Positions 1 through 64,000 of a stretch of 64,000 nucleotides of DNA are shown here, piece after piece. Origin of the DNA: Runella rosea. Its GTDB lineage: Bacteria; Bacteroidota; Bacteroidia; Cytophagales; Spirosomataceae. A model generated the notes under the pieces. The model was not told the origin of the DNA, did not search any database, and saw only the letters and a program-made list of their open reading frames with translations. Every line of letters starts with the position of its first letter. Within the stretch, counting starts at the first letter, position 1. The stretch covers positions 2,232,001 to 2,296,000 of the forward strand of contig NZ_CP030850.1 of NCBI RefSeq assembly GCF_003325355.1, read 5' to 3'. The translations under genes were made by a program, and so were the position numbers.

Positions 1-544
1 CTTTTATTTGCTCTATTTCATTTCTTAGGAAATTAAAGCCATTACCTGCATCAGTAGCCTCCCCATCAGTGATATTGATAATTATAGGAGGATGACAATC
101 TCTGTGATTACCCCATTGTATCCAGTCCGTACAAAGTCTCCTTGCATTTTCAAATGCTTTTGTCATTGGGGTTGCGCCATTGGAGTAAGGTTTTATCCAT
201 ATAGGTTTGTCATTTTCGACAACTAGTGGATAATCAAAAATATTTTTAATAGACACTACCCATTTATTGGTCAAAGCCCCTTCCCATGCGGACTGTACCC
301 CATTTTGTCCATCTTTTCCATATCCGATAATAGCTAACTCAAATCGGTTTTTTAATTCTCCACCACCACTAATACATCGAAGTCCAACTTCATATATTAC
401 ATCATTGATAGCATTGGCGAGTTCAATTGCTTTGGTGTGAGAAGCGTTCCCAAATTTTTCATTCATCGAACCACTTTGGTCTATTAGATAGACTATTAAA
501 CAGGGGTTTGTACTACTTATAGTTAAATTACGAAGGTCAAACAT
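1..544 (-). CDS. von Willebrand factor type A domain protein, 3' part beyond the window
   Basis: The reading frame starts at the ATG at 544-542 and is still open at base 1, giving 181 codons. A metal-ion-dependent adhesion site is visible at residues 22-26 (DQSGS) after a hydrophobic strand (CLIVYLI), which is the classic start of a vWA fold. A later stretch NITDGEATD matches the third MIDAS loop. There is no signal peptide, so the protein is probably cytoplasmic, like the vWA proteins associated with tellurium-resistance or phosphatase/kinase systems in bacteria. The DUF805 gene lies 12 bases upstream and reads the same way, so the two are probably co-transcribed. The binding partner and role are unknown. 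Confidence 0.85.
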   Translation of the reverse strand, partial: MFDLRNLTISSTNPCLIVYLIDQSGSMNEKFGNASHTKAIELANAINDVIYEVGLRCISGGGELKNRFELAIIGYGKDGQNGVQSAWEGALTNKWVVSIKNIFDYPLVVENDKPIWIKPYSNGATPMTKAFENARRLCTDWIQWGNHRDCHPPIIINITDGEATDAGNGFNFLRNEIEQIK

Positions 545-556
545 GGCTCACTTTAA

Positions 557-1033
557 TTAATTATATAAATCACCACTCTTATATTCTCCTGTATTGGTGT
601 TATTGGATGGATTTTGTTGGCTGATGTTGCCTTGATTGTTATGTCCGCCACTATAGCCTCCTTGATACCCTCCATCTGTTGGATTTGGCTGTGAAGATGA
701 TGTATTGCTTGTTTGAATACTTTTGGGATTAGGGCCATATTGATTTGTCCCAGATTCGCCATCTTGAAAAATCAACCACAATCCATAAAATGGAATTAAT
801 TGCATCCAACCACTATTACCAATATCATGGCATCTTTTTGCTCCTTGTGCACAAAAAAACCAAAGCATTGGGATTATAAGAATGAGAAGTATTACCTCCG
901 CTCCACCGCTCCCGCTATTAGATGGTGAAATTATCGCACTTAAAATGCCATATATTGTTGAATAGATAATTACACTCAATCCGTATTCTGTTCTTCGAAT
1001 ACGACCTTCAAAGGAAAATGGAGCATTGAACAT
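557..1033 (-). CDS. DUF805 family inner-membrane protein
   Basis: 158 residues. The N-terminal FSFEGRIRRTEYG and central KRCHDIGNSGW followed by FQDGESGTNQYGPNPK are hallmark DUF805 motifs. Three hydrophobic segments are seen at about residues 20-40, 47-62 and 75-90. The last 50 residues form a low-complexity tail rich in Asn, Gln, Gly and Ser, longer than in typical family members and likely disordered in the cytoplasm. DUF805 proteins are small membrane proteins of unknown function, often found near mobile DNA. The gene precedes a vWA gene by 12 bases. An inverted repeat sits 42 bases upstream of the start and could be its operator. Confidence 0.85.
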   Translation of the reverse strand: MFNAPFSFEGRIRRTEYGLSVIIYSTIYGILSAIISPSNSGSGGAEVILLILIIPMLWFFCAQGAKRCHDIGNSGWMQLIPFYGLWLIFQDGESGTNQYGPNPKSIQTSNTSSSQPNPTDGGYQGGYSGGHNNQGNISQQNPSNNTNTGEYKSGDLYN

Positions 1034-1074
1034 AGTAGCAAATTAAAAAGTGTGAAACGTTGCAAGTACATTTA

Positions 1075-1097
1075 TATACGCAACTTTATTGCGTATA
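1075..1097. promoter_or_regulatory. 9-bp perfect inverted repeat upstream of the DUF805 gene
   Basis: TATACGCAA, a 5-base spacer, then TTGCGTATA. The arms are exact reverse complements. There is no T-run on either side, so a terminator is unlikely; position 42 bases before the DUF805/vWA operon suggests a repressor operator. No regulator can be assigned. Confidence 0.4.
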
Positions 1098-1309
1098 CAC
1101 TTCCAAAAAGGGAAAATAAATACCATTTAATTTAAGGTTAAAGTGCCTTCGTGGTTTATATACTTAATAAAGGCAAACATTCATCTTTTTTATGTCAATT
1201 CCATAAAATAGTTATCAAACGGTACCTGAAGCGTTCTGAATGGGATACTATAACTCCAAATTTAGGGGTGGCTCTACAGAACATGACCGACGATTAAATC
1301 GTCAAAACT

Positions 1310-1369
1310 GCTTACTCAGCCTTCGAGTCAGGCCCTAACACGAAGTCACAGTAAGCTTCAACAGGGGCC
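1310..1369 (+). ncRNA. Candidate structured RNA or single-strand origin with hairpin and pseudoknot
   Basis: GCTTACT at 1310-1316 pairs with AGTAAGC at 1350-1356. Inside it CTTCG at 1321-1325 pairs with CGAAG at 1341-1345, giving a 12-bp interrupted hairpin. The apical loop holds GGCCCT (1331-1336), which can pair with AGGGGCC at 1363-1369 if one G bulges, an H-type pseudoknot topology. The strand is arbitrary because the fold also forms on the complement. It lies beyond the 3' end of a primase/helicase gene, so it could be a replication or transfer site instead of a transcript. Confidence 0.3.
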
Positions 1370-1704
1370 GCACATACCATTAAGGGAAAAATACAGGGTT
1401 TTCTCATAAAAATGGCAAAGTACTTGTAAACCAAAGCTAACAAGAGCCTTTCTAGGATTTATTGTATATGAAACCTGAATTTTGTAACTTATCTAGCTAT
1501 TTTAATGACAAACAAGTAATTTATGTATAATATTAAAACATTGATTTACAGGTATTTAATATTTGTGAGGAAGCCCTGCCTAATACCGAACCTTGAAGCA
1601 ATGATAGAAATATAACAATAACCCAACCAAGACAACAAGTTAGTTGTAGTTAACTGCTGTTTTAGTTGGGCTTGTATGGGTGCTACGGCCTCTATACTAA
1701 GATT

Positions 1705-3783
1705 TTATTCTATCACTTGGAGTTCATAGACAGTCGGTTTCCCACTTGCCGCTTTGATGCTAAGTTTGCAGAAAACACCTTGCTTATTAGTTATCTTCAA
1801 CTGTTTCTCAGCAATTTCCTCTAAACGATTCTTTAGCGTATTATCCGAACATTCAAACCGCTGTCTTAACTGTTGCAAAAGCTCCTTTTGAGAAAGTGAG
1901 GGACATAATAACCTACCTAATTCTTCAGCGACCTCTCCCCCCTCTGCTACTTGAGGTCGTTCAGAAGTGAGCTGTTGGAGCATTTCTTCGTGCGCTAATG
2001 CCAGCCCTCTGATAGTTTCATCGTATACCAAATGAATTGTAGATGGACGTTTTGCAGCTCGTAGTTTAAGAAATTTGAGCGCAAGTAAGTCAGACCCTTC
2101 TTGTTCAAAACCAATTTGCATAACAGTAGATGCTTTATTGGCTGCTTCCGTACCTGTATGTCCCCTTGCTTTTTCACTTCCTGGGTTTTGGTGAATGACC
2201 AGTAAGAAGGTAGCATCGTAATTATCACACAGGTTTCCCAAATAATCAAACAACTTCATGGACTCTTTGGGGTCATTGAAGTTTGCAACACAATCTGTAA
2301 CCACATCAAGTAAAACAAACATTGTGTGGGCAGTTTGTTCTCTCACTTGCTCGATAAAAGACTTGACAGCCCCCAAACGTTTATGTCGTTCAATTTGCTT
2401 GATAGAGGTGAACCGAAAATCTTTGGGGGTTTCGTGGATTCCATAACACCCTTTTTCTTTTATAGATTGAATAGCTGCTGGCAGCTCTTCTTTGAGGTTT
2501 CGCTCTGTATCAATGTACACTACTGTAATCGCCTCGTCTGTTTTTTCAAAGTGCAAATAGTAGTGCAAACAATCGGTTTTGTTGGTTAACAGGTAACTGC
2601 AAAACAATTCTGCTAGCCTTGATTTGTGGCTACCGTATTTCCCTTGGATAATGTTGATAGTACCCCGTCTTATTATCGGTAAATTTCCTAAGCTTATCAA
2701 GGGAGGTGAAAACACGATTGGTTGTGTTGATAACTGCGCTACTTGATGTTCGGTAGCATTTAATCTGGTTAAAAGCTCGTCCAAAACTAATTGTTGTTTG
2801 GGAGTGGGTTCAGGGCAAGAAATCGCTTCTCCCAAAGCATTCAATAACAACTGCTCGTCCAATTTTAATTTAAACCAATCACTGATGTCCTTCCCTCCAT
2901 TTTGGGTGAGCAATGAGGGCAGGATAAAATTTCGCAACCCGTACTGTTGAGCTTTCAATGATGACATTTTCAGACCTATTTCATCGGTATCAAGACAAAG
3001 AACCAAAAATCTGCACTTGGAACGAAGAAATTGGAGCATTTCGGGTTTTATGTGGGTACTTACGTTATCAATCCCAACTGCGTAAATTTGATGTTGATTT
3101 AGGTTTGCATTAGCTATGATGCAGTCTTTCAATCCCTCAACAATCAAAATTGTGTGGCTGGTGGCTGGAAGTTGAGCAATTCCGTAGATGTTTTGATAAT
3201 CGAGTGGACGTTTACCAATATACTGATGCTTATACCTTCGGTTTTGTTCCAATGGGCGGTACATTTTATTATATCCCTCTGCCAACTTAAATGCAAAAAT
3301 TGGATTGGATGCTGTCGCAATTATCTTGTTCCCTTTGCGTGTAGTGAAACTTTTTACTGAACTAATAGAGTAAGCAGCTAAGGTTTCGTTAATATCGCTT
3401 TTCATTTCTTCACCCTCAAACTGCTTCCAATAATCGAAGTTACCCCCATACTCGATTGTTTCGTTATCTTTTTCAAAACCAAGTTTTAAATCTTTATTGA
3501 TGCGTTGGAGTGCCTCTGGAAAGCAGTCCTTCTGCAATTTCATTACAAAATCAATGGCATTCATTGGCTTCTCTTCTGCAAAATCCTTGTATAGATATTC
3601 GCCTGATTGCCCCTGAAACACATTGGCAGAGGGGTGCTCATCCTTTCTAAAAATAGCCTTAAAAGTCTTTTTAGGTTGTTCAAAATCAGTAATATAATGG
3701 CTAAAAATAGCAAGGCCACCGTTAGTAGCGGCCAAGATATTTTGTTTGGTGAGTTGCTTATTTTTGGGTAAAATGTGGTGCAT
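1705..3783 (-). CDS. Mobile-element primase/helicase: TOPRIM plus RecA-like ATPase
   Basis: 692 residues. The first 100 residues resemble a CHC2-like primase N-terminus, but the zinc-binding cysteines are not evident. A TOPRIM domain follows at about 205-290, with ILIVEGLKDC supplying the conserved Glu and LCLDTDEIG the Asp-x-Asp pair. A RecA/AAA_25-like domain lies at about 365-590: IIQGKYGSHKSRLAE is a Walker A variant (His precedes the Lys-Ser) and TMFVLLDVV the Walker B. The C-terminus looks like a winged helix. Such proteins start replication of integrative elements and plasmids. Its start overlaps the end of the upstream KilAC-like gene by 26 bases, so the two are translated from one message. 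Confidence 0.8.
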   Translation of the reverse strand: MHHILPKNKQLTKQNILAATNGGLAIFSHYITDFEQPKKTFKAIFRKDEHPSANVFQGQSGEYLYKDFAEEKPMNAIDFVMKLQKDCFPEALQRINKDLKLGFEKDNETIEYGGNFDYWKQFEGEEMKSDINETLAAYSISSVKSFTTRKGNKIIATASNPIFAFKLAEGYNKMYRPLEQNRRYKHQYIGKRPLDYQNIYGIAQLPATSHTILIVEGLKDCIIANANLNQHQIYAVGIDNVSTHIKPEMLQFLRSKCRFLVLCLDTDEIGLKMSSLKAQQYGLRNFILPSLLTQNGGKDISDWFKLKLDEQLLLNALGEAISCPEPTPKQQLVLDELLTRLNATEHQVAQLSTQPIVFSPPLISLGNLPIIRRGTINIIQGKYGSHKSRLAELFCSYLLTNKTDCLHYYLHFEKTDEAITVVYIDTERNLKEELPAAIQSIKEKGCYGIHETPKDFRFTSIKQIERHKRLGAVKSFIEQVREQTAHTMFVLLDVVTDCVANFNDPKESMKLFDYLGNLCDNYDATFLLVIHQNPGSEKARGHTGTEAANKASTVMQIGFEQEGSDLLALKFLKLRAAKRPSTIHLVYDETIRGLALAHEEMLQQLTSERPQVAEGGEVAEELGRLLCPSLSQKELLQQLRQRFECSDNTLKNRLEEIAEKQLKITNKQGVFCKLSIKAASGKPTVYELQVIE

Positions 3784-4075
3784 ACTGGTCTTTTGTTAAT
3801 AAGTGGTGTAAATCTTCTATGAATTTCACTCCTGCCTGAGTAACTCTAATTAGTGGAACAGCCTTAAAGCATTCCCCTTTCCTATTTCTAATTTTATAGT
3901 TCTGGACGTCAAAATACTCCATAATTAAAAATTCACGAGCAGGTAATGACCCATTAATGATATTGTACCTCCGTAAAAAGCTAAACATCATTGCCCTATT
4001 TTTGAAACCTAATAGCTCCGCTGTTTCTTTCATCGAATATGAGTCTTTCAATAGCTCTTTAAGTTTAATTTTCAT
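3758..4075 (-). CDS. Small KilAC/antirepressor-like DNA-binding protein
   Basis: 105 residues. MKETAELLGFKNRAMMFSFL reads as a helix-turn-helix, followed by LRRYNIINGSLPAREF and a C-terminal VTQAGVKFIEDL. This layout matches the phage antirepressor KilAC domain, where a winged helix is followed by a beta segment ending in VT-x-x-G. It lies between the excisionase-like gene (30 bases upstream) and the primase gene (26-base overlap), which fits a regulator of element excision or replication. The family assignment rests on pattern recognition only. Confidence 0.6.
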   Translation of the reverse strand: MKIKLKELLKDSYSMKETAELLGFKNRAMMFSFLRRYNIINGSLPAREFLIMEYFDVQNYKIRNRKGECFKAVPLIRVTQAGVKFIEDLHHLLTKDQYAPHFTQK

Positions 4076-4105
4076 GTTTTTTTTGTCTTTTAAGATTAAA
4101 ATTAT

Positions 4106-4399
4106 TTACAGGGGGTTGGGGCCTACTTCAAGCCATTGCAGAAGGTCTTTCTTTGAAAAATACAACTTCTGGCTTCTTTTTTTGAATGGGATAAGCCTCA
4201 TACTGGTGTATTTGTAAAGAGTAGCCTCTGAGATATTTAGAAAAACAGCAGCTTGAGCAGTGCCCATAAGCTCGGGAGAGGAATTTAGAGCATCATCTTT
4301 GTTCCGAATGTAAACATAAGCGTTGAACGCTTGGTTGACGGCTTGTACAATGAGCGATTCCAGCTCTGAAGGGGAGATTAATCTTATATTACTTGTCAT
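4106..4399 (-). CDS. Excisionase-like helix-turn-helix protein
   Basis: 97 residues. The C-terminal half carries MGTAQAAVFLNISEATLYK followed by MRLIPFKKRSQKLYFSKKDLLQWL, a MerR/Xis-type winged helix (DNA-binding domain, excisionase family) in which the second segment is the wing. The first 40 residues form a helical extension. In Bacteroidota mobile elements such proteins act with the tyrosine recombinase to excise the element and often control the next genes. Three 11-bp phased direct repeats lie 59 bases upstream and are plausible binding sites. Confidence 0.8.
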   Translation of the reverse strand: MTSNIRLISPSELESLIVQAVNQAFNAYVYIRNKDDALNSSPELMGTAQAAVFLNISEATLYKYTSMRLIPFKKRSQKLYFSKKDLLQWLEVGPNPL

Positions 4400-4457
4400 T
4401 CTTTTGACGTTTTAAATTTAGGTCAAAAGTAGACTGCTTTGTTGGGAAGAATAGGAT

Positions 4458-4484
4458 ACTTACTTTTTACTTACTTTTTACTTG
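4458..4484. repeat. 11-bp phased direct repeats (2.4 copies) upstream of the excisionase-like gene
   Basis: ACTTACTTTTT occurs twice back to back at 4458-4468 and 4469-4479, followed by ACTTG. The 11-base period places the copies on the same face of the helix, as in iterons or Xis/Int arm sites. It lies in the 114-base gap between the RteC-like gene and the excisionase-like gene. Confidence 0.6.
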
Positions 4485-4513
4485 TCCTGTGTAACTCGTT
4501 GATTGTTAGCAAA

Positions 4514-5266
4514 TTACCCTGCATTGTCTTTTTGTGGAAGGGTAATATTATTGAGTTTTGCTTTTAATTCACTATATGCTTTCTCTGTACTAGTACTTTC
4601 ATTAATAATTTGGCTAATAAGTGTTTCAACATCAGATAGCTCCTTGTGATTATATGTCACATTAGCTTCTAAAAATTTAGCAAGTTCATAGTTTGAAGTT
4701 TTTTTGTTAATTATTCCTGCTGCTTTAAGGCCAAGAAATAGCATGGCAACTTGATTCTTTTGAAGCTTAAAGTCAATTTTTTTATTTTCATAGCCCGATA
4801 ACTCATGCGAAGAGGTTTGCTGAACTGTAAACAAATATTTTGTTTTTAGCATATTTTCAATACCCTGAAGAGACTCCATCACAAAAGGATATTTTGTATT
4901 CAAAGGGGTTTCACTTAATAACCACTCCCTGCCTTCTAAAGAATAGCTTTTGAGTGTATAGGTACTTGCTTTTTGAATATAATATAATACCTGACTTAAT
5001 AGAGACCTAGCTTCCTGCTGCTGTTTTTCAATTGGCAAGGTGGCTAACCAGTCATCCATCTCAATATATATAGGGGTAATTTTATCATTGAAAACTTGAG
5101 ATATTAGAGGTTTCAAAGGAGGAAATGGATTAGATGAGTCATCTATTTCCTCATTATATCTATCTAATAAGTCGGCATATTGTAGCTCAATTTCATCTAA
5201 GACATGATTCTCGGGTAATTCGAATAAATCCCTATAAATATTTAAAAAATACCTCCTTTCTTCCAT
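4514..5266 (-). CDS. RteC-like hypothetical protein of the mobile module
   Basis: 250 residues, no signal peptide or membrane segment. The N-terminal part is helical and acidic. The C-terminal KNQVAMLFLGLKAAGII followed by NYELAKFLEANVTYNHKEL resembles the C-terminal part of RteC-type proteins, which regulate excision and transfer genes in Bacteroides conjugative transposons. It starts 4 bases after the integrase stop codon (minus strand), so it is co-transcribed with the integrase. Function by homology is tentative. Confidence 0.6.
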   Translation of the reverse strand: MEERRYFLNIYRDLFELPENHVLDEIELQYADLLDRYNEEIDDSSNPFPPLKPLISQVFNDKITPIYIEMDDWLATLPIEKQQQEARSLLSQVLYYIQKASTYTLKSYSLEGREWLLSETPLNTKYPFVMESLQGIENMLKTKYLFTVQQTSSHELSGYENKKIDFKLQKNQVAMLFLGLKAAGIINKKTSNYELAKFLEANVTYNHKELSDVETLISQIINESTSTEKAYSELKAKLNNITLPQKDNAG

Positions 5267-5270
5267 GTTT

Positions 5271-6515
5271 TTAATTTTCTTTAAATAGCGTTAACAGATT
5301 AGAGTACTTCTTTTTTACATCATCTTCAAAGCTATCAAGGTAATGTTCTGTGGTTTTGAGGCTGTTATGCCCCAAACTCTCAGAAATATACTCAATAGGA
5401 GCCCCACTGCGTTTAAGTACAGTCGAAAAGCTATGCCTTGCAGCATAAGTAGTTACAGGTTTACTTATACCTAATTTCTCCACTATACGCTTCATGTATT
5501 TATTGATCTGCTTTGTCAGATCTTTGACCAATGCTCTTTCCCTCTCAGGGGTAATGTTGGGATGCAAAATAGGGAAAATGTAATTATTCGGCAATTGGTC
5601 AGGAATACCCCATTTGGCAATAATCACTTTGGCATCTGCACCCAAATAAACAACAATGGGCTTTTGGTTGCTCTTTTTGGTATTTTCAGTTTTAGCCCTG
5701 TAAAACACCAATCTATCACCATCCAAGTTTGAGAATTTTAGCCTGCAAATATCCTTAATGTTGATACCATTACATAAGTAGGAGAACATCCAAAGGTCTT
5801 TTGCCTTGGCTTCCATACTGTCAGGAAGGGCTTCATACTCAAAAATCTTCTTTAACTCATTCATGGTGAGTGCTTTTTTGATATTCTGCCCAGCCGGTAT
5901 CTGATATTTTGATTTTTTGAAGGGATATTTTTCTCTTCCAATCAGCCCTTTTTCAATTGCTTGGTTAAAAATGGTTCTTAAACTGCGTAAGTATATACCC
6001 ACTGTTGTAGAAGATTTACCATTGGTCAGCATCCATCTTTCATAACTATTGAGAAAGTCTGGAGTTATATCCTCAAACCTAAGTTTCTTTTTGAAATTTT
6101 GAAGTGAATTCAGGGTACACTCATAGGAACTGGCTGTACCAACTCTGCCTTCTTCCCTTAATTTTTTGACATATAATTCAATGGTAGAATAAACATTGGC
6201 AGGATTTGCACCTTCCTCTTTTGGGAAAAATAGCTTTTCAAAGTCATCAAAGGAAAAGGGGCTTAGTTGGGTAAAGATACTTTGGGCTTTAGATACTGTG
6301 GCAGTGATATTGACTTTGACATCTTTTAGAAATGGGTCACGCAACTTGGAGGAGTCAAGTTTCTTGAAATCTGCTTCACTTAATGAGGGCAATGCTACAT
6401 TGTAATACTTCCTTATTCTATTGAAGGTAACTCTCAATTTTAGGGGGTATGTGCCATCTTGCTTGGCTTTTCTGTTATCCAATACAACTTCTGCCGTAGG
6501 AGTATGTGCTTTCAT
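5271..6515 (-). CDS. Tyrosine site-specific recombinase (integrase)
   Basis: 414 residues. An Arm-DNA-binding N-terminus (TAEVVLDNRKAKQDGTYPLKLRVTF region) is followed by a SAM-like core-binding domain at about 105-200 and a catalytic domain from about 215. Catalytic residues are visible: the box I Arg in INIKDICRLKF, the Arg-His of YAARHSFST, the His of LGHNSLKTTEHYL, and the nucleophilic Tyr in the same motif near residue 395. It belongs to the Bacteroidota transposon/ICE integrase type. It reads away from the tRNA at 6657, whose 5' end is 141 bases upstream of the integrase start; tandem 12-bp repeats lie in between. Confidence 0.93.
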   Translation of the reverse strand: MKAHTPTAEVVLDNRKAKQDGTYPLKLRVTFNRIRKYYNVALPSLSEADFKKLDSSKLRDPFLKDVKVNITATVSKAQSIFTQLSPFSFDDFEKLFFPKEEGANPANVYSTIELYVKKLREEGRVGTASSYECTLNSLQNFKKKLRFEDITPDFLNSYERWMLTNGKSSTTVGIYLRSLRTIFNQAIEKGLIGREKYPFKKSKYQIPAGQNIKKALTMNELKKIFEYEALPDSMEAKAKDLWMFSYLCNGINIKDICRLKFSNLDGDRLVFYRAKTENTKKSNQKPIVVYLGADAKVIIAKWGIPDQLPNNYIFPILHPNITPERERALVKDLTKQINKYMKRIVEKLGISKPVTTYAARHSFSTVLKRSGAPIEYISESLGHNSLKTTEHYLDSFEDDVKKKYSNLLTLFKEN

Positions 6516-6535
6516 AGTGTTAAAAACATAGCTAA

Positions 6536-6559
6536 AATTTGATACACAATTTGATACAC
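6536..6559. repeat. 12-bp tandem direct repeat before the integrase start
   Basis: AATTTGATACAC occurs twice without spacer (6536-6547 and 6548-6559), 20 bases upstream of the integrase ATG and about 100 bases from the tRNA. Placement and exact repetition suggest integrase arm-type sites or an autoregulatory operator. Confidence 0.55.
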
Positions 6560-6656
6560 AGAAATCACCTATAGCTCCAATTCCAGTTAGGAAGAGAGAA
6601 TTAGCGATTTTTGTAAGTAGCTTATATAGAGAGAGTTGTGCATGTATGTTTAGCTC

Positions 6657-6730
6657 GGGCCCATAGCTCAGTTGGTTAGAGCATCTGACTCATAATCAGG
6701 GGGTCGTAGGATCGTGCCCTACTGGGCCCA
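6657..6730 (+). tRNA. tRNA with CAU anticodon (elongator Met or lysidine-modified Ile2)
   Basis: A full cloverleaf can be drawn: acceptor GGGCCCA/TGGGCCC, D arm GCTC/GAGC, anticodon stem TCTGA/TCAGG with loop CTCATAA (anticodon CAT), variable GGGTC, T arm GTAGG/CCTAC, discriminator A73, no encoded CCA. The T loop reads ATCGTGC where TTCGAGC would be expected: positions 54 and 58 are A and U instead of U and A. The CAU anticodon does not separate Met from Ile2 (read by TilS-modified C34), and the sequence alone does not settle it. A terminator follows after 5 bases. Confidence 0.9.
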
Positions 6731-6735
6731 CATCA

Positions 6736-6775
6736 CAAAAGCACTTAACAGCAATGTTAGGTGCTTTTGCTTTTT
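6736..6775 (+). terminator. Rho-independent terminator of the tRNA
   Basis: CAAAAGCAC, T, TAAC pairs with GTTA, G, GTGCTTTTG over 13 base pairs around one internal T/G mismatch, with a 6-base loop, followed by C and five T residues. Confidence 0.8.
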
Positions 6776-6960
6776 AAAGCCAAAATTGATGCTGTTTAAG
6801 CAAAACTATTATCGGATAAATCTTTGAAAATCAAATAAAAAGGTTACATTTATACAATAATGGGAATTAAGGTTCTGGAATTAACCCTACGGCAACGTAG
6901 ATTAATGAAGCCATTTGTAACTCACTCATTGCCCCGCTTCAAATTACCTTTTCTCAATTT

Positions 6961-7413
6961 ATGACTCCTCTACCGTTACGTCTTTTACTGGCTGATGACG
7001 ATGCCGACGATCGTTTATTCTTTCGGGAAGCGCTGGACCAAATTCCCGTTGCCGTTGAGCTTACCACGGTCACAAACGGGCAACAGCTCATCGAGTGGCT
7101 GCAAGAACATCAAGGCGACCTCCCCCACCTGATTTTTTTAGACCTAAATATGCCCCGAAAAAACGGGCATGAATGCTTAACGGAAATCAAGCTAATGCCT
7201 CAATGGCAATCCCTACCCATCATTATCTTCTCGACTTCGATATACCCCGTGCAGGTAGACGAACTGTATCATAAAGGGGCACAATATTACATTCAGAAGC
7301 CAACCGATTTTAAGAAGCTGACGCGGGTGATTGAGCAGTTGCTTCTCATGTCGGAAGAACAAAGGCAGGTACAGCCCGCCAAAAAGGATTTTATTTTATG
7401 CAGAGAAAGATAA
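6961..7413 (+). CDS. Rcp1-type single-domain response regulator
   Basis: 150 residues forming a single receiver domain. The acidic pocket is ADDDADD at 11-17, the phosphoacceptor is D61 in IFLDLNMP, the switch residue lies in IFSTS near 92, and the conserved Lys is K113 in YIQKPT. The loop after the phosphoacceptor (RKNGHECL) is typical of Rcp1-like regulators that partner with phytochrome-like or CheB/CheR-fused kinases. There is no output domain, so it acts by protein contact or as a phosphate relay. It ends 7 bases before the most likely start of the large hybrid kinase and is almost certainly its cognate partner. Confidence 0.92.
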   Translation: MTPLPLRLLLADDDADDRLFFREALDQIPVAVELTTVTNGQQLIEWLQEHQGDLPHLIFLDLNMPRKNGHECLTEIKLMPQWQSLPIIIFSTSIYPVQVDELYHKGAQYYIQKPTDFKKLTRVIEQLLLMSEEQRQVQPAKKDFILCRER

Positions 7414-7420
7414 TGAGCGT

Positions 7421-10400
7421 ATGAAAGCTGATGAAAAAGTGTTGTCCACCAATTTGTTCCCTGTAGTGGGTATTGGCGCATCAGCAGGCGGATTGGAGGC
7501 CTTCCGAAAATTACTCAAAGCCATTCCCGAAAAATCAGGAATCGCCTACGTACTCGTGCAGCATTTAGCCCCCAATCACGAAAGCCTGCTGCCTGATTTA
7601 CTACAAAAAGTAACAAGCATTCCCGTCGTAGAAATCTCCGACGACATTAAGGTGGAGCCTGACCATATTTATATTTTGCCCAGCAATAAGATGCTGGTGG
7701 CCAACGACGGAATATTGCAATTGAGTCCGCGCGTAACCCAAAAAAACGAGCTCAATCTCCCCATTGACATTTTTTTCACCTCTCTGGCTGAAGTCCACCA
7801 AAGCCACGCCATCGGCGTTGTGTTGTCGGGCACGGGCAGCGACGGCACGGGGGGGCTGAAGGCCATTAAAGACCACGGAGGCATCACGTTTGCGCAGGAT
7901 GAAGCATCGGCCGCCTATGAGGGTATGCCCAAAAGCGCCGTACAGGCCGGGGTGGTTGATTTTATTCTACCGCCCGACGAAATCCCCCAAAAACTGTTGG
8001 ACATCATTCGGATTCTTCGCTCAGACACCGCCCAAGACCCCAATGCCGAAGAAACTGAAAAGGAGGTGGTCAAACAAATCCTTACAGTACTGCGCATCCG
8101 GAAAGGAACTGATTTTACGTATTATAAACAAACGACCGTCCGCCGCCGAATCCTGCGCCGAATGGCCATTAACAAAAATGAAGATACCGCCGCCTATTTG
8201 GTTTTGTTAAAGGACAACAAACAGGAACAAGATGCTTTATACCAAGATTTATTGATTCCCGTCACCTCTTTTTTTCGAGACCCGCAGGTATTTGATTATT
8301 TATGCGAAACGGTTTTTCCGCTTATTTTGAAAAACAAAAGCGCGGGAGAACCCATTCGTATATGGGTAGCGGGTTGCAGCACCGGACAAGAAGCCTACTC
8401 AATGGCCATGTGTTTGGCCGAGTTTTTGGGCAATACAACCGAGCGCGTCCAGCTCTTTGCCAGCGATTTGAGTGACCCTGCCATTGCCAAAGCGCGTATT
8501 GGTACCTATTCCAAAAGTGAAGTGGAAAGTCTAACCGCCGAACGCTTGCAAAAATTTTTCCTCAAAAAAAACGGCAACTACCAAATCAATAAATCTGTGC
8601 GGGATATGTGCGTGTTTGCTACGCACAATTTTTTAAAGGATCCACCTTTCAGCAAAATGGATTTAATCAGCTGCCGCAATGTGATGATTTACCTCGAACC
8701 TTACCTTCAAAAAAAGGCATTTACTACATTTCATTATTCATTAAACCCCAAAGGATATTTATTGCTCGGCAAATTGGAAACGGTCGGCAATGTACCTGAC
8801 CTTTTTTCAATCGCCGCCAAAGACGATAAGGTATTTACTCGCAAAGAAGGCCCTGGCCGGTTTATGCCAATGGCTGGCCAACGGAGCGAGTTGAATCTGA
8901 GTTTTGGTACTTCCAAAAACGAAAACATGCGCACCGATTTTCAAAAAATAGCCGACGATCTTATTCTCAGTCGGTATACGCCCGCCGGAGTGGTCATCAA
9001 TGAAGACATGGACATTGTGCATTTTCGCGGCATTACTGGTCCCTATTTAGAACAGACATCTGGCAAACCTACCCATAATTTGTTACTTCTGGCCAAACAC
9101 GGGCTGGCGTTTGAGCTGCGCAATTTGCTCTACAAAGCAAAAAAAGACAATGCTCGGGTAATCAAAGAAATTATCCCGTTTCGGGCAGATGGCAGCCTAC
9201 GTACCATTTCTATCGAAATTTTACCCCTGCCAGGTACGCCTGAACCTCACTATTTGATTCTTTTTCACGAGACAAATGCCGTTGACCCGCTCCCTCCGAC
9301 AGGCCGCCCCAAGAAAGCGACAAAATCAGCATTGGACGATAAAGACCTTCGCATTCGGCAATTTGAGCAGGAGCTCATCCAAACCCGCGAAGATATGCGC
9401 GCCATTACGCAAGACCAAGAGGCCTTGAGCGAAGAACTTCAAAGCGCCAACGAAGAATTATTGAGCGGCAACGAAGAGTTGCAAAGCCTCAACGAAGAAT
9501 TGGAAACGGGTAAAGAAGAACTCCAAAGCACCAACGAAGAGCTGACGGTGGTCAACCGCGAACTGAGCAGCCTGAATGAGCAGATAACGAACGCCCGAGA
9601 TTATGCCGAAGGTATCATTGCCACCATACGCGAGCCCCTGCTGGTGCTGGATAAAAACCTGCGGGTAAAAACCGCCAACCTTTCCTATTATAATGCCTTC
9701 AAGGTAAACACCGCCGACACCGAGGGTAAATTAATCTACGAAACAGGCCACAAAGACTGGGATATACCCGTCCTGAAAGAACTGCTTGAAAATATTCTTC
9801 CCGAAAAATCAACCTTTGATAACTTAGAGTTAACGCATACATTTTATAATATTGGCGAGCGGCGAATGCGGCTGAATGCCCGCGAAATAAAAGCGGGAAA
9901 TTCGGAGAAATTAATCCTGCTCGCGATTGAAGATATTACCGAGCAAGCCCGCGCCGAAGAAGCACGGATAGAAATCCAAAAACGCTACCAATTCATCACC
10001 AATTCGATTCCACAAAAAGTATGGGCAACCGATGAAGAAGGCAATCTCAACTTTTTTAATGACGTTTGGCTCGACTATACCGGGCTTTCGGTGGATGAAC
10101 TTAAAGAGTGGGGATGGAAAAAAATAATCCACCCCGACGAGTGGGAAGAATACAAAAGCAAGTGGCAGCACTCGCTTGCTACTGGTACTGAATTTGAACT
10201 CGAACACCGATTATTGAATAAGGAAGGAGAATACCGGTGGCATTTGAGCCGGGGACTGGCCTACAAAGCCGACAACGGAAAACCAGCAATGCTGTGGGTA
10301 GGGACGCACACCGAAATTCAACAGCATAACAAACTAAAAGAAGACCTAAAAAAAGCCGTAGCCGAACGAACATCAGAATTGAAGGAGGCAAATGCAAGCC

Positions 10401-11143
10401 TCGTGGAAAAAAACAAAAGCCTTCAGAAACTTATCAAGGAGCTTGAATCTTTTACCTATGTATCAAGCCATGACCTACAGGAACCACTGCGTAAAATACA
10501 ACTACTAGCCCGGTATATCGACGACCACGAAAGCCAAAACTTAACCGCAGGCGGCAAAGATTATTTTAGACGCATCCTAAATTCTGCCGAGAGAATGCAA
10601 CAACTAATCAACGATTTGCTGTTGTTCACCCGATTTAATACTGAAGCCCGTAACTTTGAAAGTACAAATCTTCGCTCCATTGTTGAGGAGGTAGTGGCCG
10701 AAATGAGCGAAACCATCCAAGAAAAACACGCTACCATTGACGTAGCCCATCTCGGTTCGGCTGCCGTCATCACGTTTCAGTTTCGTCAACTCATGCAAAA
10801 TCTCATTGGCAATGCCCTTAAATTCTCAAATCCCAATCGCTCTCCCCACATACGGATAAAAAGCCGGGTTGTAAGCGGTGATAAATTGAAGAATGAAAAG
10901 CTTTTGCCCGAAAAAAAATATTGCCACATCACGGTCATCGACAATGGTATCGGCTTTGATCCCCAATACAGCGAACGAATATTTGAGGTCTTCCAACGCC
11001 TGCACGAACGTGAACAATACCAAGGTACGGGCATCGGGCTGGCAATTGTCAAAAAAATCGTTGAGAATCACAACGGAATCATCACGGCCACGGGCAGGCC
11101 AGGCAAAGGTGCCCAATTTAATATTTATATTCCAGCTTCCTAA
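7421..11143 (+). CDS. CheB-CheR-PAS-histidine kinase fusion protein
   Basis: I place the start at ATG 7421, 7 bases after the response-regulator stop; the frame is open upstream to 7331, but that start would overlap the regulator. 1240 residues. CheB methylesterase domain at about 13-190 with the triad visible: S21 (GIGASAGG), H48 (VQHLAP) and D141 (SGTGSDGTGG). CheR methyltransferase at about 210-470 with WVAGCSTGQEAYS as SAM site. Then a Glu-rich coiled coil with repeated NEEL units (about 665-730), two PAS domains, HisKA with H1017 (SSHDLQEPL) and an HATPase domain (IGNALKFSN; DNGIGF; GTGIGLAIVKK). No membrane segment, so it is cytoplasmic. Such fusions are thought to sense and adapt, but ligands are mostly unknown. 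Confidence 0.93.
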   Translation: MKADEKVLSTNLFPVVGIGASAGGLEAFRKLLKAIPEKSGIAYVLVQHLAPNHESLLPDLLQKVTSIPVVEISDDIKVEPDHIYILPSNKMLVANDGILQLSPRVTQKNELNLPIDIFFTSLAEVHQSHAIGVVLSGTGSDGTGGLKAIKDHGGITFAQDEASAAYEGMPKSAVQAGVVDFILPPDEIPQKLLDIIRILRSDTAQDPNAEETEKEVVKQILTVLRIRKGTDFTYYKQTTVRRRILRRMAINKNEDTAAYLVLLKDNKQEQDALYQDLLIPVTSFFRDPQVFDYLCETVFPLILKNKSAGEPIRIWVAGCSTGQEAYSMAMCLAEFLGNTTERVQLFASDLSDPAIAKARIGTYSKSEVESLTAERLQKFFLKKNGNYQINKSVRDMCVFATHNFLKDPPFSKMDLISCRNVMIYLEPYLQKKAFTTFHYSLNPKGYLLLGKLETVGNVPDLFSIAAKDDKVFTRKEGPGRFMPMAGQRSELNLSFGTSKNENMRTDFQKIADDLILSRYTPAGVVINEDMDIVHFRGITGPYLEQTSGKPTHNLLLLAKHGLAFELRNLLYKAKKDNARVIKEIIPFRADGSLRTISIEILPLPGTPEPHYLILFHETNAVDPLPPTGRPKKATKSALDDKDLRIRQFEQELIQTREDMRAITQDQEALSEELQSANEELLSGNEELQSLNEELETGKEELQSTNEELTVVNRELSSLNEQITNARDYAEGIIATIREPLLVLDKNLRVKTANLSYYNAFKVNTADTEGKLIYETGHKDWDIPVLKELLENILPEKSTFDNLELTHTFYNIGERRMRLNAREIKAGNSEKLILLAIEDITEQARAEEARIEIQKRYQFITNSIPQKVWATDEEGNLNFFNDVWLDYTGLSVDELKEWGWKKIIHPDEWEEYKSKWQHSLATGTEFELEHRLLNKEGEYRWHLSRGLAYKADNGKPAMLWVGTHTEIQQHNKLKEDLKKAVAERTSELKEANASLVEKNKSLQKLIKELESFTYVSSHDLQEPLRKIQLLARYIDDHESQNLTAGGKDYFRRILNSAERMQQLINDLLLFTRFNTEARNFESTNLRSIVEEVVAEMSETIQEKHATIDVAHLGSAAVITFQFRQLMQNLIGNALKFSNPNRSPHIRIKSRVVSGDKLKNEKLLPEKKYCHITVIDNGIGFDPQYSERIFEVFQRLHEREQYQGTGIGLAIVKKIVENHNGIITATGRPGKGAQFNIYIPAS

Positions 11144-11181
11144 AAAGCCATTCTTTTCGATTATGCTCCTTCTACGATGTT

Positions 11182-11553
11182 TCACTTTTTCGATTTAACG
11201 ACCCCATCCCCTTGCAGTTTACGACTGCGGGGCGTTTTCTTGAGTTTTAGTGTCAAAAGAACGCTTTTCATCCTACGCGACGGAGCAACGACAAACCCCG
11301 ATTTCATCACAATTGCCCCTTCTTTTACCTTGGAAATGTGCGTCTTATTGACCGAAACCCTTTTGTGTACCCTGGTAAGCGCCAAATGGGTCGTTATCCT
11401 TCCTAAATTGTGTGAGCTGAGAAGCCGCGTACCATCCATCAAGTAGATGTAGGTATAGTTAGAGGCAGAAGTGAGATACTCAACCTCTGGGGCCGAAATA
11501 AGTATATTATCAACAATCATATCAAGCAGGGTTTTGTGTGCTGTTATTATCAC
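11182..11553 (-). CDS. Stand-alone LytTR DNA-binding protein
   Basis: 123 residues. ILISAPEVEYLTSASNYTY, LSSHNLGRITTHL, RVHKRVSVNKTHISKV and VAPSRRMKSVL follow the LytTR fold from first strand to last. No receiver, membrane or sensor domain precedes it, so activity must be set by abundance, partners or a small ligand. The C-terminal 20 residues are strongly basic (LKLKKTPRSRKLQGDGVVKSKK region). It is the third gene on the minus strand after the polysaccharide synthase, 170 bases downstream of it, and converges with the hybrid kinase 38 bases away. It may regulate the synthase operon, but no target site was identified. Confidence 0.85.
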   Translation of the reverse strand: MIITAHKTLLDMIVDNILISAPEVEYLTSASNYTYIYLMDGTRLLSSHNLGRITTHLALTRVHKRVSVNKTHISKVKEGAIVMKSGFVVAPSRRMKSVLLTLKLKKTPRSRKLQGDGVVKSKK

Positions 11554-11723
11554 TAAACCCGTGCCAGCCCCTTATCAAAATATTGCACTCATCACTGCAA
11601 ATAGTTTTTATGTCCGCCTGCAAAGAACAAACCCACTATGTATCAAGCTAATAGACATAAAAGAGTCCATCAAAAAAATCGAACAACGATTTGTGTTATT
11701 TAGTGTATTTACTGTGTAATACA

Positions 11724-14700
11724 CTAAAGACTTCCGTCCATGGGGCGTTTTTTATTGACAACCAAGGGTGTATTTAAGGTTGTTTGGAGCACATCAACAA
11801 CCGTCGACCCCGCAACAACGTAAAGATAAAGTCGATACATTGAAGGGTTTTCGGGAATTTTGACCTGTATTTTGGGGTCATTGCCGAGTTCTTTCATGGA
11901 CAATGCCTGCTCAAACCGACCGATTTGAACCAATTTCCACTCAAACTGTACGTTTGCCGAGAGTGAATCGGCCAAGTACCATTGATATTCTTTGTGTACC
12001 AAGGCATGATACGTAAGCGTAGTAGCGGGAATGGTTGCCAATGCAGGTTTTAAGATTTTCACTATCGGCGGCGGTGCGGGGGCTTTGGTACCTTTCCAGA
12101 GATGTCGCAGCTGCATAAAGGACGTTTTTTGTCGTCGTCGAAAATCCTTTATTCCGTCAAAATTGACCAATCCACTATTAAATACGTCTTGCCAATTGGT
12201 AATAAATACCCCCGTTTTTTGGGGTTTAAACGCGGCATATTGAGCCACTGTTATACTCCTGAAAAAATACGGAACGCTTAGTTCTTCTAGCAAACTCAAA
12301 TCAGCCACTGGAGATGCCTTCACTTTGATGCCGAATGCATCCACCTCGGGCATCAGTCGGTGCATTTGATGAACTGTTTTGGGTAAATCATCCGCTAACG
12401 TGACATCAATCGTAACTGATCGGGACGGGTCAATTTGCTTGATACTACGCACCAGATTTTTAACAAAAAACAGGTACGCATCTCGCTGAATAATCAAATC
12501 AGGTTTGAAATACCGAAACTGAAGTTCTTGAAAAACGGCGTTACCGATGTTCCAGCCAATGATATTTTTGTTGTCTTTGTACGAACTAACCACCGCAAGA
12601 ATATCTATCCTGGCTTGTTCCAATTTATTTTTTTCTTCCACAAAATCGAGGTGGTCATCAATCCAAAAACTAAAATTCACCTTCATGCCTGTTTCCTCGG
12701 CGGCCCGGATGATATTTCGGTCGTAGATGCCCGGGCCGCTGTGTTTGATGGTGTTGATACCGAGGGTTTTCATTTCGTAAAAATCCTCCAACAATTCACC
12801 CATTCTGAGAGGATTCGGGCTCTTAACCCAATCTTGGGCTTTGGTATAATTGATGCCTCTAGTTCCTACAAAAAAAGCACTTTGGGTCGTTGTTAAAGCT
12901 ATATTTTTGGGGGCCGTCCCATACGATGTCAGGAGTTTGGGTATAGGCTCAATCTCTGTTTTCTTAAATCTGTTTTGCGCCCTCACCAACCTGCCCGACT
13001 CATCGGTTAGGTCGTTGATACGTCGGAGCCGGCCAAATGGCCCTGCCGTTCTGCCAGAAATGACCACGGCTTTGATTTCAGAAAATGAAGTGCGGATTGA
13101 TTTAGCCTCTTTGTCGGACAACGACTGGTTGTCGTTTTCTACCAACATCACGGGCATTCCTGATTGAAAAACGGGATGTTTATGAAAAGCCCAATATTGC
13201 TTTTTGATGGGTAAAGAACCACGGTCTTCGTTTAGGCTACTGACGGCCATCCAATCAACGTACTGACGGCCCGGAAAATAGGGGTCGATGGATTCGGGCG
13301 TACCTGGATTCCACACCCAAATCACCCGGTACAATCCCTGATTGCGAAAAAAATCATGCATGTATTTCCAGGCGGCCTTAAACACCTCGGGAGTGTTGGG
13401 CGCGGGATTCGGCAGTTTGCCAACTTCGGGGGCAAAGCGGATAAAAACAGGGCGATTCAGCGCTTTAAACTGACGGCAGAACTGCAAAAGATACGCATCC
13501 TCCTTTCCGTTTGTGATTAGCTCAAAAACGCTGGCGTAGTCAGAAAGGCGCGAAGGAAGTACCCACGTAATCATGGGCAAAGAGCCGTTACGGTATACAG
13601 AATCTAAAGTACGGGTAGGCAAATAGCCATTGGCCCACCGAACATGAAAAGCAAGGATGTCAAAATGGGTTTTATTCTCCCCGCTCAAGGGGAAAGCCGT
13701 GCCCATGGTATTGACCGACCGGGCGTCGATTCCCGTCAAAAAAAAGTTTACCCGATGGTCTTTGTAAATCGTCGGAGGCAGTCCTTTCTGTCGGAACTGA
13801 ACCATGTAAATAATAGGACAGGTCAAAAGGATTGATAACAATAAAGGTGTACGTCTGACAACGGTGTAAATACGACGCCTGATAATCCAGAAATGCCCCT
13901 TTGCTTCCCGAAGAAACAGCAACCCGATGTTCAGCCGTTTATACCGAACGGCCAAGATTCGAAACTGGGGCTGTCTGCTTATCAAAACGGTAAAACCCAT
14001 AAACATGGCATTCAGCCCCGCAAATACCGACATACTCAGGTTGTAGGGGTTCCAGTCGGTATACAATCCATAACAAATAGAAAATAGGGACAAGAACAAA
14101 ATGACGAGATTAGGGATATTTAAAGGCCAGTTATTTGCCTCTTTTCCATCTTTGGGTGTGGGTACGTAAGGGACTTTTACCCCAAACAGGGTATACAAAA
14201 AACCCAGAATAAATACCCACCAAGTGCCAATCATTAAAAGCCCGCCTATTACATGAAAACCCCGCTCGGTATCTTCCATCACCCACCATTGTACAAATTG
14301 CCTGATAAGAACGACTACGGTTAGGAAAGGTAAGGCGATTAGACCAAAGTCCGTAATGTCCATCTTCATCGGACTAGTATGAAAGCATAGCGAGAGAATG
14401 GGAATCAAAAAATTGAGGAAGAATATAATCCCCGAAAGATAATGAAGCGGAATCAGCGCATAATGAATCTTCTGGCGCAGGGTGAATTGCGTAAACAACT
14501 TGGGATAGACAGTGACCAACAAATCAAACACCCCCCGCGACCATTTCAGTTGTTGTTTATAATACGCCGACAAGGTAGAAGGCACCAGCCCTCGGGCCAG
14601 CACAGCAGGCACATAGACTGATTTCCAACCCTTTGCATGGAGCCGCATGGCAGTGTGCATATCCTCGGCAAGGCCAGCGGCGTGGCCTCCGATGGATTCC

Positions 14701-15440
14701 AGCGCCGCACGCCGGAAGGTACAGTTAGCCCCAATGGCCATTACGGTTCCGTAGTGGTTCATGGTCATCATCATCGGGCCATAAAACTGGTAGGTCTGCT
14801 GCGCGGCACCCTTGGCGATTAAGCTCTCCTCGCTGTTTTTATAGGCCTGCACAATCTGGACAAACCCAATGGCAGGATCATTAAAATGCGACACAATCGG
14901 GTCCAGAAAATCGGCAGAAGGTACATGGTCGGGGTCCAAAACAACGCAAAGCTCCCCCGATGATTGGCGCAAGGCATTATTGATATTACCCGCCTTGGCA
15001 TTCTTTTTCTCAAGTCGAGTAACGTGATGTACCCCCAACTGTGCACAAAGACGCTTGAGGTACGGGTCGTCTGCTTCGTCGCACAGGTAAGTAGTGTGCG
15101 GATAGGTTATGGCAACAATAGCCCGCAGGGTTTCCTCAATCATTTCATAAGGCTCCCCCGCACAAAAGGTGGTAAAAATATCGACAGTATAGGTTTTATT
15201 GACGGGCGGCTCTTTCGGAATTGTGATACTAAAATAGTGGTACCATTCGTAAAGAATGGTGAGACAGGTAAAAAAGAAAGCCGTCATCAACATCACGTAC
15301 AGCGCACCATTTCCCCGAACGCCCCCCCCCAACAGCTTAGTCATAAAAAATACCATCGACACTAACCCTAAAAGAATCATGAGCCTCAGGGTGAGCAATT
15401 CGCGTTTGGTGGGTGGTTTTATCAATAACCGATTTTTCAT
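11724..15440 (-). CDS. Processive GT2 synthase fused to GH26-like and inactive GH-like domains
   Basis: 1238 residues. Residues 20-70 hold two membrane helices. The GT2 domain (about 84-310) is of cellulose/hyaluronan-synthase type: D121, DPD at 169-171, ED at 259-260 and QQLKW at 296-300 (a Lys variant of Q-x-x-R-W). About five more helices follow to 550, with no PilZ domain. Residues 560-810 resemble GH26: FIRFAPEVG supplies E672, WVWNPGTPE...FPGRQYVDW the family signature, and VMLVEND E768 at the nucleophile position. Residues 855-1110 form a second TIM barrel in which the acid/base motif reads NIGNA (A968) instead of GNE, so it is probably inactive. The start overlaps the end of the upstream glycosidase gene by 4 bases. 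Inferred role: synthesis and export of a beta-glycan with editing outside the membrane. Confidence 0.85.
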   Translation of the reverse strand: MKNRLLIKPPTKRELLTLRLMILLGLVSMVFFMTKLLGGGVRGNGALYVMLMTAFFFTCLTILYEWYHYFSITIPKEPPVNKTYTVDIFTTFCAGEPYEMIEETLRAIVAITYPHTTYLCDEADDPYLKRLCAQLGVHHVTRLEKKNAKAGNINNALRQSSGELCVVLDPDHVPSADFLDPIVSHFNDPAIGFVQIVQAYKNSEESLIAKGAAQQTYQFYGPMMMTMNHYGTVMAIGANCTFRRAALESIGGHAAGLAEDMHTAMRLHAKGWKSVYVPAVLARGLVPSTLSAYYKQQLKWSRGVFDLLVTVYPKLFTQFTLRQKIHYALIPLHYLSGIIFFLNFLIPILSLCFHTSPMKMDITDFGLIALPFLTVVVLIRQFVQWWVMEDTERGFHVIGGLLMIGTWWVFILGFLYTLFGVKVPYVPTPKDGKEANNWPLNIPNLVILFLSLFSICYGLYTDWNPYNLSMSVFAGLNAMFMGFTVLISRQPQFRILAVRYKRLNIGLLFLREAKGHFWIIRRRIYTVVRRTPLLLSILLTCPIIYMVQFRQKGLPPTIYKDHRVNFFLTGIDARSVNTMGTAFPLSGENKTHFDILAFHVRWANGYLPTRTLDSVYRNGSLPMITWVLPSRLSDYASVFELITNGKEDAYLLQFCRQFKALNRPVFIRFAPEVGKLPNPAPNTPEVFKAAWKYMHDFFRNQGLYRVIWVWNPGTPESIDPYFPGRQYVDWMAVSSLNEDRGSLPIKKQYWAFHKHPVFQSGMPVMLVENDNQSLSDKEAKSIRTSFSEIKAVVISGRTAGPFGRLRRINDLTDESGRLVRAQNRFKKTEIEPIPKLLTSYGTAPKNIALTTTQSAFFVGTRGINYTKAQDWVKSPNPLRMGELLEDFYEMKTLGINTIKHSGPGIYDRNIIRAAEETGMKVNFSFWIDDHLDFVEEKNKLEQARIDILAVVSSYKDNKNIIGWNIGNAVFQELQFRYFKPDLIIQRDAYLFFVKNLVRSIKQIDPSRSVTIDVTLADDLPKTVHQMHRLMPEVDAFGIKVKASPVADLSLLEELSVPYFFRSITVAQYAAFKPQKTGVFITNWQDVFNSGLVNFDGIKDFRRRQKTSFMQLRHLWKGTKAPAPPPIVKILKPALATIPATTLTYHALVHKEYQWYLADSLSANVQFEWKLVQIGRFEQALSMKELGNDPKIQVKIPENPSMYRLYLYVVAGSTVVDVLQTTLNTPLVVNKKRPMDGSL

Positions 15441-16768
15441 GGCGGACCAACGACGTAAAAAGGAATATTACAGGTAGCAAAATTTCCCCGATTGTTATAA
15501 ATGGTGGCAAAAATCCGGTAGGGGCCTTCCTCTTCGGGAGCCGTAAAAGCAACTTTGAGCTCCGTCGAGTTTTTGTTTAGTTGGGGCAACGGCGTGAGTT
15601 TTTTTGTATTGGCCTGATTGTTTATTCGCAGCCAATCTTCTTTGAACAACTGCCACTTTATTGTTTTAATACTTCCGCCCAATGAATCCACAAATATCTC
15701 CGCCGTAGACGGGGCATTGGCCGTAAGCAAAATATTATCTTTGGCCTTCTTTGAATTAAGCAACATGGTTTTGACCGTGGGAAATTCGTGTTTATAAGTT
15801 TTCCCCGTCCACTGGAATTTCATTCTACCCACGGTTTCGGAGTGGGCACCCCCTTCATCAAAAAGGCTAAACCATGTATGCGTTCCTTCTTGTTTATGCC
15901 CCCAATAAAACAAACATGAACCTAAAAAACGAGAATCTTCGACAGGCATATACTGCTGGTAGCGAGTCAGGCATCGCGCAGCTTTTTCGGTAGAAGTAGG
16001 TTCTAGATACGCTCCCCAAGCGGTTTGTTTGGTTCCTTCCCATGGGCCGTCGATCCCCCACTCCGACAGTAGAAAAGGGCCATTCCAAAACCATTTCATC
16101 CAATCCAAATCATCACGGAGCGTGTTTATTCGGTTATAAATATTGAATGAGATGATGTCGATATTGCATCGAACCACCAGATTCAGAATCGATTTTTTAT
16201 CAAAATTAAGGAGAACAGTCGTAATCGGATGGTCTGGATCATCCCGATGAATCATATCGACCAATCCGTTAAATACCTTGTAAAAGTTGTTGTAAGAGGG
16301 ATTGTACGGAAAACTGACCTCATTCCCGATTGACCACATCAGCAGGGCTGGGTGCTGCTTAAATCGGTTCACCACGGCGCTATAGTCTTTGTGCATTTGG
16401 GCCGCCCGCACTGGATTATTGAAAAAAGAAGTTTCGTGATAATCTGGAAGGTATAACCCCACAATCACGCTGAGGTTATTTGCCAGCGCACTATCCAGAA
16501 TCACGGCCAAGTTGGTGGTATCCCAAGTCCGCAGGGTATTACCGCCCGATTCTCTCAGAACCGAGCAATACGAATATCCCGAAGCACCATTGATAAAAAA
16601 AGGCTTTCCGTCTTTGAGTAAGGCATACTTACCGTTTTTCTTTTCAACGTACACTTTTCGGCGACTCTTACCATTTTCGGCTTCTTTACACCCATTCAGT
16701 ACAGAAATAATTAGCGCAAAAAAACCAAGTTTGAAAATAAAAAAGTAGTTTCTTTTTGGGAAAACCAT
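15437..16768 (-). CDS. Lipoprotein glycoside hydrolase, GH2/GH5-like TIM barrel
   Basis: 443 residues. A signal peptide ends in the lipobox LNGC (C27). The (beta/alpha)8 domain spans about 40-330: GGNTLRTWD near 75-83, the acid/base Glu in SIGNEVSF (E150) and the nucleophile Glu in LLSEWGID (E236), both present, as in GH2 C-terminal or GH5 clan A enzymes. An Ig-like C-terminal domain (about 335-440) follows. The stop overlaps the start of the GT2 fusion gene (ATGA), so the pair is translationally coupled. As an anchored hydrolase next to a polysaccharide synthase it may trim or release the polymer, as BcsZ does for cellulose. Substrate unknown. Confidence 0.85.
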   Translation of the reverse strand: MVFPKRNYFFIFKLGFFALIISVLNGCKEAENGKSRRKVYVEKKNGKYALLKDGKPFFINGASGYSYCSVLRESGGNTLRTWDTTNLAVILDSALANNLSVIVGLYLPDYHETSFFNNPVRAAQMHKDYSAVVNRFKQHPALLMWSIGNEVSFPYNPSYNNFYKVFNGLVDMIHRDDPDHPITTVLLNFDKKSILNLVVRCNIDIISFNIYNRINTLRDDLDWMKWFWNGPFLLSEWGIDGPWEGTKQTAWGAYLEPTSTEKAARCLTRYQQYMPVEDSRFLGSCLFYWGHKQEGTHTWFSLFDEGGAHSETVGRMKFQWTGKTYKHEFPTVKTMLLNSKKAKDNILLTANAPSTAEIFVDSLGGSIKTIKWQLFKEDWLRINNQANTKKLTPLPQLNKNSTELKVAFTAPEEEGPYRIFATIYNNRGNFATCNIPFYVVGPP

Positions 16769-17009
16769 TTGAAATATATCATAACGTTGAGTAAGTACAT
16801 ACGAACTTTAAAAAGCACTAAAGACAAACGATACTCTAAAAGAAAAATATCCTATAAAATTATTTACAGGCACAAGATATACCATTTTGAAGATTAATCA
16901 CAGAAAAAGTTATCAAGCGGTCAATAACCAAATACCTCATTACAAGCATAACATTTACCTCACAGAGCGGAAAATTACAATAAATATATACCAAAAAGAC
17001 AATTCATCT
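16769..17009. other. Intergenic region upstream of the polysaccharide operon
   Basis: 241 bases of AT-rich sequence between the end of the Asp-box gene and the start of the glycosidase-synthase operon. No convincing TAnnTTTG promoter, terminator or repeat was found. Confidence 0.4.
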
Positions 17010-18059
17010 TTACTCCCCCGTCAACATCATTCCTTTGATGGTTTCTTTGTCTTCCCAGACGCAGAAAGCCAAGCGCGGATTGACCATCACCACGCGCGGA
17101 TACCGCCCTGCTCCCAAATTTAGGGGTTGTGTTTGCGCAGATTGACTGATCCAAACTTGCCCCTTGTCGTGCCAAACGATAAAAGTGTGTTGCGCACTCG
17201 TGGCAATAGAAGCATTGCGGCCTTGGCCCAAGGGCTGTTCTGGACCTCCGATTTTTGACGTAAAAAGCTGATTTTCACGTCGCCAAACGGACGTAAATCC
17301 CCCTTTCTCATCTACGCTCATGCCACCGCCATCCATCGGGCAGGCGTTGAGTTTCCAAGTTCCTTCTCCCATTTTCACCGCAGGCAAGAAAGTTTTTCCA
17401 GCATCCTCCGATTCGGTCACGTACATATCTCTTGCGCCACTGATCCAGTTTCGAAACATAACATACACGCGCTGGTCGCGCATAAGAATGGACGGCTGAC
17501 AACACTCACAAACCGTAGCGTCGGGGGAGCGATAGATGAGTTTATTTTTACCCCAAGTCAAGCCGCCGTCGCTGGAGGAGGCCCCAAAAATCTTGTTTTG
17601 TTTGTCGTCTCTCAAATCAAGCCAAATCACCCAAAAAAAACCTTTTCCATCACTTGCCAGCGCATTAAAACCTTCTTTGGCAATTTCGGGTACGTCATTG
17701 ACCATGAGGTGATTTTGCCATTTACCAGTGGTACGATTGCGCACGTAAGCGTAGATGTTCCCCGCTTTGTCGATGGTAGTAATGACCGTAGATTGGCGCG
17801 AAGATGCAATCTGTGGACCCCTCGATACGCCCAAATGCAACCCCTGAAGGCTGTCGACTAGCTCAGGCGTTGAAAAAGACCGGCCTTTGTCATTTGAAAA
17901 AGAATAATAAAAAGCGTTTCCTTTTCCAAACACCATCTCAATGGATCCATTCTCTCCCACGCACACAGCGGGCTGAATGCCTTTTGTGGAAAATAAAGCC
18001 TGTTGCGCGCGAGCCAACGACACAGTAACGATAAAAAGAAGGACTATTTTTTTGAACAT
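17010..18059 (-). CDS. Secreted Asp-box (BNR) beta-propeller, sialidase-like
   Basis: 349 residues with an N-terminal signal peptide ending near SLARAQ (about 19). Asp-box motifs are seen as SNDKGRSF, SSDGGLTWGK and SEDAGKTF, spaced as in BNR-repeat propellers. A CECCQP cluster near residue 185 is characteristic of a subgroup of these exo-alpha-sialidase-like proteins and could form disulfides. The arginine triad of true sialidases cannot be confirmed from the sequence, so 'sialidase' is only fold-level. It shares its strand with the M13 peptidase gene but is separated from it by a strong terminator, so it is probably a separate transcription unit. Confidence 0.75.
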   Translation of the reverse strand: MFKKIVLLFIVTVSLARAQQALFSTKGIQPAVCVGENGSIEMVFGKGNAFYYSFSNDKGRSFSTPELVDSLQGLHLGVSRGPQIASSRQSTVITTIDKAGNIYAYVRNRTTGKWQNHLMVNDVPEIAKEGFNALASDGKGFFWVIWLDLRDDKQNKIFGASSSDGGLTWGKNKLIYRSPDATVCECCQPSILMRDQRVYVMFRNWISGARDMYVTESEDAGKTFLPAVKMGEGTWKLNACPMDGGGMSVDEKGGFTSVWRRENQLFTSKIGGPEQPLGQGRNASIATSAQHTFIVWHDKGQVWISQSAQTQPLNLGAGRYPRVVMVNPRLAFCVWEDKETIKGMMLTGE

Positions 18060-18083
18060 GGAGTTTGTTATTTAAGACACATC

Positions 18084-18123
18084 AAAAGCTCGTTGATACG
18101 AACCTATATCAACGAGCTTTTTT
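18084..18123 (-). terminator. Bidirectional terminator after the M13 peptidase gene
   Basis: A perfect 15-bp stem (AAAAGCTCGTTGATA with TATCAACGAGCTTTT) around an 8-base loop. T-runs flank both sides. It lies 9 bases past the M13 peptidase stop on the minus strand. Confidence 0.85.
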
Positions 18124-18132
18124 AATAAATCA

Positions 18133-20166
18133 CTACCAAATACGCACGCGTAAGCTATCTGGACGGTACAGTTTATTGGTTGGTTTTACGTTGAACGCTT
18201 CATAAAATTCGGGCATATTCGCCAACGGACCGTTCACCCTAAACAACTCCGGCGAGTGCGGGTCCATGGTGATGCGCATCCGCATGGTTTCGTCGCGGGT
18301 TTTGATACGCCATACCTGCGCAAACCCCAAGAAGAAGCGCTGTTGTGGTGTAAAACCGTCGATTTTTTCGCCGCTTTTGGCCTGTTTCGTTTTCATAAAC
18401 GCCTCATAAGCAATCGAAAGCCCGCCGATGTCGGCAAGGTTTTCGCCCAAGGTCAGTTCGCCATTTACGCTCATGTTGTCGAGCACTTTATAGCCGCTGT
18501 ACTGCTTCACCACCACCATCGCTTTGCGCTTAAATTTATCGCCGTCGGCGGGTTTCCACCAGTTTTTCAGCATTCCCATGTAGTTATATTGGCGTCCTTG
18601 ATCGTCAAATCCGTGCGTCATTTCGTGGCCAATTACAGCACCAATGGCACCGTAGTTGATGGCATCGTCGGCGGCATTGTCAAAAAATGGGAACTGAAGA
18701 ATTCCTGCTGGAAACACGATTTCGTTGAATGTAGGGTTGTAATACGCGTTGACGGTGGGGGCCGTCATGCCCCATTCGGTTTTGTCAACGGGTTTGCCGA
18801 CTTTCGCCAAGTCGCGCTTCCCCTCGTAAATGGCAATTGCCCGTTTGTTGGCAAAATAGTTGTCGCTAACAATTTCCACTTCGGCATAATCTTTCCATTT
18901 GTCGGGATAACCAATTTTCTTGATGAACGCATCCAATTTTTTTACCGCCTCGGTTTTGGTCGAATCCGACATCCAGTCGAGGCGTTTGATGCGGTCGCGG
19001 TACACATCCTGCAAGTTGTTCACCAGCTCATTCATGCGCGTTTTGGCGTCGGCGGTAAAGTATTTTTGCGTAAACAATTGCCCCAGCAAATCCCCTAATC
19101 CACCGTCGACGGCATTGGTAATTTGTTTCCAACGGGCATTCGGCACCTGCTGTCCGTTGAGGGTTTTGCCGTAAAACTCAAATTGCGCATCCCGAAACGC
19201 TTTGGTCAGCGAAGAAGCCGCTCCCGACAAAACCGATAGTTTCATGCGGTCTTTCAAAACCTCCAACGACTGCGTTTTCAACAATCCGCTCAGGGCCTTG
19301 TAATAATCGGGTTGGCCGACGATGAGGGTATCCGTTTGGGCACCCATCGTTTTCACAAATCGCGCCCAGTCAATACCAGGTGTCAAGGCGGAGAGGTCTT
19401 TGATGGCAAACTTGTTATAGTTTAGTTCGGGATTTCTCAACTCCACCGGACTGCGGTGCGACTTAGCGATTTGGGTTTCGAGCGCCAATATCGTTTCGGC
19501 TTTTTTCTTCGCAGTCGTCGAGTCTACGCCCGAAAGGGTAAACAGCTTCGCGATGTATTTTTTATAGGCGTCTCGTACTTTTTTGGTTTCGGCATCGGTG
19601 CGAAAATAATAGTCTTTTTCGGGCAACGAGAGCGCCGTTTGGACGAGTTGTAAGGCATTGTAGCCCGGATTTTTTTCGTCAGCGTCCACATAATACCCCA
19701 CCCATACGCCCCCCGGCGATTCCAATTTGGCCGTATAATCCATGATTTCTTGCGGCGTTTTGAGTCGGTCAATCTCAGCCAAATAAGCCTTAATTGGCTC
19801 AATTCCCTTCTTTTCGATGGTAACGGTGTCCATTCCAGATCGGTAATAATCACTTACTTTTTGTTCCAAACTCCCCTTTGGATGCGTTGTTTTGAGGCTT
19901 TCCTCCAAAATACCGTGAAGTTTGTTGAGGTTTTCTTCATAGAGGGTGTAGAAAGAGCCCCAGCCAGTTTGGTCGGCGGGAATTTTGGTGTTTTTCATCC
20001 AGTTGCCCGAGGCATAACTAAAAAAATCATCGGCTGGATTTACGGTGGTATCCATGCCTGCTGTGTCAAAAAATGTGGTTCGGGTCGATTCTTTTTTGTC
20101 GGTTTTGCAGGCCGCCAAAATGGCACCGAAAAGCGCAAGATAAACGAGTGATGGAATGGATTTCAT
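18133..20166 (-). CDS. pepO: M13 family zinc metallopeptidase (PepO/neprilysin-like lipoprotein)
   Basis: 677 residues, the usual size for bacterial M13 enzymes. Lipobox LAAC (C19) anchors it to a membrane. The zinc motif HEMTH lies near residue 513 in VIGHEMTHGFDDQG, and the third ligand Glu is in ENLADIGGL near 571. NAYYNPTFNEIVFPAG is the conserved substrate-binding strand. The C-terminal RPDSLRVRIW matches the family ending, with a terminal Trp. It degrades short peptides in the periplasm or at the surface. A -7 element (TAGTTTTG, complement of 20208-20215) sits about 42 bases before the start. Confidence 0.93.
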   Translation of the reverse strand: MKSIPSLVYLALFGAILAACKTDKKESTRTTFFDTAGMDTTVNPADDFFSYASGNWMKNTKIPADQTGWGSFYTLYEENLNKLHGILEESLKTTHPKGSLEQKVSDYYRSGMDTVTIEKKGIEPIKAYLAEIDRLKTPQEIMDYTAKLESPGGVWVGYYVDADEKNPGYNALQLVQTALSLPEKDYYFRTDAETKKVRDAYKKYIAKLFTLSGVDSTTAKKKAETILALETQIAKSHRSPVELRNPELNYNKFAIKDLSALTPGIDWARFVKTMGAQTDTLIVGQPDYYKALSGLLKTQSLEVLKDRMKLSVLSGAASSLTKAFRDAQFEFYGKTLNGQQVPNARWKQITNAVDGGLGDLLGQLFTQKYFTADAKTRMNELVNNLQDVYRDRIKRLDWMSDSTKTEAVKKLDAFIKKIGYPDKWKDYAEVEIVSDNYFANKRAIAIYEGKRDLAKVGKPVDKTEWGMTAPTVNAYYNPTFNEIVFPAGILQFPFFDNAADDAINYGAIGAVIGHEMTHGFDDQGRQYNYMGMLKNWWKPADGDKFKRKAMVVVKQYSGYKVLDNMSVNGELTLGENLADIGGLSIAYEAFMKTKQAKSGEKIDGFTPQQRFFLGFAQVWRIKTRDETMRMRITMDPHSPELFRVNGPLANMPEFYEAFNVKPTNKLYRPDSLRVRIW

Positions 20167-20477
20167 GAAAGGCTGAGTTGTTTTTGTGAACGAAAAAATA
20201 CTTGTAGCAAAACTATTTACAAGAGGATTATCAATGAAGTATTTACTTATTCTCCTTTCCTAATGCACCTAATTAAGCCCTGTTTTAGTATTCCTTATGT
20301 TTTTTTGCAATGGTTTTTGCACAATGGCGCATAGCCCGCCATTCACCAGAGTTTTTTTACAACTGATGTTTAAAATCGCTCAATTCACCGCCAGTAGAAT
20401 TGATTTCTGGGCCGATCTCAGATTGTTTTGTGCTCGAAAATCAGTCATAATCATTTCCATTAACAACCATCACAATC
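20167..20477. other. Divergent promoter region between the M13 peptidase and cytochrome genes
   Basis: 311 bases between divergent genes. The complement of 20208-20215 reads TAGTTTTG, fitting the Bacteroidota -7 consensus for the peptidase gene. For the cytochrome gene only a weak TTTG with TAATCATTT is seen near 20434-20460. No coding frame. Confidence 0.45.
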
Positions 20478-21086
20478 ATGAAAACAACGCTTGCTGGGAT
20501 GCTGTGTATGTTAGCAGCCACCGCTTTTAACGTACCGTCGAAAGAACCCATTCTTACTACTCCTACCGAAAACCCTCCCTCCAAAAACACGGCTCAAATT
20601 TCGCTCGATAATACCGAAGCGCTCATCAAAAAAGGGGAATATCTTGTCACCATTGCAGGTTGTGGAGATTGTCATACGCCCAAAATCATGGGTAAGCAAG
20701 GCCCCGAACCCGACCCAAACCACTGGCTGGGCGGGCATCCCGCCTCCATGAAACTTCCTAAAGTAAACAAAGGAGAATTGTCATCGTGGGTTTTGTTCAA
20801 CATGACCAATACCGCCGCCGTAGGGCCTTGGGGGGTGTCTTTTTCGGGCAACATCAGCTCTGACGAATCAGGCATCGGCAAATGGACAGAAGAGCAGTTT
20901 TTTACGGCCATGCGCGAAGGCAAATACAAGGGCCTTAAAACCGCACGCCCTTTGCTCCCACCTATGCCTTGGCCTAATTATATTCAAATGTCCGACCAAG
21001 ATTTACGCGCCATTTTTGCGTATTTAAAAAGCACGAAGCCCGTCAAAAACGTAGTCCCTGAGCCGATTACACCTGATAAGTTGTAG
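20478..21086 (+). CDS. Secreted monoheme cytochrome c family protein
   Basis: 202 residues with a signal peptide in the first 18. One heme motif, CGDCH, is seen near residue 63 within LVTIAGCGDCHTP; the axial Met is likely in LLPPMPWP. The closing YLKSTKPVKNVVPEP matches the C-terminus common to cytochromes of the nicotinate-dehydrogenase/gluconate type. It probably hands electrons in the periplasm, but no dehydrogenase subunit is adjacent. A strong terminator closes it as a single-gene unit. Maturation would depend on the ccm system at 33025-38345. Confidence 0.88.
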   Translation: MKTTLAGMLCMLAATAFNVPSKEPILTTPTENPPSKNTAQISLDNTEALIKKGEYLVTIAGCGDCHTPKIMGKQGPEPDPNHWLGGHPASMKLPKVNKGELSSWVLFNMTNTAAVGPWGVSFSGNISSDESGIGKWTEEQFFTAMREGKYKGLKTARPLLPPMPWPNYIQMSDQDLRAIFAYLKSTKPVKNVVPEPITPDKL

Positions 21087-21106
21087 TCTTTAATGAGCGT
21101 AAACCC

Positions 21107-21140
21107 AATAAGGCCAAAACAGAGGTGTTTTGGCCTTATT
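21107..21140 (+). terminator. Intrinsic terminator of the cytochrome gene
   Basis: Perfect 15-bp stem (AATAAGGCCAAAACA with TGTTTTGGCCTTATT) around the loop GAGG, then GTTTG. It lies 20 bases after the stop codon. Confidence 0.85.
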
Positions 21141-21218
21141 GTTTGATATCCGTTTGGTATGAGTATGTTGGCTGGGTTTCACTACTTTTGGGCACATCAA
21201 CCATACTCCTGAACCGCT

Positions 21219-22466
21219 ATGTTTTTAACTTCAAAAACCATTTGTTCGGCCCGCGCCGTAGTCACTTTAGGAATAGCCTCGGTAGTATTGACGTTTATGT
21301 CAAGCTGTTCATCCTCCAACAAAGATACCATGTCTTCTACTGCAAATTCTTTCGGCACCGACCTCGAATTCTTAAAAAAACACCAACAAACCATCGTTCT
21401 CACCGCTCCCGACGACGACTCTGCGCAAGTAGCCGTGGTCGGGGCGTTGCAGGGGCGCGTGATGACCTCCACCGCCAACGGCACTTCGGGCAACAGCTAC
21501 GGCTGGCTCAATTATAAACTCCTCGAATCGGGCAAATTCACACCGCACATGAGCGCCTTTGGCGGTGAAGACCGCTTCTGGATTGGTCCCGAGGGCGGGC
21601 AGTTCTCCATTTATTTTCAGCAAGGCAAACAATTCGTGTTCGACGATTGGCAAGTACCCGCCGTCATTGATTCCGAGCCGTTCGAGGTGGTTTCTTCCGA
21701 CAAATCAAAAGCAGTTTTTCGTAAAACGGCTTCATTGACCAATTATTCAGGCACCAAATTCGACCTACAAATAGACCGCAGCGTGGAGGCCCTCAGCAAA
21801 ATAGCCATCGAAACGGCCATCAATTTCCCGCTCAAAGATGTAAAAACGGTAGCCTACGAAACCGTCAATACCATCACCAATCAAGGGGCGGACTGGAACA
21901 AAGAAACGGGGCTGCTTTCCATTTGGATTTTGGGGATGTTTAATCCTACACCTAAAACCACCGTGGTGGTACCGTTTGTGGGAGGCGCTGACCACAAAAG
22001 CAAAATCAACGACAGCTATTTTGGCAAAGTCCCCGCCGAGCGCCTTATCGTCGAAGACAGCGTGCTGTACTTCAAAGCCGACGGAAAACACCGCAGCAAG
22101 ATCGGTCTGCCGCCAACTATTGCCAAGCCTGTGATGGGTAGTTATGATTCCGAGAAAGGCGTTTTGACGATTGTTACCTACGATTTAGACCCCACCGGCG
22201 ACTACGTCAACTCGATGTGGGAAATCCAGAAAGAGCCCTTCAAAGGTGATGCCGCCAATTCTTACAATGACGGCCCCGTAGAAGACGGTACGCAAATGGG
22301 TCCGTTTTATGAACTGGAATCCTCCTCCCCCGCCAAAGCCCTCAAAAAAGGCGAAACCCTCACCCACCGCAGCCGCACCTATCACTTTGAAGGCGACAAA
22401 ATGGCGCTGAATGCCGTGGCAAGGAGAATGCTAGGCGTGAGTTTGGAGGAAATTGTGAAGCATTGA
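21219..22466 (+). CDS. DUF6786-like lipoprotein
   Basis: 415 residues. The N-terminus has a hydrophobic signal ending in lipobox SSC (near residue 30), so it is a lipoprotein. The body has alternating beta-strand character with FGGEDRFWIGPEGGQFSIYF near 108-127, a motif I associate with DUF6786 proteins of Bacteroidota, whose fold is thought to resemble galactose mutarotase. No catalytic residues are known. It is followed 79 bases downstream by a GH116 glucosidase on the same strand, suggesting a joint role in carbohydrate use. The family name is from memory and was not searched. Confidence 0.65.
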   Translation: MFLTSKTICSARAVVTLGIASVVLTFMSSCSSSNKDTMSSTANSFGTDLEFLKKHQQTIVLTAPDDDSAQVAVVGALQGRVMTSTANGTSGNSYGWLNYKLLESGKFTPHMSAFGGEDRFWIGPEGGQFSIYFQQGKQFVFDDWQVPAVIDSEPFEVVSSDKSKAVFRKTASLTNYSGTKFDLQIDRSVEALSKIAIETAINFPLKDVKTVAYETVNTITNQGADWNKETGLLSIWILGMFNPTPKTTVVVPFVGGADHKSKINDSYFGKVPAERLIVEDSVLYFKADGKHRSKIGLPPTIAKPVMGSYDSEKGVLTIVTYDLDPTGDYVNSMWEIQKEPFKGDAANSYNDGPVEDGTQMGPFYELESSSPAKALKKGETLTHRSRTYHFEGDKMALNAVARRMLGVSLEEIVKH

Positions 22467-22481
22467 TATTGTTTTTGTGAC

Positions 22482-22526
22482 ACAGGGAACCACAGAGTGA
22501 AGCACAGAGAAAAACTCCGTGTTACA
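22482..22526. repeat. Degenerate CACAGAG-type intergenic repeat
   Basis: ACACAGGGAACCACAGAGTG is followed by AGCACAGAGAAAAACTCCGTG, which resembles the first arm of the 90-base repeats at 41101-41270. It is a diverged single copy between the DUF6786-like and GH116 genes. Confidence 0.5.
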
Positions 22527-22545
22527 GTAAAAAAATAAAGCCAAA

Positions 22546-25116
22546 ATGAAAAAACTCCTTTTCCTCCTCTGCATCGCCACGCAAGCCCTCGCTCAAAGCC
22601 CTTGGAAACCGCAAAAGTGGCCTGTTTTAAAACATTATGACCAACAACACCTCACCCGCATTGCCATGCCCATCGGCGGCATCGGCACGGGAACCGTGTC
22701 GCTGGGAGGACGCGGGCAGTTGCAGGATTGGGAAATCATGAACCGTCCGGGAAAAGGATTCAGTACGACCCTACCGGGCAATATGGCTCCGTTCTTTGCC
22801 ATTTATGTCAAAAAACCAACCGAAAACGCCCAAGCCAAAGCCCTCATAGGCCCGATCGAAACGCATGAGTACCAACACATGGAAGGTCGTCCCGTGGACC
22901 ATCACGGTTTGCCGCGATTTGCCAAAGCGAGTTTTGACGCCGCGTATCCGTTTGGACAAGTGAATTTGTCGGACGAAAAAATGCCCGTTACGGTTCAGAT
23001 CAAAGCCTTCAATCCTCTCATTCCCGGCGATGCCGAGCGCAGCGGGATTCCGATGGCGGCCCTGACCTACGAAGTCACCAACACGTCCAACCAACCGCTG
23101 ACGGTTTCGGTGGCGGGGTCGATGCGTAATTTTGTGGGGAAAGACGGCTCCAAAGGCTCCAAATCGTGGAAAGGCGAGTTCAACCCATCGGGGGCGAAGC
23201 AGAATAAAAATCAATTTCGGCAAGGAAAAGCAGGACAGGGCATTTTCATGTATTCCGACGGCGTGGACAAAGCCGACCCCGCTTGGGGAACGATTGCCCT
23301 AAGTACCAACGCCGGCGGCGACGTCAGCTACCGCACGTCGTCCGTGCCCAACGCGTGGGAAAATGCGTTGTTGGATTTTTGGGATGATTTTACGGACGAC
23401 GGCAAATTGACCGAAAAAAACACCGTCGCCGACGAAGACCCGATGGCGTCGTTGGCCGTGAAGAAAACGATTCAACCCAAACAAACCGAGTCGTTTACGT
23501 TTTTTATCACGTGGCATTTTCCCAACCGTTTTGCGTGGTCGAAAGAGCGCGTGGGCAACTACTACACCACTCGCTACGCTGACGCGTGGGAAGTAGCCGA
23601 AAAGGCCGTGCCGCAATTGCCCCAACTCGAAAATGAGACGTTGCTCTTTGTCAACAACTTCCTGAAAAGCGATTATCCCGAAGCCGTCAAAGAAGCGGCG
23701 CTCTTCAATCTCAGCACGTTGCGCTCCCAAACCGTGTTCCGCACCGAAGACGGGCGAATGTTTGGCTGGGAGGGCGTCATGGACAACGAAGGCTCCTGCG
23801 CGGGTTCGTGTACGCACGTTTGGAACTACGAGCAGGCCACAGCCTTTTTGTTCGGTGATCTGGCCCAAACCATGCGCGACGTAGAGTTTAACTACGCCCT
23901 CGACAGCACCTCGGGCATCATGCAGTTTCGGGTGGGCCTACCGCTCAACAAAGGTGCGGGCAACGGCATGGCCGCCGCCGACGGGCAAATGGGCACCATC
24001 ATGAAGTTTTACCGCGATTGGCAACTATCGGGCAATACCGCTTTTCTGCAAAAAAACTGGCCGAAAATCAAACGTGCGCTGGCGTTCGCGTGGGTGCCCG
24101 ACGGCTGGGACGGCAACCTCGACGGTGTGATGGACGGGGCGCAGCACAACACCATGGACGTAGAATATTTCGGGCCCAATCCGCAGATGCAGATCTGGTA
24201 TTTGGGCGCGTTGAAAGCTGCCGAAAAAATGGCCGAAGCCATGCACGATGCCGCTTTTGCGCAGCAATGCAAAACCCTTTTTCAAAGCGGCAGTACGTGG
24301 GCCGACCAACAGTTGTTCAACGGTGAATATTACGAGCAACAGGTGATCTCGCCCGTAGGACGCAAGTTTGCCAAGGGCACGATGTCGGGCTGGAACAGCA
24401 TTCAGGGCGATTTTCCGCCGTTTCAGTTGGCCAAAGGCTGTTTGGTGGACCAATTGGTGGGGCAATTCATGGCGCACGTGTGCGGCTTGGGCTATTTGGT
24501 GAAACCGCAAAACGTACAGACCTCGCTGAAATCCATCCTGAAATACAACTACCGCGCCACGCTGACGGAGCATTTCAACAACATGCGCTCCTACGCCCTG
24601 GCCGACGAGCCCGCGTTGCTCATGGCAAGCTGGCCCAAAGGCCGCCCCACGGTGCCGTTCCCGTATTTTGCCGAAGTGATGACGGGTTTTGAATACACCG
24701 CCGCCATCGGAATGCTTTACGAAAACATGACCGAAGACGGCCTCAAATGCATCCAAAACATCCGTTACCGCTACGACGGTGCCAAGCGCAGCCCCTTCGA
24801 CGAGGCCGAATGCGGCCACCACTACGCCCGCGCCATGATCAGCTGGGCTTCTACGTTGGCGTTGAGCGGCTTCCAATACTCAGGCGTAGAAAAAACCCTT
24901 CATTTCAACGACCAACCCGGCACCTTTTTCTGGTCCAACGGCTACGCGTGGGGAACCTGCACGAAGCAAAAACAAGGCGCCCAACTCAAAACCACCCTCA
25001 CCGTTTTGCACGGACAATTACCCGTTCAAACCGTACAGATTGGCAATAAAAAAGTGCATGAATTGGCCGGGAATACGGTTTTGAAGGTTGGGGAGAAGGT
25101 GGAGTTTTTGCGGTAG
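22546..25116 (+). CDS. GH116 family glycoside hydrolase (GBA2-like glucosylceramidase)
   Basis: 856 residues with a signal peptide ending at LAQSPWKP (about 17). The N-terminal MPIGGIGTGTVSLGGRGQLQDW block is diagnostic of GH116 (beta-sandwich, residues 25-330). The (alpha/alpha)6 domain follows, with NEGSCAGSCTHVWNYEQA near 410 and HNTMDVEYFGPN near 533-544, whose Asp corresponds to the general acid of characterised GH116 enzymes. Family activities are beta-glucosidase, beta-xylosidase and glucosylceramidase. Export to the periplasm suggests use of plant or microbial beta-glucosides. It probably forms an operon with the preceding DUF6786-like lipoprotein. Codon use is notably GC-rich here. 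Confidence 0.9.
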   Translation: MKKLLFLLCIATQALAQSPWKPQKWPVLKHYDQQHLTRIAMPIGGIGTGTVSLGGRGQLQDWEIMNRPGKGFSTTLPGNMAPFFAIYVKKPTENAQAKALIGPIETHEYQHMEGRPVDHHGLPRFAKASFDAAYPFGQVNLSDEKMPVTVQIKAFNPLIPGDAERSGIPMAALTYEVTNTSNQPLTVSVAGSMRNFVGKDGSKGSKSWKGEFNPSGAKQNKNQFRQGKAGQGIFMYSDGVDKADPAWGTIALSTNAGGDVSYRTSSVPNAWENALLDFWDDFTDDGKLTEKNTVADEDPMASLAVKKTIQPKQTESFTFFITWHFPNRFAWSKERVGNYYTTRYADAWEVAEKAVPQLPQLENETLLFVNNFLKSDYPEAVKEAALFNLSTLRSQTVFRTEDGRMFGWEGVMDNEGSCAGSCTHVWNYEQATAFLFGDLAQTMRDVEFNYALDSTSGIMQFRVGLPLNKGAGNGMAAADGQMGTIMKFYRDWQLSGNTAFLQKNWPKIKRALAFAWVPDGWDGNLDGVMDGAQHNTMDVEYFGPNPQMQIWYLGALKAAEKMAEAMHDAAFAQQCKTLFQSGSTWADQQLFNGEYYEQQVISPVGRKFAKGTMSGWNSIQGDFPPFQLAKGCLVDQLVGQFMAHVCGLGYLVKPQNVQTSLKSILKYNYRATLTEHFNNMRSYALADEPALLMASWPKGRPTVPFPYFAEVMTGFEYTAAIGMLYENMTEDGLKCIQNIRYRYDGAKRSPFDEAECGHHYARAMISWASTLALSGFQYSGVEKTLHFNDQPGTFFWSNGYAWGTCTKQKQGAQLKTTLTVLHGQLPVQTVQIGNKKVHELAGNTVLKVGEKVEFLR

Positions 25117-25501
25117 AGGGCAATGTGTTTTGGCCTAAATCAATCAAGTAAAAGAGTGAATTTTTCACCGCATATTCGGGTTTGTCCTATATTTAAGAAA
25201 TACTTCTCATTGCAAAGGAGTAATACTTAAAAGCCACAAACAACAACAATTAAGAAACAATAGCTACTTTTGACGCTATGGATGAAATTTAATCAGAAAC
25301 CAATGTGTTACACACCCCTTAGAAGTTTCGGAATAACATTAATCCCTTTGTAACTTTGTAATAAAAGGAAACTGAAATAATTGACAGTGCATCTTTGGCA
25401 ACACACACCCTGTTGTTCGTTGTCTTCCTTAGGATGACTGCGAACGCCACATAAGCAGAGTGTTTGCAACACGGCAAATACTTTAAAAGTCACTTTGAAG
25501 C
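25117..25501. other. Intergenic region with decayed sequence
   Basis: No convincing gene. It holds the first copy of two short repeats (25397-25414 and 25412-25445) that recur at 26164-26181 and 25955-25988, on the other side of the broken toxin-antitoxin pair. Confidence 0.4.
25397..25445. repeat. Left copies of imperfect direct repeats flanking a toxin-antitoxin remnant
   Basis: GGCAACACACACCCTGTT (25397-25414) matches 26164-26181 at 17 of 18 bases. TTCGTTGTCTTC, three variable bases, then AGGATGAC and GCGAAC (25412-25445) recurs at 25955-25988 with about five mismatches. Confidence 0.55.
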
Positions 25502-25681
25502 CTATCTAATCATCATTTTTCGCCCCGCCCTAAGATAATCATCGCTCAGTAGCGATTGCAAACTCTTACGGCCAAAGCCTGTAACAAAAAGAAGATATCT
25601 GAATTGCCGTTCCAAAACTTGATTACCTTGCAAAAGGGCCGTAATAGCATTCGTATCTAAGAGAAACCTAGTCCCACTCAT
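25502..25681 (-). pseudogene. Truncated PIN-domain (VapC-like) toxin remnant
   Basis: A 59-codon frame that starts at 25681 and overlaps the antitoxin gene by 14 bases. MSGTRFLLDTNAITALLQG is the usual first strand and helix of PIN-domain toxins, including the first catalytic Asp (D9). After residue 24 the sequence no longer resembles a PIN fold and stops early. The other three acidic residues are missing, so the RNase cannot be active. An internal deletion or frameshift is inferred; complete family members have about 125-140 residues. Confidence 0.7.
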
Positions 25682-25880
25682 TTCTAATCTTTTTTTGCCA
25701 AGCTAATCCATCGCCCCGCCAAGACAATTTACTGGCAAGATCTGAAAAATCATAGGTCTTGGATTCTTCAATCACAACCGTCACTTCTACCTCTTTTTCA
25801 GGGGAGAAGGCAGGATGCTTGATGCTAAGCACTCCTTTTTTATCAATTTTTCCTTTCAGTGTGATGACAGTCATGGTCAA
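25668..25880 (-). CDS. VapB-like antitoxin of the broken pair
   Basis: 70 residues. TVITLKGKIDKKGVLSIKH near the N-terminus has the beta-rich swapped-hairpin look of antitoxin DNA-binding domains. SWRGDGLAWQKKIRNEWD at the C-terminus is the acidic/aromatic tail expected to wrap the PIN toxin. It precedes and overlaps the truncated toxin gene, the usual order. It seems intact and may persist as a relic or as an antidote to related toxins. Confidence 0.6.
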   Translation of the reverse strand: MTMTVITLKGKIDKKGVLSIKHPAFSPEKEVEVTVVIEESKTYDFSDLASKLSWRGDGLAWQKKIRNEWD

Positions 25881-25954
25881 TCATTTAGTAAGCCTAACAA
25901 AGATACACGTTTTGGTATTACGTTGTTCTTCATCAAAAAGAAGAGCTCCCCTTC

Positions 25955-25988
25955 CGTTGCTCGTTGTCTTCAGCAGGATGACAGCGAA
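25955..25988. repeat. Right copy of the imperfect direct repeat around the toxin-antitoxin remnant
   Basis: GTTGCTCGTTGTCTTC, three bases, AGGATGACAGCGAAC. It matches 25412-25445 in the same orientation and lies 75 bases upstream of the antitoxin start. The surrounding 25881-26219 holds no gene. Confidence 0.5.
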
Positions 25989-26095
25989 CTTAGATTCTAA
26001 CAGCCGCGCGGCCAATGTTGCTAACAAAAGGGTTCATTTTCTTCCCATGCAATTTTAGGTATTTTCTCATCAAAAATTTCTTTTGAGGGCTGTGA

Positions 26096-26118
26096 GTCAT
26101 AAGACCGACAGCGGCAAA
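26096..26118. repeat. 23-bp repeat, copy 1
   Basis: GTCATAAGACCGACAGCGGC plus AAA. It matches copy 2 at 27129-27151 at 21 of 23 bases, in the same orientation. It lies 102 bases upstream of the SDR gene start. Confidence 0.55.
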
Positions 26119-26163
26119 GAATCTCACAACAAGAAAGAATAATAGAGTAATTGATAGGAAGTA

Positions 26164-26181
26164 GGCAACACAAACCCTGTT
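26164..26181. repeat. Second copy of the 18-bp GGCAACACA repeat
   Basis: GGCAACACAAACCCTGTT, 17 of 18 bases identical to 25397-25414 and in the same orientation. It lies 39 bases upstream of the SDR gene. Confidence 0.5.
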
Positions 26182-26219
26182 TGGTCAGTTACCCATAAAA
26201 TCATAAATCACTCACTACA

Positions 26220-27113
26220 ATGCGAATCTTTTTTACGGGGGGCTCGGGAAAAGCAGGAAAACATGTCATTCCGTACCTGCTCGACCAAGGCCATAAAGTA
26301 CTGAATGTGGACCTGACGCCACTGAATTATCCGGGGGTAGATAATCTGACAGCCGATATTACGGATTCAGGACAAATGTTCAATGCCATGACGTCCTATA
26401 CCGGGTTTGAGGAATTGGAACCAGGCACCGGCGTACCTAAATTTGATGCGGTTGTTCATTTTGCAGCCGTACCCCGCATCTTACTCAAACCTGATAATGA
26501 AACGTTTCGAGTCAACACCGTGGGCACTTATAATGTGATTGAAGCGGCGGTTAAATTGGGCATCAAGAAGATCATCATTGCATCGTCGGAGACCACCTAC
26601 GGTATCTGTTTTTCGGATGGACAAACTAACCCGAGTGTGTTGCCGTTGGAAGAAGATTACGACGTTGACCCCATGGACAGTTACGGATTATCGAAGGTGG
26701 TCAATGAAAAAACGGCCCGCACCTTTCAGCGACGGTCAGGATTTGATATTTATGCCCTTCGTATCGGTAATGTGATTGAACCACACGAATACGCCGAACT
26801 GTTTCCGCATTATTTTAAACACCCCGAAGTACGCCGCCGAAATGCATTCTGTTATATCGACGCCCGTGATTTGGGACAAATCGTGGACTTGTGTCTGCAA
26901 AAAGACGGCCTCGGCTATCAGGTTTTCAATGCAGGAAATGACCACAACGGGGCTGTTATCCCGAGCAAAGAACTGGCGAAGAGGTTCTTTCCCAATGTGC
27001 CCATTACGCGCGAATTGGAGGAGCATGAAGCCTTGTTTTCAAACCGCAAAATCCGTGAAGTGCTGGGATTTCAAGAACAACATAACTGGCGAAAATACGT
27101 AAAAGGAGAGTGA
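26220..27113 (+). CDS. NAD-dependent epimerase/dehydratase (extended SDR)
   Basis: 297 residues. The Rossmann motif is FTGGSGKAGKH at 5-15, the Ser/Thr of the active site lies in IASSETTYG and the catalytic pair is in DSYGLSKVVNEK (Tyr and Lys, about 154 and 158). This makes it an extended short-chain dehydrogenase acting on a nucleotide sugar or uronate; uronate dehydrogenase-like enzymes share the layout. Substrate cannot be read from sequence. It is followed 51 bases later by the DUF2200 gene, with a short repeat in between. Confidence 0.85.
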   Translation: MRIFFTGGSGKAGKHVIPYLLDQGHKVLNVDLTPLNYPGVDNLTADITDSGQMFNAMTSYTGFEELEPGTGVPKFDAVVHFAAVPRILLKPDNETFRVNTVGTYNVIEAAVKLGIKKIIIASSETTYGICFSDGQTNPSVLPLEEDYDVDPMDSYGLSKVVNEKTARTFQRRSGFDIYALRIGNVIEPHEYAELFPHYFKHPEVRRRNAFCYIDARDLGQIVDLCLQKDGLGYQVFNAGNDHNGAVIPSKELAKRFFPNVPITRELEEHEALFSNRKIREVLGFQEQHNWRKYVKGE

Positions 27114-27128
27114 GTTCAAGGGCCCGCG

Positions 27129-27151
27129 GTCATAAGGCCGACAGCAGCAAA
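27129..27151. repeat. 23-bp repeat, copy 2
   Basis: GTCATAAGGCCGACAGCAGC plus AAA, 13 bases before the DUF2200 start codon. It matches 26096-26118 at 21 of 23 bases. It could be a shared regulatory element or the scar of a small mobile repeat. Confidence 0.55.
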
Positions 27152-27164
27152 AATTATAAAAACA

Positions 27165-27521
27165 ATGAAAACACACGATGAACGTTTCGCGGAAATGACC
27201 TTCGCTTCGGTGTATCCGCACTACCTAAAAAAAGTGGAGAAGAAGGGCAGAACCAAAGAAGAATTACATCAAGTCATTGAATGGCTGACGGGGTTCGACA
27301 ACCAACAACTGCAAGCTCAAATTGACAATAAAGTAACTTTTGAAATCTTCTTTCAGAATGCCGAATTAAACCAAGATGCCCATCTCATTACGGGGCTGAT
27401 ATGCGGTTATCGGGTTGAGGAAATAGAAAATTCTTTGACCCAAAAAGTCAGGTATTTGGATAAGTTGGTAGATGAGTTGGCGAAGGGGAAAAGGTTAGGG
27501 AAAATCCTGCGAAATTCATAG
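27165..27521 (+). CDS. DUF2200 family protein
   Basis: 118 residues, no signal or membrane segment. FASVYPHYLKKVEKKGRTKEE, VIEWLTGFDNQQLQ and GLICGYRVEEIEN follow the DUF2200 pattern from end to end, and RYLDKLVDELAKGK closes the family domain. These small cytoplasmic proteins are common in bacteria and without known function. It ends next to a hairpin shared with the convergent membrane protein gene. Confidence 0.88.
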   Translation: MKTHDERFAEMTFASVYPHYLKKVEKKGRTKEELHQVIEWLTGFDNQQLQAQIDNKVTFEIFFQNAELNQDAHLITGLICGYRVEEIENSLTQKVRYLDKLVDELAKGKRLGKILRNS

Positions 27522-27533
27522 CATATTTATGCC

Positions 27534-27560
27534 GTTGTTGGTGTTCTTTTCACCAACAAC
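27534..27560. terminator. Hairpin between convergent genes
   Basis: GTTGTTGGTG and CACCAACAAC form a perfect 10-bp stem around TTCTTTT, 12 bases after the DUF2200 stop. The T content downstream is only moderate, so it is a weak terminator or mRNA 3' end stabiliser for either strand. Confidence 0.55.
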
Positions 27561-27567
27561 TCCTCCT

Positions 27568-27954
27568 TCAATTTTTAAACCCTTGCGTAAATACTTTCCA
27601 CTCCACCAAGGCCAGTGTACCCACACCCACGGAGTCCAACAGTAAGTACCCTCTCCCCCACCACGAGGCTTTATCAAAAAAATACCAAAGCAATCCAAGG
27701 CAGAAAATTGCATAAGCTCCATTGCCATAAATCAAGACCCTTACCCACCTCACCGATTGGGCTTTTCTCAAAACCAAATGAAAAGCATAAACCGCATAGC
27801 ATAAAGCAATGACGGCACAAGAAGTCAATAAACTGTTAGGAAGTTGAAGATAAGGTTGCACAAGGTCTTTCAATACAAGTACCGCGCCCCCTACACTCAA
27901 GCCCGCAAAGGCATCAATCCAAAGTAGCTTTTTTAGTTTTATCATAAAGTTCAT
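27568..27954 (-). CDS. Small four-helix membrane protein, unknown function
   Basis: 128 residues with four hydrophobic segments at about 10-30, 42-60, 74-95 and 98-118. No motif was recognised beyond aromatic and Gly residues typical of helix packing. Single-gene unit on the minus strand between the DUF2200 gene and the divergent metalloprotease gene. It might start at the Met at residue 4 instead of residue 1. Function unknown. Confidence 0.7.
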   Translation of the reverse strand: MNFMIKLKKLLWIDAFAGLSVGGAVLVLKDLVQPYLQLPNSLLTSCAVIALCYAVYAFHLVLRKAQSVRWVRVLIYGNGAYAIFCLGLLWYFFDKASWWGRGYLLLDSVGVGTLALVEWKVFTQGFKN

Positions 27955-28178
27955 GCTCCCCTTATTTTTCTCAAATATATTGATATCCTGCTATCGTATT
28001 TCCTGAATAAGTAATAAAAATCAACGGCATTGGACGTTCATTGGCTGGACGGTCGATGCAAGTAGATATTTACGGACAGTCCTTAAAATTTCTCTCTTCC
28101 CCAAAAAATTGGTTTCTTTGTAAAGAACCTCAAAAACGAGGTGCATTTTCATCCAACAAACCGACTTACCCCCTTTTT

Positions 28179-30641
28179 ATGAAGAAACTGTTACTCCTAA
28201 CTCTCTTTTCTTATTCGCTTTTTGCCCAAAACCCCATCGAGACCTTCACCAAAGACATGGAAAAGAAGGACGGTTTTATGCCCTACTATTGGGACGCTAA
28301 AAAGGGAAAAATCTATTTGGAAATCAACCGATTTGATACCGAATTGCTGTATTATCCAACCTTAGCCCAGGGTATCGGCTCCAACGACATCGGCCTCGAC
28401 CGCGGGCGATTGGGGCAGGAACACGTCATTAAATTTCAACGTACTGGCAATAAAGTCTTGATGGTGGAGCCCAATTACGGCTACCGCGCCCTCAGCAACG
28501 ACCCGCTCGAACGCCGTGCCGTGGAAGAATCCTTTGCGCAGTCGGTACATTGGGGATTTGAAATCGCCGCCGAAAACGCGGGGACGGTGCTTGTCGAATT
28601 GACGCCTTTTCTGTTGCAAGATGCCGTGGGAGCCATTCAGGACATTTCACGTACTCGACAAGGCACCTTCAAATTGGACGCTTCGCGCTCGGCTTTGTAT
28701 TTGCCTAATACCAAAAACTTTCCCCAAAACACGGAATTTGAAGTAACCATTACGCTCACTGGAGATGCTCCCGGGGCTTACCTCCGTGCCGTAGCCCCAA
28801 CGGCCACGACGGTGAGTATGCGCCAGCACCATTCCTTTGTTGAATTGCCCGACAACAACTACCAACCTCGCGGTTTCGACCCGCGCATGGGATATATTTT
28901 CACCTCTTTTTACGATTATGCCTCTCCCGTGAGTGAGCCGATTACGAAACGTTACATTGTGCGTCATCGTTTGAAGAAAAAAGACCCCAACGCCGCCATC
29001 AGCGAACCCGTAAAACCCATTATTTACTACATCGACCCGGGCGCACCCGAGCCTATCCGCTCGGCCTTGGTCGAAGGGGCCAAATGGTGGAATCAGGCGT
29101 TTGAGGCGGCAGGCTACAAAGATGCGTTTCAGGTCAAACTCCTTCCCGCCGATGCCGACCCGATGGATGTACGGTACAATCTGGTGCAGTGGGTACACCG
29201 CTCTACGCGAGGTTGGTCGTACGGTGGTAGCATCATCGACCCACGTACGGGCGAGATTTTGAAAGGCAAAGTCACGCTGGGCTCATTACGTGTTCGTCAA
29301 GATTACCTCATCGCGCAGGGGTTGGTGGGCGATTATAAAACCGATTCCACCAACACCGAAGACATGATGGGCATGTCGCTCGACCGTCTGAAACAACTGT
29401 CGGCGCACGAAATCGGGCACACATTGGGACTACCCCACAACTACGTGGCGAGCGTGCACGACCGCGCGTCGGTAATGGACTATCCGCACATGCAGGTTGA
29501 ATTAAAAAACGGCAAAGTAGATTTGTCCAACGCGTACGACAAAAAAATTGGAGATTACGATAAGTGGTCCATCATTTGGGGCTATCAGGATTTCCCAAAA
29601 GGCACCGATGAAAAAAAGGCGTTGAATGCAATTGTGGACCAAATGTACGGCAAAGGCTTGTATTTCCTCACCGATCAGGACGCGCGCCCCGAAGGCAGCG
29701 CCCACCCGCAAACGCACCTCTGGGACAACGGTGTGAATGCCACCGCTGAGTTAAAACGAATTTCGGAAATTCGTAAACTGACCTTGGCCAACTTTGACGA
29801 GCGCAAACTCCGCACGGGCACACCGATGAGCTCGTTGGAAGAAGTTTTTGTGCCGATGTACATGTTTCATCGCTTTCAGGTGGAAGCCACCGCCAAAGCC
29901 ATCGCTGGGGTGAATTACCGTTTTTCGGTAAAAGGCGAAAAAGAACTCACGACCACGCCTGTCAATGGTAAAGAGCAACGTGACGCATTGGTGGCGCTGC
30001 TGCAAACCCTCCAAGCCGATTTTCTGAAAGTACCCGAAATGGTTTTGAAGCTTACACCACCGCGCGCTTTTGGCTACGATGCCAATCCCCGCGAGACCTT
30101 TAAACGCCGTACAGGGCTAGTATTCGACCCACTGGGGCCACCTGAGGCTTCGGCAGGTCTTACACTGCGTATGTTGCTCAATCCTGAGCGTTTGAGTCGA
30201 TTGGTAATTCAATCGTCCTTTCATCCTTCGTTGCTGAGCTTGGAAGAAACCCTCGACCAACTCATTAATGCTACGTGGAAGTCAAACACTTCACGGGCAG
30301 GATACGAGGGGGAAATCGCGCGATTAGTGGAAAAAATGACACTCGAAAAACTGCTGGAGTTGTCGAACAACAAAGAAGTGACTCCTCAAGTGAGAGCCGT
30401 AGTAATGCTAAAATTGAAAGATCTAGGCTATTGGCTTCAAAATAGAATGACAGCCGATACCAAACAAAAAGCCCATTATTTATTTGCGTCGCATCAAATT
30501 GAAACGGCAAAGTCAAACCCTTCTGACCTCAACACAACCACGCCAATGACTCCTCCCGACGGCCAGCCTATTGAATCAGGTTATGATTGGTTAGCGCCAG
30601 CCTGCGATTGGGAACTGCCTGCGTTTTCGAAGGGAAAATAA
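28179..30641 (+). CDS. Zinc-dependent metalloprotease, DUF5117/DUF4953 type
   Basis: I place the start at ATG 28179, where a signal peptide begins (MKKLLLLTLFSYSLFAQ); the open frame upstream to 28041 begins with TTG and lacks coding character. 820 residues. DUF5117-like N-terminus: EKKDGFMPYYWDAKKGKIYLE, with LDRGRLG and a following beta region. The zinc site is HEIGHTLGLPHN near residue 410 (H-E-x-x-H-x-x-G-x-x-H), as in metzincins, with the Met-turn likely at SVMDYPHMQ. DUF4953 covers the C-terminal half. Bacteroidota encode several such exported proteases; the substrate is unknown. An inverted sequence follows the stop. Confidence 0.88.
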   Translation: MKKLLLLTLFSYSLFAQNPIETFTKDMEKKDGFMPYYWDAKKGKIYLEINRFDTELLYYPTLAQGIGSNDIGLDRGRLGQEHVIKFQRTGNKVLMVEPNYGYRALSNDPLERRAVEESFAQSVHWGFEIAAENAGTVLVELTPFLLQDAVGAIQDISRTRQGTFKLDASRSALYLPNTKNFPQNTEFEVTITLTGDAPGAYLRAVAPTATTVSMRQHHSFVELPDNNYQPRGFDPRMGYIFTSFYDYASPVSEPITKRYIVRHRLKKKDPNAAISEPVKPIIYYIDPGAPEPIRSALVEGAKWWNQAFEAAGYKDAFQVKLLPADADPMDVRYNLVQWVHRSTRGWSYGGSIIDPRTGEILKGKVTLGSLRVRQDYLIAQGLVGDYKTDSTNTEDMMGMSLDRLKQLSAHEIGHTLGLPHNYVASVHDRASVMDYPHMQVELKNGKVDLSNAYDKKIGDYDKWSIIWGYQDFPKGTDEKKALNAIVDQMYGKGLYFLTDQDARPEGSAHPQTHLWDNGVNATAELKRISEIRKLTLANFDERKLRTGTPMSSLEEVFVPMYMFHRFQVEATAKAIAGVNYRFSVKGEKELTTTPVNGKEQRDALVALLQTLQADFLKVPEMVLKLTPPRAFGYDANPRETFKRRTGLVFDPLGPPEASAGLTLRMLLNPERLSRLVIQSSFHPSLLSLEETLDQLINATWKSNTSRAGYEGEIARLVEKMTLEKLLELSNNKEVTPQVRAVVMLKLKDLGYWLQNRMTADTKQKAHYLFASHQIETAKSNPSDLNTTTPMTPPDGQPIESGYDWLAPACDWELPAFSKGK

Positions 30642-30646
30642 CCGAA

Positions 30647-30676
30647 GTAGAGACGGAGAACCTCTTCCATCTCTAC
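30647..30676. other. Imperfect hairpin downstream of the metalloprotease gene
   Basis: GTAGAGACGGAGA pairs with TCTTCCATCTCTAC with one mismatch and wobbles. There is no clear T-run on the plus strand. It lies just past the stop codons of both the metalloprotease gene and the minus-strand small gene at 30681. Confidence 0.45.
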
Positions 30677-30680
30677 CTGA

Positions 30681-30806
30681 TTAATCAAAAAAGATGCTGG
30701 AGATGATGACCAGTAAAAAGAAGACCACAATCACGATTAAATAATAAAACAAATCAATGAAAGGGTAATCTTGACGATTCAGTTTATCTAACCATTTAGA
30801 GAACAT
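30681..30806 (-). CDS. Candidate 41-residue single-pass membrane protein
   Basis: A complete small frame in the gap between two larger genes: MFSKWLDKLNRQDYPFIDLF followed by about 17 hydrophobic residues (YYLIVIVVFFLLVIISSIF) and a final Asp. A short amphipathic N-terminus plus one helix is the classic layout of small regulatory membrane proteins. Length is below usual cut-offs for gene calling. No homolog is recognised; support comes from composition and position alone. Confidence 0.4.
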   Translation of the reverse strand: MFSKWLDKLNRQDYPFIDLFYYLIVIVVFFLLVIISSIFFD

Positions 30807-30911
30807 ATCTTTACCGCGTATTTTAATATTCAATGTAGAATATCAAGCTAGCAAAGGACGAAAAACGGCCTTTAGCTACTGACTTTTTCGTACTAATTTT
30901 CAGCAAATCTA

Positions 30912-31847
30912 ATGCAAATTTTCGTAAATACGTCCCTCAACGAATCGCTTCGCCAAGCATTGAAACAACAGTTGCCCACGGGGCATTCAGTATTTTTCAA
31001 GAATGAATGGTCAGAAACCGAGCAAGCGGCGGCTTTTCAACAATCACAGGTGATTTTGGGAAACCCACCCGTCGCTTGGTTGACAACTGCGCCGCCTTTA
31101 CTCAAATACTGGCAGTTGGATTCGGCGGGTTTTGACGGCTACAAAAACCTGAATTTGTCCAACGTGGCCATTTGCAACCTGGCCGATTATTTCTCCATTC
31201 CCTGTGCCGAAACGATAGTGGCGGGTATTCTGGCTTTTTATCGTGGCGTAGATGAACTCACCTTGCTCAAAGCCGAAAAACGTTGGGTTGGCGCACCGAT
31301 TCGCTTTCGACTCAATTTACTCACGGGCAAACGTGTGGTGATTTTGGGAGCGGGCAGCATCGGACAAGCCGTCAAAAAAATGCTTTCGGGCTTTGATTGC
31401 TCCGTTCAAATGGTTGCGCGCTCTCACCCGAGTGCGACGATTCATTCGCCCGAAGAATTGATGACGGTATTGCCCCAAACTGATTTGGTTATCAACTGTC
31501 TTCCCGGCACTGCTAAAGGTTTTTTCACGGCCCAAATGATTGATACTTTGCCAACTACGGCGGTTTTTGCCAACGTAGGACGCGGAACCACGGTAGACGA
31601 GCCGGCACTGATTGCCGCTTTGCTGGAAAAACGACTAGCTGGCGCGGTCTTGGACGTGACCGAAGTTGAACCTTTACCAACGGACAACCCGCTTTGGGAT
31701 ATGTCTAATGTGATTCTTACCCAACACACGGGCGGCGGGCAGGCAAGTGAAGATGAAGGAAAAATTGCTTTTTTCGTCAAAAACTTTCAACGCTTTTTAA
31801 ATGGACAACCTCTTGAAAATCAGATTGATTTAACCCGTGGCTACTAA
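30912..31847 (+). CDS. D-2-hydroxyacid dehydrogenase, NAD(P)-dependent
   Basis: 311 residues. The Rossmann motif is KRVVILGAGSIGQAVKKML near 140, the substrate Arg is in NVGRGTTVDE, the Glu in VTEVEPLP and the catalytic His in LTQHTGGG near 275, the full set for this family. It resembles glyoxylate/hydroxypyruvate reductases with a short N-terminal catalytic half. Cytoplasmic. The following DUF4440 gene starts 22 bases after its stop and may be co-transcribed. Confidence 0.9.
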   Translation: MQIFVNTSLNESLRQALKQQLPTGHSVFFKNEWSETEQAAAFQQSQVILGNPPVAWLTTAPPLLKYWQLDSAGFDGYKNLNLSNVAICNLADYFSIPCAETIVAGILAFYRGVDELTLLKAEKRWVGAPIRFRLNLLTGKRVVILGAGSIGQAVKKMLSGFDCSVQMVARSHPSATIHSPEELMTVLPQTDLVINCLPGTAKGFFTAQMIDTLPTTAVFANVGRGTTVDEPALIAALLEKRLAGAVLDVTEVEPLPTDNPLWDMSNVILTQHTGGGQASEDEGKIAFFVKNFQRFLNGQPLENQIDLTRGY

Positions 31848-31869
31848 CTCAACCATTATCTGTATTGAC

Positions 31870-32307
31870 ATGAAAATCTTCGCATTATTTTTGATTGCCA
31901 CCTGTTTGTTTACAGGTATTACTGGTTTTTCCCAACAAAATGCCGACGAAAAAGCAATTTTAAAAATTCTCCAAAAGCAAGAAGCCGACTGGAACGCTGG
32001 CGATGTAAATTCATTTATGGAAGGCTATTGGAAATCGGACTCCCTCGCGTTTATCGGCGCAAAAGGCCCCACTTACGGTTGGAAAAATACCCTTGAAAAT
32101 TACAAAGTACGCTACCCCGACCGCGCCACGATGGGCACCCTGAAATTCACGATTTTACGGTTGAATGCGCTGGACAAAAACGCCTATTTTGTTATCGGCA
32201 AATGGCACCTTACGCGCCCAGAGAAAGGAGATATTGGAGGACATTACACCCTTGTTTTTAGGAAAATAGGTAGAAAATGGCTCATTGTCAGCGACCATAC
32301 ATCTTAA
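31870..32307 (+). CDS. Exported SnoaL/DUF4440-like protein
   Basis: I take the start at ATG 31870, which gives a signal peptide (MKIFALFLIATCLFTG...FSQ); an upstream frame overlaps the dehydrogenase end. 145 residues. ILKILQKQEADWNAGDVNSF is the first helix of the NTF2-like fold, followed by YWKSDSLAFIGAKGPTYGW and a C-terminal strand GGHYTLVFRKIGRKWLIVSDH, the DUF4440 pattern. Such proteins bind small ligands or act as isomerase-like enzymes. No residues allow a function to be named. Confidence 0.8.
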   Translation: MKIFALFLIATCLFTGITGFSQQNADEKAILKILQKQEADWNAGDVNSFMEGYWKSDSLAFIGAKGPTYGWKNTLENYKVRYPDRATMGTLKFTILRLNALDKNAYFVIGKWHLTRPEKGDIGGHYTLVFRKIGRKWLIVSDHTS

Positions 32308-32308
32308 A

Positions 32309-32905
32309 TCAATCCTCATATTCCACCGCTTTCAGGAGCATTTTTTTCTCAAACTCCCGCAATTCATACCAAATTTTGCGACTTCCTCCCGTTGGGCGCG
32401 CGTTGGTATCGCCAGCTCGGTAAATGGGAAACTCGCGCACTAATTGCCCATTTTCAATTTTAAATGAATCATGACCCATATAACCTTCGGCCAACATCGG
32501 CAAAAGCGGCTCGGTACGAATAGCATCAAACGAAGTAGGGAGAAATTCGAAGGCGTAGATTTTGCCAAATGAGCCACTTCCGTACGTACTGGAATAAACG
32601 TAAATCTCGGGAGAACCGTTGCGATTCAAATCAGCCGCTTCGGCATTGACCACCCATCCGTCCGTTTTTTGTCGGATTAGAATCAACTGCTTGTCGTCGC
32701 GGCTTACTTTAATGACCAATTCCCTGACGGCCCCAGATTCAGTGGTGCTGATGTCGAATTGATGCTTTTGAAAAGCAATGGTTTTCTTAAAACTGTCGAA
32801 AGCAGGAATATCGGTTTCTTTTTGGTTAAAACGTGAAAATCCCACCAGTGCGAAAATCGCAACCAATAGTACTGAAATTGAGGCTATTTGTGACTTTTTA
32901 TGCAC
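32309..32905 (-). CDS. PliI-like lysozyme inhibitor family protein
   Basis: 198 residues with an N-terminal membrane-anchor or signal segment (about 8-25). DLNRNGSPEIYVYSSTYGSG, AEGYMGHDSFKIENGQLVR and GDTNARPTGGSRKIWYEL match the PliI family (periplasmic inhibitor of i-type lysozyme). In that family SG-x-x-Y-containing loops block the lysozyme active site. It overlaps no neighbour: its stop is 2 bases from the stop of the convergent DUF4440 gene. Function as a true inhibitor is by family only. Confidence 0.75.
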   Translation of the reverse strand: MHKKSQIASISVLLVAIFALVGFSRFNQKETDIPAFDSFKKTIAFQKHQFDISTTESGAVRELVIKVSRDDKQLILIRQKTDGWVVNAEAADLNRNGSPEIYVYSSTYGSGSFGKIYAFEFLPTSFDAIRTEPLLPMLAEGYMGHDSFKIENGQLVREFPIYRAGDTNARPTGGSRKIWYELREFEKKMLLKAVEYED

Positions 32906-32975
32906 TAAACCCGATGATTTGCAGAGCTTAAAGAAAGTTGGATATTAACCATTTTTAATTAATACTGAACTACTA

Positions 32976-33006
32976 TCAAAAAAGCGGCCAAAAAGCCGCT
33001 TTTTTG
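32976..33006 (-). terminator. Intrinsic terminator of the ccm operon
   Basis: AAAAGCGGC (32980-32988) pairs with GCCGCTTTT (32995-33003), 6-base loop, with T/A runs on both sides. On the minus strand it lies 22 bases after the ccmF stop and ends in six T residues. Confidence 0.85.
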
Positions 33007-33024
33007 ATTTTATTTATGCTTTGG

Positions 33025-35583
33025 TTAAACTTTCTCCAGTTCCACTCCTTTATCTCTCACCAGACGAAACTCTCGAAAACGCCGGATGGTCGACATCATA
33101 AAACCGATGACCAAGACAATGGTTCCAATCCATAACACATTGATAAGTGGTTTTTCCACAGCTTTCATCACAATGTAGTCACGTTGTTTGGAATTGACGG
33201 CAAAACTGAATGTGCCTGTTTTAGGGTCAATCTCCATAAACTGAACTCGTAAACCCAAATCTTCGTTTACTTCGGGCTTGCGCATCACCATACGGTCCTG
33301 ATTAATGGCAAAAGTTGGCGTAATGAAGTATTCACGCTCTTTATCTAATATCTTAATTTGTGCTTTTACGGCCACGTCGTTGGGCGTAAGCGCTATTCCT
33401 TCCACCTTATCCGTACGGCCTACGCTTTCGAGTACGGCCACAAAATCGTTGACAAAAAATGTGTCCTGCATCGCCACCCGGAAGTTTTCGGTAGGCGACC
33501 ACTCTTCCGCTTTCTTGGGGTCACTTCCTACTGTTACGTACGAATACAGGTCTTTATTAAGCTCACGTTTAATATCGGGCGATGTCACCAATCCCATTTT
33601 TTCGTTGAACTGCACCCGTGGATACAATGTTGCAATACGACCGTTAGGCTCGCGGTATTCAACTTCATAATGCGCGTTTTCGGCGTAGACTGCCACCGTG
33701 TCGCCTTTTTTGTGGTACGTTTTTTCGCCGATTGTAATGTCACGCAGACAAACCGCGTGGAAATCACCTTCAATCACGTCTACCCAAGTGTTGGGAACGA
33801 ACTCAGGCACGTCACGGATTTCGATGCGAGGACCACGGTAAGTCAACAGATAATCCCCCATACGCGTCGGCTGTCCGAGCCACAAGAGGACGTTTTCTTT
33901 ATTTTCTTTGTTATCCTCCTTCGTAAAATAATCATCTTTTGAAATCAGTAAGCCCGACGCATTCAGCGACACCACTTTTTGATAACCCGATGACCACAAA
34001 ATTCCAATCAACATCAGCGCCACCCCAATGTGGGTAATAGACCCACCCGATACCCGATAACTACCGCGTAAAACACCGATAATGATGGTAATGTTAGAGA
34101 CCAACGCAAATACCGCCGCTGTCAATAAAGCGATATAAGGTAGTTTATTGATACCACCGAATGTAATCAGTAAGGCGCTGATAAACAGTGAAATCCACAC
34201 AGGTGTCAGCAAGTCCTGCATTTTTCCTTTCTGCACTCGCTTCCACCAAAAATACTGGCCAATGCCAGACAGGATAGTAATGACAGCAAAAAACCAAAGC
34301 TGAAATTTGGTATAATATGAGATAGCATCCGTGGGAGGAGCCAATTTAGAAACTCCGCCAAAAGCCTGTACAATGCTGTTCCAAACGGGAATAGAAGTAG
34401 GAATAATGACCTGAAAACTCGCCAAACACAGCACCGTAGCCCCCATAAAAAGCCAGAATTCACGCGAATAGGTTGATACTTCGTCTTTGTCAGAAGGCAT
34501 AAGTTTCCACACCCGAACGGTCAATATCGTTGCCACGATAATAAAGGCAAACAGATAAAGTAGCAACTGCCCCGAAAGACCCAAATCGGTAAACGAGTGA
34601 ACGGAGGCATTGCCCAAAATCCCGCTGCGCGTGAGGAAAGTAGAATAAAGAATCAGAATAAACTGCGCAATAATCAGAATGACCGAAGTCTTGAGTGCGG
34701 TAGCGTTTTTCTTGGCAATAATCATGGTGTGCAAGGCCGCAATCACGATGAGCCAAGGCACGTATACAGCATTCTCAACGGGGTCCCAGCTCCAATAGCT
34801 ATTGAAGCTCAAAGTTTCGTAGGCCCAATAACCGCCCATCAAAATACCGACCCCGAGAATCACGCCTGTCAGCAACGTCCAAGGCAAAGCAGGCCGCAAC
34901 CATTCTACTACTTGCTTGCGCCAAAGGCCCGCCATCAAATACGCAAAAGGCACCAATGTAAGGGCAAAGCCTAAAAACAAAGTAGGTGGGTGAATCACCA
35001 TCCAATAGTTTTGCAACAACGGGTTGAGACCGTTTCCATCTTTGGGCACAAAATCAGGATTGAGTTGTAAAAACGGTGCACCGGGATTTGCTTCAGCAAT
35101 GGTCAAAAAAGGCGTACTTCCTATTTTAAAATCCAATCCTGGGATGATAACACCCAGAATCATAGACGTTAAAAAAGCCTGTACCAACGCATAAACCGTC
35201 ATCATGGGCGCTTCCCAAAGCTTATTGGTCCGAATCAAAATCACGCCCAAAACCGCTTGCCAAAACATCCAGAGCATAAAGCTTCCTTCCTGTCCTTCCC
35301 AAAAGCAAGACAGCATATAGTACCACGGAAGCGCCCTAGATGAGTGGCTCCACGCATAGTGGTATTCAAAATGATGGCCGTAAATAATAACATACAGCGT
35401 AGCACACACACCGATAACGGCGGCAGCATGAATATAAAAAGCAGTTCTGGCGAAGCGTTTCCACGTTTCTACCTGTAGATTGTCAGTCGATAAAAGAGTG
35501 GCTCGTAAATACGCATACGTAGCGACCAACGACGTTACGAAGGAAAAAATTACGAGAAGGTGTCCTAAATTTCCGAGAGTCAT
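33025..35583 (-). CDS. ccmF: Cytochrome c maturation heme lyase CcmF
   Basis: 852 residues with about 14 membrane helices. The WWD heme-handling signature is seen near residue 252 as SYWSWDPVENAVYVPWL. Conserved CcmF segments around it are HPPTLFLGF and LLTGVILGVGILMGGYWAYETL. The large C-terminal periplasmic insert (about 590-800) is longer than in proteobacterial CcmF, as is usual in Bacteroidota. It joins heme from CcmE to the CxxCH cysteines of apocytochromes. Last gene of the ccm operon, closed by a strong terminator; ccmE lies 67 bases upstream. Confidence 0.92.
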   Translation of the reverse strand: MTLGNLGHLLVIFSFVTSLVATYAYLRATLLSTDNLQVETWKRFARTAFYIHAAAVIGVCATLYVIIYGHHFEYHYAWSHSSRALPWYYMLSCFWEGQEGSFMLWMFWQAVLGVILIRTNKLWEAPMMTVYALVQAFLTSMILGVIIPGLDFKIGSTPFLTIAEANPGAPFLQLNPDFVPKDGNGLNPLLQNYWMVIHPPTLFLGFALTLVPFAYLMAGLWRKQVVEWLRPALPWTLLTGVILGVGILMGGYWAYETLSFNSYWSWDPVENAVYVPWLIVIAALHTMIIAKKNATALKTSVILIIAQFILILYSTFLTRSGILGNASVHSFTDLGLSGQLLLYLFAFIIVATILTVRVWKLMPSDKDEVSTYSREFWLFMGATVLCLASFQVIIPTSIPVWNSIVQAFGGVSKLAPPTDAISYYTKFQLWFFAVITILSGIGQYFWWKRVQKGKMQDLLTPVWISLFISALLITFGGINKLPYIALLTAAVFALVSNITIIIGVLRGSYRVSGGSITHIGVALMLIGILWSSGYQKVVSLNASGLLISKDDYFTKEDNKENKENVLLWLGQPTRMGDYLLTYRGPRIEIRDVPEFVPNTWVDVIEGDFHAVCLRDITIGEKTYHKKGDTVAVYAENAHYEVEYREPNGRIATLYPRVQFNEKMGLVTSPDIKRELNKDLYSYVTVGSDPKKAEEWSPTENFRVAMQDTFFVNDFVAVLESVGRTDKVEGIALTPNDVAVKAQIKILDKEREYFITPTFAINQDRMVMRKPEVNEDLGLRVQFMEIDPKTGTFSFAVNSKQRDYIVMKAVEKPLINVLWIGTIVLVIGFMMSTIRRFREFRLVRDKGVELEKV

Positions 35584-35650
35584 GAGTTGGGTTGTTGGAC
35601 AAAAAAAGCCAGTCGGTATGTCTCATCCGCTGCCATTTTTTGGCTATGAA

Positions 35651-36085
35651 TTATATTTTCTCCGCCGTAGCTTCCTTAAAATCAGGTGCTTCATTGGTGT
35701 ATTTTGAAGGACATTTCATCAAAATCTTGTTACATTCAAAATAGTCTTTCTGCATCCGACCTATCACCACGACCTGCTCCGATTTATCAAAATCTTGCGG
35801 TTTAGGACTCAGATAAACGACTTTTTTGACAATTTTGTTGGTATCGACCAGCATAAATTCAAAGCGATTGGCATCCATGACGGGGTCATATTTCATGCCC
35901 ACGATTTGCCCGTTGGTGTCTTTGGTCAACTTACCCACCACGTGCACCTCTGAGGTTTCTCCTTCCTTGGCCAGCTCTTCAGCTTCCGTAAAGTTTGAGT
36001 ATGTACTTGCACTGCCGTAGGTTGACACGATGATTCCGATGGCAATGGCAATGACGATTAATCCGAAAATGTGTATTTTTTTCAT
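35651..36085 (-). CDS. ccmE: Heme chaperone CcmE, C-type variant
   Basis: 144 residues, single N-terminal membrane anchor (about 5-24) and an OB-fold body. Proteobacterial CcmE holds heme through His in H-x-x-x-Y; here the site reads LMKCPSKY with C125 and Y129, the C-x-x-x-Y type known from Desulfovibrio and archaea. A second Cys, C118, is seven residues before. It carries heme from CcmC/D to CcmF in the periplasm. The VapC gene ends 25 bases upstream. Confidence 0.9.
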   Translation of the reverse strand: MKKIHIFGLIVIAIAIGIIVSTYGSASTYSNFTEAEELAKEGETSEVHVVGKLTKDTNGQIVGMKYDPVMDANRFEFMLVDTNKIVKKVVYLSPKPQDFDKSEQVVVIGRMQKDYFECNKILMKCPSKYTNEAPDFKEATAEKI

Positions 36086-36110
36086 TGTTGTACTGATTTT
36101 TGATTCTTTA

Positions 36111-36494
36111 CTACCAAAGGCGTGTTACGCCATACTCTTCAAAAAGTTTTTCTTTTGTAATAATCGTTAACTTTTCACTTAGCGCCTGGGCTATCAGCGT
36201 GCGGTCGAATGGGTCGCGGTGGTGAAAAGGAAGCTGAGAAAGTTGGATTATGTTATCAAAACGAATTGGCAAAATATTAATTCTGTTATTCACAACCCAA
36301 TTTTCCAAATCCACAAATGACATATCCAATTTTAATTTACCCAAACTAATTTTTATGCCGATTTCCCAAAAAGAGGCTACACTGACAAAACATACGGTAT
36401 CTATATCTTCGATAACTGATTTCGTAGCTTCTGGCAACTTTGGATTGCCTTCGGTAAACCAAATAAGGGAATGAGTATCAAGCAAGTATTTCAC
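36111..36494 (-). CDS. vapC: PIN-domain VapC toxin inside the ccm operon
   Basis: 127 residues. PIN-domain acidic residues are visible: D6 in YLLDTHSLIWF, E44 in VASFWEIGIK and D97 in HHRDPFDRTL. The last strand has TKEKLFEEYGV, where the usual fourth Asp is a Lys-Glu-Lys run, so E116 may replace it. Such toxins are Mg-dependent endoribonucleases that cleave tRNA or rRNA. The start overlaps the antitoxin end by 4 bases (ATGA). The pair sits between ccmD and ccmE and reads with them. Confidence 0.88.
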   Translation of the reverse strand: MKYLLDTHSLIWFTEGNPKLPEATKSVIEDIDTVCFVSVASFWEIGIKISLGKLKLDMSFVDLENWVVNNRINILPIRFDNIIQLSQLPFHHRDPFDRTLIAQALSEKLTIITKEKLFEEYGVTRLW

Positions 36495-36700
36495 GGATAC
36501 ATATATTCTTTAAAGTCTTCCAATGGCTCGTCGAAATCATCAGACATCGTTATTTTCCCTTTAAATACCCCAAATTGGCGTTTTTTAGGAATTGCATCAT
36601 GAGGCTGTTCACTCATCCATGAATCTACTAAATCCTCTATTTTAGCCAATTGTTCTGGAGGCAATTTTTCGAGCTTTGCAACTAAATCTAAGATGCTCAT
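36491..36700 (-). CDS. vapB: DUF2281-like VapB antitoxin inside the ccm operon
   Basis: 69 residues. ILDLVAKLEKLPPEQLAKIEDLVDSW is the helical DUF2281 start; RQFGVFKGKITMSDDFDEPLEDF is the C-terminal toxin-binding tail seen with PIN partners. Its start overlaps the ccmD stop by 4 bases and its stop the toxin start by 4, so the three genes are translationally coupled. No operator palindrome can exist upstream without lying in ccmD. Confidence 0.85.
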   Translation of the reverse strand: MSILDLVAKLEKLPPEQLAKIEDLVDSWMSEQPHDAIPKKRQFGVFKGKITMSDDFDEPLEDFKEYMYP

Positions 36701-36921
36701 TTCTTCAATTGTTTTTCAAGCTTCGACACTTTCCTGTCAATGTTCACTAAAAACGCAATAATTCCAGCAAAAATCACCGAAATTACCGCTACAACGACCC
36801 AAATCTTGCCGTCGGCCCGCATTTGGTCGGCCATTGCTACTTCCTCAACAACAGATTGTTGGGCAAAGAGGTTTACATTAGTTACCAGCGTAAAAAGAAA
36901 AAAATAAAATATAGTTCTCAT
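36697..36921 (-). CDS. ccmD: CcmD-like small membrane protein
   Basis: I prefer the Met at 36921, which gives a signal-like N-terminus (MRTIFYFFLFTLVTNVNLFAQ); an alternative ATG at 36951 would overlap the ccmC stop by 8 bases. 74 residues. After the signal comes EVAMADQMRADGKIWVVVAVI with one membrane helix (about 38-58) and a basic helix (NIDRKVSKLEKQLKK), matching Bacteroidota CcmD-like proteins. It stabilises the CcmC-heme-CcmE complex. Its end overlaps the vapB start. Confidence 0.85.
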   Translation of the reverse strand: MRTIFYFFLFTLVTNVNLFAQQSVVEEVAMADQMRADGKIWVVVAVISVIFAGIIAFLVNIDRKVSKLEKQLKK

Positions 36922-36943
36922 CGGTTTATCAAGTTGTGAATGG

Positions 36944-37597
36944 TTAATCATTTGAGGTCAACGCCCGTACCCGAATGCGCAGCGTAGCAATCCAGGTTCC
37001 GAGCAACATCCAACCAATAATGATGGGATAAAATACCCGTCGCATTTGGTTGTCCATATCGTATTCGCCAAAAGCTGGATTGCCGCCGTTGCCCGGGTGG
37101 AGTGAATCGGTCATACGGGGTAGGATGTAAATCAGCGGAATAAAAACCGCAAAGGCAAAAATGTTGTATACGGCCGAAATTCGGGCTTTTTTCTGCTCGT
37201 CTTCCAGCGAGCTTCTCAGCACGGTATATGCAAAATACATCAACATACTGATGGCTACACTGTTGAGTTTGGGGTCGTTGGGCCACCAATCTCCCCAAGT
37301 TACGCGTGCCCAAAGCGAGCCAGTAGCACAACCGAGTGCACCAAAAAGCAATGCGACGTTGGTAAATTCTACCGCCTTGATATCGTCGGCCAAATTGTTG
37401 GAACGCAGGTAACGAATGGAATAAATCGCCGAGGTAAGCAAAAATAGCGTCGTAGCAAACCACAGTGAGACGTGAAAGTATACGTTTCGAATACTTTCGT
37501 TCAAAATATTGCGACGAGGTACCTCGCCCATCAATCCAAAATAAAATCCGTACGTCAACAAAACAACGGCCAGTACTTTCCACCAGTTATTTTTCAT
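36944..37597 (-). CDS. ccmC: Heme transporter/handling protein CcmC
   Basis: 217 residues with six membrane helices. The WWD motif is WARVTWGDWWPNDPKLNS near residues 103-120, and flanking His residues (FHVSLWF near 40) are the heme ligands. CcmC loads heme onto CcmE. Its stop overlaps one possible ccmD start; ccmB lies 85 bases upstream on the same strand. A second, overlapping frame on the same strand is a shadow. Confidence 0.93.
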   Translation of the reverse strand: MKNNWWKVLAVVLLTYGFYFGLMGEVPRRNILNESIRNVYFHVSLWFATTLFLLTSAIYSIRYLRSNNLADDIKAVEFTNVALLFGALGCATGSLWARVTWGDWWPNDPKLNSVAISMLMYFAYTVLRSSLEDEQKKARISAVYNIFAFAVFIPLIYILPRMTDSLHPGNGGNPAFGEYDMDNQMRRVFYPIIIGWMLLGTWIATLRIRVRALTSND

Positions 37598-37682
37598 AGT
37601 TTATGCTCAACGATAAGCGATGTTTACAAACATTCGCTCTTTTTGTTTCAATGTATAAAACGTTTTAAAACAGTTGTAATGA

Positions 37683-38345
37683 CTAACTTTTCCACAAATA
37701 CGGAAACAAAATTAATGACAAACTGATTACAATCGCATCCAATGCCAACAATACCACGATTTCTTCGCCGCTGACACTCCGATCCAGGCCATCGAGGGCA
37801 TTTTTGGCTAATTTCATGACCATCAACAGCAACGGAATAATAGCTGGAAAACTCAGAATGGACATCAACGCGGCATTGTTTTCGGCCTTCGACGCAATGC
37901 CCGCTACCATCGTAAGCGTAGAGGCAAACCCAATACCTGCCAATACAATGGTAAGCAGATACATCGGTATATCTCCTACCGGATTTCCCATTACAAACGC
38001 ATAAAATCCAAAACCCGCCAACGATAAAACAATCATCAACCCAGAATTGTACAGGATTTTGGAGAGAATAATGCCCCGTGGGCTCGCCAGCGTGTAGTAA
38101 TAGAGCAATCGGCCCGCGCGCTCCTGCGTAAAGCTTTTGGAAATGGCACTCACCGCTGTAAACAGGACAATAATCCAGAAAAGGGTATTCCACGTAAGCG
38201 GATTGAGCTGATTGGATTTGAGCCTAAAGCTCAAATAACAAACAAAAACGGTACTTACAATGTACAGCAACATGCCGTTGAGGGCATAGCGTTGCCGCCA
38301 TTCCAGCGTAATTTCTTTTCCAATCAGGGTGCGAAGTTCTTGCAT
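37683..38345 (-). CDS. ccmB: Heme exporter permease CcmB
   Basis: 220 residues with six membrane helices. LIGKEITLEWRQRYALNGM at the N-terminus and SKSFTQERAGRLLYYYTLASP are conserved CcmB motifs. It pairs with the ATPase CcmA to drive release of heme-loaded CcmE; no ccmA is found in this window, so it must be encoded elsewhere or dispensable. Likely first gene of the ccm operon, with the promoter in the gap to the MFS gene. Confidence 0.92.
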   Translation of the reverse strand: MQELRTLIGKEITLEWRQRYALNGMLLYIVSTVFVCYLSFRLKSNQLNPLTWNTLFWIIVLFTAVSAISKSFTQERAGRLLYYYTLASPRGIILSKILYNSGLMIVLSLAGFGFYAFVMGNPVGDIPMYLLTIVLAGIGFASTLTMVAGIASKAENNAALMSILSFPAIIPLLLMVMKLAKNALDGLDRSVSGEEIVVLLALDAIVISLSLILFPYLWKS

Positions 38346-38453
38346 TGGTGTTAGTTACAACGTCACCATCATAGTGATAGGTCGTTGACGCGTCAAAATT
38401 ACGACACAAACCAACGCGTTGTACTGAGGGAAGTCATTAGTTTTTAATTTTTA

Positions 38454-39608
38454 TCAGGCAAGTACCCGATTCGTACGCTTCCACCAAAGTAAATATCCCA
38501 ATGAGACCACCGCCAAAACCGCCGAAATGAAAAACGCAAAGGGCATTTTATGCACATCTCCTTGGTACCACCAGCCTGACCACCAAGCCCCTACGCCAAT
38601 ACCCGCTTCCAACGCTATGTACATTGTAGCAAGGGCACGACCTCTATAATCTGGATGGCTCAAATCAATGGCCCAAGCCGTAAGCGTTGGCGTATTCAAT
38701 CCCCACGAAAAGCCAAACAGAATTGCGGCGGCCCAAAAGCCCAACGGCGATTGGGTCAAACCTAAAATGGTCATGCCAATCGCTAAAATCACAGTAGAGA
38801 TAATCAAGACTGGCACACGCCCGTGAATGTCGGACGACTTGCTCGCAAATACCCGGATCAATAAAGACGCCACCGTGTAGACGGTAAAAAACAGTCCTTT
38901 GTTGCCTATGCCCAAGGTTTTGCTCATATCGGGCACGAGAGTTAAAATAACCCCCGACGAAAACGAGACACAAAACATCACAATAAATACGCTCAATACC
39001 CTAGGCTCAAAAATATCGCGACGCGAAATTTTAAACAGCTTCAAACTAAACGGTTGTTTGTCAACAAGCGTCTCTTTCATATTGAGCAATATCAGAATTG
39101 AAATCAGCGCAAACGCCGACGCTACGTAAAACATAGGATTGATGCCAAACCACAACGTTAGATAACTACCGATGGATGGCCCGATTGACATCCCCGTGGC
39201 CGTAAAAATCCCCAGCATCCCAGCTGCTTCGCCCCGGCGGTTTTCAGGAATAATATCGGCCACATAGGCCGCCGTCGCTGTAGGTTTGGTTCCCGTTGAA
39301 AAACCGTGTAAAAACCGCAACAACAGAAAACCCCATACTACATGCACAAAGGGATAAAACAAACTACACACGCAACACACCAGCGACCCGAAGGCCATCA
39401 CTGGTACCCGCCCGACAGTGTCGGTGAGTTTGCCGCTGAAAGGCCTCGACAAGCCAGCAGTGAGCGTAAAAAGAGCAATGATAAGACCGATGTGTTCCTT
39501 GCCGCCCATGGCAGTCAGGTAATCGGGCAATTCAGGAATCATCATCTGAAAACTTGCCGAAAACAGAAAGTTACTGATGCAAAGAAGCCAAAACTGAAGA
39601 TTGTACAT
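38454..39608 (-). CDS. Major facilitator superfamily transporter
   Basis: 384 residues and 12 predicted helices. Motif A is seen as GLSRPFSGKLTDTVGRVPVM near 51-70 and its second-half copy as RVFASKSSDIHGRVPVL. Motif C-like AAGMLGIFTATGMSIGPSIG near 132-150 suggests an antiporter. It fits drug/sugar-efflux MFS types, substrate unknown. It stands 108 bases upstream of ccmB and probably has its own promoter; a strong hairpin lies upstream of its start region. Confidence 0.88.
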   Translation of the reverse strand: MYNLQFWLLCISNFLFSASFQMMIPELPDYLTAMGGKEHIGLIIALFTLTAGLSRPFSGKLTDTVGRVPVMAFGSLVCCVCSLFYPFVHVVWGFLLLRFLHGFSTGTKPTATAAYVADIIPENRRGEAAGMLGIFTATGMSIGPSIGSYLTLWFGINPMFYVASAFALISILILLNMKETLVDKQPFSLKLFKISRRDIFEPRVLSVFIVMFCVSFSSGVILTLVPDMSKTLGIGNKGLFFTVYTVASLLIRVFASKSSDIHGRVPVLIISTVILAIGMTILGLTQSPLGFWAAAILFGFSWGLNTPTLTAWAIDLSHPDYRGRALATMYIALEAGIGVGAWWSGWWYQGDVHKMPFAFFISAVLAVVSLGYLLWWKRTNRVLA

Positions 39609-39639
39609 AACGAAAATAACGGTGGAGAATAAAAAAATA

Positions 39640-39682
39640 AAGGACTAAAAGACGCTTTTGGGGTATCTTTTAGTCCTTTTTC
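39640..39682. terminator. Intrinsic terminator after the Uma2 remnant
   Basis: AAGGACTAAAAGA pairs with TCTTTTAGTCCTT, a perfect 13-bp stem with a 13-base loop, followed by five T residues on plus and an A/T-rich tract on minus. It can stop transcription of the minus-strand remnant at 39702 before the MFS gene. Confidence 0.8.
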
Positions 39683-39701
39683 ATGCTTTATTAATGATTG
39701 T

Positions 39702-39968
39702 TTATCTTATTTCGAAAACAGTTTCCGACAAATCTTCCGTGTTGACGTAAAGGTCTGACAGCGGCAGTTCCATCCCGATAGTTTCTAAAAAGAGTGATGA
39801 TTCCAATGATTTTCCTTCAAAGACCAATGACCAGATTCCCTCGTTGCTTTTTCGCCACAATTCTGCCCAAACCCGACGAGAATCAATCAAAAGATATTCT
39901 CTAAACGTGGGAATATCACGGAAAAGTTCAAATTTTTCGCCTCTGCCGTAACTGTCGGGAGAAAAATA
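39702..39968 (-). pseudogene. N-terminally deleted Uma2 family endonuclease
   Basis: Recognisable residues start at SPDSYGRGEKFELFRDIPTF, then EYLLIDSRRVWAELWRK, WSLVFEGKSLESSL and LPLSDLYVNTE. These are the last 85 or so residues of a Uma2 (DUF820) protein of the PD-(D/E)XK nuclease superfamily, which normally has about 190. The first half, including the Asp and Glu of the catalytic site, is absent, and the frame upstream (IFLCIKFLYF) runs through the padR promoter. It is therefore inferred to be decayed. Confidence 0.7.
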
Positions 39969-39991
39969 CAAAAACTTTATACATAAGAAAA

Positions 39992-40021
39992 TTTGGTATA
40001 TAGAAATCTCATGTATATTTG
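39992..40021 (+). promoter_or_regulatory. Bacteroidota-type promoter of the padR operon, abutting the start codon
   Basis: TTTG at 39992-39995, 18 bases, then TATATTTG at 40014-40021, a perfect TAnnTTTG. The ATG is at 40026, so the transcript would be nearly leaderless. Arms TATACAT (39978-39984) and ATGTATA (40011-40017) are inverted and enclose the promoter, a possible autoregulatory operator. Confidence 0.65.
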
Positions 40022-40025
40022 CGCA

Positions 40026-40364
40026 ATGCAACAACAAACCTACCTCAAAGGCTGCCTAAGCGCCATCGTGCTGCAATTATTGCAGGATAACAAGCGCATG
40101 TACGGCTACGAAATTACGCAACGGGTACGCGAAATCACGGCGGGTGAACTCCAACTCACCGAAGGAGCGCTCTACCCTACCCTGCATAAACTGGAAGCCG
40201 AAGGCGTATTGACCACCGAAAATGCATTGGTGGAAGGCCGTAACCGAAAATATTATAAACTCACCGAAAACGGCCACCAACAGGCCCAAAGCGCTGTGTC
40301 TGAGCTGGCAGATTTTGTTTCTAATCTCCAAAAAATCTTACACCTAAAACCTTCAATCGGATGA
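40026..40364 (+). CDS. PadR family transcriptional regulator
   Basis: I start it at ATG 40026, where PadR homology begins ([19 protein letters not shown]); the open frame upstream runs through the promoter. 112 residues. Winged helix: MYGYEITQRVREIT, QLTEGALYPTLHKLEAEGVL, then RNRKYYKLTENG as the wing, and a C-terminal dimerisation helix. Its stop overlaps the start of the membrane protein gene by 4 bases. PadR proteins usually repress their own operon and respond to a ligand or membrane stress; an inverted repeat around the promoter is the probable operator. Confidence 0.93.
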   Translation: MQQQTYLKGCLSAIVLQLLQDNKRMYGYEITQRVREITAGELQLTEGALYPTLHKLEAEGVLTTENALVEGRNRKYYKLTENGHQQAQSAVSELADFVSNLQKILHLKPSIG

Positions 40365-41095
40365 AGTTAACGGCCCAACAACTTGACCTAATCAGTAAGG
40401 AAATCATTGAAGGCGGTATCAAGTACCAAGACCTGTACGAAGAATTATTGGACCATTATATTTTGGCTATTGAAGAGCGTATGGGTCAAGGGCAGACGTT
40501 TGGGGAAGCGTTTGGCGAGGTACACACTGACTTTGTAAATTACAAGTTATCCTTAGGTTCTTTTTACTATTATGATGCCCGAAAATTCACAACGGTTCAA
40601 AAAGCCAATTATGGATTAGCAAGGCTTCAATCCGAATACCAAGAAAGCCTCAACAAAGAAATTTCCCAAAGGCATTGGCAAATCATGAAAGGCTACTTCC
40701 GCTGGCCCACGTTTGTAACTACGATTTTGGTGGGATTACTTACGTTTCAATTTGCCTATTTGGTGCCGCGTACATCTTTTGTATGGGTCATTTCAGCATG
40801 TGTTTTCTTTCCCATCTTAGTAGTACTGCCTCAAGTGGCCAAGCAAATTTGGGGATATGGATTTGGGAAGCAAAAGTTCGTTAACTCGCTTAAATACAAC
40901 GCTATATATACACGACTTGGGCTATTGTTTGCCTTAGTAAGTGTCACTCTAAACTTGCCGCGTGCTTTCTTTGATTACAACATATTCAAGGATGGCCCAC
41001 TCTTCATTGTGGCCTCTTTACTTTGCTTCTACATCGCCTATTCCCTCAGTTTTTACCAACTCTACCGCGAGCGGTTTAAGGTTAAAATGGCGTAA
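40361..41095 (+). CDS. HAAS-type membrane protein co-encoded with PadR
   Basis: 244 residues. The N-terminal LDLISKEIIEGGIKYQDLYEELLDH followed by EAFGEVH is a helical domain like HAAS (HTH-associated alpha-helical signalling), typical of proteins encoded after padR. Four membrane helices follow at about 115-135, 143-160, 180-200 and 212-235. It starts 4 bases before the padR stop. In such pairs the membrane protein is thought to sense the signal that relieves PadR repression. Substrate or signal unknown. Confidence 0.75.
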   Translation: MKLTAQQLDLISKEIIEGGIKYQDLYEELLDHYILAIEERMGQGQTFGEAFGEVHTDFVNYKLSLGSFYYYDARKFTTVQKANYGLARLQSEYQESLNKEISQRHWQIMKGYFRWPTFVTTILVGLLTFQFAYLVPRTSFVWVISACVFFPILVVLPQVAKQIWGYGFGKQKFVNSLKYNAIYTRLGLLFALVSVTLNLPRAFFDYNIFKDGPLFIVASLLCFYIAYSLSFYQLYRERFKVKMA

Positions 41096-41100
41096 CTTCA

Positions 41101-41270
41101 AAAATAAAATAACCACAGAGTAAGGGAGGAACACAGAGAGGAAGTCAATCCTCTGTGGTTCTCTGTTTCTCTGTGGTTGAAAAATAGCGTAAAATAAAAT
41201 AACCACAGAGTAAGGGAGGAACACAGAGAGGAAGTCAATCCTCTGTGGTTCTCTGTTTCTCTGTGGTTGA
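41101..41270. repeat. Two tandem 80-base palindromic repeats with 90-base period
   Basis: Positions 41101-41180 and 41191-41270 are identical. Each holds AACCACAGAG and, later, CTCTGTGGTT twice, so each can fold as a long hairpin. A related degenerate copy is at 22482-22526. It fills the gap between the HAAS-type gene and the convergent glyS gene and may act as terminator for both. Confidence 0.85.
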
Positions 41271-41279
41271 CAAAAAGAC

Positions 41280-42779
41280 CTAAATCAACTCCAAAATCCG
41301 CTGTTCCGATACGGCGTAGCCGATTTTGGCTTTCAACTCGCTGATATGTACCCGCTCCTGCTCCATGCTGTCACGATGACGGATGGTAACGGTATCATCT
41401 TCCAGAGTCTGATAATCGACCGCAATACAGAACGGCGTACCGATAAGATCTTGGCGAGTATAACGCTTGCCGATGGCATCGCGCTCTTCGTAAAACACGC
41501 GGAACTCGCTCCGAAGCGCTTTGACAATTTCTTCCGCTTTTTCGGGCAGACCGTCTTTTTTCACCAACGGGAAAATCGCCGCTTTGAAAGGTGCCAACGC
41601 AGGGTGCAGTTTTAATACTGTGCGCTCTTTTTGAGAGTCGCCTTCGCCCACAGTTTCTTTGGTAAAGGCATTGCAGAATACGGCCAAAAACAGACGATCT
41701 GCCCCTACCGACGTTTCGACCACGTACGGAATGTAGTTGCCGAAAGGCTTGCCGTTTTCGTCGAGGTCGTTGTCAAAGTATTGTTGTTTCTTTTTAGAGA
41801 GTTCCTGGTGATTTTTCAAGTCAAAATCGGTGCGTGAGTGAATCCCTTCAATCTCGCGAAAACCAAACGGAAACTGATACTCAATATCCACGGCGGCGTT
41901 GGCGTAGTGGGCGAGTTTTTCGTGAATGTGGAATTTCAATTTTTCGGCAGGAAGTCCCACGGCTTGGTGAAATTTCAAACGCGTATCGCGCCATTTTTCA
42001 TACCATTCCATTTCGGTACCAGGACGTACAAAAAACTGCATTTCCATTTGTTCAAACTCCCGCATCCGAAACGTAAACTGCCGCGCAACGATCTCATTCC
42101 GAAAGGCTTTTCCGATCTGGGCGATGCCAAACGGAATCTTCATCCGACCTGATTTCTGTACGTTCAGGAAGTTCACAAAAATTCCCTGCGCCGTTTCGGG
42201 ACGCAGATAAATCAAATTTGAATCCTCGGCCACCGAACCCACCTGCGTGCTGAACATCAGGTTGAACTGACGCACTTCGGTCCAGTTGGTAGTACCCGAA
42301 ATCGGGCATTTGATTCCTTCCGCAATGATGAGTTCACGAACGGCTTCGAGGTCGTTATCGCCCAACAAACGGCCCATTTCGTTCAATAGCGCCTGCGCTT
42401 TTTCGGGTTGTCCGTCGGCCGCGTATTGCTCCGCTTTGCCTTCTAATAATTGGTCAGCACGGTAGCGTTTTTTGGAATCTTTGTTGTCAATCATCGGGTC
42501 GTTGAAGCCATCCACGTGCCCGGAGGCTTTCCACGTAAGCGGGTGCATGAAAATCGCCGCGTCGATGCCCACAATCGGTCCGCCACTGCGGTTGTCGTTG
42601 AGCTGCGTCATGGCTTTCCACCAGATATTTTTGAGGTTATTTTTCAGTTCTACGCCGTTCTGACCGTAGTCATAAACCGCCTGTAGACCGTCGTAAATCT
42701 CGGAAGAAGGAAATACAAATCCGTATTCTTTGGCGTGCGCCACAATGTCCTGTAAAGAAGTAGCCGGTGCTTGACTCAT
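41280..42779 (-). CDS. glyS: Glycyl-tRNA synthetase, homodimeric (alpha2) type
   Basis: 499 residues. Class II motifs are seen: motif 2 in FGIAQIGKAFRNEIVARQF (about 215-235) and motif 3 in GADRLFLAVFCNAF region (about 375). IFVNFLNVQ and NLIYLRPETAQGIF form the ATP/glycine site. It is the eukaryote-like, homodimeric GlyRS, with an anticodon-binding domain at the C-terminus (about 400-499), not the bacterial alpha2beta2 type. It attaches glycine to tRNA-Gly. Single-gene unit with a promoter-like element upstream. Confidence 0.95.
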   Translation of the reverse strand: MSQAPATSLQDIVAHAKEYGFVFPSSEIYDGLQAVYDYGQNGVELKNNLKNIWWKAMTQLNDNRSGGPIVGIDAAIFMHPLTWKASGHVDGFNDPMIDNKDSKKRYRADQLLEGKAEQYAADGQPEKAQALLNEMGRLLGDNDLEAVRELIIAEGIKCPISGTTNWTEVRQFNLMFSTQVGSVAEDSNLIYLRPETAQGIFVNFLNVQKSGRMKIPFGIAQIGKAFRNEIVARQFTFRMREFEQMEMQFFVRPGTEMEWYEKWRDTRLKFHQAVGLPAEKLKFHIHEKLAHYANAAVDIEYQFPFGFREIEGIHSRTDFDLKNHQELSKKKQQYFDNDLDENGKPFGNYIPYVVETSVGADRLFLAVFCNAFTKETVGEGDSQKERTVLKLHPALAPFKAAIFPLVKKDGLPEKAEEIVKALRSEFRVFYEERDAIGKRYTRQDLIGTPFCIAVDYQTLEDDTVTIRHRDSMEQERVHISELKAKIGYAVSEQRILELI

Positions 42780-42827
42780 GGGTACGTTATTCGTTTGTTA
42801 TCTATTGTTCAAGATGATATAAGCGCG

Positions 42828-42861
42828 CAAAATTAGGGAATTTGTGACGTAATGATGCAAT
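42828..42861 (-). promoter_or_regulatory. Candidate glyS promoter
   Basis: The complement of 42828-42835 is TAATTTTG, a TAnnTTTG match, 49 bases before the glyS start. A TTG-containing -33 candidate lies 22 bases farther upstream (complement of 42858-42860). Confidence 0.45.
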
Positions 42862-42899
42862 GTAAGTCAAAAAGCCGCTAGACAAGCTTCTAATTCTCT

Positions 42900-43874
42900 A
42901 TGTTAAAACGCCTTCTCTACTTAATTCGCGATGAATTTGGCCTTTCACGCAGTCAGGCACGGGGATTTTTGGTGGTTGCGGTCGTGATGATTTTGTGCTG
43001 GTTTGGGCCATTGACCTACGACCGTTTTGTTTCAGAAGAGTCTACGATTATACCCGAAGCCGATAGCCGAAAAGCCGATAGTTTACTGGCGATTTTAGAA
43101 AAGATACAACCCGAAAAGCCCTATTATACAAAGTCAAATCGGGTTGATTATTCACAAAAAGACCGTGACGAAAATCCAGAACGGCCGCTGTCGTTGTTTT
43201 ATTTTGACCCTAATACGGCTTCAGATGCTCAGTTTCAGGAGCTGGGCATGCCGAAATTTATTGCCGAAAGAATTGTAAAGTACCGCACCAAAGGCGGGCA
43301 ATTTCGCAAGAAAGAAGATTTACAGAAAATTTACGGCTTGGCTCCTGCATTGTACGAACGTCTCGAACCCTACATCAACATCCCCGAAAAGAAACCGTTT
43401 GCCGCAACTACAAACCCACCCGTTCCTGAGCCAGCCTTTACCCCTGCGGCTCCTAAACCTGCGTTTACAAAACCTGCCTTGACGACTTTTGACATTAATA
43501 CCGCCGATACGAGTCAGTTGATTCGTTTGAAAGGGATTGGGAGCAAACTCGCCGCCAGGATTGTTAAATTTCGGGATGGATTGGGTGGCTTTGCATCTAC
43601 AACGCAGTACGCTGAAGTTTTCGGGCTGGATTCACTGGCGCTGAGCGAGTTAAATCGATTTGCACAAGTACGCACTTCTGTACAGAAAATCAGCATCAAC
43701 ACCGTTTCGCCAGAAGAGTTGGACCGGCATCCCTATCTTTCCAGACGTCAATCTGAAATCATCGTGCGATACCGTGAGCAGCATGGTGCCTACAAAACAC
43801 CTCAGGATTTATTGAATATCAAGATTTTGGACGAGAAGCTTGTTAATAAGATAGCGCCTTATTTGGCGTTTTGA
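42900..43874 (+). CDS. ComEA-like helix-hairpin-helix DNA-binding protein
   Basis: 324 residues with one membrane helix near 22-38, so the rest is exported or periplasmic. Three HhH units: SLFYFDPNTASDAQFQELGM (about 100), FDINTADTSQLIRLKGIG (about 200) and ISINTVSPEELDRHPYLS (about 270), each with the INT/NxA start of ComEA-like repeats; the last is more degenerate. A Pro/Ala-rich linker separates the first two. ComEA-type proteins bind incoming DNA in the periplasm. Natural uptake is possible but no other com gene is present here. Confidence 0.85.
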   Translation: MLKRLLYLIRDEFGLSRSQARGFLVVAVVMILCWFGPLTYDRFVSEESTIIPEADSRKADSLLAILEKIQPEKPYYTKSNRVDYSQKDRDENPERPLSLFYFDPNTASDAQFQELGMPKFIAERIVKYRTKGGQFRKKEDLQKIYGLAPALYERLEPYINIPEKKPFAATTNPPVPEPAFTPAAPKPAFTKPALTTFDINTADTSQLIRLKGIGSKLAARIVKFRDGLGGFASTTQYAEVFGLDSLALSELNRFAQVRTSVQKISINTVSPEELDRHPYLSRRQSEIIVRYREQHGAYKTPQDLLNIKILDEKLVNKIAPYLAF

Positions 43875-43882
43875 CAAAAAAA

Positions 43883-43939
43883 TCACGCAAAGTCGCGAAG
43901 CAGCACCGTTTTTCTCGGTGGCTCCGCATCTCTGCGTGA
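43883..43939. repeat. Large imperfect hairpin between convergent genes
   Basis: TCACGCA at 43883-43889 pairs with TGCGTGA at 43933-43939; inside, ACCG and CGGT pair around a T-rich loop. Two genes converge here, and it may terminate either. Its CACGCAAAGTCGCGAAG wording is reminiscent of a common interspersed repeat. Confidence 0.6.
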
Positions 43940-43961
43940 GTATATTTTCAGGAGTTAATTC

Positions 43962-44933
43962 CTAGAACTGCCGGTGATTTGACTCTTCGTAGAGGCGCTC
44001 TTCGGGCAAGTTTCTGAAGTAATCGTACGTAATTCTTAAACCTTCTTCGCGGGACACTTTCGGCTCCCAACCCAACACCTTTCTTGCCAACGTAATATCT
44101 GGCTGACGTTGTTTTGGATCATCTTGCGGAAGCGGCTTGTAGATCACTTTCTGCGAAGTTCCCGTCAATTTGATGATTTCTTCGGCAAACTGCCCAATGG
44201 TAATCTCGGCAGGGTTACCTACATTGACCGGCATGGGGTGGTCGCTCAACAACAAACGATAAATCCCTTCCACTAAGTCATCTACGTAGCAAAAAGAGCG
44301 CGTTTGCGAACCATCACCGAAAACCGTTAAATCTTCGCCACGCAAAGCCTGACCGATGAACGCAGGCAATACCCGTCCGTCGTTTAGGCGCATACGAGGG
44401 CCGTAGGTGTTAAAAATCCGCACGATACGCGTTTCTACGCCGTGATGACGGTGGTAGGCCATCGTTATCGCTTCCTGAAAACGCTTGGCTTCATCGTAGC
44501 AACCGCGCAATCCGACGGGATTAACGTGTCCCCAATATTCTTCATTTTGGGGGTGAACCAGCGGGTCTCCGTATACTTCTGAAGTAGAGGCTACCAAGAT
44601 ACGGGCCCCCTTCGCTTTGGCCAGACCAAGGCAATTGTGCGTACCCAACGAGCCTACTTTGAGGGTTTGAATCGGAATTTTTAAATAATCAATCGGGCTT
44701 GCCGGAGAGGCAAAATTGAGAATGTAATCCAAATCACCATCAATCACAATGTGCTTAGAAACATCATGATGAATGAATTCAAAATGAGGATTTGAACGCA
44801 AATGCTCGATATTACGCAAATCGCCCGTGACGAGATTATCCATCCCGATGACATAATAGCCTTCCTTAATAAAGCGGTCGGAAAGGTGTGACCCCAGAAA
44901 TCCTGCTGCGCCAGTGATTAAAACTCTTTTCAT
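43962..44933 (-). CDS. uxs: UDP-glucuronate decarboxylase (UDP-xylose synthase)
   Basis: 323 residues. Extended SDR: Rossmann [10 protein letters not shown] at 7-16, [18 protein letters not shown] near 118-135, the catalytic Tyr and Lys in GCYDEAKRF, and [10 protein letters not shown], the UXS signature. It converts UDP-glucuronate into UDP-xylose in the cytoplasm. It starts 6 bases after the stop of the ugd gene, so both belong to one operon and one pathway: UDP-glucose to UDP-glucuronate to UDP-xylose. These feed capsule, O-antigen or exopolysaccharide. Confidence 0.93.
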
Positions 44934-44939
44934 GTATTG

Positions 44940-46256
44940 TTATGCTTTTACTGTTTCTCTACCAATGGAATAATACGTAAATCCAAGTTCTTTCATTTGG
45001 TCGAGTTCATACACGTTTCGACCGTCAAAAATTACTTTACTCTTCATCAGCAACGCCATTTTCTCAAATTCTGGCGTACGGAACTGCGGCCATTCTGTAA
45101 ATATCATCAACGCGTCGGCCTCGTCCAAGGCAGCGTAGGGCGTGTGTGCATACGTGATTTTGTTACCCAAAACGTAGTTGCGCACATTTTCCATTCCTTC
45201 GGGGTCGTACGCAATCACTTTGGCGCCCTGTTCGAGCAATATGCTGATGTTTTCCAGAGCTGGTGCTTCACGAATATCGTCGGTATAAGGCTTAAATGAC
45301 AATCCCCATACGGCAATGGTTTTGCCAGTCAAATCCCCGTCAAAATGTTTTTTTACCAGCGGAATCATTTTGGTTTTTTGCGCCTCGTTGACTTCCATTA
45401 CTGATTTCAACACTTTGAACTCATAATTATATTCCTCCGACGTTTTGGCCAAGGCTTGTACATCTTTCGGGAAGCAGCTTCCACCGTACCCGATGCCCGC
45501 AAACAGGAAGCGCTTTCCGATGCGGCTATCCGTTCCAATTCCTTTACGAACATTGTCTACATCGGCACCAGCCAACTCACAAAGGTTCGCAATTTCGTTC
45601 ATAAACGTAATCTTCATCGCCAAAAAAGAATTGGCCGCGTATTTGGTCATTTCTGCCGAGCGCTCGTCCATAAAAATAACGGGGTTTCCCTGACGAACCA
45701 GCGGTGCGTACAGTTTTTCCATTACTTTTTTAGCTCTTTCCGAACGCGTTCCTACCACCACACGGTCGGGCTTCATGAAATCCTCCACTGCTACTCCTTC
45801 CCTCAAGAACTCAGGGTTGGAAACCACATCAAACTCTACTTTTGCATTTTTGGCAACGGCAGCACTCACTTTTTCTGCGGTGCCAACGGGTACGGTGCTT
45901 TTATCAACGATAACAGCATATTCTTCCATGATTTGTCCCAAATCGTCGGCTACCTTCAGAATATATTTCAAATCGGCCGAGCCATCTTCACCGGGAGGCG
46001 TAGGCAATGCCAGAAAAATCACCTGCGCATCTTTGATTCCTTCGGCCAAATTGGTTGTAAACTTCAACCGACCTTCTGCCACGTTGCGATGGAAAAGTAC
46101 ATCCAACCCAGGTTCATAAATCGGAATGATTCCGTTGTTCAGCTTTTCAACTTTTTTAATATCAATATCAACACAAGTCACTTGAATCCCTGTTTCGGAA
46201 AAACAAGTTCCCGTTACAAGTCCTACGTATCCGGTTCCTACTACTGCTATTTTCAT
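44940..46256 (-). CDS. ugd: UDP-glucose 6-dehydrogenase
   Basis: 438 residues. NAD motif GTGYVGLVTG at 7-16, LALPTPPGEDGSADL, and the catalytic Cys in GIGYGGSCFPKDV near residue 262. It oxidises UDP-glucose twice to UDP-glucuronate. First gene of the ugd-uxs operon; the promoter must lie in 46257-46655, but no clear -7 element was found on its strand. Confidence 0.95.
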   Translation of the reverse strand: MKIAVVGTGYVGLVTGTCFSETGIQVTCVDIDIKKVEKLNNGIIPIYEPGLDVLFHRNVAEGRLKFTTNLAEGIKDAQVIFLALPTPPGEDGSADLKYILKVADDLGQIMEEYAVIVDKSTVPVGTAEKVSAAVAKNAKVEFDVVSNPEFLREGVAVEDFMKPDRVVVGTRSERAKKVMEKLYAPLVRQGNPVIFMDERSAEMTKYAANSFLAMKITFMNEIANLCELAGADVDNVRKGIGTDSRIGKRFLFAGIGYGGSCFPKDVQALAKTSEEYNYEFKVLKSVMEVNEAQKTKMIPLVKKHFDGDLTGKTIAVWGLSFKPYTDDIREAPALENISILLEQGAKVIAYDPEGMENVRNYVLGNKITYAHTPYAALDEADALMIFTEWPQFRTPEFEKMALLMKSKVIFDGRNVYELDQMKELGFTYYSIGRETVKA

Positions 46257-46655
46257 AAATCGCTGTTTGTTGGTTATTATTTTATTCCGCTTTGGAATTC
46301 TATAAATTTAAGAAATCTGAAAATTGTATTTTTTTTAGCTTATAAAATCGCCTCAAAATTAGAAGAATTTTGGCAATCCCTCTAAATCAAACGCATATTT
46401 GTCTATGCATCATTGATTTTACGGCAAACACCCAATTTTTTCAAGAAATAATATTACCTAAAAATTCGTTGTTAAGACAAATTTTCTTTACCTTTTTACT
46501 CGTTGCTCCCAAATACCTTTGAACTGTTAGTCAATCAAACCCAAATCCAAAATAGCGCCTGCTAACCAAATGAGCATCGGTTGTTGACATAATCATTGAG
46601 TAAGCATACATTAGAGAAACGGAATCAACAACTATACCTTTCACTTGTTACGACT
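46257..46655. other. Divergent promoter region between ugd and the acyl-CoA dehydrogenase gene
   Basis: 399 bases, AT-rich. Perfect TACCTTTG (TAnnTTTG) at 46514-46521 on the plus strand fits the acyl-CoA dehydrogenase gene, giving a leader of about 130 bases. No coding frame of confidence. Confidence 0.5.
46514..46521 (+). promoter_or_regulatory. -7 element of the acyl-CoA dehydrogenase promoter
   Basis: TACCTTTG matches TAnnTTTG exactly. No TTTG is seen at the usual -33 distance; only a T-run is present there. Confidence 0.4.
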
Positions 46656-47795
46656 ATGATGGCAGAAATTGCAGAAAACCAAGAATTGATTGCACAGTCA
46701 GTCCGCGATTTTGCAGCGCGTCTGATTCAACCTTACGTTAGAGCTTGGGACGAAAGTCAGTATTTCCCCGTCGAAATTTTTCATCAGCTTGGAGCATTGG
46801 GCGTGATGGGCATATTGGTTCCTGAGTCTTACGGTGGCGCGGGATTGGGCTACCGCGAATACGTAACCGCCATTGTTGAATTGAGCAAAGTAGACCCTTC
46901 CATCGGCCTTTCGATGGCCGCTCATAACTCACTGTGTACCAACCACATTTTAATGTTTGGCAATGAAACCCAAAAGCAAAATTACCTACCCAAACTTGCG
47001 TCGGGCGAATGGATTGGCGCATGGGGCTTGACCGAACCCAACACGGGCTCCGATGCTGGAAATATGCGAACCGTTGCCGTCAAAGACGGAGAATATTGGG
47101 TATTGAATGGCGCGAAGAACTTCATTACCCACGGCAAAAGCGGCAATGTAGCCGTCGTGATTGCGCGGACAGGCGCGCCAGGCGATAAACGAGGTGCCAC
47201 GGCTTTTATCATCGAACGAAATACGCCAGGATTTTCGGCGGGGAAAAAAGAAGACAAACTCGGGATGAGGGCTTCCGAAACGGCAGAACTTATTTTTCAG
47301 GATTGTCGGATTCACGAAAGTCAGGTGTTGGGGGAAGTGGGAGAAGGATTTATTCAATCACTAAAAATATTGGATGGTGGCCGCATTTCCATTGCCGCTT
47401 TGAGTTTAGGAACCGCCATCGGTGCTTATGAAGCAGCTTTAGCGTATTCCAAAGAACGCCATCAGTTTGGAAAAGCGATTTCGCAGTTTCAGGCCATTGC
47501 GTTTAAATTGGCCGATATGTTCACCGAAATTGAAGCCGCTAAATTACTGGTTTACGACGCCGCCGATCGCAAAGACCGGGGCGAAACCGTTACGCTACCA
47601 AGTGCAACGGCCAAATATTACGCTTCTGAGGTATCAGTACGGGTAGCCAACGAAGCAGTGCAAATTTTCGGCGGATACGGTTTTACGAAGGATTATCCCG
47701 TAGAAAAATTTTACCGCGACTGCAAACTGTGCACCATCGGCGAGGGAACGAGCGAAATTCAGAAACTGGTTATTTCAAGAGAAATTTTGAAATAA
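46656..47795 (+). CDS. Acyl-CoA dehydrogenase
   Basis: I start at ATG 46656 (a second ATG follows directly); the frame is open to 46596 but only with TTG. 379 residues, the usual size. Signature 1 is seen as GAWGLTEPNTGSDAGNM and signature 2 as QIFGGYGFTKDYPVEKFYRD; the catalytic Glu is in CTIGEGTSEIQK near 365. It is a soluble flavoprotein that makes the alpha-beta double bond of fatty acyl-CoA, in a short- or branched-chain subgroup. Single-gene unit. Confidence 0.93.
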   Translation: MMAEIAENQELIAQSVRDFAARLIQPYVRAWDESQYFPVEIFHQLGALGVMGILVPESYGGAGLGYREYVTAIVELSKVDPSIGLSMAAHNSLCTNHILMFGNETQKQNYLPKLASGEWIGAWGLTEPNTGSDAGNMRTVAVKDGEYWVLNGAKNFITHGKSGNVAVVIARTGAPGDKRGATAFIIERNTPGFSAGKKEDKLGMRASETAELIFQDCRIHESQVLGEVGEGFIQSLKILDGGRISIAALSLGTAIGAYEAALAYSKERHQFGKAISQFQAIAFKLADMFTEIEAAKLLVYDAADRKDRGETVTLPSATAKYYASEVSVRVANEAVQIFGGYGFTKDYPVEKFYRDCKLCTIGEGTSEIQKLVISREILK

Positions 47796-47800
47796 CCTCC

Positions 47801-47982
47801 GTAGGGGCAGGCCTTGCGTCTGCCCAAAAGCGCCCGATATGTCTGCCCGAAAGTGCAAACACCTCTGCAGGGCAACGGACCTAAGTAAAATTCCAATCTT
47901 TACAAAAAAGGGCGGCACAAAAAAAGGGCGGCACAAAAAAAGGGCGGCACAAAAAAAGGGCGGAGGTAAACCCCGCCCCTAC
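47801..47982 (-). repeat. Terminator-headed repeat element, copy 1 (recA end)
   Basis: Read on the minus strand, it opens with GTAGGGGCGGGGTTTACC, which pairs with TCCGCCC and runs into TTTTTTT, an intrinsic terminator 16 bases after the recA stop. Next come about four 16-bp units (AAAAAAAGGGCGGCAC on plus, 47904-47966). The element ends with GGGCAGACGC and TGCCCCTAC. The outer GTAGGGGC and GCCCCTAC are inverted termini. Confidence 0.75.
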
Positions 47983-47998
47983 GATTTGTATTTAAACC

Positions 47999-49057
47999 TT
48001 ACTCAGGTTTTCCGTCATCAGCGATGTTTGGCTCAAGGGTATCAATGAGCGCATTTTCATCTTCGTTGACTTTGGCCCGGATTTTAGCTTCCAGTTCTTC
48101 TGTCAATTCAGGATTGTCTTTCAGCAATTGTTTTACAGCATCACGGCCTTGCGACAAGCGGTTGCCGTCGTAGCTGAACCATGAACCTGATTTTTTAACA
48201 ATCTCCAACTCCACCGCCAAGTCGATGATTTCACCCACTTTGGAGATACCTTCTCCGTACATAATGTCAAACTCAATCACTTTAAACGGCGGTGCCAATT
48301 TATTTTTCACCACTTTCACTTTGGTACGGTTACCCGTGATATTGTCGGCGCTTTCTTTGATTTGACCGATACGACGAATATCCAAACGAACCGACGCGTA
48401 ATATTTCAGGGCGTTACCACCCGTGGTGGTTTCGGGACTACCAAACATAACGCCGATTTTATCGCGCAACTGGTTGATAAAAATACAGCAGCAGTTGGTG
48501 CGGTTGATTACCCCCGTCAATTTACGCAAAGCTTGCGACATCAAACGGGCTTGTAAACCCATCTTGCTGTCGCCCATTTCACCTTCGATTTCTGCCTTTG
48601 GTACAAGGGCCGCCACGGAGTCAATCACGATAATGTCAATGGCACCCGAAGAAATTAAATGTTCGGCGATTTCGAGCGCCTGCTCTCCGTTATCGGGCTG
48701 TGAAATCAATAAATTTTGGGTATCAATCCCTAATTTTTGGGCATAACTGCGGTCAAAAGCGTGCTCGGCATCAATAAAGGCGGCCAATCCGCCTGCTTTC
48801 TGCGCTTCGGCAATGCAGTGCATGGCAAGGGTCGTCTTTCCTGATGACTCAGGACCATAGATTTCCACGACCCGGCCGCGTGGCAATCCGCCAATTCCTA
48901 ACGCTAAGTCCAACCCAACGGAACCCGTTGAAATGACCTCTACGTCCATTACTTTTTTGTCACTCAGACGCATGACTGTGCCTTTTCCGTAGGCTTTATC
49001 TAGCTTCTCAAGTGTTGTTTGCAAGGCTTTAAATTTCTGTTCTTTGTTGTCTGCCAT
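47999..49057 (-). CDS. recA: Recombinase RecA
   Basis: 352 residues. Walker A is GPESSGKTT near 66-74, Walker [13 protein letters not shown] near 140, and the DNA-binding loops [14 protein letters not shown] and [26 protein letters not shown] are intact. C-terminal acidic tail present. It forms filaments on single-stranded DNA for repair and recombination. No LexA-like box was seen upstream. It is followed on its strand by the terminator of repeat element 1. Confidence 0.98.
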
Positions 49058-49386
49058 TGGATTAAATTGTTGCTTTACAGCTAATTATAAATGTTAAAAT
49101 TATCGAAATTTTGCTGCCTTGAGCAGCCACCTTTATAGAAGTAAAATTACGGCTTTTCTGTGACATTACAAACTCTTTTTTTGAACAAAATCCACCCGTT
49201 TCTGTCTTTATTGGAACAATAAAAATAAGGGCAAAATTTCTGTACATCAACGGTACTATTGGACGGCAATTGCGGTCAACGTCACGACTATTCTTGGAAA
49301 ATTTGGGTTATTTAACGTACCTTTGCGGCTGGAAACACAAGCAAGTTCTTTTCCTTGCTGCTTATTTGCACAAATTTCAAGACTGA
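49058..49386. other. Divergent region between recA and nusB
   Basis: 329 bases without a gene. A perfect TACCTTTG lies at 49318-49325 on the plus strand, 61 bases before nusB, with CTTGG about 21 bases upstream as -33 candidate. A small GCTGC/GCAGC stem lies near 49111-49126. No recA promoter is evident. Confidence 0.5.
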
Positions 49387-50559
49387 ATGTTAAGTCGAAG
49401 ACACCTGCGCGTAAAGGTGCTGCAATCCCTTTACGCTCTGCAAGCTGCCCGCGAGGCAGACTATCTATTGGCGGTAGATTTCATCACGGAATCTTTCAAG
49501 CCAGACCTCAATTCCATGACACCCCAAGACCCCTTGAAGTTGGAAGGAATGAGAAAAATGACCACTCTGTTGCTGGAGGAAAATTACCGCAAGGGCGAAA
49601 TACCCCACGAAGATGATACCCCACCCACGGCTTTGGTCACGGCCAAAAATGCCCTCCGGTATTACCAAGATTTGTTCAAAAAAGACAAGCAACGCATTGC
49701 TCGGCAACTGACCCCCGAAGTGGAGGCCATCTACAACACGTACCTGCTCCTTTTACAGCTTTTCATTGAATTTGGCTCGCTCTCTCAGGGCGAACGCGAA
49801 CGCCAGTACGATGATCCTGATAACAAACCGCTCTCAAAAATTGCGGGTTTTGATACCAACCGAGTCGTTGTTGCGCTGAGCGAAAGCAAAACCTTGGAAA
49901 ACGAGTTTATTCGTCGCGGAATCACGTGGGGACAAGAAACCACTGGACTTGTACGTACTCTATTCAGGGATGTTTTTCGGAATGACGATGCCTATCGGGC
50001 CTATTGTGAAACCAAAGAGCACACTCCCGAAGAAGACCTGCAACTCATTTTGAATGCACTCAAAGATGTGGTTCTGAAAAATGAGGATGTCGTAAGCTTT
50101 TTTGAACTCAAAGACCTGTACTGGAGCGAAAACGGCGACCTTGCCCGTAAAATGGCTAACAAAACATTCAAATCAACCATCGAAGACAGCGGGCTTCAAC
50201 TTACTCCTTTGACGGATGATTGGGAAGAGGATCGCTTTTTTATGGAAGAATTGTTTGAGCAAACCACCACCAGAAACGACGAAATCGAACAAATCATTGC
50301 CGAGCCACTCAAAAACTGGGATTTGGACCGTTTGGCCCCGATGGATTATTTAATCCTGAAAATGAGCGTTTCAGAGATGATGTCTTTCCCGGGAATCCCC
50401 GTCAAGGTGACAATAAACGAAGCAATTGAAATGGCCAAAGAATATAGTACGCCAAAAAGTGGTAAATTTGTCAATGGAATCTTAGATACCCTTTCAAAAA
50501 CGCTGATTAAAGAAGGCAAAATCCGAAAAAGCGGAAGGGGATTGTTGGATAATAAATAA
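49387..50559 (+). CDS. nusB: Transcription antitermination factor NusB, long Bacteroidota form
   Basis: 390 residues against about 140 in E. coli NusB. The start has RRHLRVKVLQSLYALQAAR, the NusB opening; a 180-residue insert follows, and the domain resumes at RTTTRNDEIEQII-LDRLAPMDYLILKMSVSEM and INEAIEMAKEYSTPKSGKFVNGILD. Long NusB with a middle insert is usual in this phylum. It binds boxA RNA with NusE for rRNA antitermination. First gene of a likely unit reaching to coaE. Confidence 0.92.
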   Translation: MLSRRHLRVKVLQSLYALQAAREADYLLAVDFITESFKPDLNSMTPQDPLKLEGMRKMTTLLLEENYRKGEIPHEDDTPPTALVTAKNALRYYQDLFKKDKQRIARQLTPEVEAIYNTYLLLLQLFIEFGSLSQGERERQYDDPDNKPLSKIAGFDTNRVVVALSESKTLENEFIRRGITWGQETTGLVRTLFRDVFRNDDAYRAYCETKEHTPEEDLQLILNALKDVVLKNEDVVSFFELKDLYWSENGDLARKMANKTFKSTIEDSGLQLTPLTDDWEEDRFFMEELFEQTTTRNDEIEQIIAEPLKNWDLDRLAPMDYLILKMSVSEMMSFPGIPVKVTINEAIEMAKEYSTPKSGKFVNGILDTLSKTLIKEGKIRKSGRGLLDNK

Positions 50560-50625
50560 ATCCGAGCTGACTGTAGGTATTTACTGCCCGCACAATCACT
50601 GAAAACAATAAACATTTAAAACAAC

Positions 50626-50928
50626 ATGAGCAATTCATCAAAAGTATTGATCGCATTTTTGGCAGGCGTAGCTACAGGCGCTGCCGTTGGCGTTTTGTAC
50701 GCCCCCGAAAAAGGTGAAATCACGCGTGACAAACTGTCGTATCGTCTTTCAAAATACCGTGAGCAATTACAGGGTCTTATCTCTGATTTGCTAGAAGGTA
50801 AAGATTTACCCGAAAGTCTCGCAAAAGCAGAAGGGCAGAAAGTAGTCACCGATGCACGCGAAAAAGCCGAACGGCTCTTGGAAGATGTAGATCGCTTGAT
50901 GGCACAAATCAAAGGACAAACTGCTTAA
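50626..50928 (+). CDS. YtxH-like membrane-anchored protein
   Basis: 100 residues. The first 25 form a hydrophobic helix with Gly-Ala-rich turns (FLAGVATGAAVGVLYAPEKG), the YtxH/gas-vesicle-like start, followed by a basic, helical coiled-coil region. These small proteins are stress- or envelope-associated in Bacillus. Same strand as nusB and DUF1573, 66 bases after the nusB stop. Confidence 0.85.
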   Translation: MSNSSKVLIAFLAGVATGAAVGVLYAPEKGEITRDKLSYRLSKYREQLQGLISDLLEGKDLPESLAKAEGQKVVTDAREKAERLLEDVDRLMAQIKGQTA

Positions 50929-50940
50929 TTTCAGTCCAAC

Positions 50941-51381
50941 ATGCGATACCTATTTTTAGCTTTAGTAAGTACGGTTCTTTTTTCCTGCGGAAGCAATCAG
51001 GATAAAAACGCTACGAGCAACTTGGATGATAAACTTCCAAAGTTTGAATTTGCGGAAGACATCAAAAATGTTGACTTCGGTTCTATCAAAGAAGGCGCTC
51101 AAGTAGAACACACGTTCAAATTCAAGAATGCGGGCGATTTCCCGCTCATTATCAACAACGTGAGCGCTTCTTGCGGCTGTACCATCCCTGAGTGGCCCCG
51201 CCAGCCCATCGGCCCCGGCGATGAAGGTGCCATTTTGGTTCGTTTCAATAGTAAAGGCAAACAGGGACAACAATTTAAAACCGTCACGATTTATGCCAAT
51301 ACCAATCCCGCAACGACGGATATTCAGTTCAAAGCCGACGTTGAAGCCGCTAAAGATTCAGTGACCACCAGTTCGCTTTAA
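50941..51381 (+). CDS. DUF1573 lipoprotein
   Basis: 146 residues. Signal with lipobox FSC (near residue 17). [19 protein letters not shown] followed by [15 protein letters not shown] and [15 protein letters not shown] is the DUF1573 Ig-like domain with its conserved Cys-Gly-Cys. Likely an envelope protein of unknown function. It starts 13 bases after the YtxH-like stop, so the genes form one unit. Confidence 0.9.
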
Positions 51382-51424
51382 AAATCTAAAGACTAACCTT
51401 TTATTCAACCATAATCATAAACTC

Positions 51425-51736
51425 ATGCTCAACAGCATTTTTTTACAGGCCGGCGGCCAATCTTCCATGATTTACCAACTCCTTCTTTGGGCGGGTATCA
51501 TTGGTGTATTTTACTTTTTCATGATTCGCCCTCAGCAAAAGAAGCAGAAAGACCAAAAGAAATTTTTGGAAGAACTAAAAAAAGGAGACGAAGTAATAAC
51601 AATCGGCGGTCTGCACGGTACGGTAGTCTCCGTATACGAAACCACCGTTACGCTTGAAGTAGATGGTAGCAAAGGCACAAAAATGAAATTCGAGAAATCA
51701 TCCGTTTCGCGTTTGGCAGGTACAAGTGCATCCTAA
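51425..51736 (+). CDS. yajC: Sec translocon subunit YajC
   Basis: 103 residues. One membrane helix ([16 protein letters not shown]) followed by [25 protein letters not shown] and [11 protein letters not shown], the YajC signature. It associates with SecDF. Lies 43 bases after the DUF1573 stop on the same strand. Confidence 0.95.
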
Positions 51737-51746
51737 TTGACATCAA

Positions 51747-52520
51747 GTGGCGCAGATCCCCCTTTCTTCCCAACCTTCTCGTAGCCGCATCATCCTGTTT
51801 AGTTTGGTGGCGGCTACGATTATTTGGCTTTTCAACGAGCTCAACAAAGACGGATATACTCTTCGGGTACAGTACCCCATTAATTTGACCTACAACGATT
51901 CGCTTTATATTCCCATTACTCCCCTTCCAAGAAGCGTCAGCGCTACGCTCACTGGAAACGGCTGGATGTTGCTGCGAAAATCACTTTCTTTTACAGTTTC
52001 GCCCGTTCAGTATCCCATTCTCAACCCGCTTGCCACCCAAACCCTCAATCCTTCGGCATTGACCGCCATCATGCACGAACAAGTGAAAGATGTGCGAATT
52101 AGCAACGTAATGCTGGATATAAGCCGCTTGGATTTTGAAGAACGAATGATCAAAACTACGGTGCTGAAAGTAGACAGTGCTGGACTGCAACTCTCTCCGC
52201 GATTTGTGGTATCAAGTTTCATCAATCTCCGCCCAACAACAGTTACGTTTGACGGCCCAACTTCGTTGGTAAGCGATATTTCAGATACTATTTTGGTACG
52301 TGTACCTGCGCAAAAAATAAGGGGTAATTACGATGAAGAGCTGCCCATTCGGTATCCCCAGTCTCCCCTCTTGAAAGCAAGCACTGACCGTGTGTTTGTG
52401 AGTTTTGAAGTAGCAGAGTTATTTGGTAACATCCCCCCAACTTCTCCCCCAGCAATGGAAGAAAAACCGTCACCAACACCAAAACCCAATTCTGGCGGCA
52501 AAAAACCTAAGAAGAAATAG
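51747..52520 (+). CDS. YbbR-like domain protein
   Basis: 257 residues, GTG start 10 bases after yajC. An N-terminal membrane helix (about 13-29) is followed by YTLRVQYPINLTYNDSL, PRSVSATLTGNGW and LRPTTVTFDGPTSLVSDI, which are YbbR-type repeats. The C-terminus is a Pro/Lys-rich tail. In Firmicutes YbbR (CdaR) regulates diadenylate cyclase; here no cyclase is nearby. Same strand as yajC and coaE. Confidence 0.8.
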   Translation: MAQIPLSSQPSRSRIILFSLVAATIIWLFNELNKDGYTLRVQYPINLTYNDSLYIPITPLPRSVSATLTGNGWMLLRKSLSFTVSPVQYPILNPLATQTLNPSALTAIMHEQVKDVRISNVMLDISRLDFEERMIKTTVLKVDSAGLQLSPRFVVSSFINLRPTTVTFDGPTSLVSDISDTILVRVPAQKIRGNYDEELPIRYPQSPLLKASTDRVFVSFEVAELFGNIPPTSPPAMEEKPSPTPKPNSGGKKPKKK

Positions 52521-52586
52521 GCTTATTTCAAACGGAAGATTGCCTACCTCCGATTTTTAAAATCGTAAATCAACCCTCCATTGAAA

Positions 52587-53174
52587 ATGCTCCAAATCGG
52601 TATCACAGGCGGCATAGGCTCGGGCAAGAGCATCGTTTGTCGGATTTTTTCTACCTTGGGAGTCCCTGTCTACTCCGCCGACGACCGCGCCAAATGGTTG
52701 CTTAATCACGACCCTAGTCTCAAAAGCGCCGTTACTGCATTATTGGGCAGCGAGGCCTATTTACCAAACGGCAGTTACAACCGCGCTTGGGTGGCGAGTC
52801 AAGTGTTTCAGAATCCTCCGCTGTTACAAAAACTAAACGCTATCGTACATCCACGGGTGGGTGAAGATACGCAAGTATGGGTCGAGCAAAACAGCAAAGC
52901 TCCTTATGTAATCAAAGAAGCAGCCATAATGGCCAAAGCGGGCCAAAACAACATGCTCGCTCAAGTGATTGTGGTTCATGCCCCCGCCGACCTGCGCGTA
53001 GCCCGCGTATTGCAACGTGACCCTCAACGCTCCGAAAAAGAAGTCCGCGACATCATCGCCCGTCAAATTTCCGACGAAGAGCGCCACAAAATCGCCGATT
53101 TTATCATCTACAATGACGAAAGCCAACTGCTGATTCCGCAGGTGTGGGGCCTTCATCAGTTGTTCAAAAAATAA
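52587..53174 (+). CDS. coaE: Dephospho-CoA kinase
   Basis: 195 residues when started at ATG 52587; TTG 52581 in frame is an alternative. P-loop ITGGIGSGKS near the N-terminus, VYSADDRAKWLL (Asp) and VIKEAAIMAKAG, VVHAPADLRVARVLQRD as the LID and adenine site. It phosphorylates dephospho-CoA, the final CoA step. Last gene of the nusB-to-coaE stretch; ends 17 bases before a convergent gene. Confidence 0.93.
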   Translation: MLQIGITGGIGSGKSIVCRIFSTLGVPVYSADDRAKWLLNHDPSLKSAVTALLGSEAYLPNGSYNRAWVASQVFQNPPLLQKLNAIVHPRVGEDTQVWVEQNSKAPYVIKEAAIMAKAGQNNMLAQVIVVHAPADLRVARVLQRDPQRSEKEVRDIIARQISDEERHKIADFIIYNDESQLLIPQVWGLHQLFKK

Positions 53175-53191
53175 TTTTCTGTCAACGTTTT

Positions 53192-54277
53192 TCAACGTTC
53201 ATCCATCTCAAACGCGACCGTTTTTACCCGCTTGCTGACTGTCCCGTCGGGCATTGTTTCTTCCAAAATCATGGACTGCGCCGCTGGCAGTTCAAATACT
53301 TCCTGCATGTTACGAATGGCGGCAGCGGGCACATTTGCCGCTTCCAATTTCTGAAGCAATGAGGAGGCATCAACAACCGAAATTTTCTCGGCCAGTAATG
53401 CATTCAATGCCGCTCGGTTTTTGACACGTTCAACATTTGAACTAAATGAGAGCTGCGTTAAAATTTCCGATAAGTCCAGTACTTGACACAAATTTTTGAA
53501 CTGCTTTTCTGTACCAACAGCTAATAAAATGGCTTTCCCATCGCTACAAGTGTACATATCGCCGTAAGGAGCAATATTAGGATGTTGCGTACCCATTCGT
53601 TGAGGAATATGGCTGGCCATGAGCCAATTGGTCGCCTGATTGACCAACGACGCCACTGCCGATTCAAACAAAGAAGTCGAAACATAAGCCCCTTTTCCCG
53701 TTTGGGTACGACGTAGCAAGGCCAACAAAATCCCCTCTTTAAGCTGGTGCGCGGCCAACACGTCAATCAGCGCAACAGGCATTTTGACGGGGGGGCCGTC
53801 TGCTTCGCCATTCATGTACAGAAAACCCGCTTCGGCTTGCAGTACCACGTCAAATGCGGGCCGTTCGCTGTAGTCATCAAAGGCATTGAGCTGCGCAAAA
53901 ATCAAGGCTGGATTGATTTGGGAAAGCGTTGGGTAATCTACCCCCAATTTTTCGGCTACTTTTGTTCGATAATTACTAATCACAATATCAGCATTCTGAA
54001 GCAATGCATACGCTTGCTCGCGGTCTTCAGACTCTTCTAAATCAAGCAGATACGTCTTTTTATTCCAGTTGACACTTGCGTAGTAGGCCGAATACGGCGA
54101 CGACGAATCTTCGGTGGGTAGTTTCCAAAAACGAGTCATGTCACCACCCGTTTTTTTATTCTCAATTTTTATCACTTCTGCGCCCAATTCGGCAAAAAAC
54201 ATTCCCACGGCAGGCCCCGCCAAAACGCTGGCCAATTCGACTACTTTGAGTCGGTTTTTGAAAAATTGTTCGGTCAT
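53192..54277 (-). CDS. CaiB/BaiF family CoA transferase
   Basis: 361 residues. LKVVELASVLAGPAVGMFFAELGAEVIKIE is the family start, and ALIDVLAAHQLKEG carries the catalytic Asp near residue 168. It moves CoA between carboxylic acids or racemises alpha-methylacyl-CoA; the substrate is not defined. Single-gene unit on the minus strand. Confidence 0.9.
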   Translation of the reverse strand: MTEQFFKNRLKVVELASVLAGPAVGMFFAELGAEVIKIENKKTGGDMTRFWKLPTEDSSSPYSAYYASVNWNKKTYLLDLEESEDREQAYALLQNADIVISNYRTKVAEKLGVDYPTLSQINPALIFAQLNAFDDYSERPAFDVVLQAEAGFLYMNGEADGPPVKMPVALIDVLAAHQLKEGILLALLRRTQTGKGAYVSTSLFESAVASLVNQATNWLMASHIPQRMGTQHPNIAPYGDMYTCSDGKAILLAVGTEKQFKNLCQVLDLSEILTQLSFSSNVERVKNRAALNALLAEKISVVDASSLLQKLEAANVPAAAIRNMQEVFELPAAQSMILEETMPDGTVSKRVKTVAFEMDER

Positions 54278-54381
54278 ACATTCGGCTTATTTGTCCCAAA
54301 TTTGCCAACTATTCTTTGATTTTCAGTAATGATTCGGTTACTTTACCAACTCTTACTCATCATTAAAATCAGATTGAGATT

Positions 54382-54936
54382 ATGAATGAAGGATATAACC
54401 CCGAGGAAATCAAATTATTAAAGGAAGAGTGCCAAGAAGCAGGCACCAACTTCATTCATTGCGACGATGAAGATGTTAGCACCTCCGAAAATGGCGAATT
54501 GGCCCACGTACAGTTTGTAGGTAGTTATAAAGGTCAGGAAGTTATTTATGATGCCATCATTTATACGTTGCGCCTGCACCACAGCAGTTTGGTGTACGAA
54601 AAAGCGGTAGAACAAGCCCAAAAAGTATATCCTGATTACCTGCCATTGGACGAACGCGCTCCCGGCTATAAAATCAGTCCAGCCGTAGAAGAAGAAGCCG
54701 AAGAACTCATCACCGAACTTATCGAATCCATTGAGGAAGAAGAAGAAGTAAAGGTCAAAGAACATTTGGAAATCGAGCCAGAATTTGAATATGGCGTAGG
54801 CCTAGACGCTTGTCTCAACATTGAGGCCGTTACGGACGAAGTGATTACGAAATTCATCGAAGACTTTAACAACGGTCGCTTGAAATTGGATACAACGCTG
54901 TATTCTTTCACCAGCGACGAAGAAGACGAAGATTAG
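54382..54936 (+). CDS. Very acidic cytoplasmic protein, unknown function
   Basis: 184 residues, no signal peptide. MNEGYNPEEIKLLKEECQ is followed by a beta-like QFVGSYKGQEVIYDAIIYTLRLHHSS, then a long Glu-rich stretch (about 95-135) and an acidic C-terminus (TSDEEDED). Pattern and charge suggest a nucleic-acid mimic, a metal or protein buffer, or a chaperone-like factor; none can be proven. A terminator of the repeat family follows 22 bases after the stop. Confidence 0.75.
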   Translation: MNEGYNPEEIKLLKEECQEAGTNFIHCDDEDVSTSENGELAHVQFVGSYKGQEVIYDAIIYTLRLHHSSLVYEKAVEQAQKVYPDYLPLDERAPGYKISPAVEEEAEELITELIESIEEEEEVKVKEHLEIEPEFEYGVGLDACLNIEAVTDEVITKFIEDFNNGRLKLDTTLYSFTSDEEDED

Positions 54937-54958
54937 TCTTTTTCAAAAGCACAAAATT

Positions 54959-55109
54959 GTAGGGGCGGAGATAAACTTCCGCCCTTTTTTTATCCCCTCA
55001 CGCTATAGGGGGCAGACACGATAAGGACAGACGCGAGAAGGGCAGACGCCAGAAGGGCAGACGCCAGAAGGGCAGACGCCAGAAGGGCAGACGCGAGAAG
55101 GGCCCCTAC
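54959..55109 (+). repeat. Terminator-headed repeat element, copy 2
   Basis: It opens with GTAGGGGCGGAGATAAAC, pairing GGGCGGA with TCCGCCC, then seven T residues: an intrinsic terminator for the acidic protein gene. After a short spacer come five 15-bp units built on GGGCAGACGCCAGAA, then GGGCCCCTAC. The inverted terminus GCCCCTAC holds the stop codon of the convergent lysE-like gene (55106-55108). Confidence 0.8.
54962..54991 (+). terminator. Intrinsic terminator at the head of repeat element 2
   Basis: A GGGCGGA / TCCGCCC stem (7 bp) around GATAAACT, followed by seven T residues. It lies 25 bases after the stop of the acidic protein gene. Confidence 0.8.
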
Positions 55110-55735
55110 AGTTTTTGTTTCGCAAAGGCCAGATAAACGCCCAAACCCAACATCATAGCCCCCGTCACCTTGTTTTGGATGCGCGAAAAATGAGGTAGTT
55201 GGTTTAGATACCTTCCTGCCTTCCCAAAAAATACCGCCACGGCCGCGTTTACCAGTGTTCCTGAAACGTTAAACCAAATACCCAACACCAACACCTGCCA
55301 CTTAAAATCTTCGGAATGAACGTCGGCAAATTGGGGCAAAAAAGCCAGAAAAAACAACGCCACTTTGGGGTTAAGCACGTTGGTATAAACCCCCTGCCAA
55401 AATATTTTTTTTAAAGGGATGGATTCCAAAGATGTTTGGGTTGACAAGGTATTTTTGCTCAATAAAGACGTCATACCTAAATAGCACAAATACCCCACTC
55501 CCAGAAATTTGACGATATTGAACGCCACCGCCGACTCGGCAATCAGCACCGAAAGCCCCAAAACCGCCGCAAATGTATGTACCAAACAACCACCTGCAAT
55601 ACCCAAAGCCGATACAATACCTGCTTGGGTTCCTTGAGTGGTACTGCGCGTGGCCACGTAAATCATGTCGGAGCCGGGCGTGAGGTTAAGCATTAAGGTC
55701 GCAAAAGCGAAAAGTAAAAACTCGTTTGGGTTCAT
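55106..55735 (-). CDS. LysE family amino-acid exporter
   Basis: 209 residues with six helices. MLNLTPGSDMIYVATRSTTQGTQAG near 15-40 is the LysE/RhtB opening, followed by LGIAGGCLVHTFAAVLGLS. It exports amino acids or related small molecules, exact substrate unknown. Its stop lies in the inverted terminus of repeat element 2. Confidence 0.9.
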   Translation of the reverse strand: MNPNEFLLFAFATLMLNLTPGSDMIYVATRSTTQGTQAGIVSALGIAGGCLVHTFAAVLGLSVLIAESAVAFNIVKFLGVGYLCYLGMTSLLSKNTLSTQTSLESIPLKKIFWQGVYTNVLNPKVALFFLAFLPQFADVHSEDFKWQVLVLGIWFNVSGTLVNAAVAVFFGKAGRYLNQLPHFSRIQNKVTGAMMLGLGVYLAFAKQKL

Positions 55736-55777
55736 ACAAAAAGCGTTTTGGTTTACTGTTTTGGTAACGCAAAACGC

Positions 55778-56383
55778 CTAGTGATAATTCGGGATATTCT
55801 TCCCTAAAATAATGTCTCTTTTGCCAATCCAAACTCCTTTTTCATTTTTGGTCAATTTGATAATACCCGACCCACCTCGGTTCTGGGCGTTTGCGCGGTC
55901 TTTTTGGGTCAATAGTGGATCACCTTCAAATTGATATTCATCAATCCAATATTCATTCTTGGCGGCTTCTTTGATGATGGGATGCACGTGGGCCGCAAAT
56001 TTTTGACCTGGATACGCCGCCGGACGAATGGTACTGAACTGATACCTTCCTTGTACATCGGTTTTTATCCAGCCCCGCAAATGCCCATGCCGACGGGCAT
56101 GGACCTGCGTGGCGGCGGGGGTGTATTCGCCCTTTACGTCGGTATGATACACGTACAAAATCACCTCCGTCGCGGGGGTTTTGCCATCAGCTTGGTAAAT
56201 CTTACCGCTGATTTCCATGCGCTCCCCCGCTTCTTTGGCATCGGCGATGGTGGTTTGCCAAGATAGTGTTTTCGGCATTCCTTCAAACATCATTTCGCAA
56301 TCTTCACAGCTGTCGCCCACTTTTTGGGCTTGAGAAAGCACACCTACAAAAAGCAAAATTGAGAAAATAAGAAGGTTTTTCAT
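55778..56383 (-). CDS. Exported intradiol dioxygenase-like protein
   Basis: I start at 56383, which gives the signal peptide MKNLLIFSILLFVGVLSQAQ; an upstream extension to 56434 has no family features. 201 residues. Intradiol-type core: VILYVYHTDVKGEYTP and RGWIKTDVQGRYQFSTIRPAAYP supply the two Tyr ligands, AAHVHPIIK the first His ligand(s). Protocatechuate 3,4-dioxygenase-like proteins split catechols with Fe(III). Exported members in Bacteroidota lack a known substrate. Confidence 0.8.
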   Translation of the reverse strand: MKNLLIFSILLFVGVLSQAQKVGDSCEDCEMMFEGMPKTLSWQTTIADAKEAGERMEISGKIYQADGKTPATEVILYVYHTDVKGEYTPAATQVHARRHGHLRGWIKTDVQGRYQFSTIRPAAYPGQKFAAHVHPIIKEAAKNEYWIDEYQFEGDPLLTQKDRANAQNRGGSGIIKLTKNEKGVWIGKRDIILGKNIPNYH

Positions 56384-56472
56384 GGCCGTATCGTGTTGGT
56401 TTTCTGATACAAACCAAAAAAAATGGCTGAACATGAGCTAATTTATTAGGTGAGAGGTCAAAATTCCTTGAC

Positions 56473-56640
56473 ATGCTACTTTATACGCAATTAGTTTTAG
56501 TGAATTTTGAAGCAGGATTGCCTGAGGATAGAAAATACGAAATGCACCTATTTAAATTAGTATGGGGAGTTTTTGAGTCAAAAAGCACTGGAGGGAGGTT
56601 CAGACAGTCTTATAATAGGATTTATGTTGAGCGAGATTGA
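56473..56640 (+). CDS. Candidate 55-residue orphan ORF
   Basis: A complete frame from ATG 56473 to TGA 56640 (MLLYTQLVLVNFEAGLPEDR at the start, SYNRIYVERD at the end) in an otherwise empty gap. Composition is protein-like, with no low complexity, but no homolog is recognised and no promoter or ribosome site is evident. It could be a fragment of a lost gene. Confidence 0.2.
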   Translation: MLLYTQLVLVNFEAGLPEDRKYEMHLFKLVWGVFESKSTGGRFRQSYNRIYVERD

Positions 56641-56648
56641 CACAGTTA

Positions 56649-57221
56649 TTACCTTGGACTGAACAGATAATTAAGCCCAATTTGAGCTTGGCCTACATTT
56701 TGACCTTTAATCGAAAGTATTCCCACTAAATATTTCTTAGCCCCAAATTGAAAACTATAACCCACATCAGCACGAAGACGCCTGAATAAATGGATAGTCA
56801 GACCTGGATTCACAAATGCGATTCCAATGGGTTTGTTTTCTCCGCCTAAGCGTTTTCCCACTTGATAGGATGCTTCAATAAAAGGAGAAATCCGAGTAGA
56901 AAGAAACTGATACCGAGCAAAAGGGCCAAAAGTAATTTCGTTGAAATAATAATGAGGCCCAAATCCCATCCACTCTTTAGACCATGCTGCTCCTAATCCA
57001 ATAATTAAGTTATTAGCTATAGAGTACCCTGTGTGGAATTGAAGCCCATTACGCCTTTTTAATATATTCCCTCGGCTATATCCTTCCTTGAGACCAATTT
57101 GCCAAGTTTTCGCAGTACTCTTGTTTTGTGAAGGACTGAAAATTGTTTGTTGGGCAAAACCCCCTTGTGGTTTTATACTCACAAGTAGACCAACAAAACA
57201 AAGGTAAAGGATGGATTTCAT
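56649..57221 (-). CDS. Outer-membrane beta-barrel-like protein
   Basis: 190 residues. Signal peptide ending around GGFAQQ (about 24), then repeated amphipathic strands ending in aromatic residues (WQIGLKEGYSRG, FHTGYSIANNLIIGLG, FGPFARYQFLS) and a C-terminal strand QAQIGLNYLF. This is the look of an 8-stranded barrel of the porin/OmpW type. Function unknown. The upstream 372 bases hold two overlapping hairpins. Confidence 0.7.
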   Translation of the reverse strand: MKSILYLCFVGLLVSIKPQGGFAQQTIFSPSQNKSTAKTWQIGLKEGYSRGNILKRRNGLQFHTGYSIANNLIIGLGAAWSKEWMGFGPHYYFNEITFGPFARYQFLSTRISPFIEASYQVGKRLGGENKPIGIAFVNPGLTIHLFRRLRADVGYSFQFGAKKYLVGILSIKGQNVGQAQIGLNYLFSPR

Positions 57222-57593
57222 GGAGAGAAAGAGTTGTTTCTTTACAACGAAGAATTTTTAAATTGAAGTATAAAATGACTTACTTTCTGTGCCTGTTGAA
57301 AATAAGTCTGTGTATTTCCGAATTTTCATGCATTAATTAACCTTAAGGTATTCCCCTGCCCGGTAAGGGATAGTTGTCTCGCAAAACGGGCGTTTTGTGA
57401 GACAAACGCCCATACAGGTAAATGACCTGATTTAGTTGCAAAAAGCGTCTTATAATGTTGTCTAATTAATCAATGCCTCATGCTGCTATTTGGGCTTGAC
57501 TTACTGAGACATGAATGAAGAACCCCAAATAGAGGCTCTTCATTCATCATTCGGCGCATTGGGTGGGTTGGCTCAGGCCTGTCGCAGTGAGAT
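57222..57593. other. Non-coding region with two competing-hairpin modules
   Basis: No gene. Module 1: GTCTCGCAAAAC (57376-57387) pairs with GTTTTGTGAGAC (57392-57403), but GGGCGTTT (57388-57395) can pair instead with AAACGCCC (57404-57411). Module 2: ATGAATGAAGA (57511-57521) pairs with TCTTCATTCAT (57537-57547), while the loop's CCCAAATAG (57524-57532) can pair with CTATTTGGG upstream (57486-57494). It lies between the stop of the TonB-dependent receptor gene and the start of the barrel gene, both on the minus strand. Confidence 0.55.
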
Positions 57594-59993
57594 TTAATTC
57601 TCCCCCCCCTTCTTATCATCGTTATTGATACTCTTTTTCTGGCGTTGAGGCGCGTTTGTCATTTTACCGAATTCATACGAAAAACTGACTCTCCAGCCGC
57701 GATTAAAGAATTTACTGCCACCTTCCTGTACAAAAGTGGGGGAAGAGAACGACATTTTTTGTTCAATAAAAGGAGCGAAGAAGTTGTCCAACCCGGCACT
57801 GATCGAGCCTTTTTTCTTCAATACTTCTTTCTGTAAAGCGATGTTGTAATAGGCATAGCCACTCATTTTTCCCTGCAACATCACGCGCGGAGAATTGAAA
57901 AATCCGAAAAACTGCGCTTTGAAACCTTTACCGAAATCGTAGGTTGAATTCAGGTTGACCCGGTACATCCAGTTGGCATTGCTTGCCTGCAAAGCGGGGC
58001 TGTTCAACACGTTATAATACAGATTGAATGAACCGTTGGTTGAAAATTTCTTCTTGATTTTGGCCGTTCCGCTCAAAGTAAGTCCGTAAGAACTATTTTG
58101 GGCAATATTTTGAAAGGTGATGTTGGCATTACCTTCACTGTCAACGGTGCGAATCCGCTCTAAGGCGTTGTTGGTTTGGCGCATAAAAAACACCGCATTG
58201 ACCGACGACTCTTTGATGTATACGTTGTAGCTGGCTTCGGCGCTGTGGGTGAGTTCAGGTTTCAGGTAAGGGTTGCCCGAATACGTCATTTTCGGTTCGC
58301 TGGCGTTGACATACGGATTCAAAAACCACAACATCGGTCGCTGAATACGCTGCGAATAGCTGAGTTTCAATTTTTGGTTTTTGGGCAGATTTCTTGACAA
58401 ACTGATGTTGGGAATGATATTGCCATAATTATTGGAAAACGGCACGGTTCCCGACAAAAAAGCGGCTTGAATAAACGTGTGCTCGTACCGCGCCCCGGCG
58501 TTGATTCCCCATTTGTTTTTGGAGGTACGCGAATAGGCAATATAGGTAGAAGCTACCTGCTGATTATAGTCAAAGACATTGGCCAAAGCGGGTACATCCG
58601 TAAAATTGGAAGAGCCATCGAGGGCGGTGGCTACGCGATAATCACTTTTTACGTTTCGTAAAATAGCTTTTGTCCCCATTTCCAAGGTACTGACGCTATC
58701 CAACGGATTGGTAAAATCAATTTGTACCGTTCCTTCGTAGTTTCGACTAGCGTTGGGGCTTTTTTCGCGGTAATACACGGCATTTTCGGCATTCAATTGG
58801 TCGAGATTATAATAACTATCTTCGGCTTCTTTGGAAAACATCGTCAACACGTTAAACTCTTTTTTCGGTTTTTTGAACGTCTTGTTATAATCTACATTCA
58901 GCGTGCCGCCGTCCCAGTCGTAGATGCGATACAACTTTCGGGTAAAGAGCGTCTTTTCGCTGCTGCTCGTAAAATTGTTGATGTAATCGAAGTTCATGGC
59001 GTTTTTGCCATCGTAAAAATTGAGTCCAGCACTCAGGCGATTGAGGGAGTCAATGTCCCACTCGGCCGAAATGGTCCCATTCATGTTCTCACCGCCGCCT
59101 CTGAAATACGTATTTTGGAGCAACTCCGTTTTGTAATTTTCAACGGTGGTTACCCGTTTCGTGTAATTTTCTCCCAAATTTCGCCATTTGTTGAAACCAC
59201 CCCGCGCCGAAATCCCAATGTTTTTTTTGCGGTAATTGAGCGAGCCATTGTAGTTGTCATTCCATCGGCCAATGGAGGTATTCGCCTTTCCGTTGATGCC
59301 TTGTAGGTTGTTCCGCTTGGTGATGATATTGATGATTCCTGCGGTTCCTTCTGCGTCATATTTGGCAGAAGGTGAAGTGATGACTTCAATTTGCTTGATG
59401 TCATCGGCGGGGATAAGTTTGAGCACATCGGCTATGCTCTTGGCCATCAAGTTGGAAGGCTTGTTGTTAATCAAGACCTTAATGTTTGAACTGCCCCGCA
59501 GCTCCACATTCCCATCCAAATCTACCGCGATGGACGGGATTTTTCGTAAAACATCCCCTGCATTTCCGCCTTTAATGGTGATGTCTTTTTCGGCATTATA
59601 CACCAAGCGGTCGGGTCGGTCTTCAAACAATGCTTTCTGTTCCACCACCTTGACTTCGTTGAGTTGTTGGGCCGTCTGAGCAAACGGAACAACCCCTAAA
59701 TCCAAGTCATTGTTGTTTGTTACGGCCACGTTCAGTAGGGTTCTATCCTTGTACCCCACAAACGTAATCTTCACTTGATAGACCCCTTCTGGTACTTTTG
59801 AAAACGTAAATTTCCCTGTTACATCAGACGTTGTACCTTCCACAACTTTGGTGTCTTTCATCAGGGCAACGGTAGCAAACTCAACGGGTTTGCGGGCGGT
59901 AGAATCGAGGACAAAGCCAGTGATTTTTGATTTTTGGGCAAAAGAAGCCCCCATCAGCCCCATGCCAAGGGCTAGTAAGAATAGCTGTTTCAT
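57594..59993 (-). CDS. TonB-dependent receptor, outer membrane beta-barrel family
   Basis: 799 residues with signal peptide (to about 19). A CarboxypepD_reg-like domain at 22-110 (SKITGFVLDSTARKPVEFATV), a plug at about 125-235 (RLVYNAEKDITIKGGNAGDVL, IKQIEVITSPSAKYDAEGTAG), then a 22-strand-type barrel (OMP_b-brl_3). Such receptors take up siderophores, sugars or peptides with TonB energy; lack of a SusD partner argues against polysaccharide use. The C-terminal SFSYEFGKM is followed by a short basic tail instead of ending in an aromatic. Confidence 0.9.
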   Translation of the reverse strand: MKQLFLLALGMGLMGASFAQKSKITGFVLDSTARKPVEFATVALMKDTKVVEGTTSDVTGKFTFSKVPEGVYQVKITFVGYKDRTLLNVAVTNNNDLDLGVVPFAQTAQQLNEVKVVEQKALFEDRPDRLVYNAEKDITIKGGNAGDVLRKIPSIAVDLDGNVELRGSSNIKVLINNKPSNLMAKSIADVLKLIPADDIKQIEVITSPSAKYDAEGTAGIINIITKRNNLQGINGKANTSIGRWNDNYNGSLNYRKKNIGISARGGFNKWRNLGENYTKRVTTVENYKTELLQNTYFRGGGENMNGTISAEWDIDSLNRLSAGLNFYDGKNAMNFDYINNFTSSSEKTLFTRKLYRIYDWDGGTLNVDYNKTFKKPKKEFNVLTMFSKEAEDSYYNLDQLNAENAVYYREKSPNASRNYEGTVQIDFTNPLDSVSTLEMGTKAILRNVKSDYRVATALDGSSNFTDVPALANVFDYNQQVASTYIAYSRTSKNKWGINAGARYEHTFIQAAFLSGTVPFSNNYGNIIPNISLSRNLPKNQKLKLSYSQRIQRPMLWFLNPYVNASEPKMTYSGNPYLKPELTHSAEASYNVYIKESSVNAVFFMRQTNNALERIRTVDSEGNANITFQNIAQNSSYGLTLSGTAKIKKKFSTNGSFNLYYNVLNSPALQASNANWMYRVNLNSTYDFGKGFKAQFFGFFNSPRVMLQGKMSGYAYYNIALQKEVLKKKGSISAGLDNFFAPFIEQKMSFSSPTFVQEGGSKFFNRGWRVSFSYEFGKMTNAPQRQKKSINNDDKKGGEN

Positions 59994-60142
59994 TGTTTAG
60001 AGTAGTTGGCTGTGAATGGGTTGGTATGGTTGTATTTAGTAGTTCTGAGAAATGGCTTTAGGGTGGATACTCTACTTTCTAAAATTAGTTACAGCAAAGA
60101 GTCGGATTTTTTTGAAGTGTTGCATGAATCCTAAAATAAAAT

Positions 60143-60496
60143 TTAGAGCGCTTTCTTTTTCCCATCTTTATCGGTCATGGTAATGCTAGTCCCTTTCTTT
60201 TGGGCCAAGGCATGAATTCCGGGTTCGGTGGCATCATTTAAAAGCACCAAGCCTGAGCCATCTTCGCTTGCCCCCATTTTTAAGCGGATGGTGCCTTTGG
60301 CATCCTTCATTCTCAAAACCACTTCCCCATCGTCGTAGGATTGAATAGAAACGCGGGCTACGCCTTTTTTATCCACCAATTCAAACGCTCGAACCGTGAT
60401 TTTTTCGTACACTTCATGGCGCGGCTTGGCGGCAAGAAAAAACAGCAGACCGGCATTGAGCAGGCACATAAACAGCATAAATCGTTGTGTTTTCAT
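60143..60496 (-). CDS. Membrane-anchored hypothetical protein
   Basis: Start taken at 60496 (MKTQRFMLFMCLLNAGLLFF), as the upstream extension shares bases with the next gene. 117 residues: one N-terminal helix and a beta-rich body with ITVRAFELVDKKGVARVSIQ and RLKMGASEDGSGLVLLND, plus a Lys-rich end. No family recognised. It follows the NlpE-like genes on the same strand by 22 bases. Confidence 0.65.
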   Translation of the reverse strand: MKTQRFMLFMCLLNAGLLFFLAAKPRHEVYEKITVRAFELVDKKGVARVSIQSYDDGEVVLRMKDAKGTIRLKMGASEDGSGLVLLNDATEPGIHALAQKKGTSITMTDKDGKKKAL

Positions 60497-60518
60497 GGGA
60501 AAAAAGGTTAAAATATAA

Positions 60519-61019
60519 TCAGTCAGTTTTTGCTTTTCTTTCAACACGGTTGAGCGTATAACTAAACAGCTCATTTCCGACCAACAGGCTTTTATTTTTA
60601 TCCAGAAAAAAAAGGACATTGTCATCGCCTTTTAGTAGGTAAAAAGTTTCGTCAGGATTGTCGGATTCCAGTTGGTAAACCACCGCATTAGGGTCGTTTT
60701 TTGTGCCTTGTACGATTGCCCAATTTCCTTTACGACGATTGGCTCGATAAAAACTCCCGTCCAATTCATACGTCGTAGGGCGCCGCGTTTGAGGGTCTTG
60801 AAGCAGCGTGAGCGACCACTTGGTCTTAAAACATTCGGCCGATACCGACGCCTTTAGAAGGGTAGCCAATTCCCGACACGGGCACCTCCCCTCAAAAATT
60901 CCCAACACACCAGCTCCCGTCGCAAAAGCCCGCGTTGAAGTGATTGATGAAGGTACATTTTGGGCACCAGCCTCCGTCGACACCATTCCTAAAAGGAAAA
61001 GAAAAAGCAGCTTTTTCAT
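60519..61019 (-). CDS. NlpE-like secreted protein, copy A
   Basis: 166 residues with signal peptide (to about 19). VLGIFEGRCPCRELATLLK recalls the NlpE N-terminal domain, which has a Cys-x-Cys or CPxC near the start. TYELDGSFYRANRRKGNWAIV and DETFYLLKGDDNVLFFLDKNKSL are beta strands of an OB-like barrel. NlpE relays surface or copper stress in enterobacteria; that role is only an analogy here. It overlaps copy B by 4 bases. Confidence 0.65.
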   Translation of the reverse strand: MKKLLFLFLLGMVSTEAGAQNVPSSITSTRAFATGAGVLGIFEGRCPCRELATLLKASVSAECFKTKWSLTLLQDPQTRRPTTYELDGSFYRANRRKGNWAIVQGTKNDPNAVVYQLESDNPDETFYLLKGDDNVLFFLDKNKSLLVGNELFSYTLNRVERKAKTD

Positions 61020-61510
61020 CGTATGTTTTTTATTTTATTGAAGGTATAGCTTTGACCTGAATTGCCAATCATCAAACTTTTATCACTGTACAGCAGGTGG
61101 ATAATGTTGTCATCAAGTTTCACAAACGACACCGATTTTTCGGGCTGGTCTGGATTTAATTGATACACTACCGCTTCCGAATTTGCCTTCGAACCTTTTA
61201 CAATGGTCCATTTTCCTTCTATTTCCACTTTGGTTCCGCCCCCCACAAAACCAGAAGTGTTTGGTTGCCCTATTCCATAGACACAGCTTATATTGAAGGT
61301 GGTGGGGGCCTCCGTTGCAGAATCCTGATGGAGCGTGATTGTCCATTTAGTAAATTCACATTCTGCCGTCAAAGGCATATTCAGCAACGGCCTGATTACG
61401 TTACCGCACGGGCTACTTCCTACAAAAAAGCCAAAGGTTGACGATGTTTGTGAATAGCCCTTAAAAAACATCGACAAAGATGTTACGAATAAAAAAAATG
61501 CTTTCTTCAT
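61016..61510 (-). CDS. NlpE-like secreted protein, copy B
   Basis: Start taken at 61510, which gives signal peptide MKKAFFLFVTSLSMFF. 164 residues. FVGSSPCGNVIRPLLNMPLTAECEFTKWTITLHQD parallels copy A, and KWTIVKGSKANSEAVVYQL / IIHLLYSDKSLMIGN match copy A strand by strand. The two Cys in copy A's CPC are reduced to one here. Its stop overlaps the start of copy A (ATGA); tandem duplication is inferred. Confidence 0.65.
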   Translation of the reverse strand: MKKAFFLFVTSLSMFFKGYSQTSSTFGFFVGSSPCGNVIRPLLNMPLTAECEFTKWTITLHQDSATEAPTTFNISCVYGIGQPNTSGFVGGGTKVEIEGKWTIVKGSKANSEAVVYQLNPDQPEKSVSFVKLDDNIIHLLYSDKSLMIGNSGQSYTFNKIKNIR

Positions 61511-61521
61511 TAGGATCATTT

Positions 61522-62343
61522 TTAAGACTTTACCACACGAACAACATTCAATAGATTGGTTTCCAGTATCCAAAGATTACCTTTTTTGTCAACAACCCCA
61601 CCCGTAGGCATCCAACTGAAAGGGCTTTTATACACCACAAACACCCGACCGTCACGCGTTATTTTTTTAACCATTTTTTTAGAGGTAACGGCTACGTAAA
61701 TGTTACCCGCAGGGTCATCCCACACCCCAAAAATGCTGTTGTTCGGTTTTCGTTCCGGGTCTTCGCCCGTGATTTCGTCTAAATCCAGCGCCACCACTAG
61801 GGCTTTTTCTCTCGCTATTTTGCACAAATCGTTGTCGTCTACGTAATAAAAAGTACCGTCTTTGCTACAAAACTGACTGCGAACATCTTTGGTAGGCACC
61901 GTGGCAAGCCATTCAATTTTTTGGTTGGGCGACATTTTCATCCAATCGCTGCCATTTTTGCTGCTCACCAGCCAATACATACAGCCTGCCGTATCACGCA
62001 CAAAGCTATAATTTCGCAAAAAACCTTCAGCAGCAGGGCGTACTTTGCTAAATCTCCCCCGCGCATCGTATTTCCAGACATAATGGCCCCATTTATTTGT
62101 TGTTTCTCCTTCGTACCAAAGATGTTCGCCGTAAAGATTATCTTGGGCATCCATGTAGAGTTCGTGGGTATGCACATTGGGAACAACTACTGTTTTCGAG
62201 TTTCCGTCGGGCGAAACTTTCCAGACGCGCTCGGTATCGGTGTAAAAAATTTCACCCTTTGAGTTTTGAACTATACCAATACCTGGATGGGCAAACGTAG
62301 TCAGCGCTGCCAATAGACACATCCATATAAGTTGCTGTTTCAT
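61522..62343 (-). CDS. Secreted SMP-30/NHL-like beta-propeller
   Basis: Start taken at 62343 (MKQQLIWMCLLAALTTFAHP signal). 273 residues. Repeated blades: GIVQNSKGEIFYTDTERVWKV, DAQDNLYGEHLWY, DPAGNIYVAVTSKKMVKKI and VDKKGNLWILETN, the SMP-30/NHL pattern. Possible lactonase-like or protein-binding role; no metal ligands assigned. Same strand as the NlpE-like pair, 11 bases upstream of copy B. Confidence 0.7.
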   Translation of the reverse strand: MKQQLIWMCLLAALTTFAHPGIGIVQNSKGEIFYTDTERVWKVSPDGNSKTVVVPNVHTHELYMDAQDNLYGEHLWYEGETTNKWGHYVWKYDARGRFSKVRPAAEGFLRNYSFVRDTAGCMYWLVSSKNGSDWMKMSPNQKIEWLATVPTKDVRSQFCSKDGTFYYVDDNDLCKIAREKALVVALDLDEITGEDPERKPNNSIFGVWDDPAGNIYVAVTSKKMVKKITRDGRVFVVYKSPFSWMPTGGVVDKKGNLWILETNLLNVVRVVKS

Positions 62344-62464
62344 ATCTTTATCCTGCTGTGTTTGACAATTCAAATCAACAAAAAGTGAGCATATCAATGA
62401 AAATAGTTTGGTAACAGGTTGAAAATTCTTGATGTCACGACTTTTTATCGTTTGACGTAACTTT

Positions 62465-62497
62465 TTTGTTTCTGAACACCCAAATTTCCTAACTTTC
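62465..62497 (+). promoter_or_regulatory. Promoter-like element directly before the LytS-type kinase gene
   Basis: TTTG at 62465-62468, 21 bases, TAACTTTC at 62490-62497 (one mismatch to TAnnTTTG), ATG at 62501. The transcript would be nearly leaderless, as for padR. Confidence 0.45.
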
Positions 62498-62500
62498 ACC

Positions 62501-63526
62501 ATGGAAAAATTCTTCAGATACCGCCTCGACCATGTTCTCTTCTGGATAGCTACCATTTCTTTCCATGCGTACAATCGGAGTTATATCATCTATAAATTGA
62601 GCATTGGTGATTTTGTGGGGGAGTTATTGGTCCGGAACATTCTTTTGGCGGCGGTTATTTACGGTAATTTATGGGTATTGATTCCGCGTTTTTTTAACAC
62701 CAAACGATACGGCTTGTATTTTCTGGCTCTTTCAGGAACCGTTTTGCTGTACGTAGTACTTAAAAATCTTCATGATATGTACCTCTACGGGTATGTTTTG
62801 GGGGATATAGAACGGCGGTCGCTGCTCACTAATGCATTTTACAACGTATCCATTGCCGTTTTTTACGCCATTTTCAGCATGGCAATATGGCTGAGTCGAG
62901 AATGGTTTTATCAGCGAGAAATAGTCCAAAAAATCAAAAATGAGCAATTAGCCACCGAATTACAGTACCTAAAATCACAGATAAATCCGCACATTGTATT
63001 CAATACGCTCAACCTGATTTACGGTTCTATCCACAAAACAAACCCCGAAGCGCGACAACTCGTCTTACAATTTTCAGATTTATTGCGTTATCAATTGTAT
63101 GAATGTAACGTAGAAAAAGTGTCTATTGAAAAAGAAATAGACTACCTAAACAATTACGTCATTTTGCAACGATTACGAAAAAACGACGCCCTGAACGTAC
63201 ATTTTATCCCAAATGAAAACCTCGCCAACATAACAGTAGCTCCTCTACTTTTTTCTCCTTTTGTAGAAAATGCGTTTAAGTACGTCAGCAATCACGAAAA
63301 CAAACCCAATTATATTGACATTCAAATTTTTAGAAATGAAAACCTGTTGATTTTCAAGTGTGAAAATTCCAAAAATCAGCACCCTTCAAACCCAATTTAT
63401 GGCTCTGGAGGTATCGGGATTGCCAACGTAAAGCGCCGTCTCGAATTACTCTATCCTCAGCACCACATACTGAAGATTGCTGAGGAGAGCGATGTGTTCA
63501 GAATTGAATTAAGCCTTGTGTTATAA
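62501..63526 (+). CDS. LytS-type sensor histidine kinase
   Basis: 341 residues with four membrane helices at about 12-30, 47-65, 72-95 and 120-140. The His_kinase box is YLKSQINPHIVFNTLNLIYGS (usual INPHFLFN; here INPHIVFN), H near residue 167. N-box VENAFKYVSNHENK and G-box GSGGIGIANVKRRLE. It signals to the LytTR response regulator that starts 17 bases downstream. Confidence 0.9.
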   Translation: MEKFFRYRLDHVLFWIATISFHAYNRSYIIYKLSIGDFVGELLVRNILLAAVIYGNLWVLIPRFFNTKRYGLYFLALSGTVLLYVVLKNLHDMYLYGYVLGDIERRSLLTNAFYNVSIAVFYAIFSMAIWLSREWFYQREIVQKIKNEQLATELQYLKSQINPHIVFNTLNLIYGSIHKTNPEARQLVLQFSDLLRYQLYECNVEKVSIEKEIDYLNNYVILQRLRKNDALNVHFIPNENLANITVAPLLFSPFVENAFKYVSNHENKPNYIDIQIFRNENLLIFKCENSKNQHPSNPIYGSGGIGIANVKRRLELLYPQHHILKIAEESDVFRIELSLVL

Positions 63527-63543
63527 ACTCCGAAAACCACCCT

Positions 63544-64000
63544 ATGAAAATCAACTGTCTTATTGTGGATGACGAACCTATAGCCCGCAAAATCTTGCAG
63601 GAATATATCGAAGAATTCGACTGGTTGCAGCTTGTTGGTCAGGCGGAAAGTCCCTTAAATGCCATTAATCTAATGGCCCAGCATTCGGTGGATTTACTAT
63701 TCTTAGACATCGAAATGCCTCAAATGAGTGGGTTCGCATTACTCAAAAAGCTTATTTATCCGCCAGCGGTTATTATCACTACGGCTTATCCAAATTATGC
63801 AGTCGAAGGATTTGAATTGGACGTGTTAGATTATTTATTGAAACCGATTTCGATTGACCGTTTTCTGAAGTCCGCCTTAAAAGCTAAGGCGCTCTATGCG
63901 CAAAAAAACAAAACTCCGTCGCCAACGATTGACTACTTTTTTGTAAAATGCGACGGCAACATTGAACGCATTGAACTACGTGACCTACTGTATGTCAAGG
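63544..64000 (+). CDS. LytTR response regulator, 3' part beyond the window
   Basis: The open frame starts at ATG 63544 and reaches the window end (152 codons). Receiver domain: acidic pocket VDDEP at 9-12, phosphoacceptor in LLFLDIEMPQMSG, Lys in YLLKPIS. The LytTR domain begins at YFFVKCDGNIERIE. It pairs with the preceding kinase. Confidence 0.9.
   Translation, partial: MKINCLIVDDEPIARKILQEYIEEFDWLQLVGQAESPLNAINLMAQHSVDLLFLDIEMPQMSGFALLKKLIYPPAVIITTAYPNYAVEGFELDVLDYLLKPISIDRFLKSALKAKALYAQKNKTPSPTIDYFFVKCDGNIERIELRDLLYVK

Follow-up and report, generated by a model that had tools for sequence, protein, structure and literature searches.

Pseudomonas NdvB, also called 'Orphan' cyclic-beta-glucan synthase, has been described as GH17, TM and GT2 in one chain, and its GH17 domain, a periplasmic TIM barrel, has been proposed to process the beta-1,3-glucan emitted by its GT2 (PMC10237404). 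In the BcsA/BcsZ and clostridial CcsA/CcsZ systems, a processive GT2 is served by a dedicated, separately encoded glycosidase, GH8 in BcsZ and GH5 in CcsZ, the specificity of which was used to identify the polymer (PMC7710045). The mixed-linkage glucan synthases BgsA from Sinorhizobium and RiGT2 from Romboutsia resemble the Runella protein in having a BcsA-like GT2 and, possibly, in their type of product; they carry a QxxRW motif, and the portions of their descriptions considered here name no glycosidase fused to them (PMC10374906, PMC7997180). RiGT2 has been expressed in a glucan-deficient yeast (PMC10374906). On the hydrolase side, the endo-laminarinase BuGH158 (PDB 6pal) was characterised from a utilisation locus of gut Bacteroides (PMC7157763).

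The locus analyzed here lies in a window of 64,000 nucleotides of Runella rosea DNA. It consists of two open reading frames on the minus strand, 15437-16768 for a lipoprotein and 11724-15440 for a chain of 1238 residues. Both frames and their ATGA overlap had been claimed in an earlier note on this DNA and were confirmed. The features are as follows.

15437-16768, minus strand: GH158 lipoprotein gene, 443 amino acids, lipobox LNGC, catalytic E150 and E236; the upstream gene of the pair
11724-15440, minus strand: fused synthase gene in the order GT2, GH26, decayed GH158; open reading frame of 1238 amino acids
13791-15440, minus strand: GT2 synthase and membrane region, residues 1-550, with QQLKW and a gating-loop-like PYVPTPKDG at 424
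12996-13772, minus strand: lichenase-like GH26 domain, residues 557-815, with E672 and E768 kept and the motif around them decayed
11727-12956, minus strand: GH158-derived third domain (D3), residues 829-1238, with both catalytic Glu lost (A968, S1062)

Like NdvB, the Runella protein unites in one membrane chain a BcsA-like GT2 and TIM-barrel glycosidase domains, here predicted to be periplasmic; unlike NdvB, with its N-terminal GH17, it carries a decayed C-terminal tandem of GH26 and GH158 and is accompanied by a separate GH158 gene (PMC10237404). No Pfam match to GH17 was found in the fused chain and its GT2 is the N-terminal part, so the order is not that of NdvB. As in BcsA/BcsZ and CcsA/CcsZ (PMC7710045), a processive-type GT2 is paired with a glycosidase of its own from the same locus, but in Runella the hydrolases are a GH158 and the fused domains, the GT2 motif is QxxKW and a PilZ match is absent from the Pfam results. 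No paper on a GT2-GH26-GH158 order was found in the literature searched, in which subscription journals and preprints were thinly covered. The earlier remark that no described system with this domain order was known is upheld to that extent, although the fusion of synthase and glycosidase is in itself known from NdvB (PMC10237404).

The synthase assignment is supported by several lines of evidence. The GT2 region matches Pfam Glyco_trans_2_3 (1.5e-24) and, among PDB sequences, BcsA (2e-33), and Foldseek searches with the structure model of the synthase retrieved E. coli BcsA (5.5e-24) and the BcsA of 4p00 (8e-22), in agreement with a BcsA-type fold with membrane helices. The GT2 motifs were located at positions 120 (CDEADD), 169 (DPDH), 257 (LAEDMH) and 296 (QQLKW), and about seven membrane helices are compatible with both hydropathy and the structure model. 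A GT2 synthase with D, DxD, ED and QxxKW motifs and seven or so helices, as previously claimed, is thus confirmed by profiles, fold, motif positions and hydropathy. The Asp motifs are kept, and the Lys and Trp of QQLKW are invariant in 35 of 35 aligned rows. PMC6821405 reports a D, D, D, QxxRW signature as fully conserved in the set of bacterial beta-glucan synthases that it compares; every member of that set has QxxRW, whereas the Runella synthase has QxxKW and so departs from the signature. Identity between the GT2 and BcsA is no more than about 26-32%, no Pfam PilZ match was obtained in the synthase at E values up to 10, and the C-terminal place of PilZ in BcsA is here occupied by a helix region and the glycosidase domains. 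CelA, the best NCBIfam match, scores 164 bits against a cut-off of 699. An identity as cellulose synthase, suggested by the best-named matches CelA and PRK11498, was rejected on the grounds of scores far below the cut-offs, the missing PilZ match and the QxxKW motif. In a plasmid tblastn search, BcsA and unnamed Sinorhizobium/rhizobial plasmid glycosyltransferases scored about alike, and the GT2 is therefore indecisive on linkage.

The lipoprotein is a GH158 enzyme according to its matches with PDB sequences (GH158 structures, 2e-51 and 5e-43), and E150 and E236, pointed out earlier, occupy the catalytic positions, with N149-E150 as acid/base and E236 as nucleophile. The Asn-Glu and Glu residues of BuGH158 are retained, and BuGH158 is related to the lipoprotein by sequence and to D3 by fold, with the difference that the Runella GH158 gene accompanies a synthase (PMC7157763). 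All of the 44 distinct proteins of the separate GH158 retain the Asn and both Glu. The Runella genome holds only one GH158, and a tandem-GH26 protein as a hidden cutter was not found in it by a search run with no positive control.

Synthase and GH158 travel together. Among 150 genomes of the family, GH158 is present in 37 of 37 genomes with the synthase, and the synthase in 37 of 38 with GH158 (Fisher test, 2e-34); these counts are of distinct, though mutually related, genomes, and the 37 are those with synthase matches above 500 bits, 19 of the 56 matching genomes having been dropped as other GT2s (about 74-85 bits). Neighbourhoods were inspected in 53 stretches: 40 chosen from the hits, 12 of 13 further contigs (L033 was excluded) and the window. 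The GH158 gene occurs in 45 of them, within 315 bp of the synthase in 44; in 31 it lies on the synthase strand, and in 30 of these upstream of the synthase. The stretch counts are slightly inflated because some genomes entered twice (L036 and L102 certainly). The synthase of L082, overlooked by the home-made gene caller, was recovered by tblastn, and L045 is truncated. No recognisable exporter gene was seen among the seven neighbours scanned on both sides of the pair in the window.

The two fused hydrolase domains descend from a lichenase-like GH26 and from GH158, as sequence, profile and fold comparisons agree. The best non-GT2 PDB match of the fused chain is CtLic26A (phmmer, about 7e-11 over residues 593-738), and Foldseek again retrieved this lichenase with the GH26 part of the structure model (1.8e-10). 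In profile comparison, the Runella GH26 matches separately encoded GH26 (5e-19) and does not match GH158 (E 0.12). Pfam GH26 (PF02156) is not reported for the window copy at E values up to 10, and is reported for its relatives. The GH26-like segment thus matched glycosidase folds by sequence, profile and Foldseek. The second TIM barrel proposed earlier is likewise real: Foldseek places D3 with BuGH158 (1.4e-12), and profile-profile comparison relates it to GH158 (two settings, with E 6e-46 in one and 1e-32 in the other; 2e-16 with the Runella rows alone) and not to GH26 (E 0.46). Pfam GH72 and GH2_C match some relatives, but these families were rejected for D3 since profile comparison and Foldseek pick GH158.

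What the earlier note missed is the decay of both domains. The catalytic columns of D3 hold A968 and S1062 in the window copy, and both Glu are kept in only 4 of 34 third domains (the L041 row is masked at one site). In the GH26 domain, the claimed catalytic residues E672 and E768 are in place and the lichenase match is sound, but the surrounding motif is degenerate. The His before the acid/base is replaced (residue 671 is Pro). Lost as well are the Glu of WEPW, the Tyr and Trp of YPW, a Tyr at position 738 and, two residues beyond the nucleophile, the Gly of Glu-x-Gly. In the window copy, the GH158-derived domain is thus dead and the GH26 domain probably dead or altered, judging from these residues. 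Decay as junk was rejected: in four Runella pairs, the only ones compared (dS 0.6-1.2 for the farthest pair), dN/dS is 0.11-0.32 for GH26 and 0.16-0.21 for D3, well below 1, and both domains are therefore still constrained.

Relatives in the Bacteroidota range from single chains in which neither hydrolase domain has lost a catalytic Glu, through decayed forms and chains with a domain missing, to split loci. Relative L109 has BcsA, GH158 and CtLic26A matches in one chain, each with E under 1e-13; it and L111 are among the relatives that retain all catalytic Glu. Across 32 distinct rows of fused GH26, 15 have both Glu and the His-Glu motif, 4 (all Runella) have both Glu without the motif, and 13 miss at least one catalytic Glu. 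The third domains of L041 and L105 are incomplete because of masked bases and a split frame, respectively. GT2 and GH26 are separate genes in four split loci, three of which show a TPR-containing gene followed by the synthase and then the separate GH26.

On balance, we favour a reading in which the two genes encode an exopolysaccharide system of the synthase-dependent type, found in Bacteroidota. Its product would be a glucan containing beta-1,3 links and possibly of mixed linkage; the GH158 lipoprotein would serve as its working hydrolase, and the fused domains would be former enzymes that handle glycan in the periplasm. Points against this reading are the QxxKW motif, a GT2 that does not reveal the linkage, and the failure to recognise an exporter gene beside the pair in the window. 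The BcsA fold and motifs suggest that the GT2 would polymerise sugar from the cytoplasm and push the chain through its own membrane channel. The two partner hydrolases point to a glucan with beta-1,3 links as the most likely product, possibly of mixed beta-1,3/1,4 linkage. According to the predicted topology, the emerging chain would meet the two tethered periplasmic domains; since one of these is dead and the other probably dead or altered, their most likely role would be to bind the glycan or to hand it on. Cutting, for length control, quality control or release, would fall to the separate GH158 lipoprotein, consistent with its catalytic residues being kept in every copy examined. The idea of one membrane machine that makes and edits a glycan fits in that a processive-type GT2 is joined to predicted-periplasmic glycosidase folds and a glycosidase is co-encoded; catalytic editing by the fused domains themselves is not supported for the window copy, as D3 lacks both catalytic Glu and the decayed GH26 motif has Pro in place of His.

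A similar machine might make another beta-glycan, one that resembles cellulose or contains mannan or GlcNAc; GH26 and GH158 would then have specificities so far unrecognised. This is possible but unlikely. In its favour, BcsA is the nearest of the sequences and folds searched to the GT2, and GH26 has weak PDB matches to a beta-1,3-xylanase and to mannanases, but the separate GH26 (the one searched, from a split locus) matches CtLic26A with 128 bits (6e-36) against 21 for the beta-1,3-xylanase and 19 for mannanase, and PDB entries related to GH158 comprise a laminarinase as well as a protein that had been soaked with two oligosaccharides, laminaritetraose and one of mixed linkage. CtLic26A, the closest solved relative (PDB 2bvd, 2cip) of both the window GH26 and the separate one, is a stand-alone polymer-degrading enzyme; the window GH26, by contrast, is part of a membrane synthase chain, and its motif has decayed.

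Taken in full, the earlier model would have the fused GH26 of the window copy still active on the glycan as it emerges, cutting or transglycosylating it, albeit here with a changed chemistry or specificity; this is improbable, though compatible with the other readings as regards the product. E672 and E768 are retained in 5 of 5 Runella genomes aligned, a retention not accounted for by a structural role alone; L009 and L010, from another genus, likewise keep both Glu without the His, purifying selection goes on and full-motif relatives exist. Against this, the window copy keeps 31 of the 49 columns conserved in 17 intact relatives (a set drawn up without L112, the second barrels of tandem proteins and an ORF from L105), the other 18 being changed or deleted, and in sister lineages either the domain or its nucleophile is missing.

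A primary role of the hydrolases in beta-glucan catabolism or recycling, with a secondary synthase link, would recall the Bacteroides origin of BuGH158 (PMC7157763) and the SusC-type TonB receptor, SusD-like protein and GntR regulator found beside the GH158 gene, on the opposite strand, in Dyadobacter L037 and, as the same gene clusters, in five other Dyadobacter stretches, but is very improbable given the near-perfect co-occurrence with the synthase, the translational coupling and the fact that both hydrolase families are covalently fused to it. Of all neighbours scanned, only those in Dyadobacter showed the SusC/SusD pair, with none among the seven at the window, and the large neighbours in L113, L115, L094 and L034 are not SusC/SusD-type genes. 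The Dyadobacter clusters could nevertheless reflect uptake of the same glucan and in so far count against the favoured reading.

Within the favoured synthesis of a beta-1,3-containing glucan, the locus joins synthesis and processing of one polymer in a single chain. Its relatives form a graded series, from separate genes through fused domains with Glu kept, one dead domain and decayed domains to a missing domain, and the role of a synthase-bound hydrolase, cutting as opposed to holding or guiding the chain, therefore becomes testable. A beta-1,3-containing exopolysaccharide is predicted in Bacteroidota, a phylum better known for degrading glucans of this type. More tentatively, and with some doubt, these proteins may be single-chain glucan factories in which synthase, lichenase and laminarinase were fused, a GH158 cuts in trans and the fused enzymes repeatedly decayed into periplasmic glycan chaperones. 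If so, they would be, to our knowledge, the first case in Bacteroidota of a synthase for mixed-linkage (or beta-1,3) glucan, and would offer a natural series in which enzymes turn step by step into pseudoenzymes within a polysaccharide synthase.

The two genes of interest overlap on the minus strand and are followed by a LytTR protein gene on the same strand (positions in the window):

Synthase gene pair and downstream gene
15437-16768, minus strand: GH158 lipoprotein gene, 443 aa, sharing an ATGA overlap with the start of the synthase gene
11724-15440, minus strand: fused synthase gene, 1238 aa, its start overlapped by the lipoprotein gene
11182-11553, minus strand: LytTR DNA-binding protein gene, about 170 bp downstream of the synthase gene

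A BNR-repeat protein and an M13 peptidase are encoded upstream of the pair, across a gap of about 240 bp. In three Runella genomes the counterparts of the synthase gene show 91-93% identity to it, and in a fourth 75%; named Runella contigs reach 92-93%. Elsewhere in the window lie a response regulator followed by a CheB-CheR-PAS-histidine kinase fusion of 1270 aa (7331-11143, plus strand), a GH116 beta-glucosidase-like protein (22546-25116, plus strand) adjoining a DUF6786 protein (21219-22466), and a phage-integrase-family tyrosine recombinase carrying SAM-like and arm-binding domains (5271-6515, minus strand), possibly a mobile-element integrase.

The fused protein consists of a GT2 of the cellulose-synthase type (residues 1-550), a GH26 part (557-815) and a relative of GH158 (829-1238). 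Sequence, profile and Foldseek comparisons thus bear out the proposal of the earlier note that a GT2, a GH26-like domain and a second TIM barrel share one chain of 1238 residues. An AlphaFold2 model of residues 44-1238, built from 35 sequences (mean pLDDT 81.6, pTM 0.74, linkers of low confidence), matched Escherichia coli BcsA (5.5e-24), BuGH158 (1.4e-12) and a family-26 lichenase (1.8e-10) in the PDB; the Foldseek output carries no ranges, and the matches were placed on their stretches through the sequence and profile comparisons. Counting the model helices and a hydrophobic segment outside the model (13-41), the chain would cross the membrane seven times, most distally at about 532-550, and with the predicted sidedness all residues after that would be periplasmic. 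BLASTP matches the third domain to the neighbouring lipoprotein at only 24% identity (E 0.004), but profile-profile comparison relates it to GH158 (E 6e-46, or 1e-32 under other settings; 2e-16 with Runella rows alone), and the control comparisons gave no match (third domain with separate GH26, E 0.46; GH158 with separate GH26, E 0.11; Runella GH26 with GH158, E 0.12).

The catalytic residues of BuGH158 are Asn136-Glu137 and Glu220 (excerpts of PMC7157763). Both glutamates occur in all 44 distinct GH158 lipoproteins and in 4 of 34 third domains of fused chains (loci L107, L109, L110 and L111; among the 34, the L041 row is masked at one site). The second barrel of the window protein is a GH158 relative by profile and fold, but Ala968 and Ser1062 occupy its catalytic columns. 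In the GH26 part, E672 and E768, named in the earlier note, are genuine, but the site around them is decayed, since only 31 of the 49 columns conserved in 17 intact rows are retained and the motif histidine is absent. Among 32 distinct fused GH26 rows, 15 have both glutamates and the His-Glu pair, and 13 are without at least one glutamate. The remaining 4, from the window and three other Runella, retain both glutamates without the histidine, as do L009 and L010 from outside Runella in a smaller alignment. The full motif is kept in all three separate GH26 proteins aligned.

Four architectures were found in a survey of 52 loci and the window. The GT2-GH26-GH158 single chain occurs in the Runella records and in Dyadobacter flavalbus, and also in genomes from other families and from outside the class; the L109 chain matches BcsA (3e-34), GH158 (8e-22) and CtLic26A (5e-15). 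Dyadobacter fermentans and its kin have GT2-GH158 without GH26 (about 970-990 aa), and other loci GT2-GH26 without GH158 (about 830-890 aa). Lone GT2 proteins have an adjoining GH158 in L116 and L119 and none in L115 and L083, and GT2 and GH26 are adjacent separate genes in L080, L081, L118 and, by tblastn, L082; the separate GH26 of L080 matches CtLic26A at 6e-36. A TPR protein directly precedes the split-type synthase (L081:5184-6806, L080:8358-9935, L118:8157-9698) and is a candidate outer-membrane exporter, its remainder, judged by eye in one protein, reading like an outer-membrane beta barrel of the BcsC/PgaA kind. Across the 50 rows of a GT2 tree the architectures, four in number, take 8 changes against a possible minimum of 3, so domains were repeatedly gained or lost. 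We infer the direction of change from the full-motif forms of several lineages, as the tree has a midpoint root, used for drawing, and two very long branches.

In 14 loci the synthase operon is accompanied by a gene for a protein of some 560-610 aa that contains two GH26-like barrels in tandem (L042:11946-13625, minus strand; further examples are L104:11062-12759 and L101:11488-13266). The catalytic pair is present in all 14 second barrels and in no first barrel, where the nucleophile glutamate is absent. Since this protein adjoins all seven Dyadobacter GT2-GH158 loci, which have no fused GH26, a catalytic GH26 may act there in trans. Its presence next to L103 and L104, where the fused GH26 has the full motif, counts against simple replacement. 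A search of the window's own genome, run without a positive control, did not find this protein. A minority of the neighbours were scanned; the other large ones among them were an RND pump and its outer-membrane factor (L115), a C25 peptidase (L034), a TonB-dependent barrel (L090) and three proteins (two of L113, one of L094) for which Pfam gave no match.

GH158 and the synthase are tightly linked. Among 150 family genomes, 37 have the synthase (strong matches), 38 GH158 and 37 both; none has the synthase without GH158, and one (G131) has GH158 without a strong synthase match (Fisher 2e-34; the genomes being related, this cannot be read as a probability for independent samples). Of 53 stretches, 45 have GH158 near the synthase (on its strand in 31, on the other strand in 14), and in 44 of these it is within 315 bp; the eight others comprise the four split loci, L083, L110 and L115, and L045, which is cut off. 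A simple lipobox pattern is found in 27 of the 45, and by eye several negatives have Cys-containing leaders that it missed. The GH158 proteins of L086, L087, L089, L107 and L041, again by eye, show an N-terminal membrane helix and no lipobox, so that anchoring may differ in these lineages. The distribution is patchy: the synthase occurs in 5 of 13 genomes of the genus and, at E ≤1e-60, in 35 of 241 of the order and 16 of 395 of the phylum.

A dedicated hydrolase has been taken as reporter of its synthase's polymer for CcsZ (excerpts of PMC7710045). Lichenase cleaves beta-1,4 bonds next to beta-1,3 bonds (excerpts of PMC7997180), BuGH158 is highly specific for laminarin (excerpts of PMC7157763), and PDB titles describe GH158(Pro) soaked with laminaritetraose and with mixed-linkage G4G3G. 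The attached hydrolases, a lichenase-like GH26 and a GH158, both speak for a glucan with beta-1,3 bonds, perhaps one of mixed linkage. Alternatively, the hydrolases could serve catabolism or recycling of beta-glucan, the synthase link being secondary. In Dyadobacter the strand opposite the GH158 gene encodes, right beside it, a TonB receptor together with a SusD-like protein and a GntR regulator (L037:1774-7494, minus strand), and the same clusters are found in five other Dyadobacter stretches; they could serve uptake or recycling of the same glucan, or of another sugar. This Sus-like pair made the catabolic reading slightly less improbable, though we still regard it as quite unlikely, and marginally lowered our confidence in a synthetic machine; the readings overlap and their probabilities do not sum to one.

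The principle of fusing synthase and glycosidase is already known, since Pseudomonas NdvB likewise joins a hydrolase, there a GH17, to GT2 in one chain (excerpts of PMC10237404), as do the GH17-GT2 proteins Glt1, Glt3 and Glt7 (mentioned in PMC11005184). For the present domain order, which the earlier note did not know from any described system, no paper was found among titles and abstract beginnings in a library with few subscription journals or preprints.

Pairwise dN/dS of the window with three close Runella is 0.04-0.06 for the GT2 core, 0.07-0.09 for the membrane part, 0.11-0.19 for GH26, 0.16-0.21 for the third domain and 0.11-0.13 for GH158; with the farthest Runella the values are 0.09, 0.12, 0.32, 0.19 and 0.11. 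Relative to the synthase core the fused domains change more quickly, but they are still constrained, and a kept role therefore fits better than junk. With moderate confidence, we read the system as a synthase-dependent machine for a beta-1,3-containing glucan, in which the GT2 would synthesize the polymer processively through its channel, the fused glycosidase domains, presumably periplasmic, would be former enzymes, and the GH158 lipoprotein would do the cutting.
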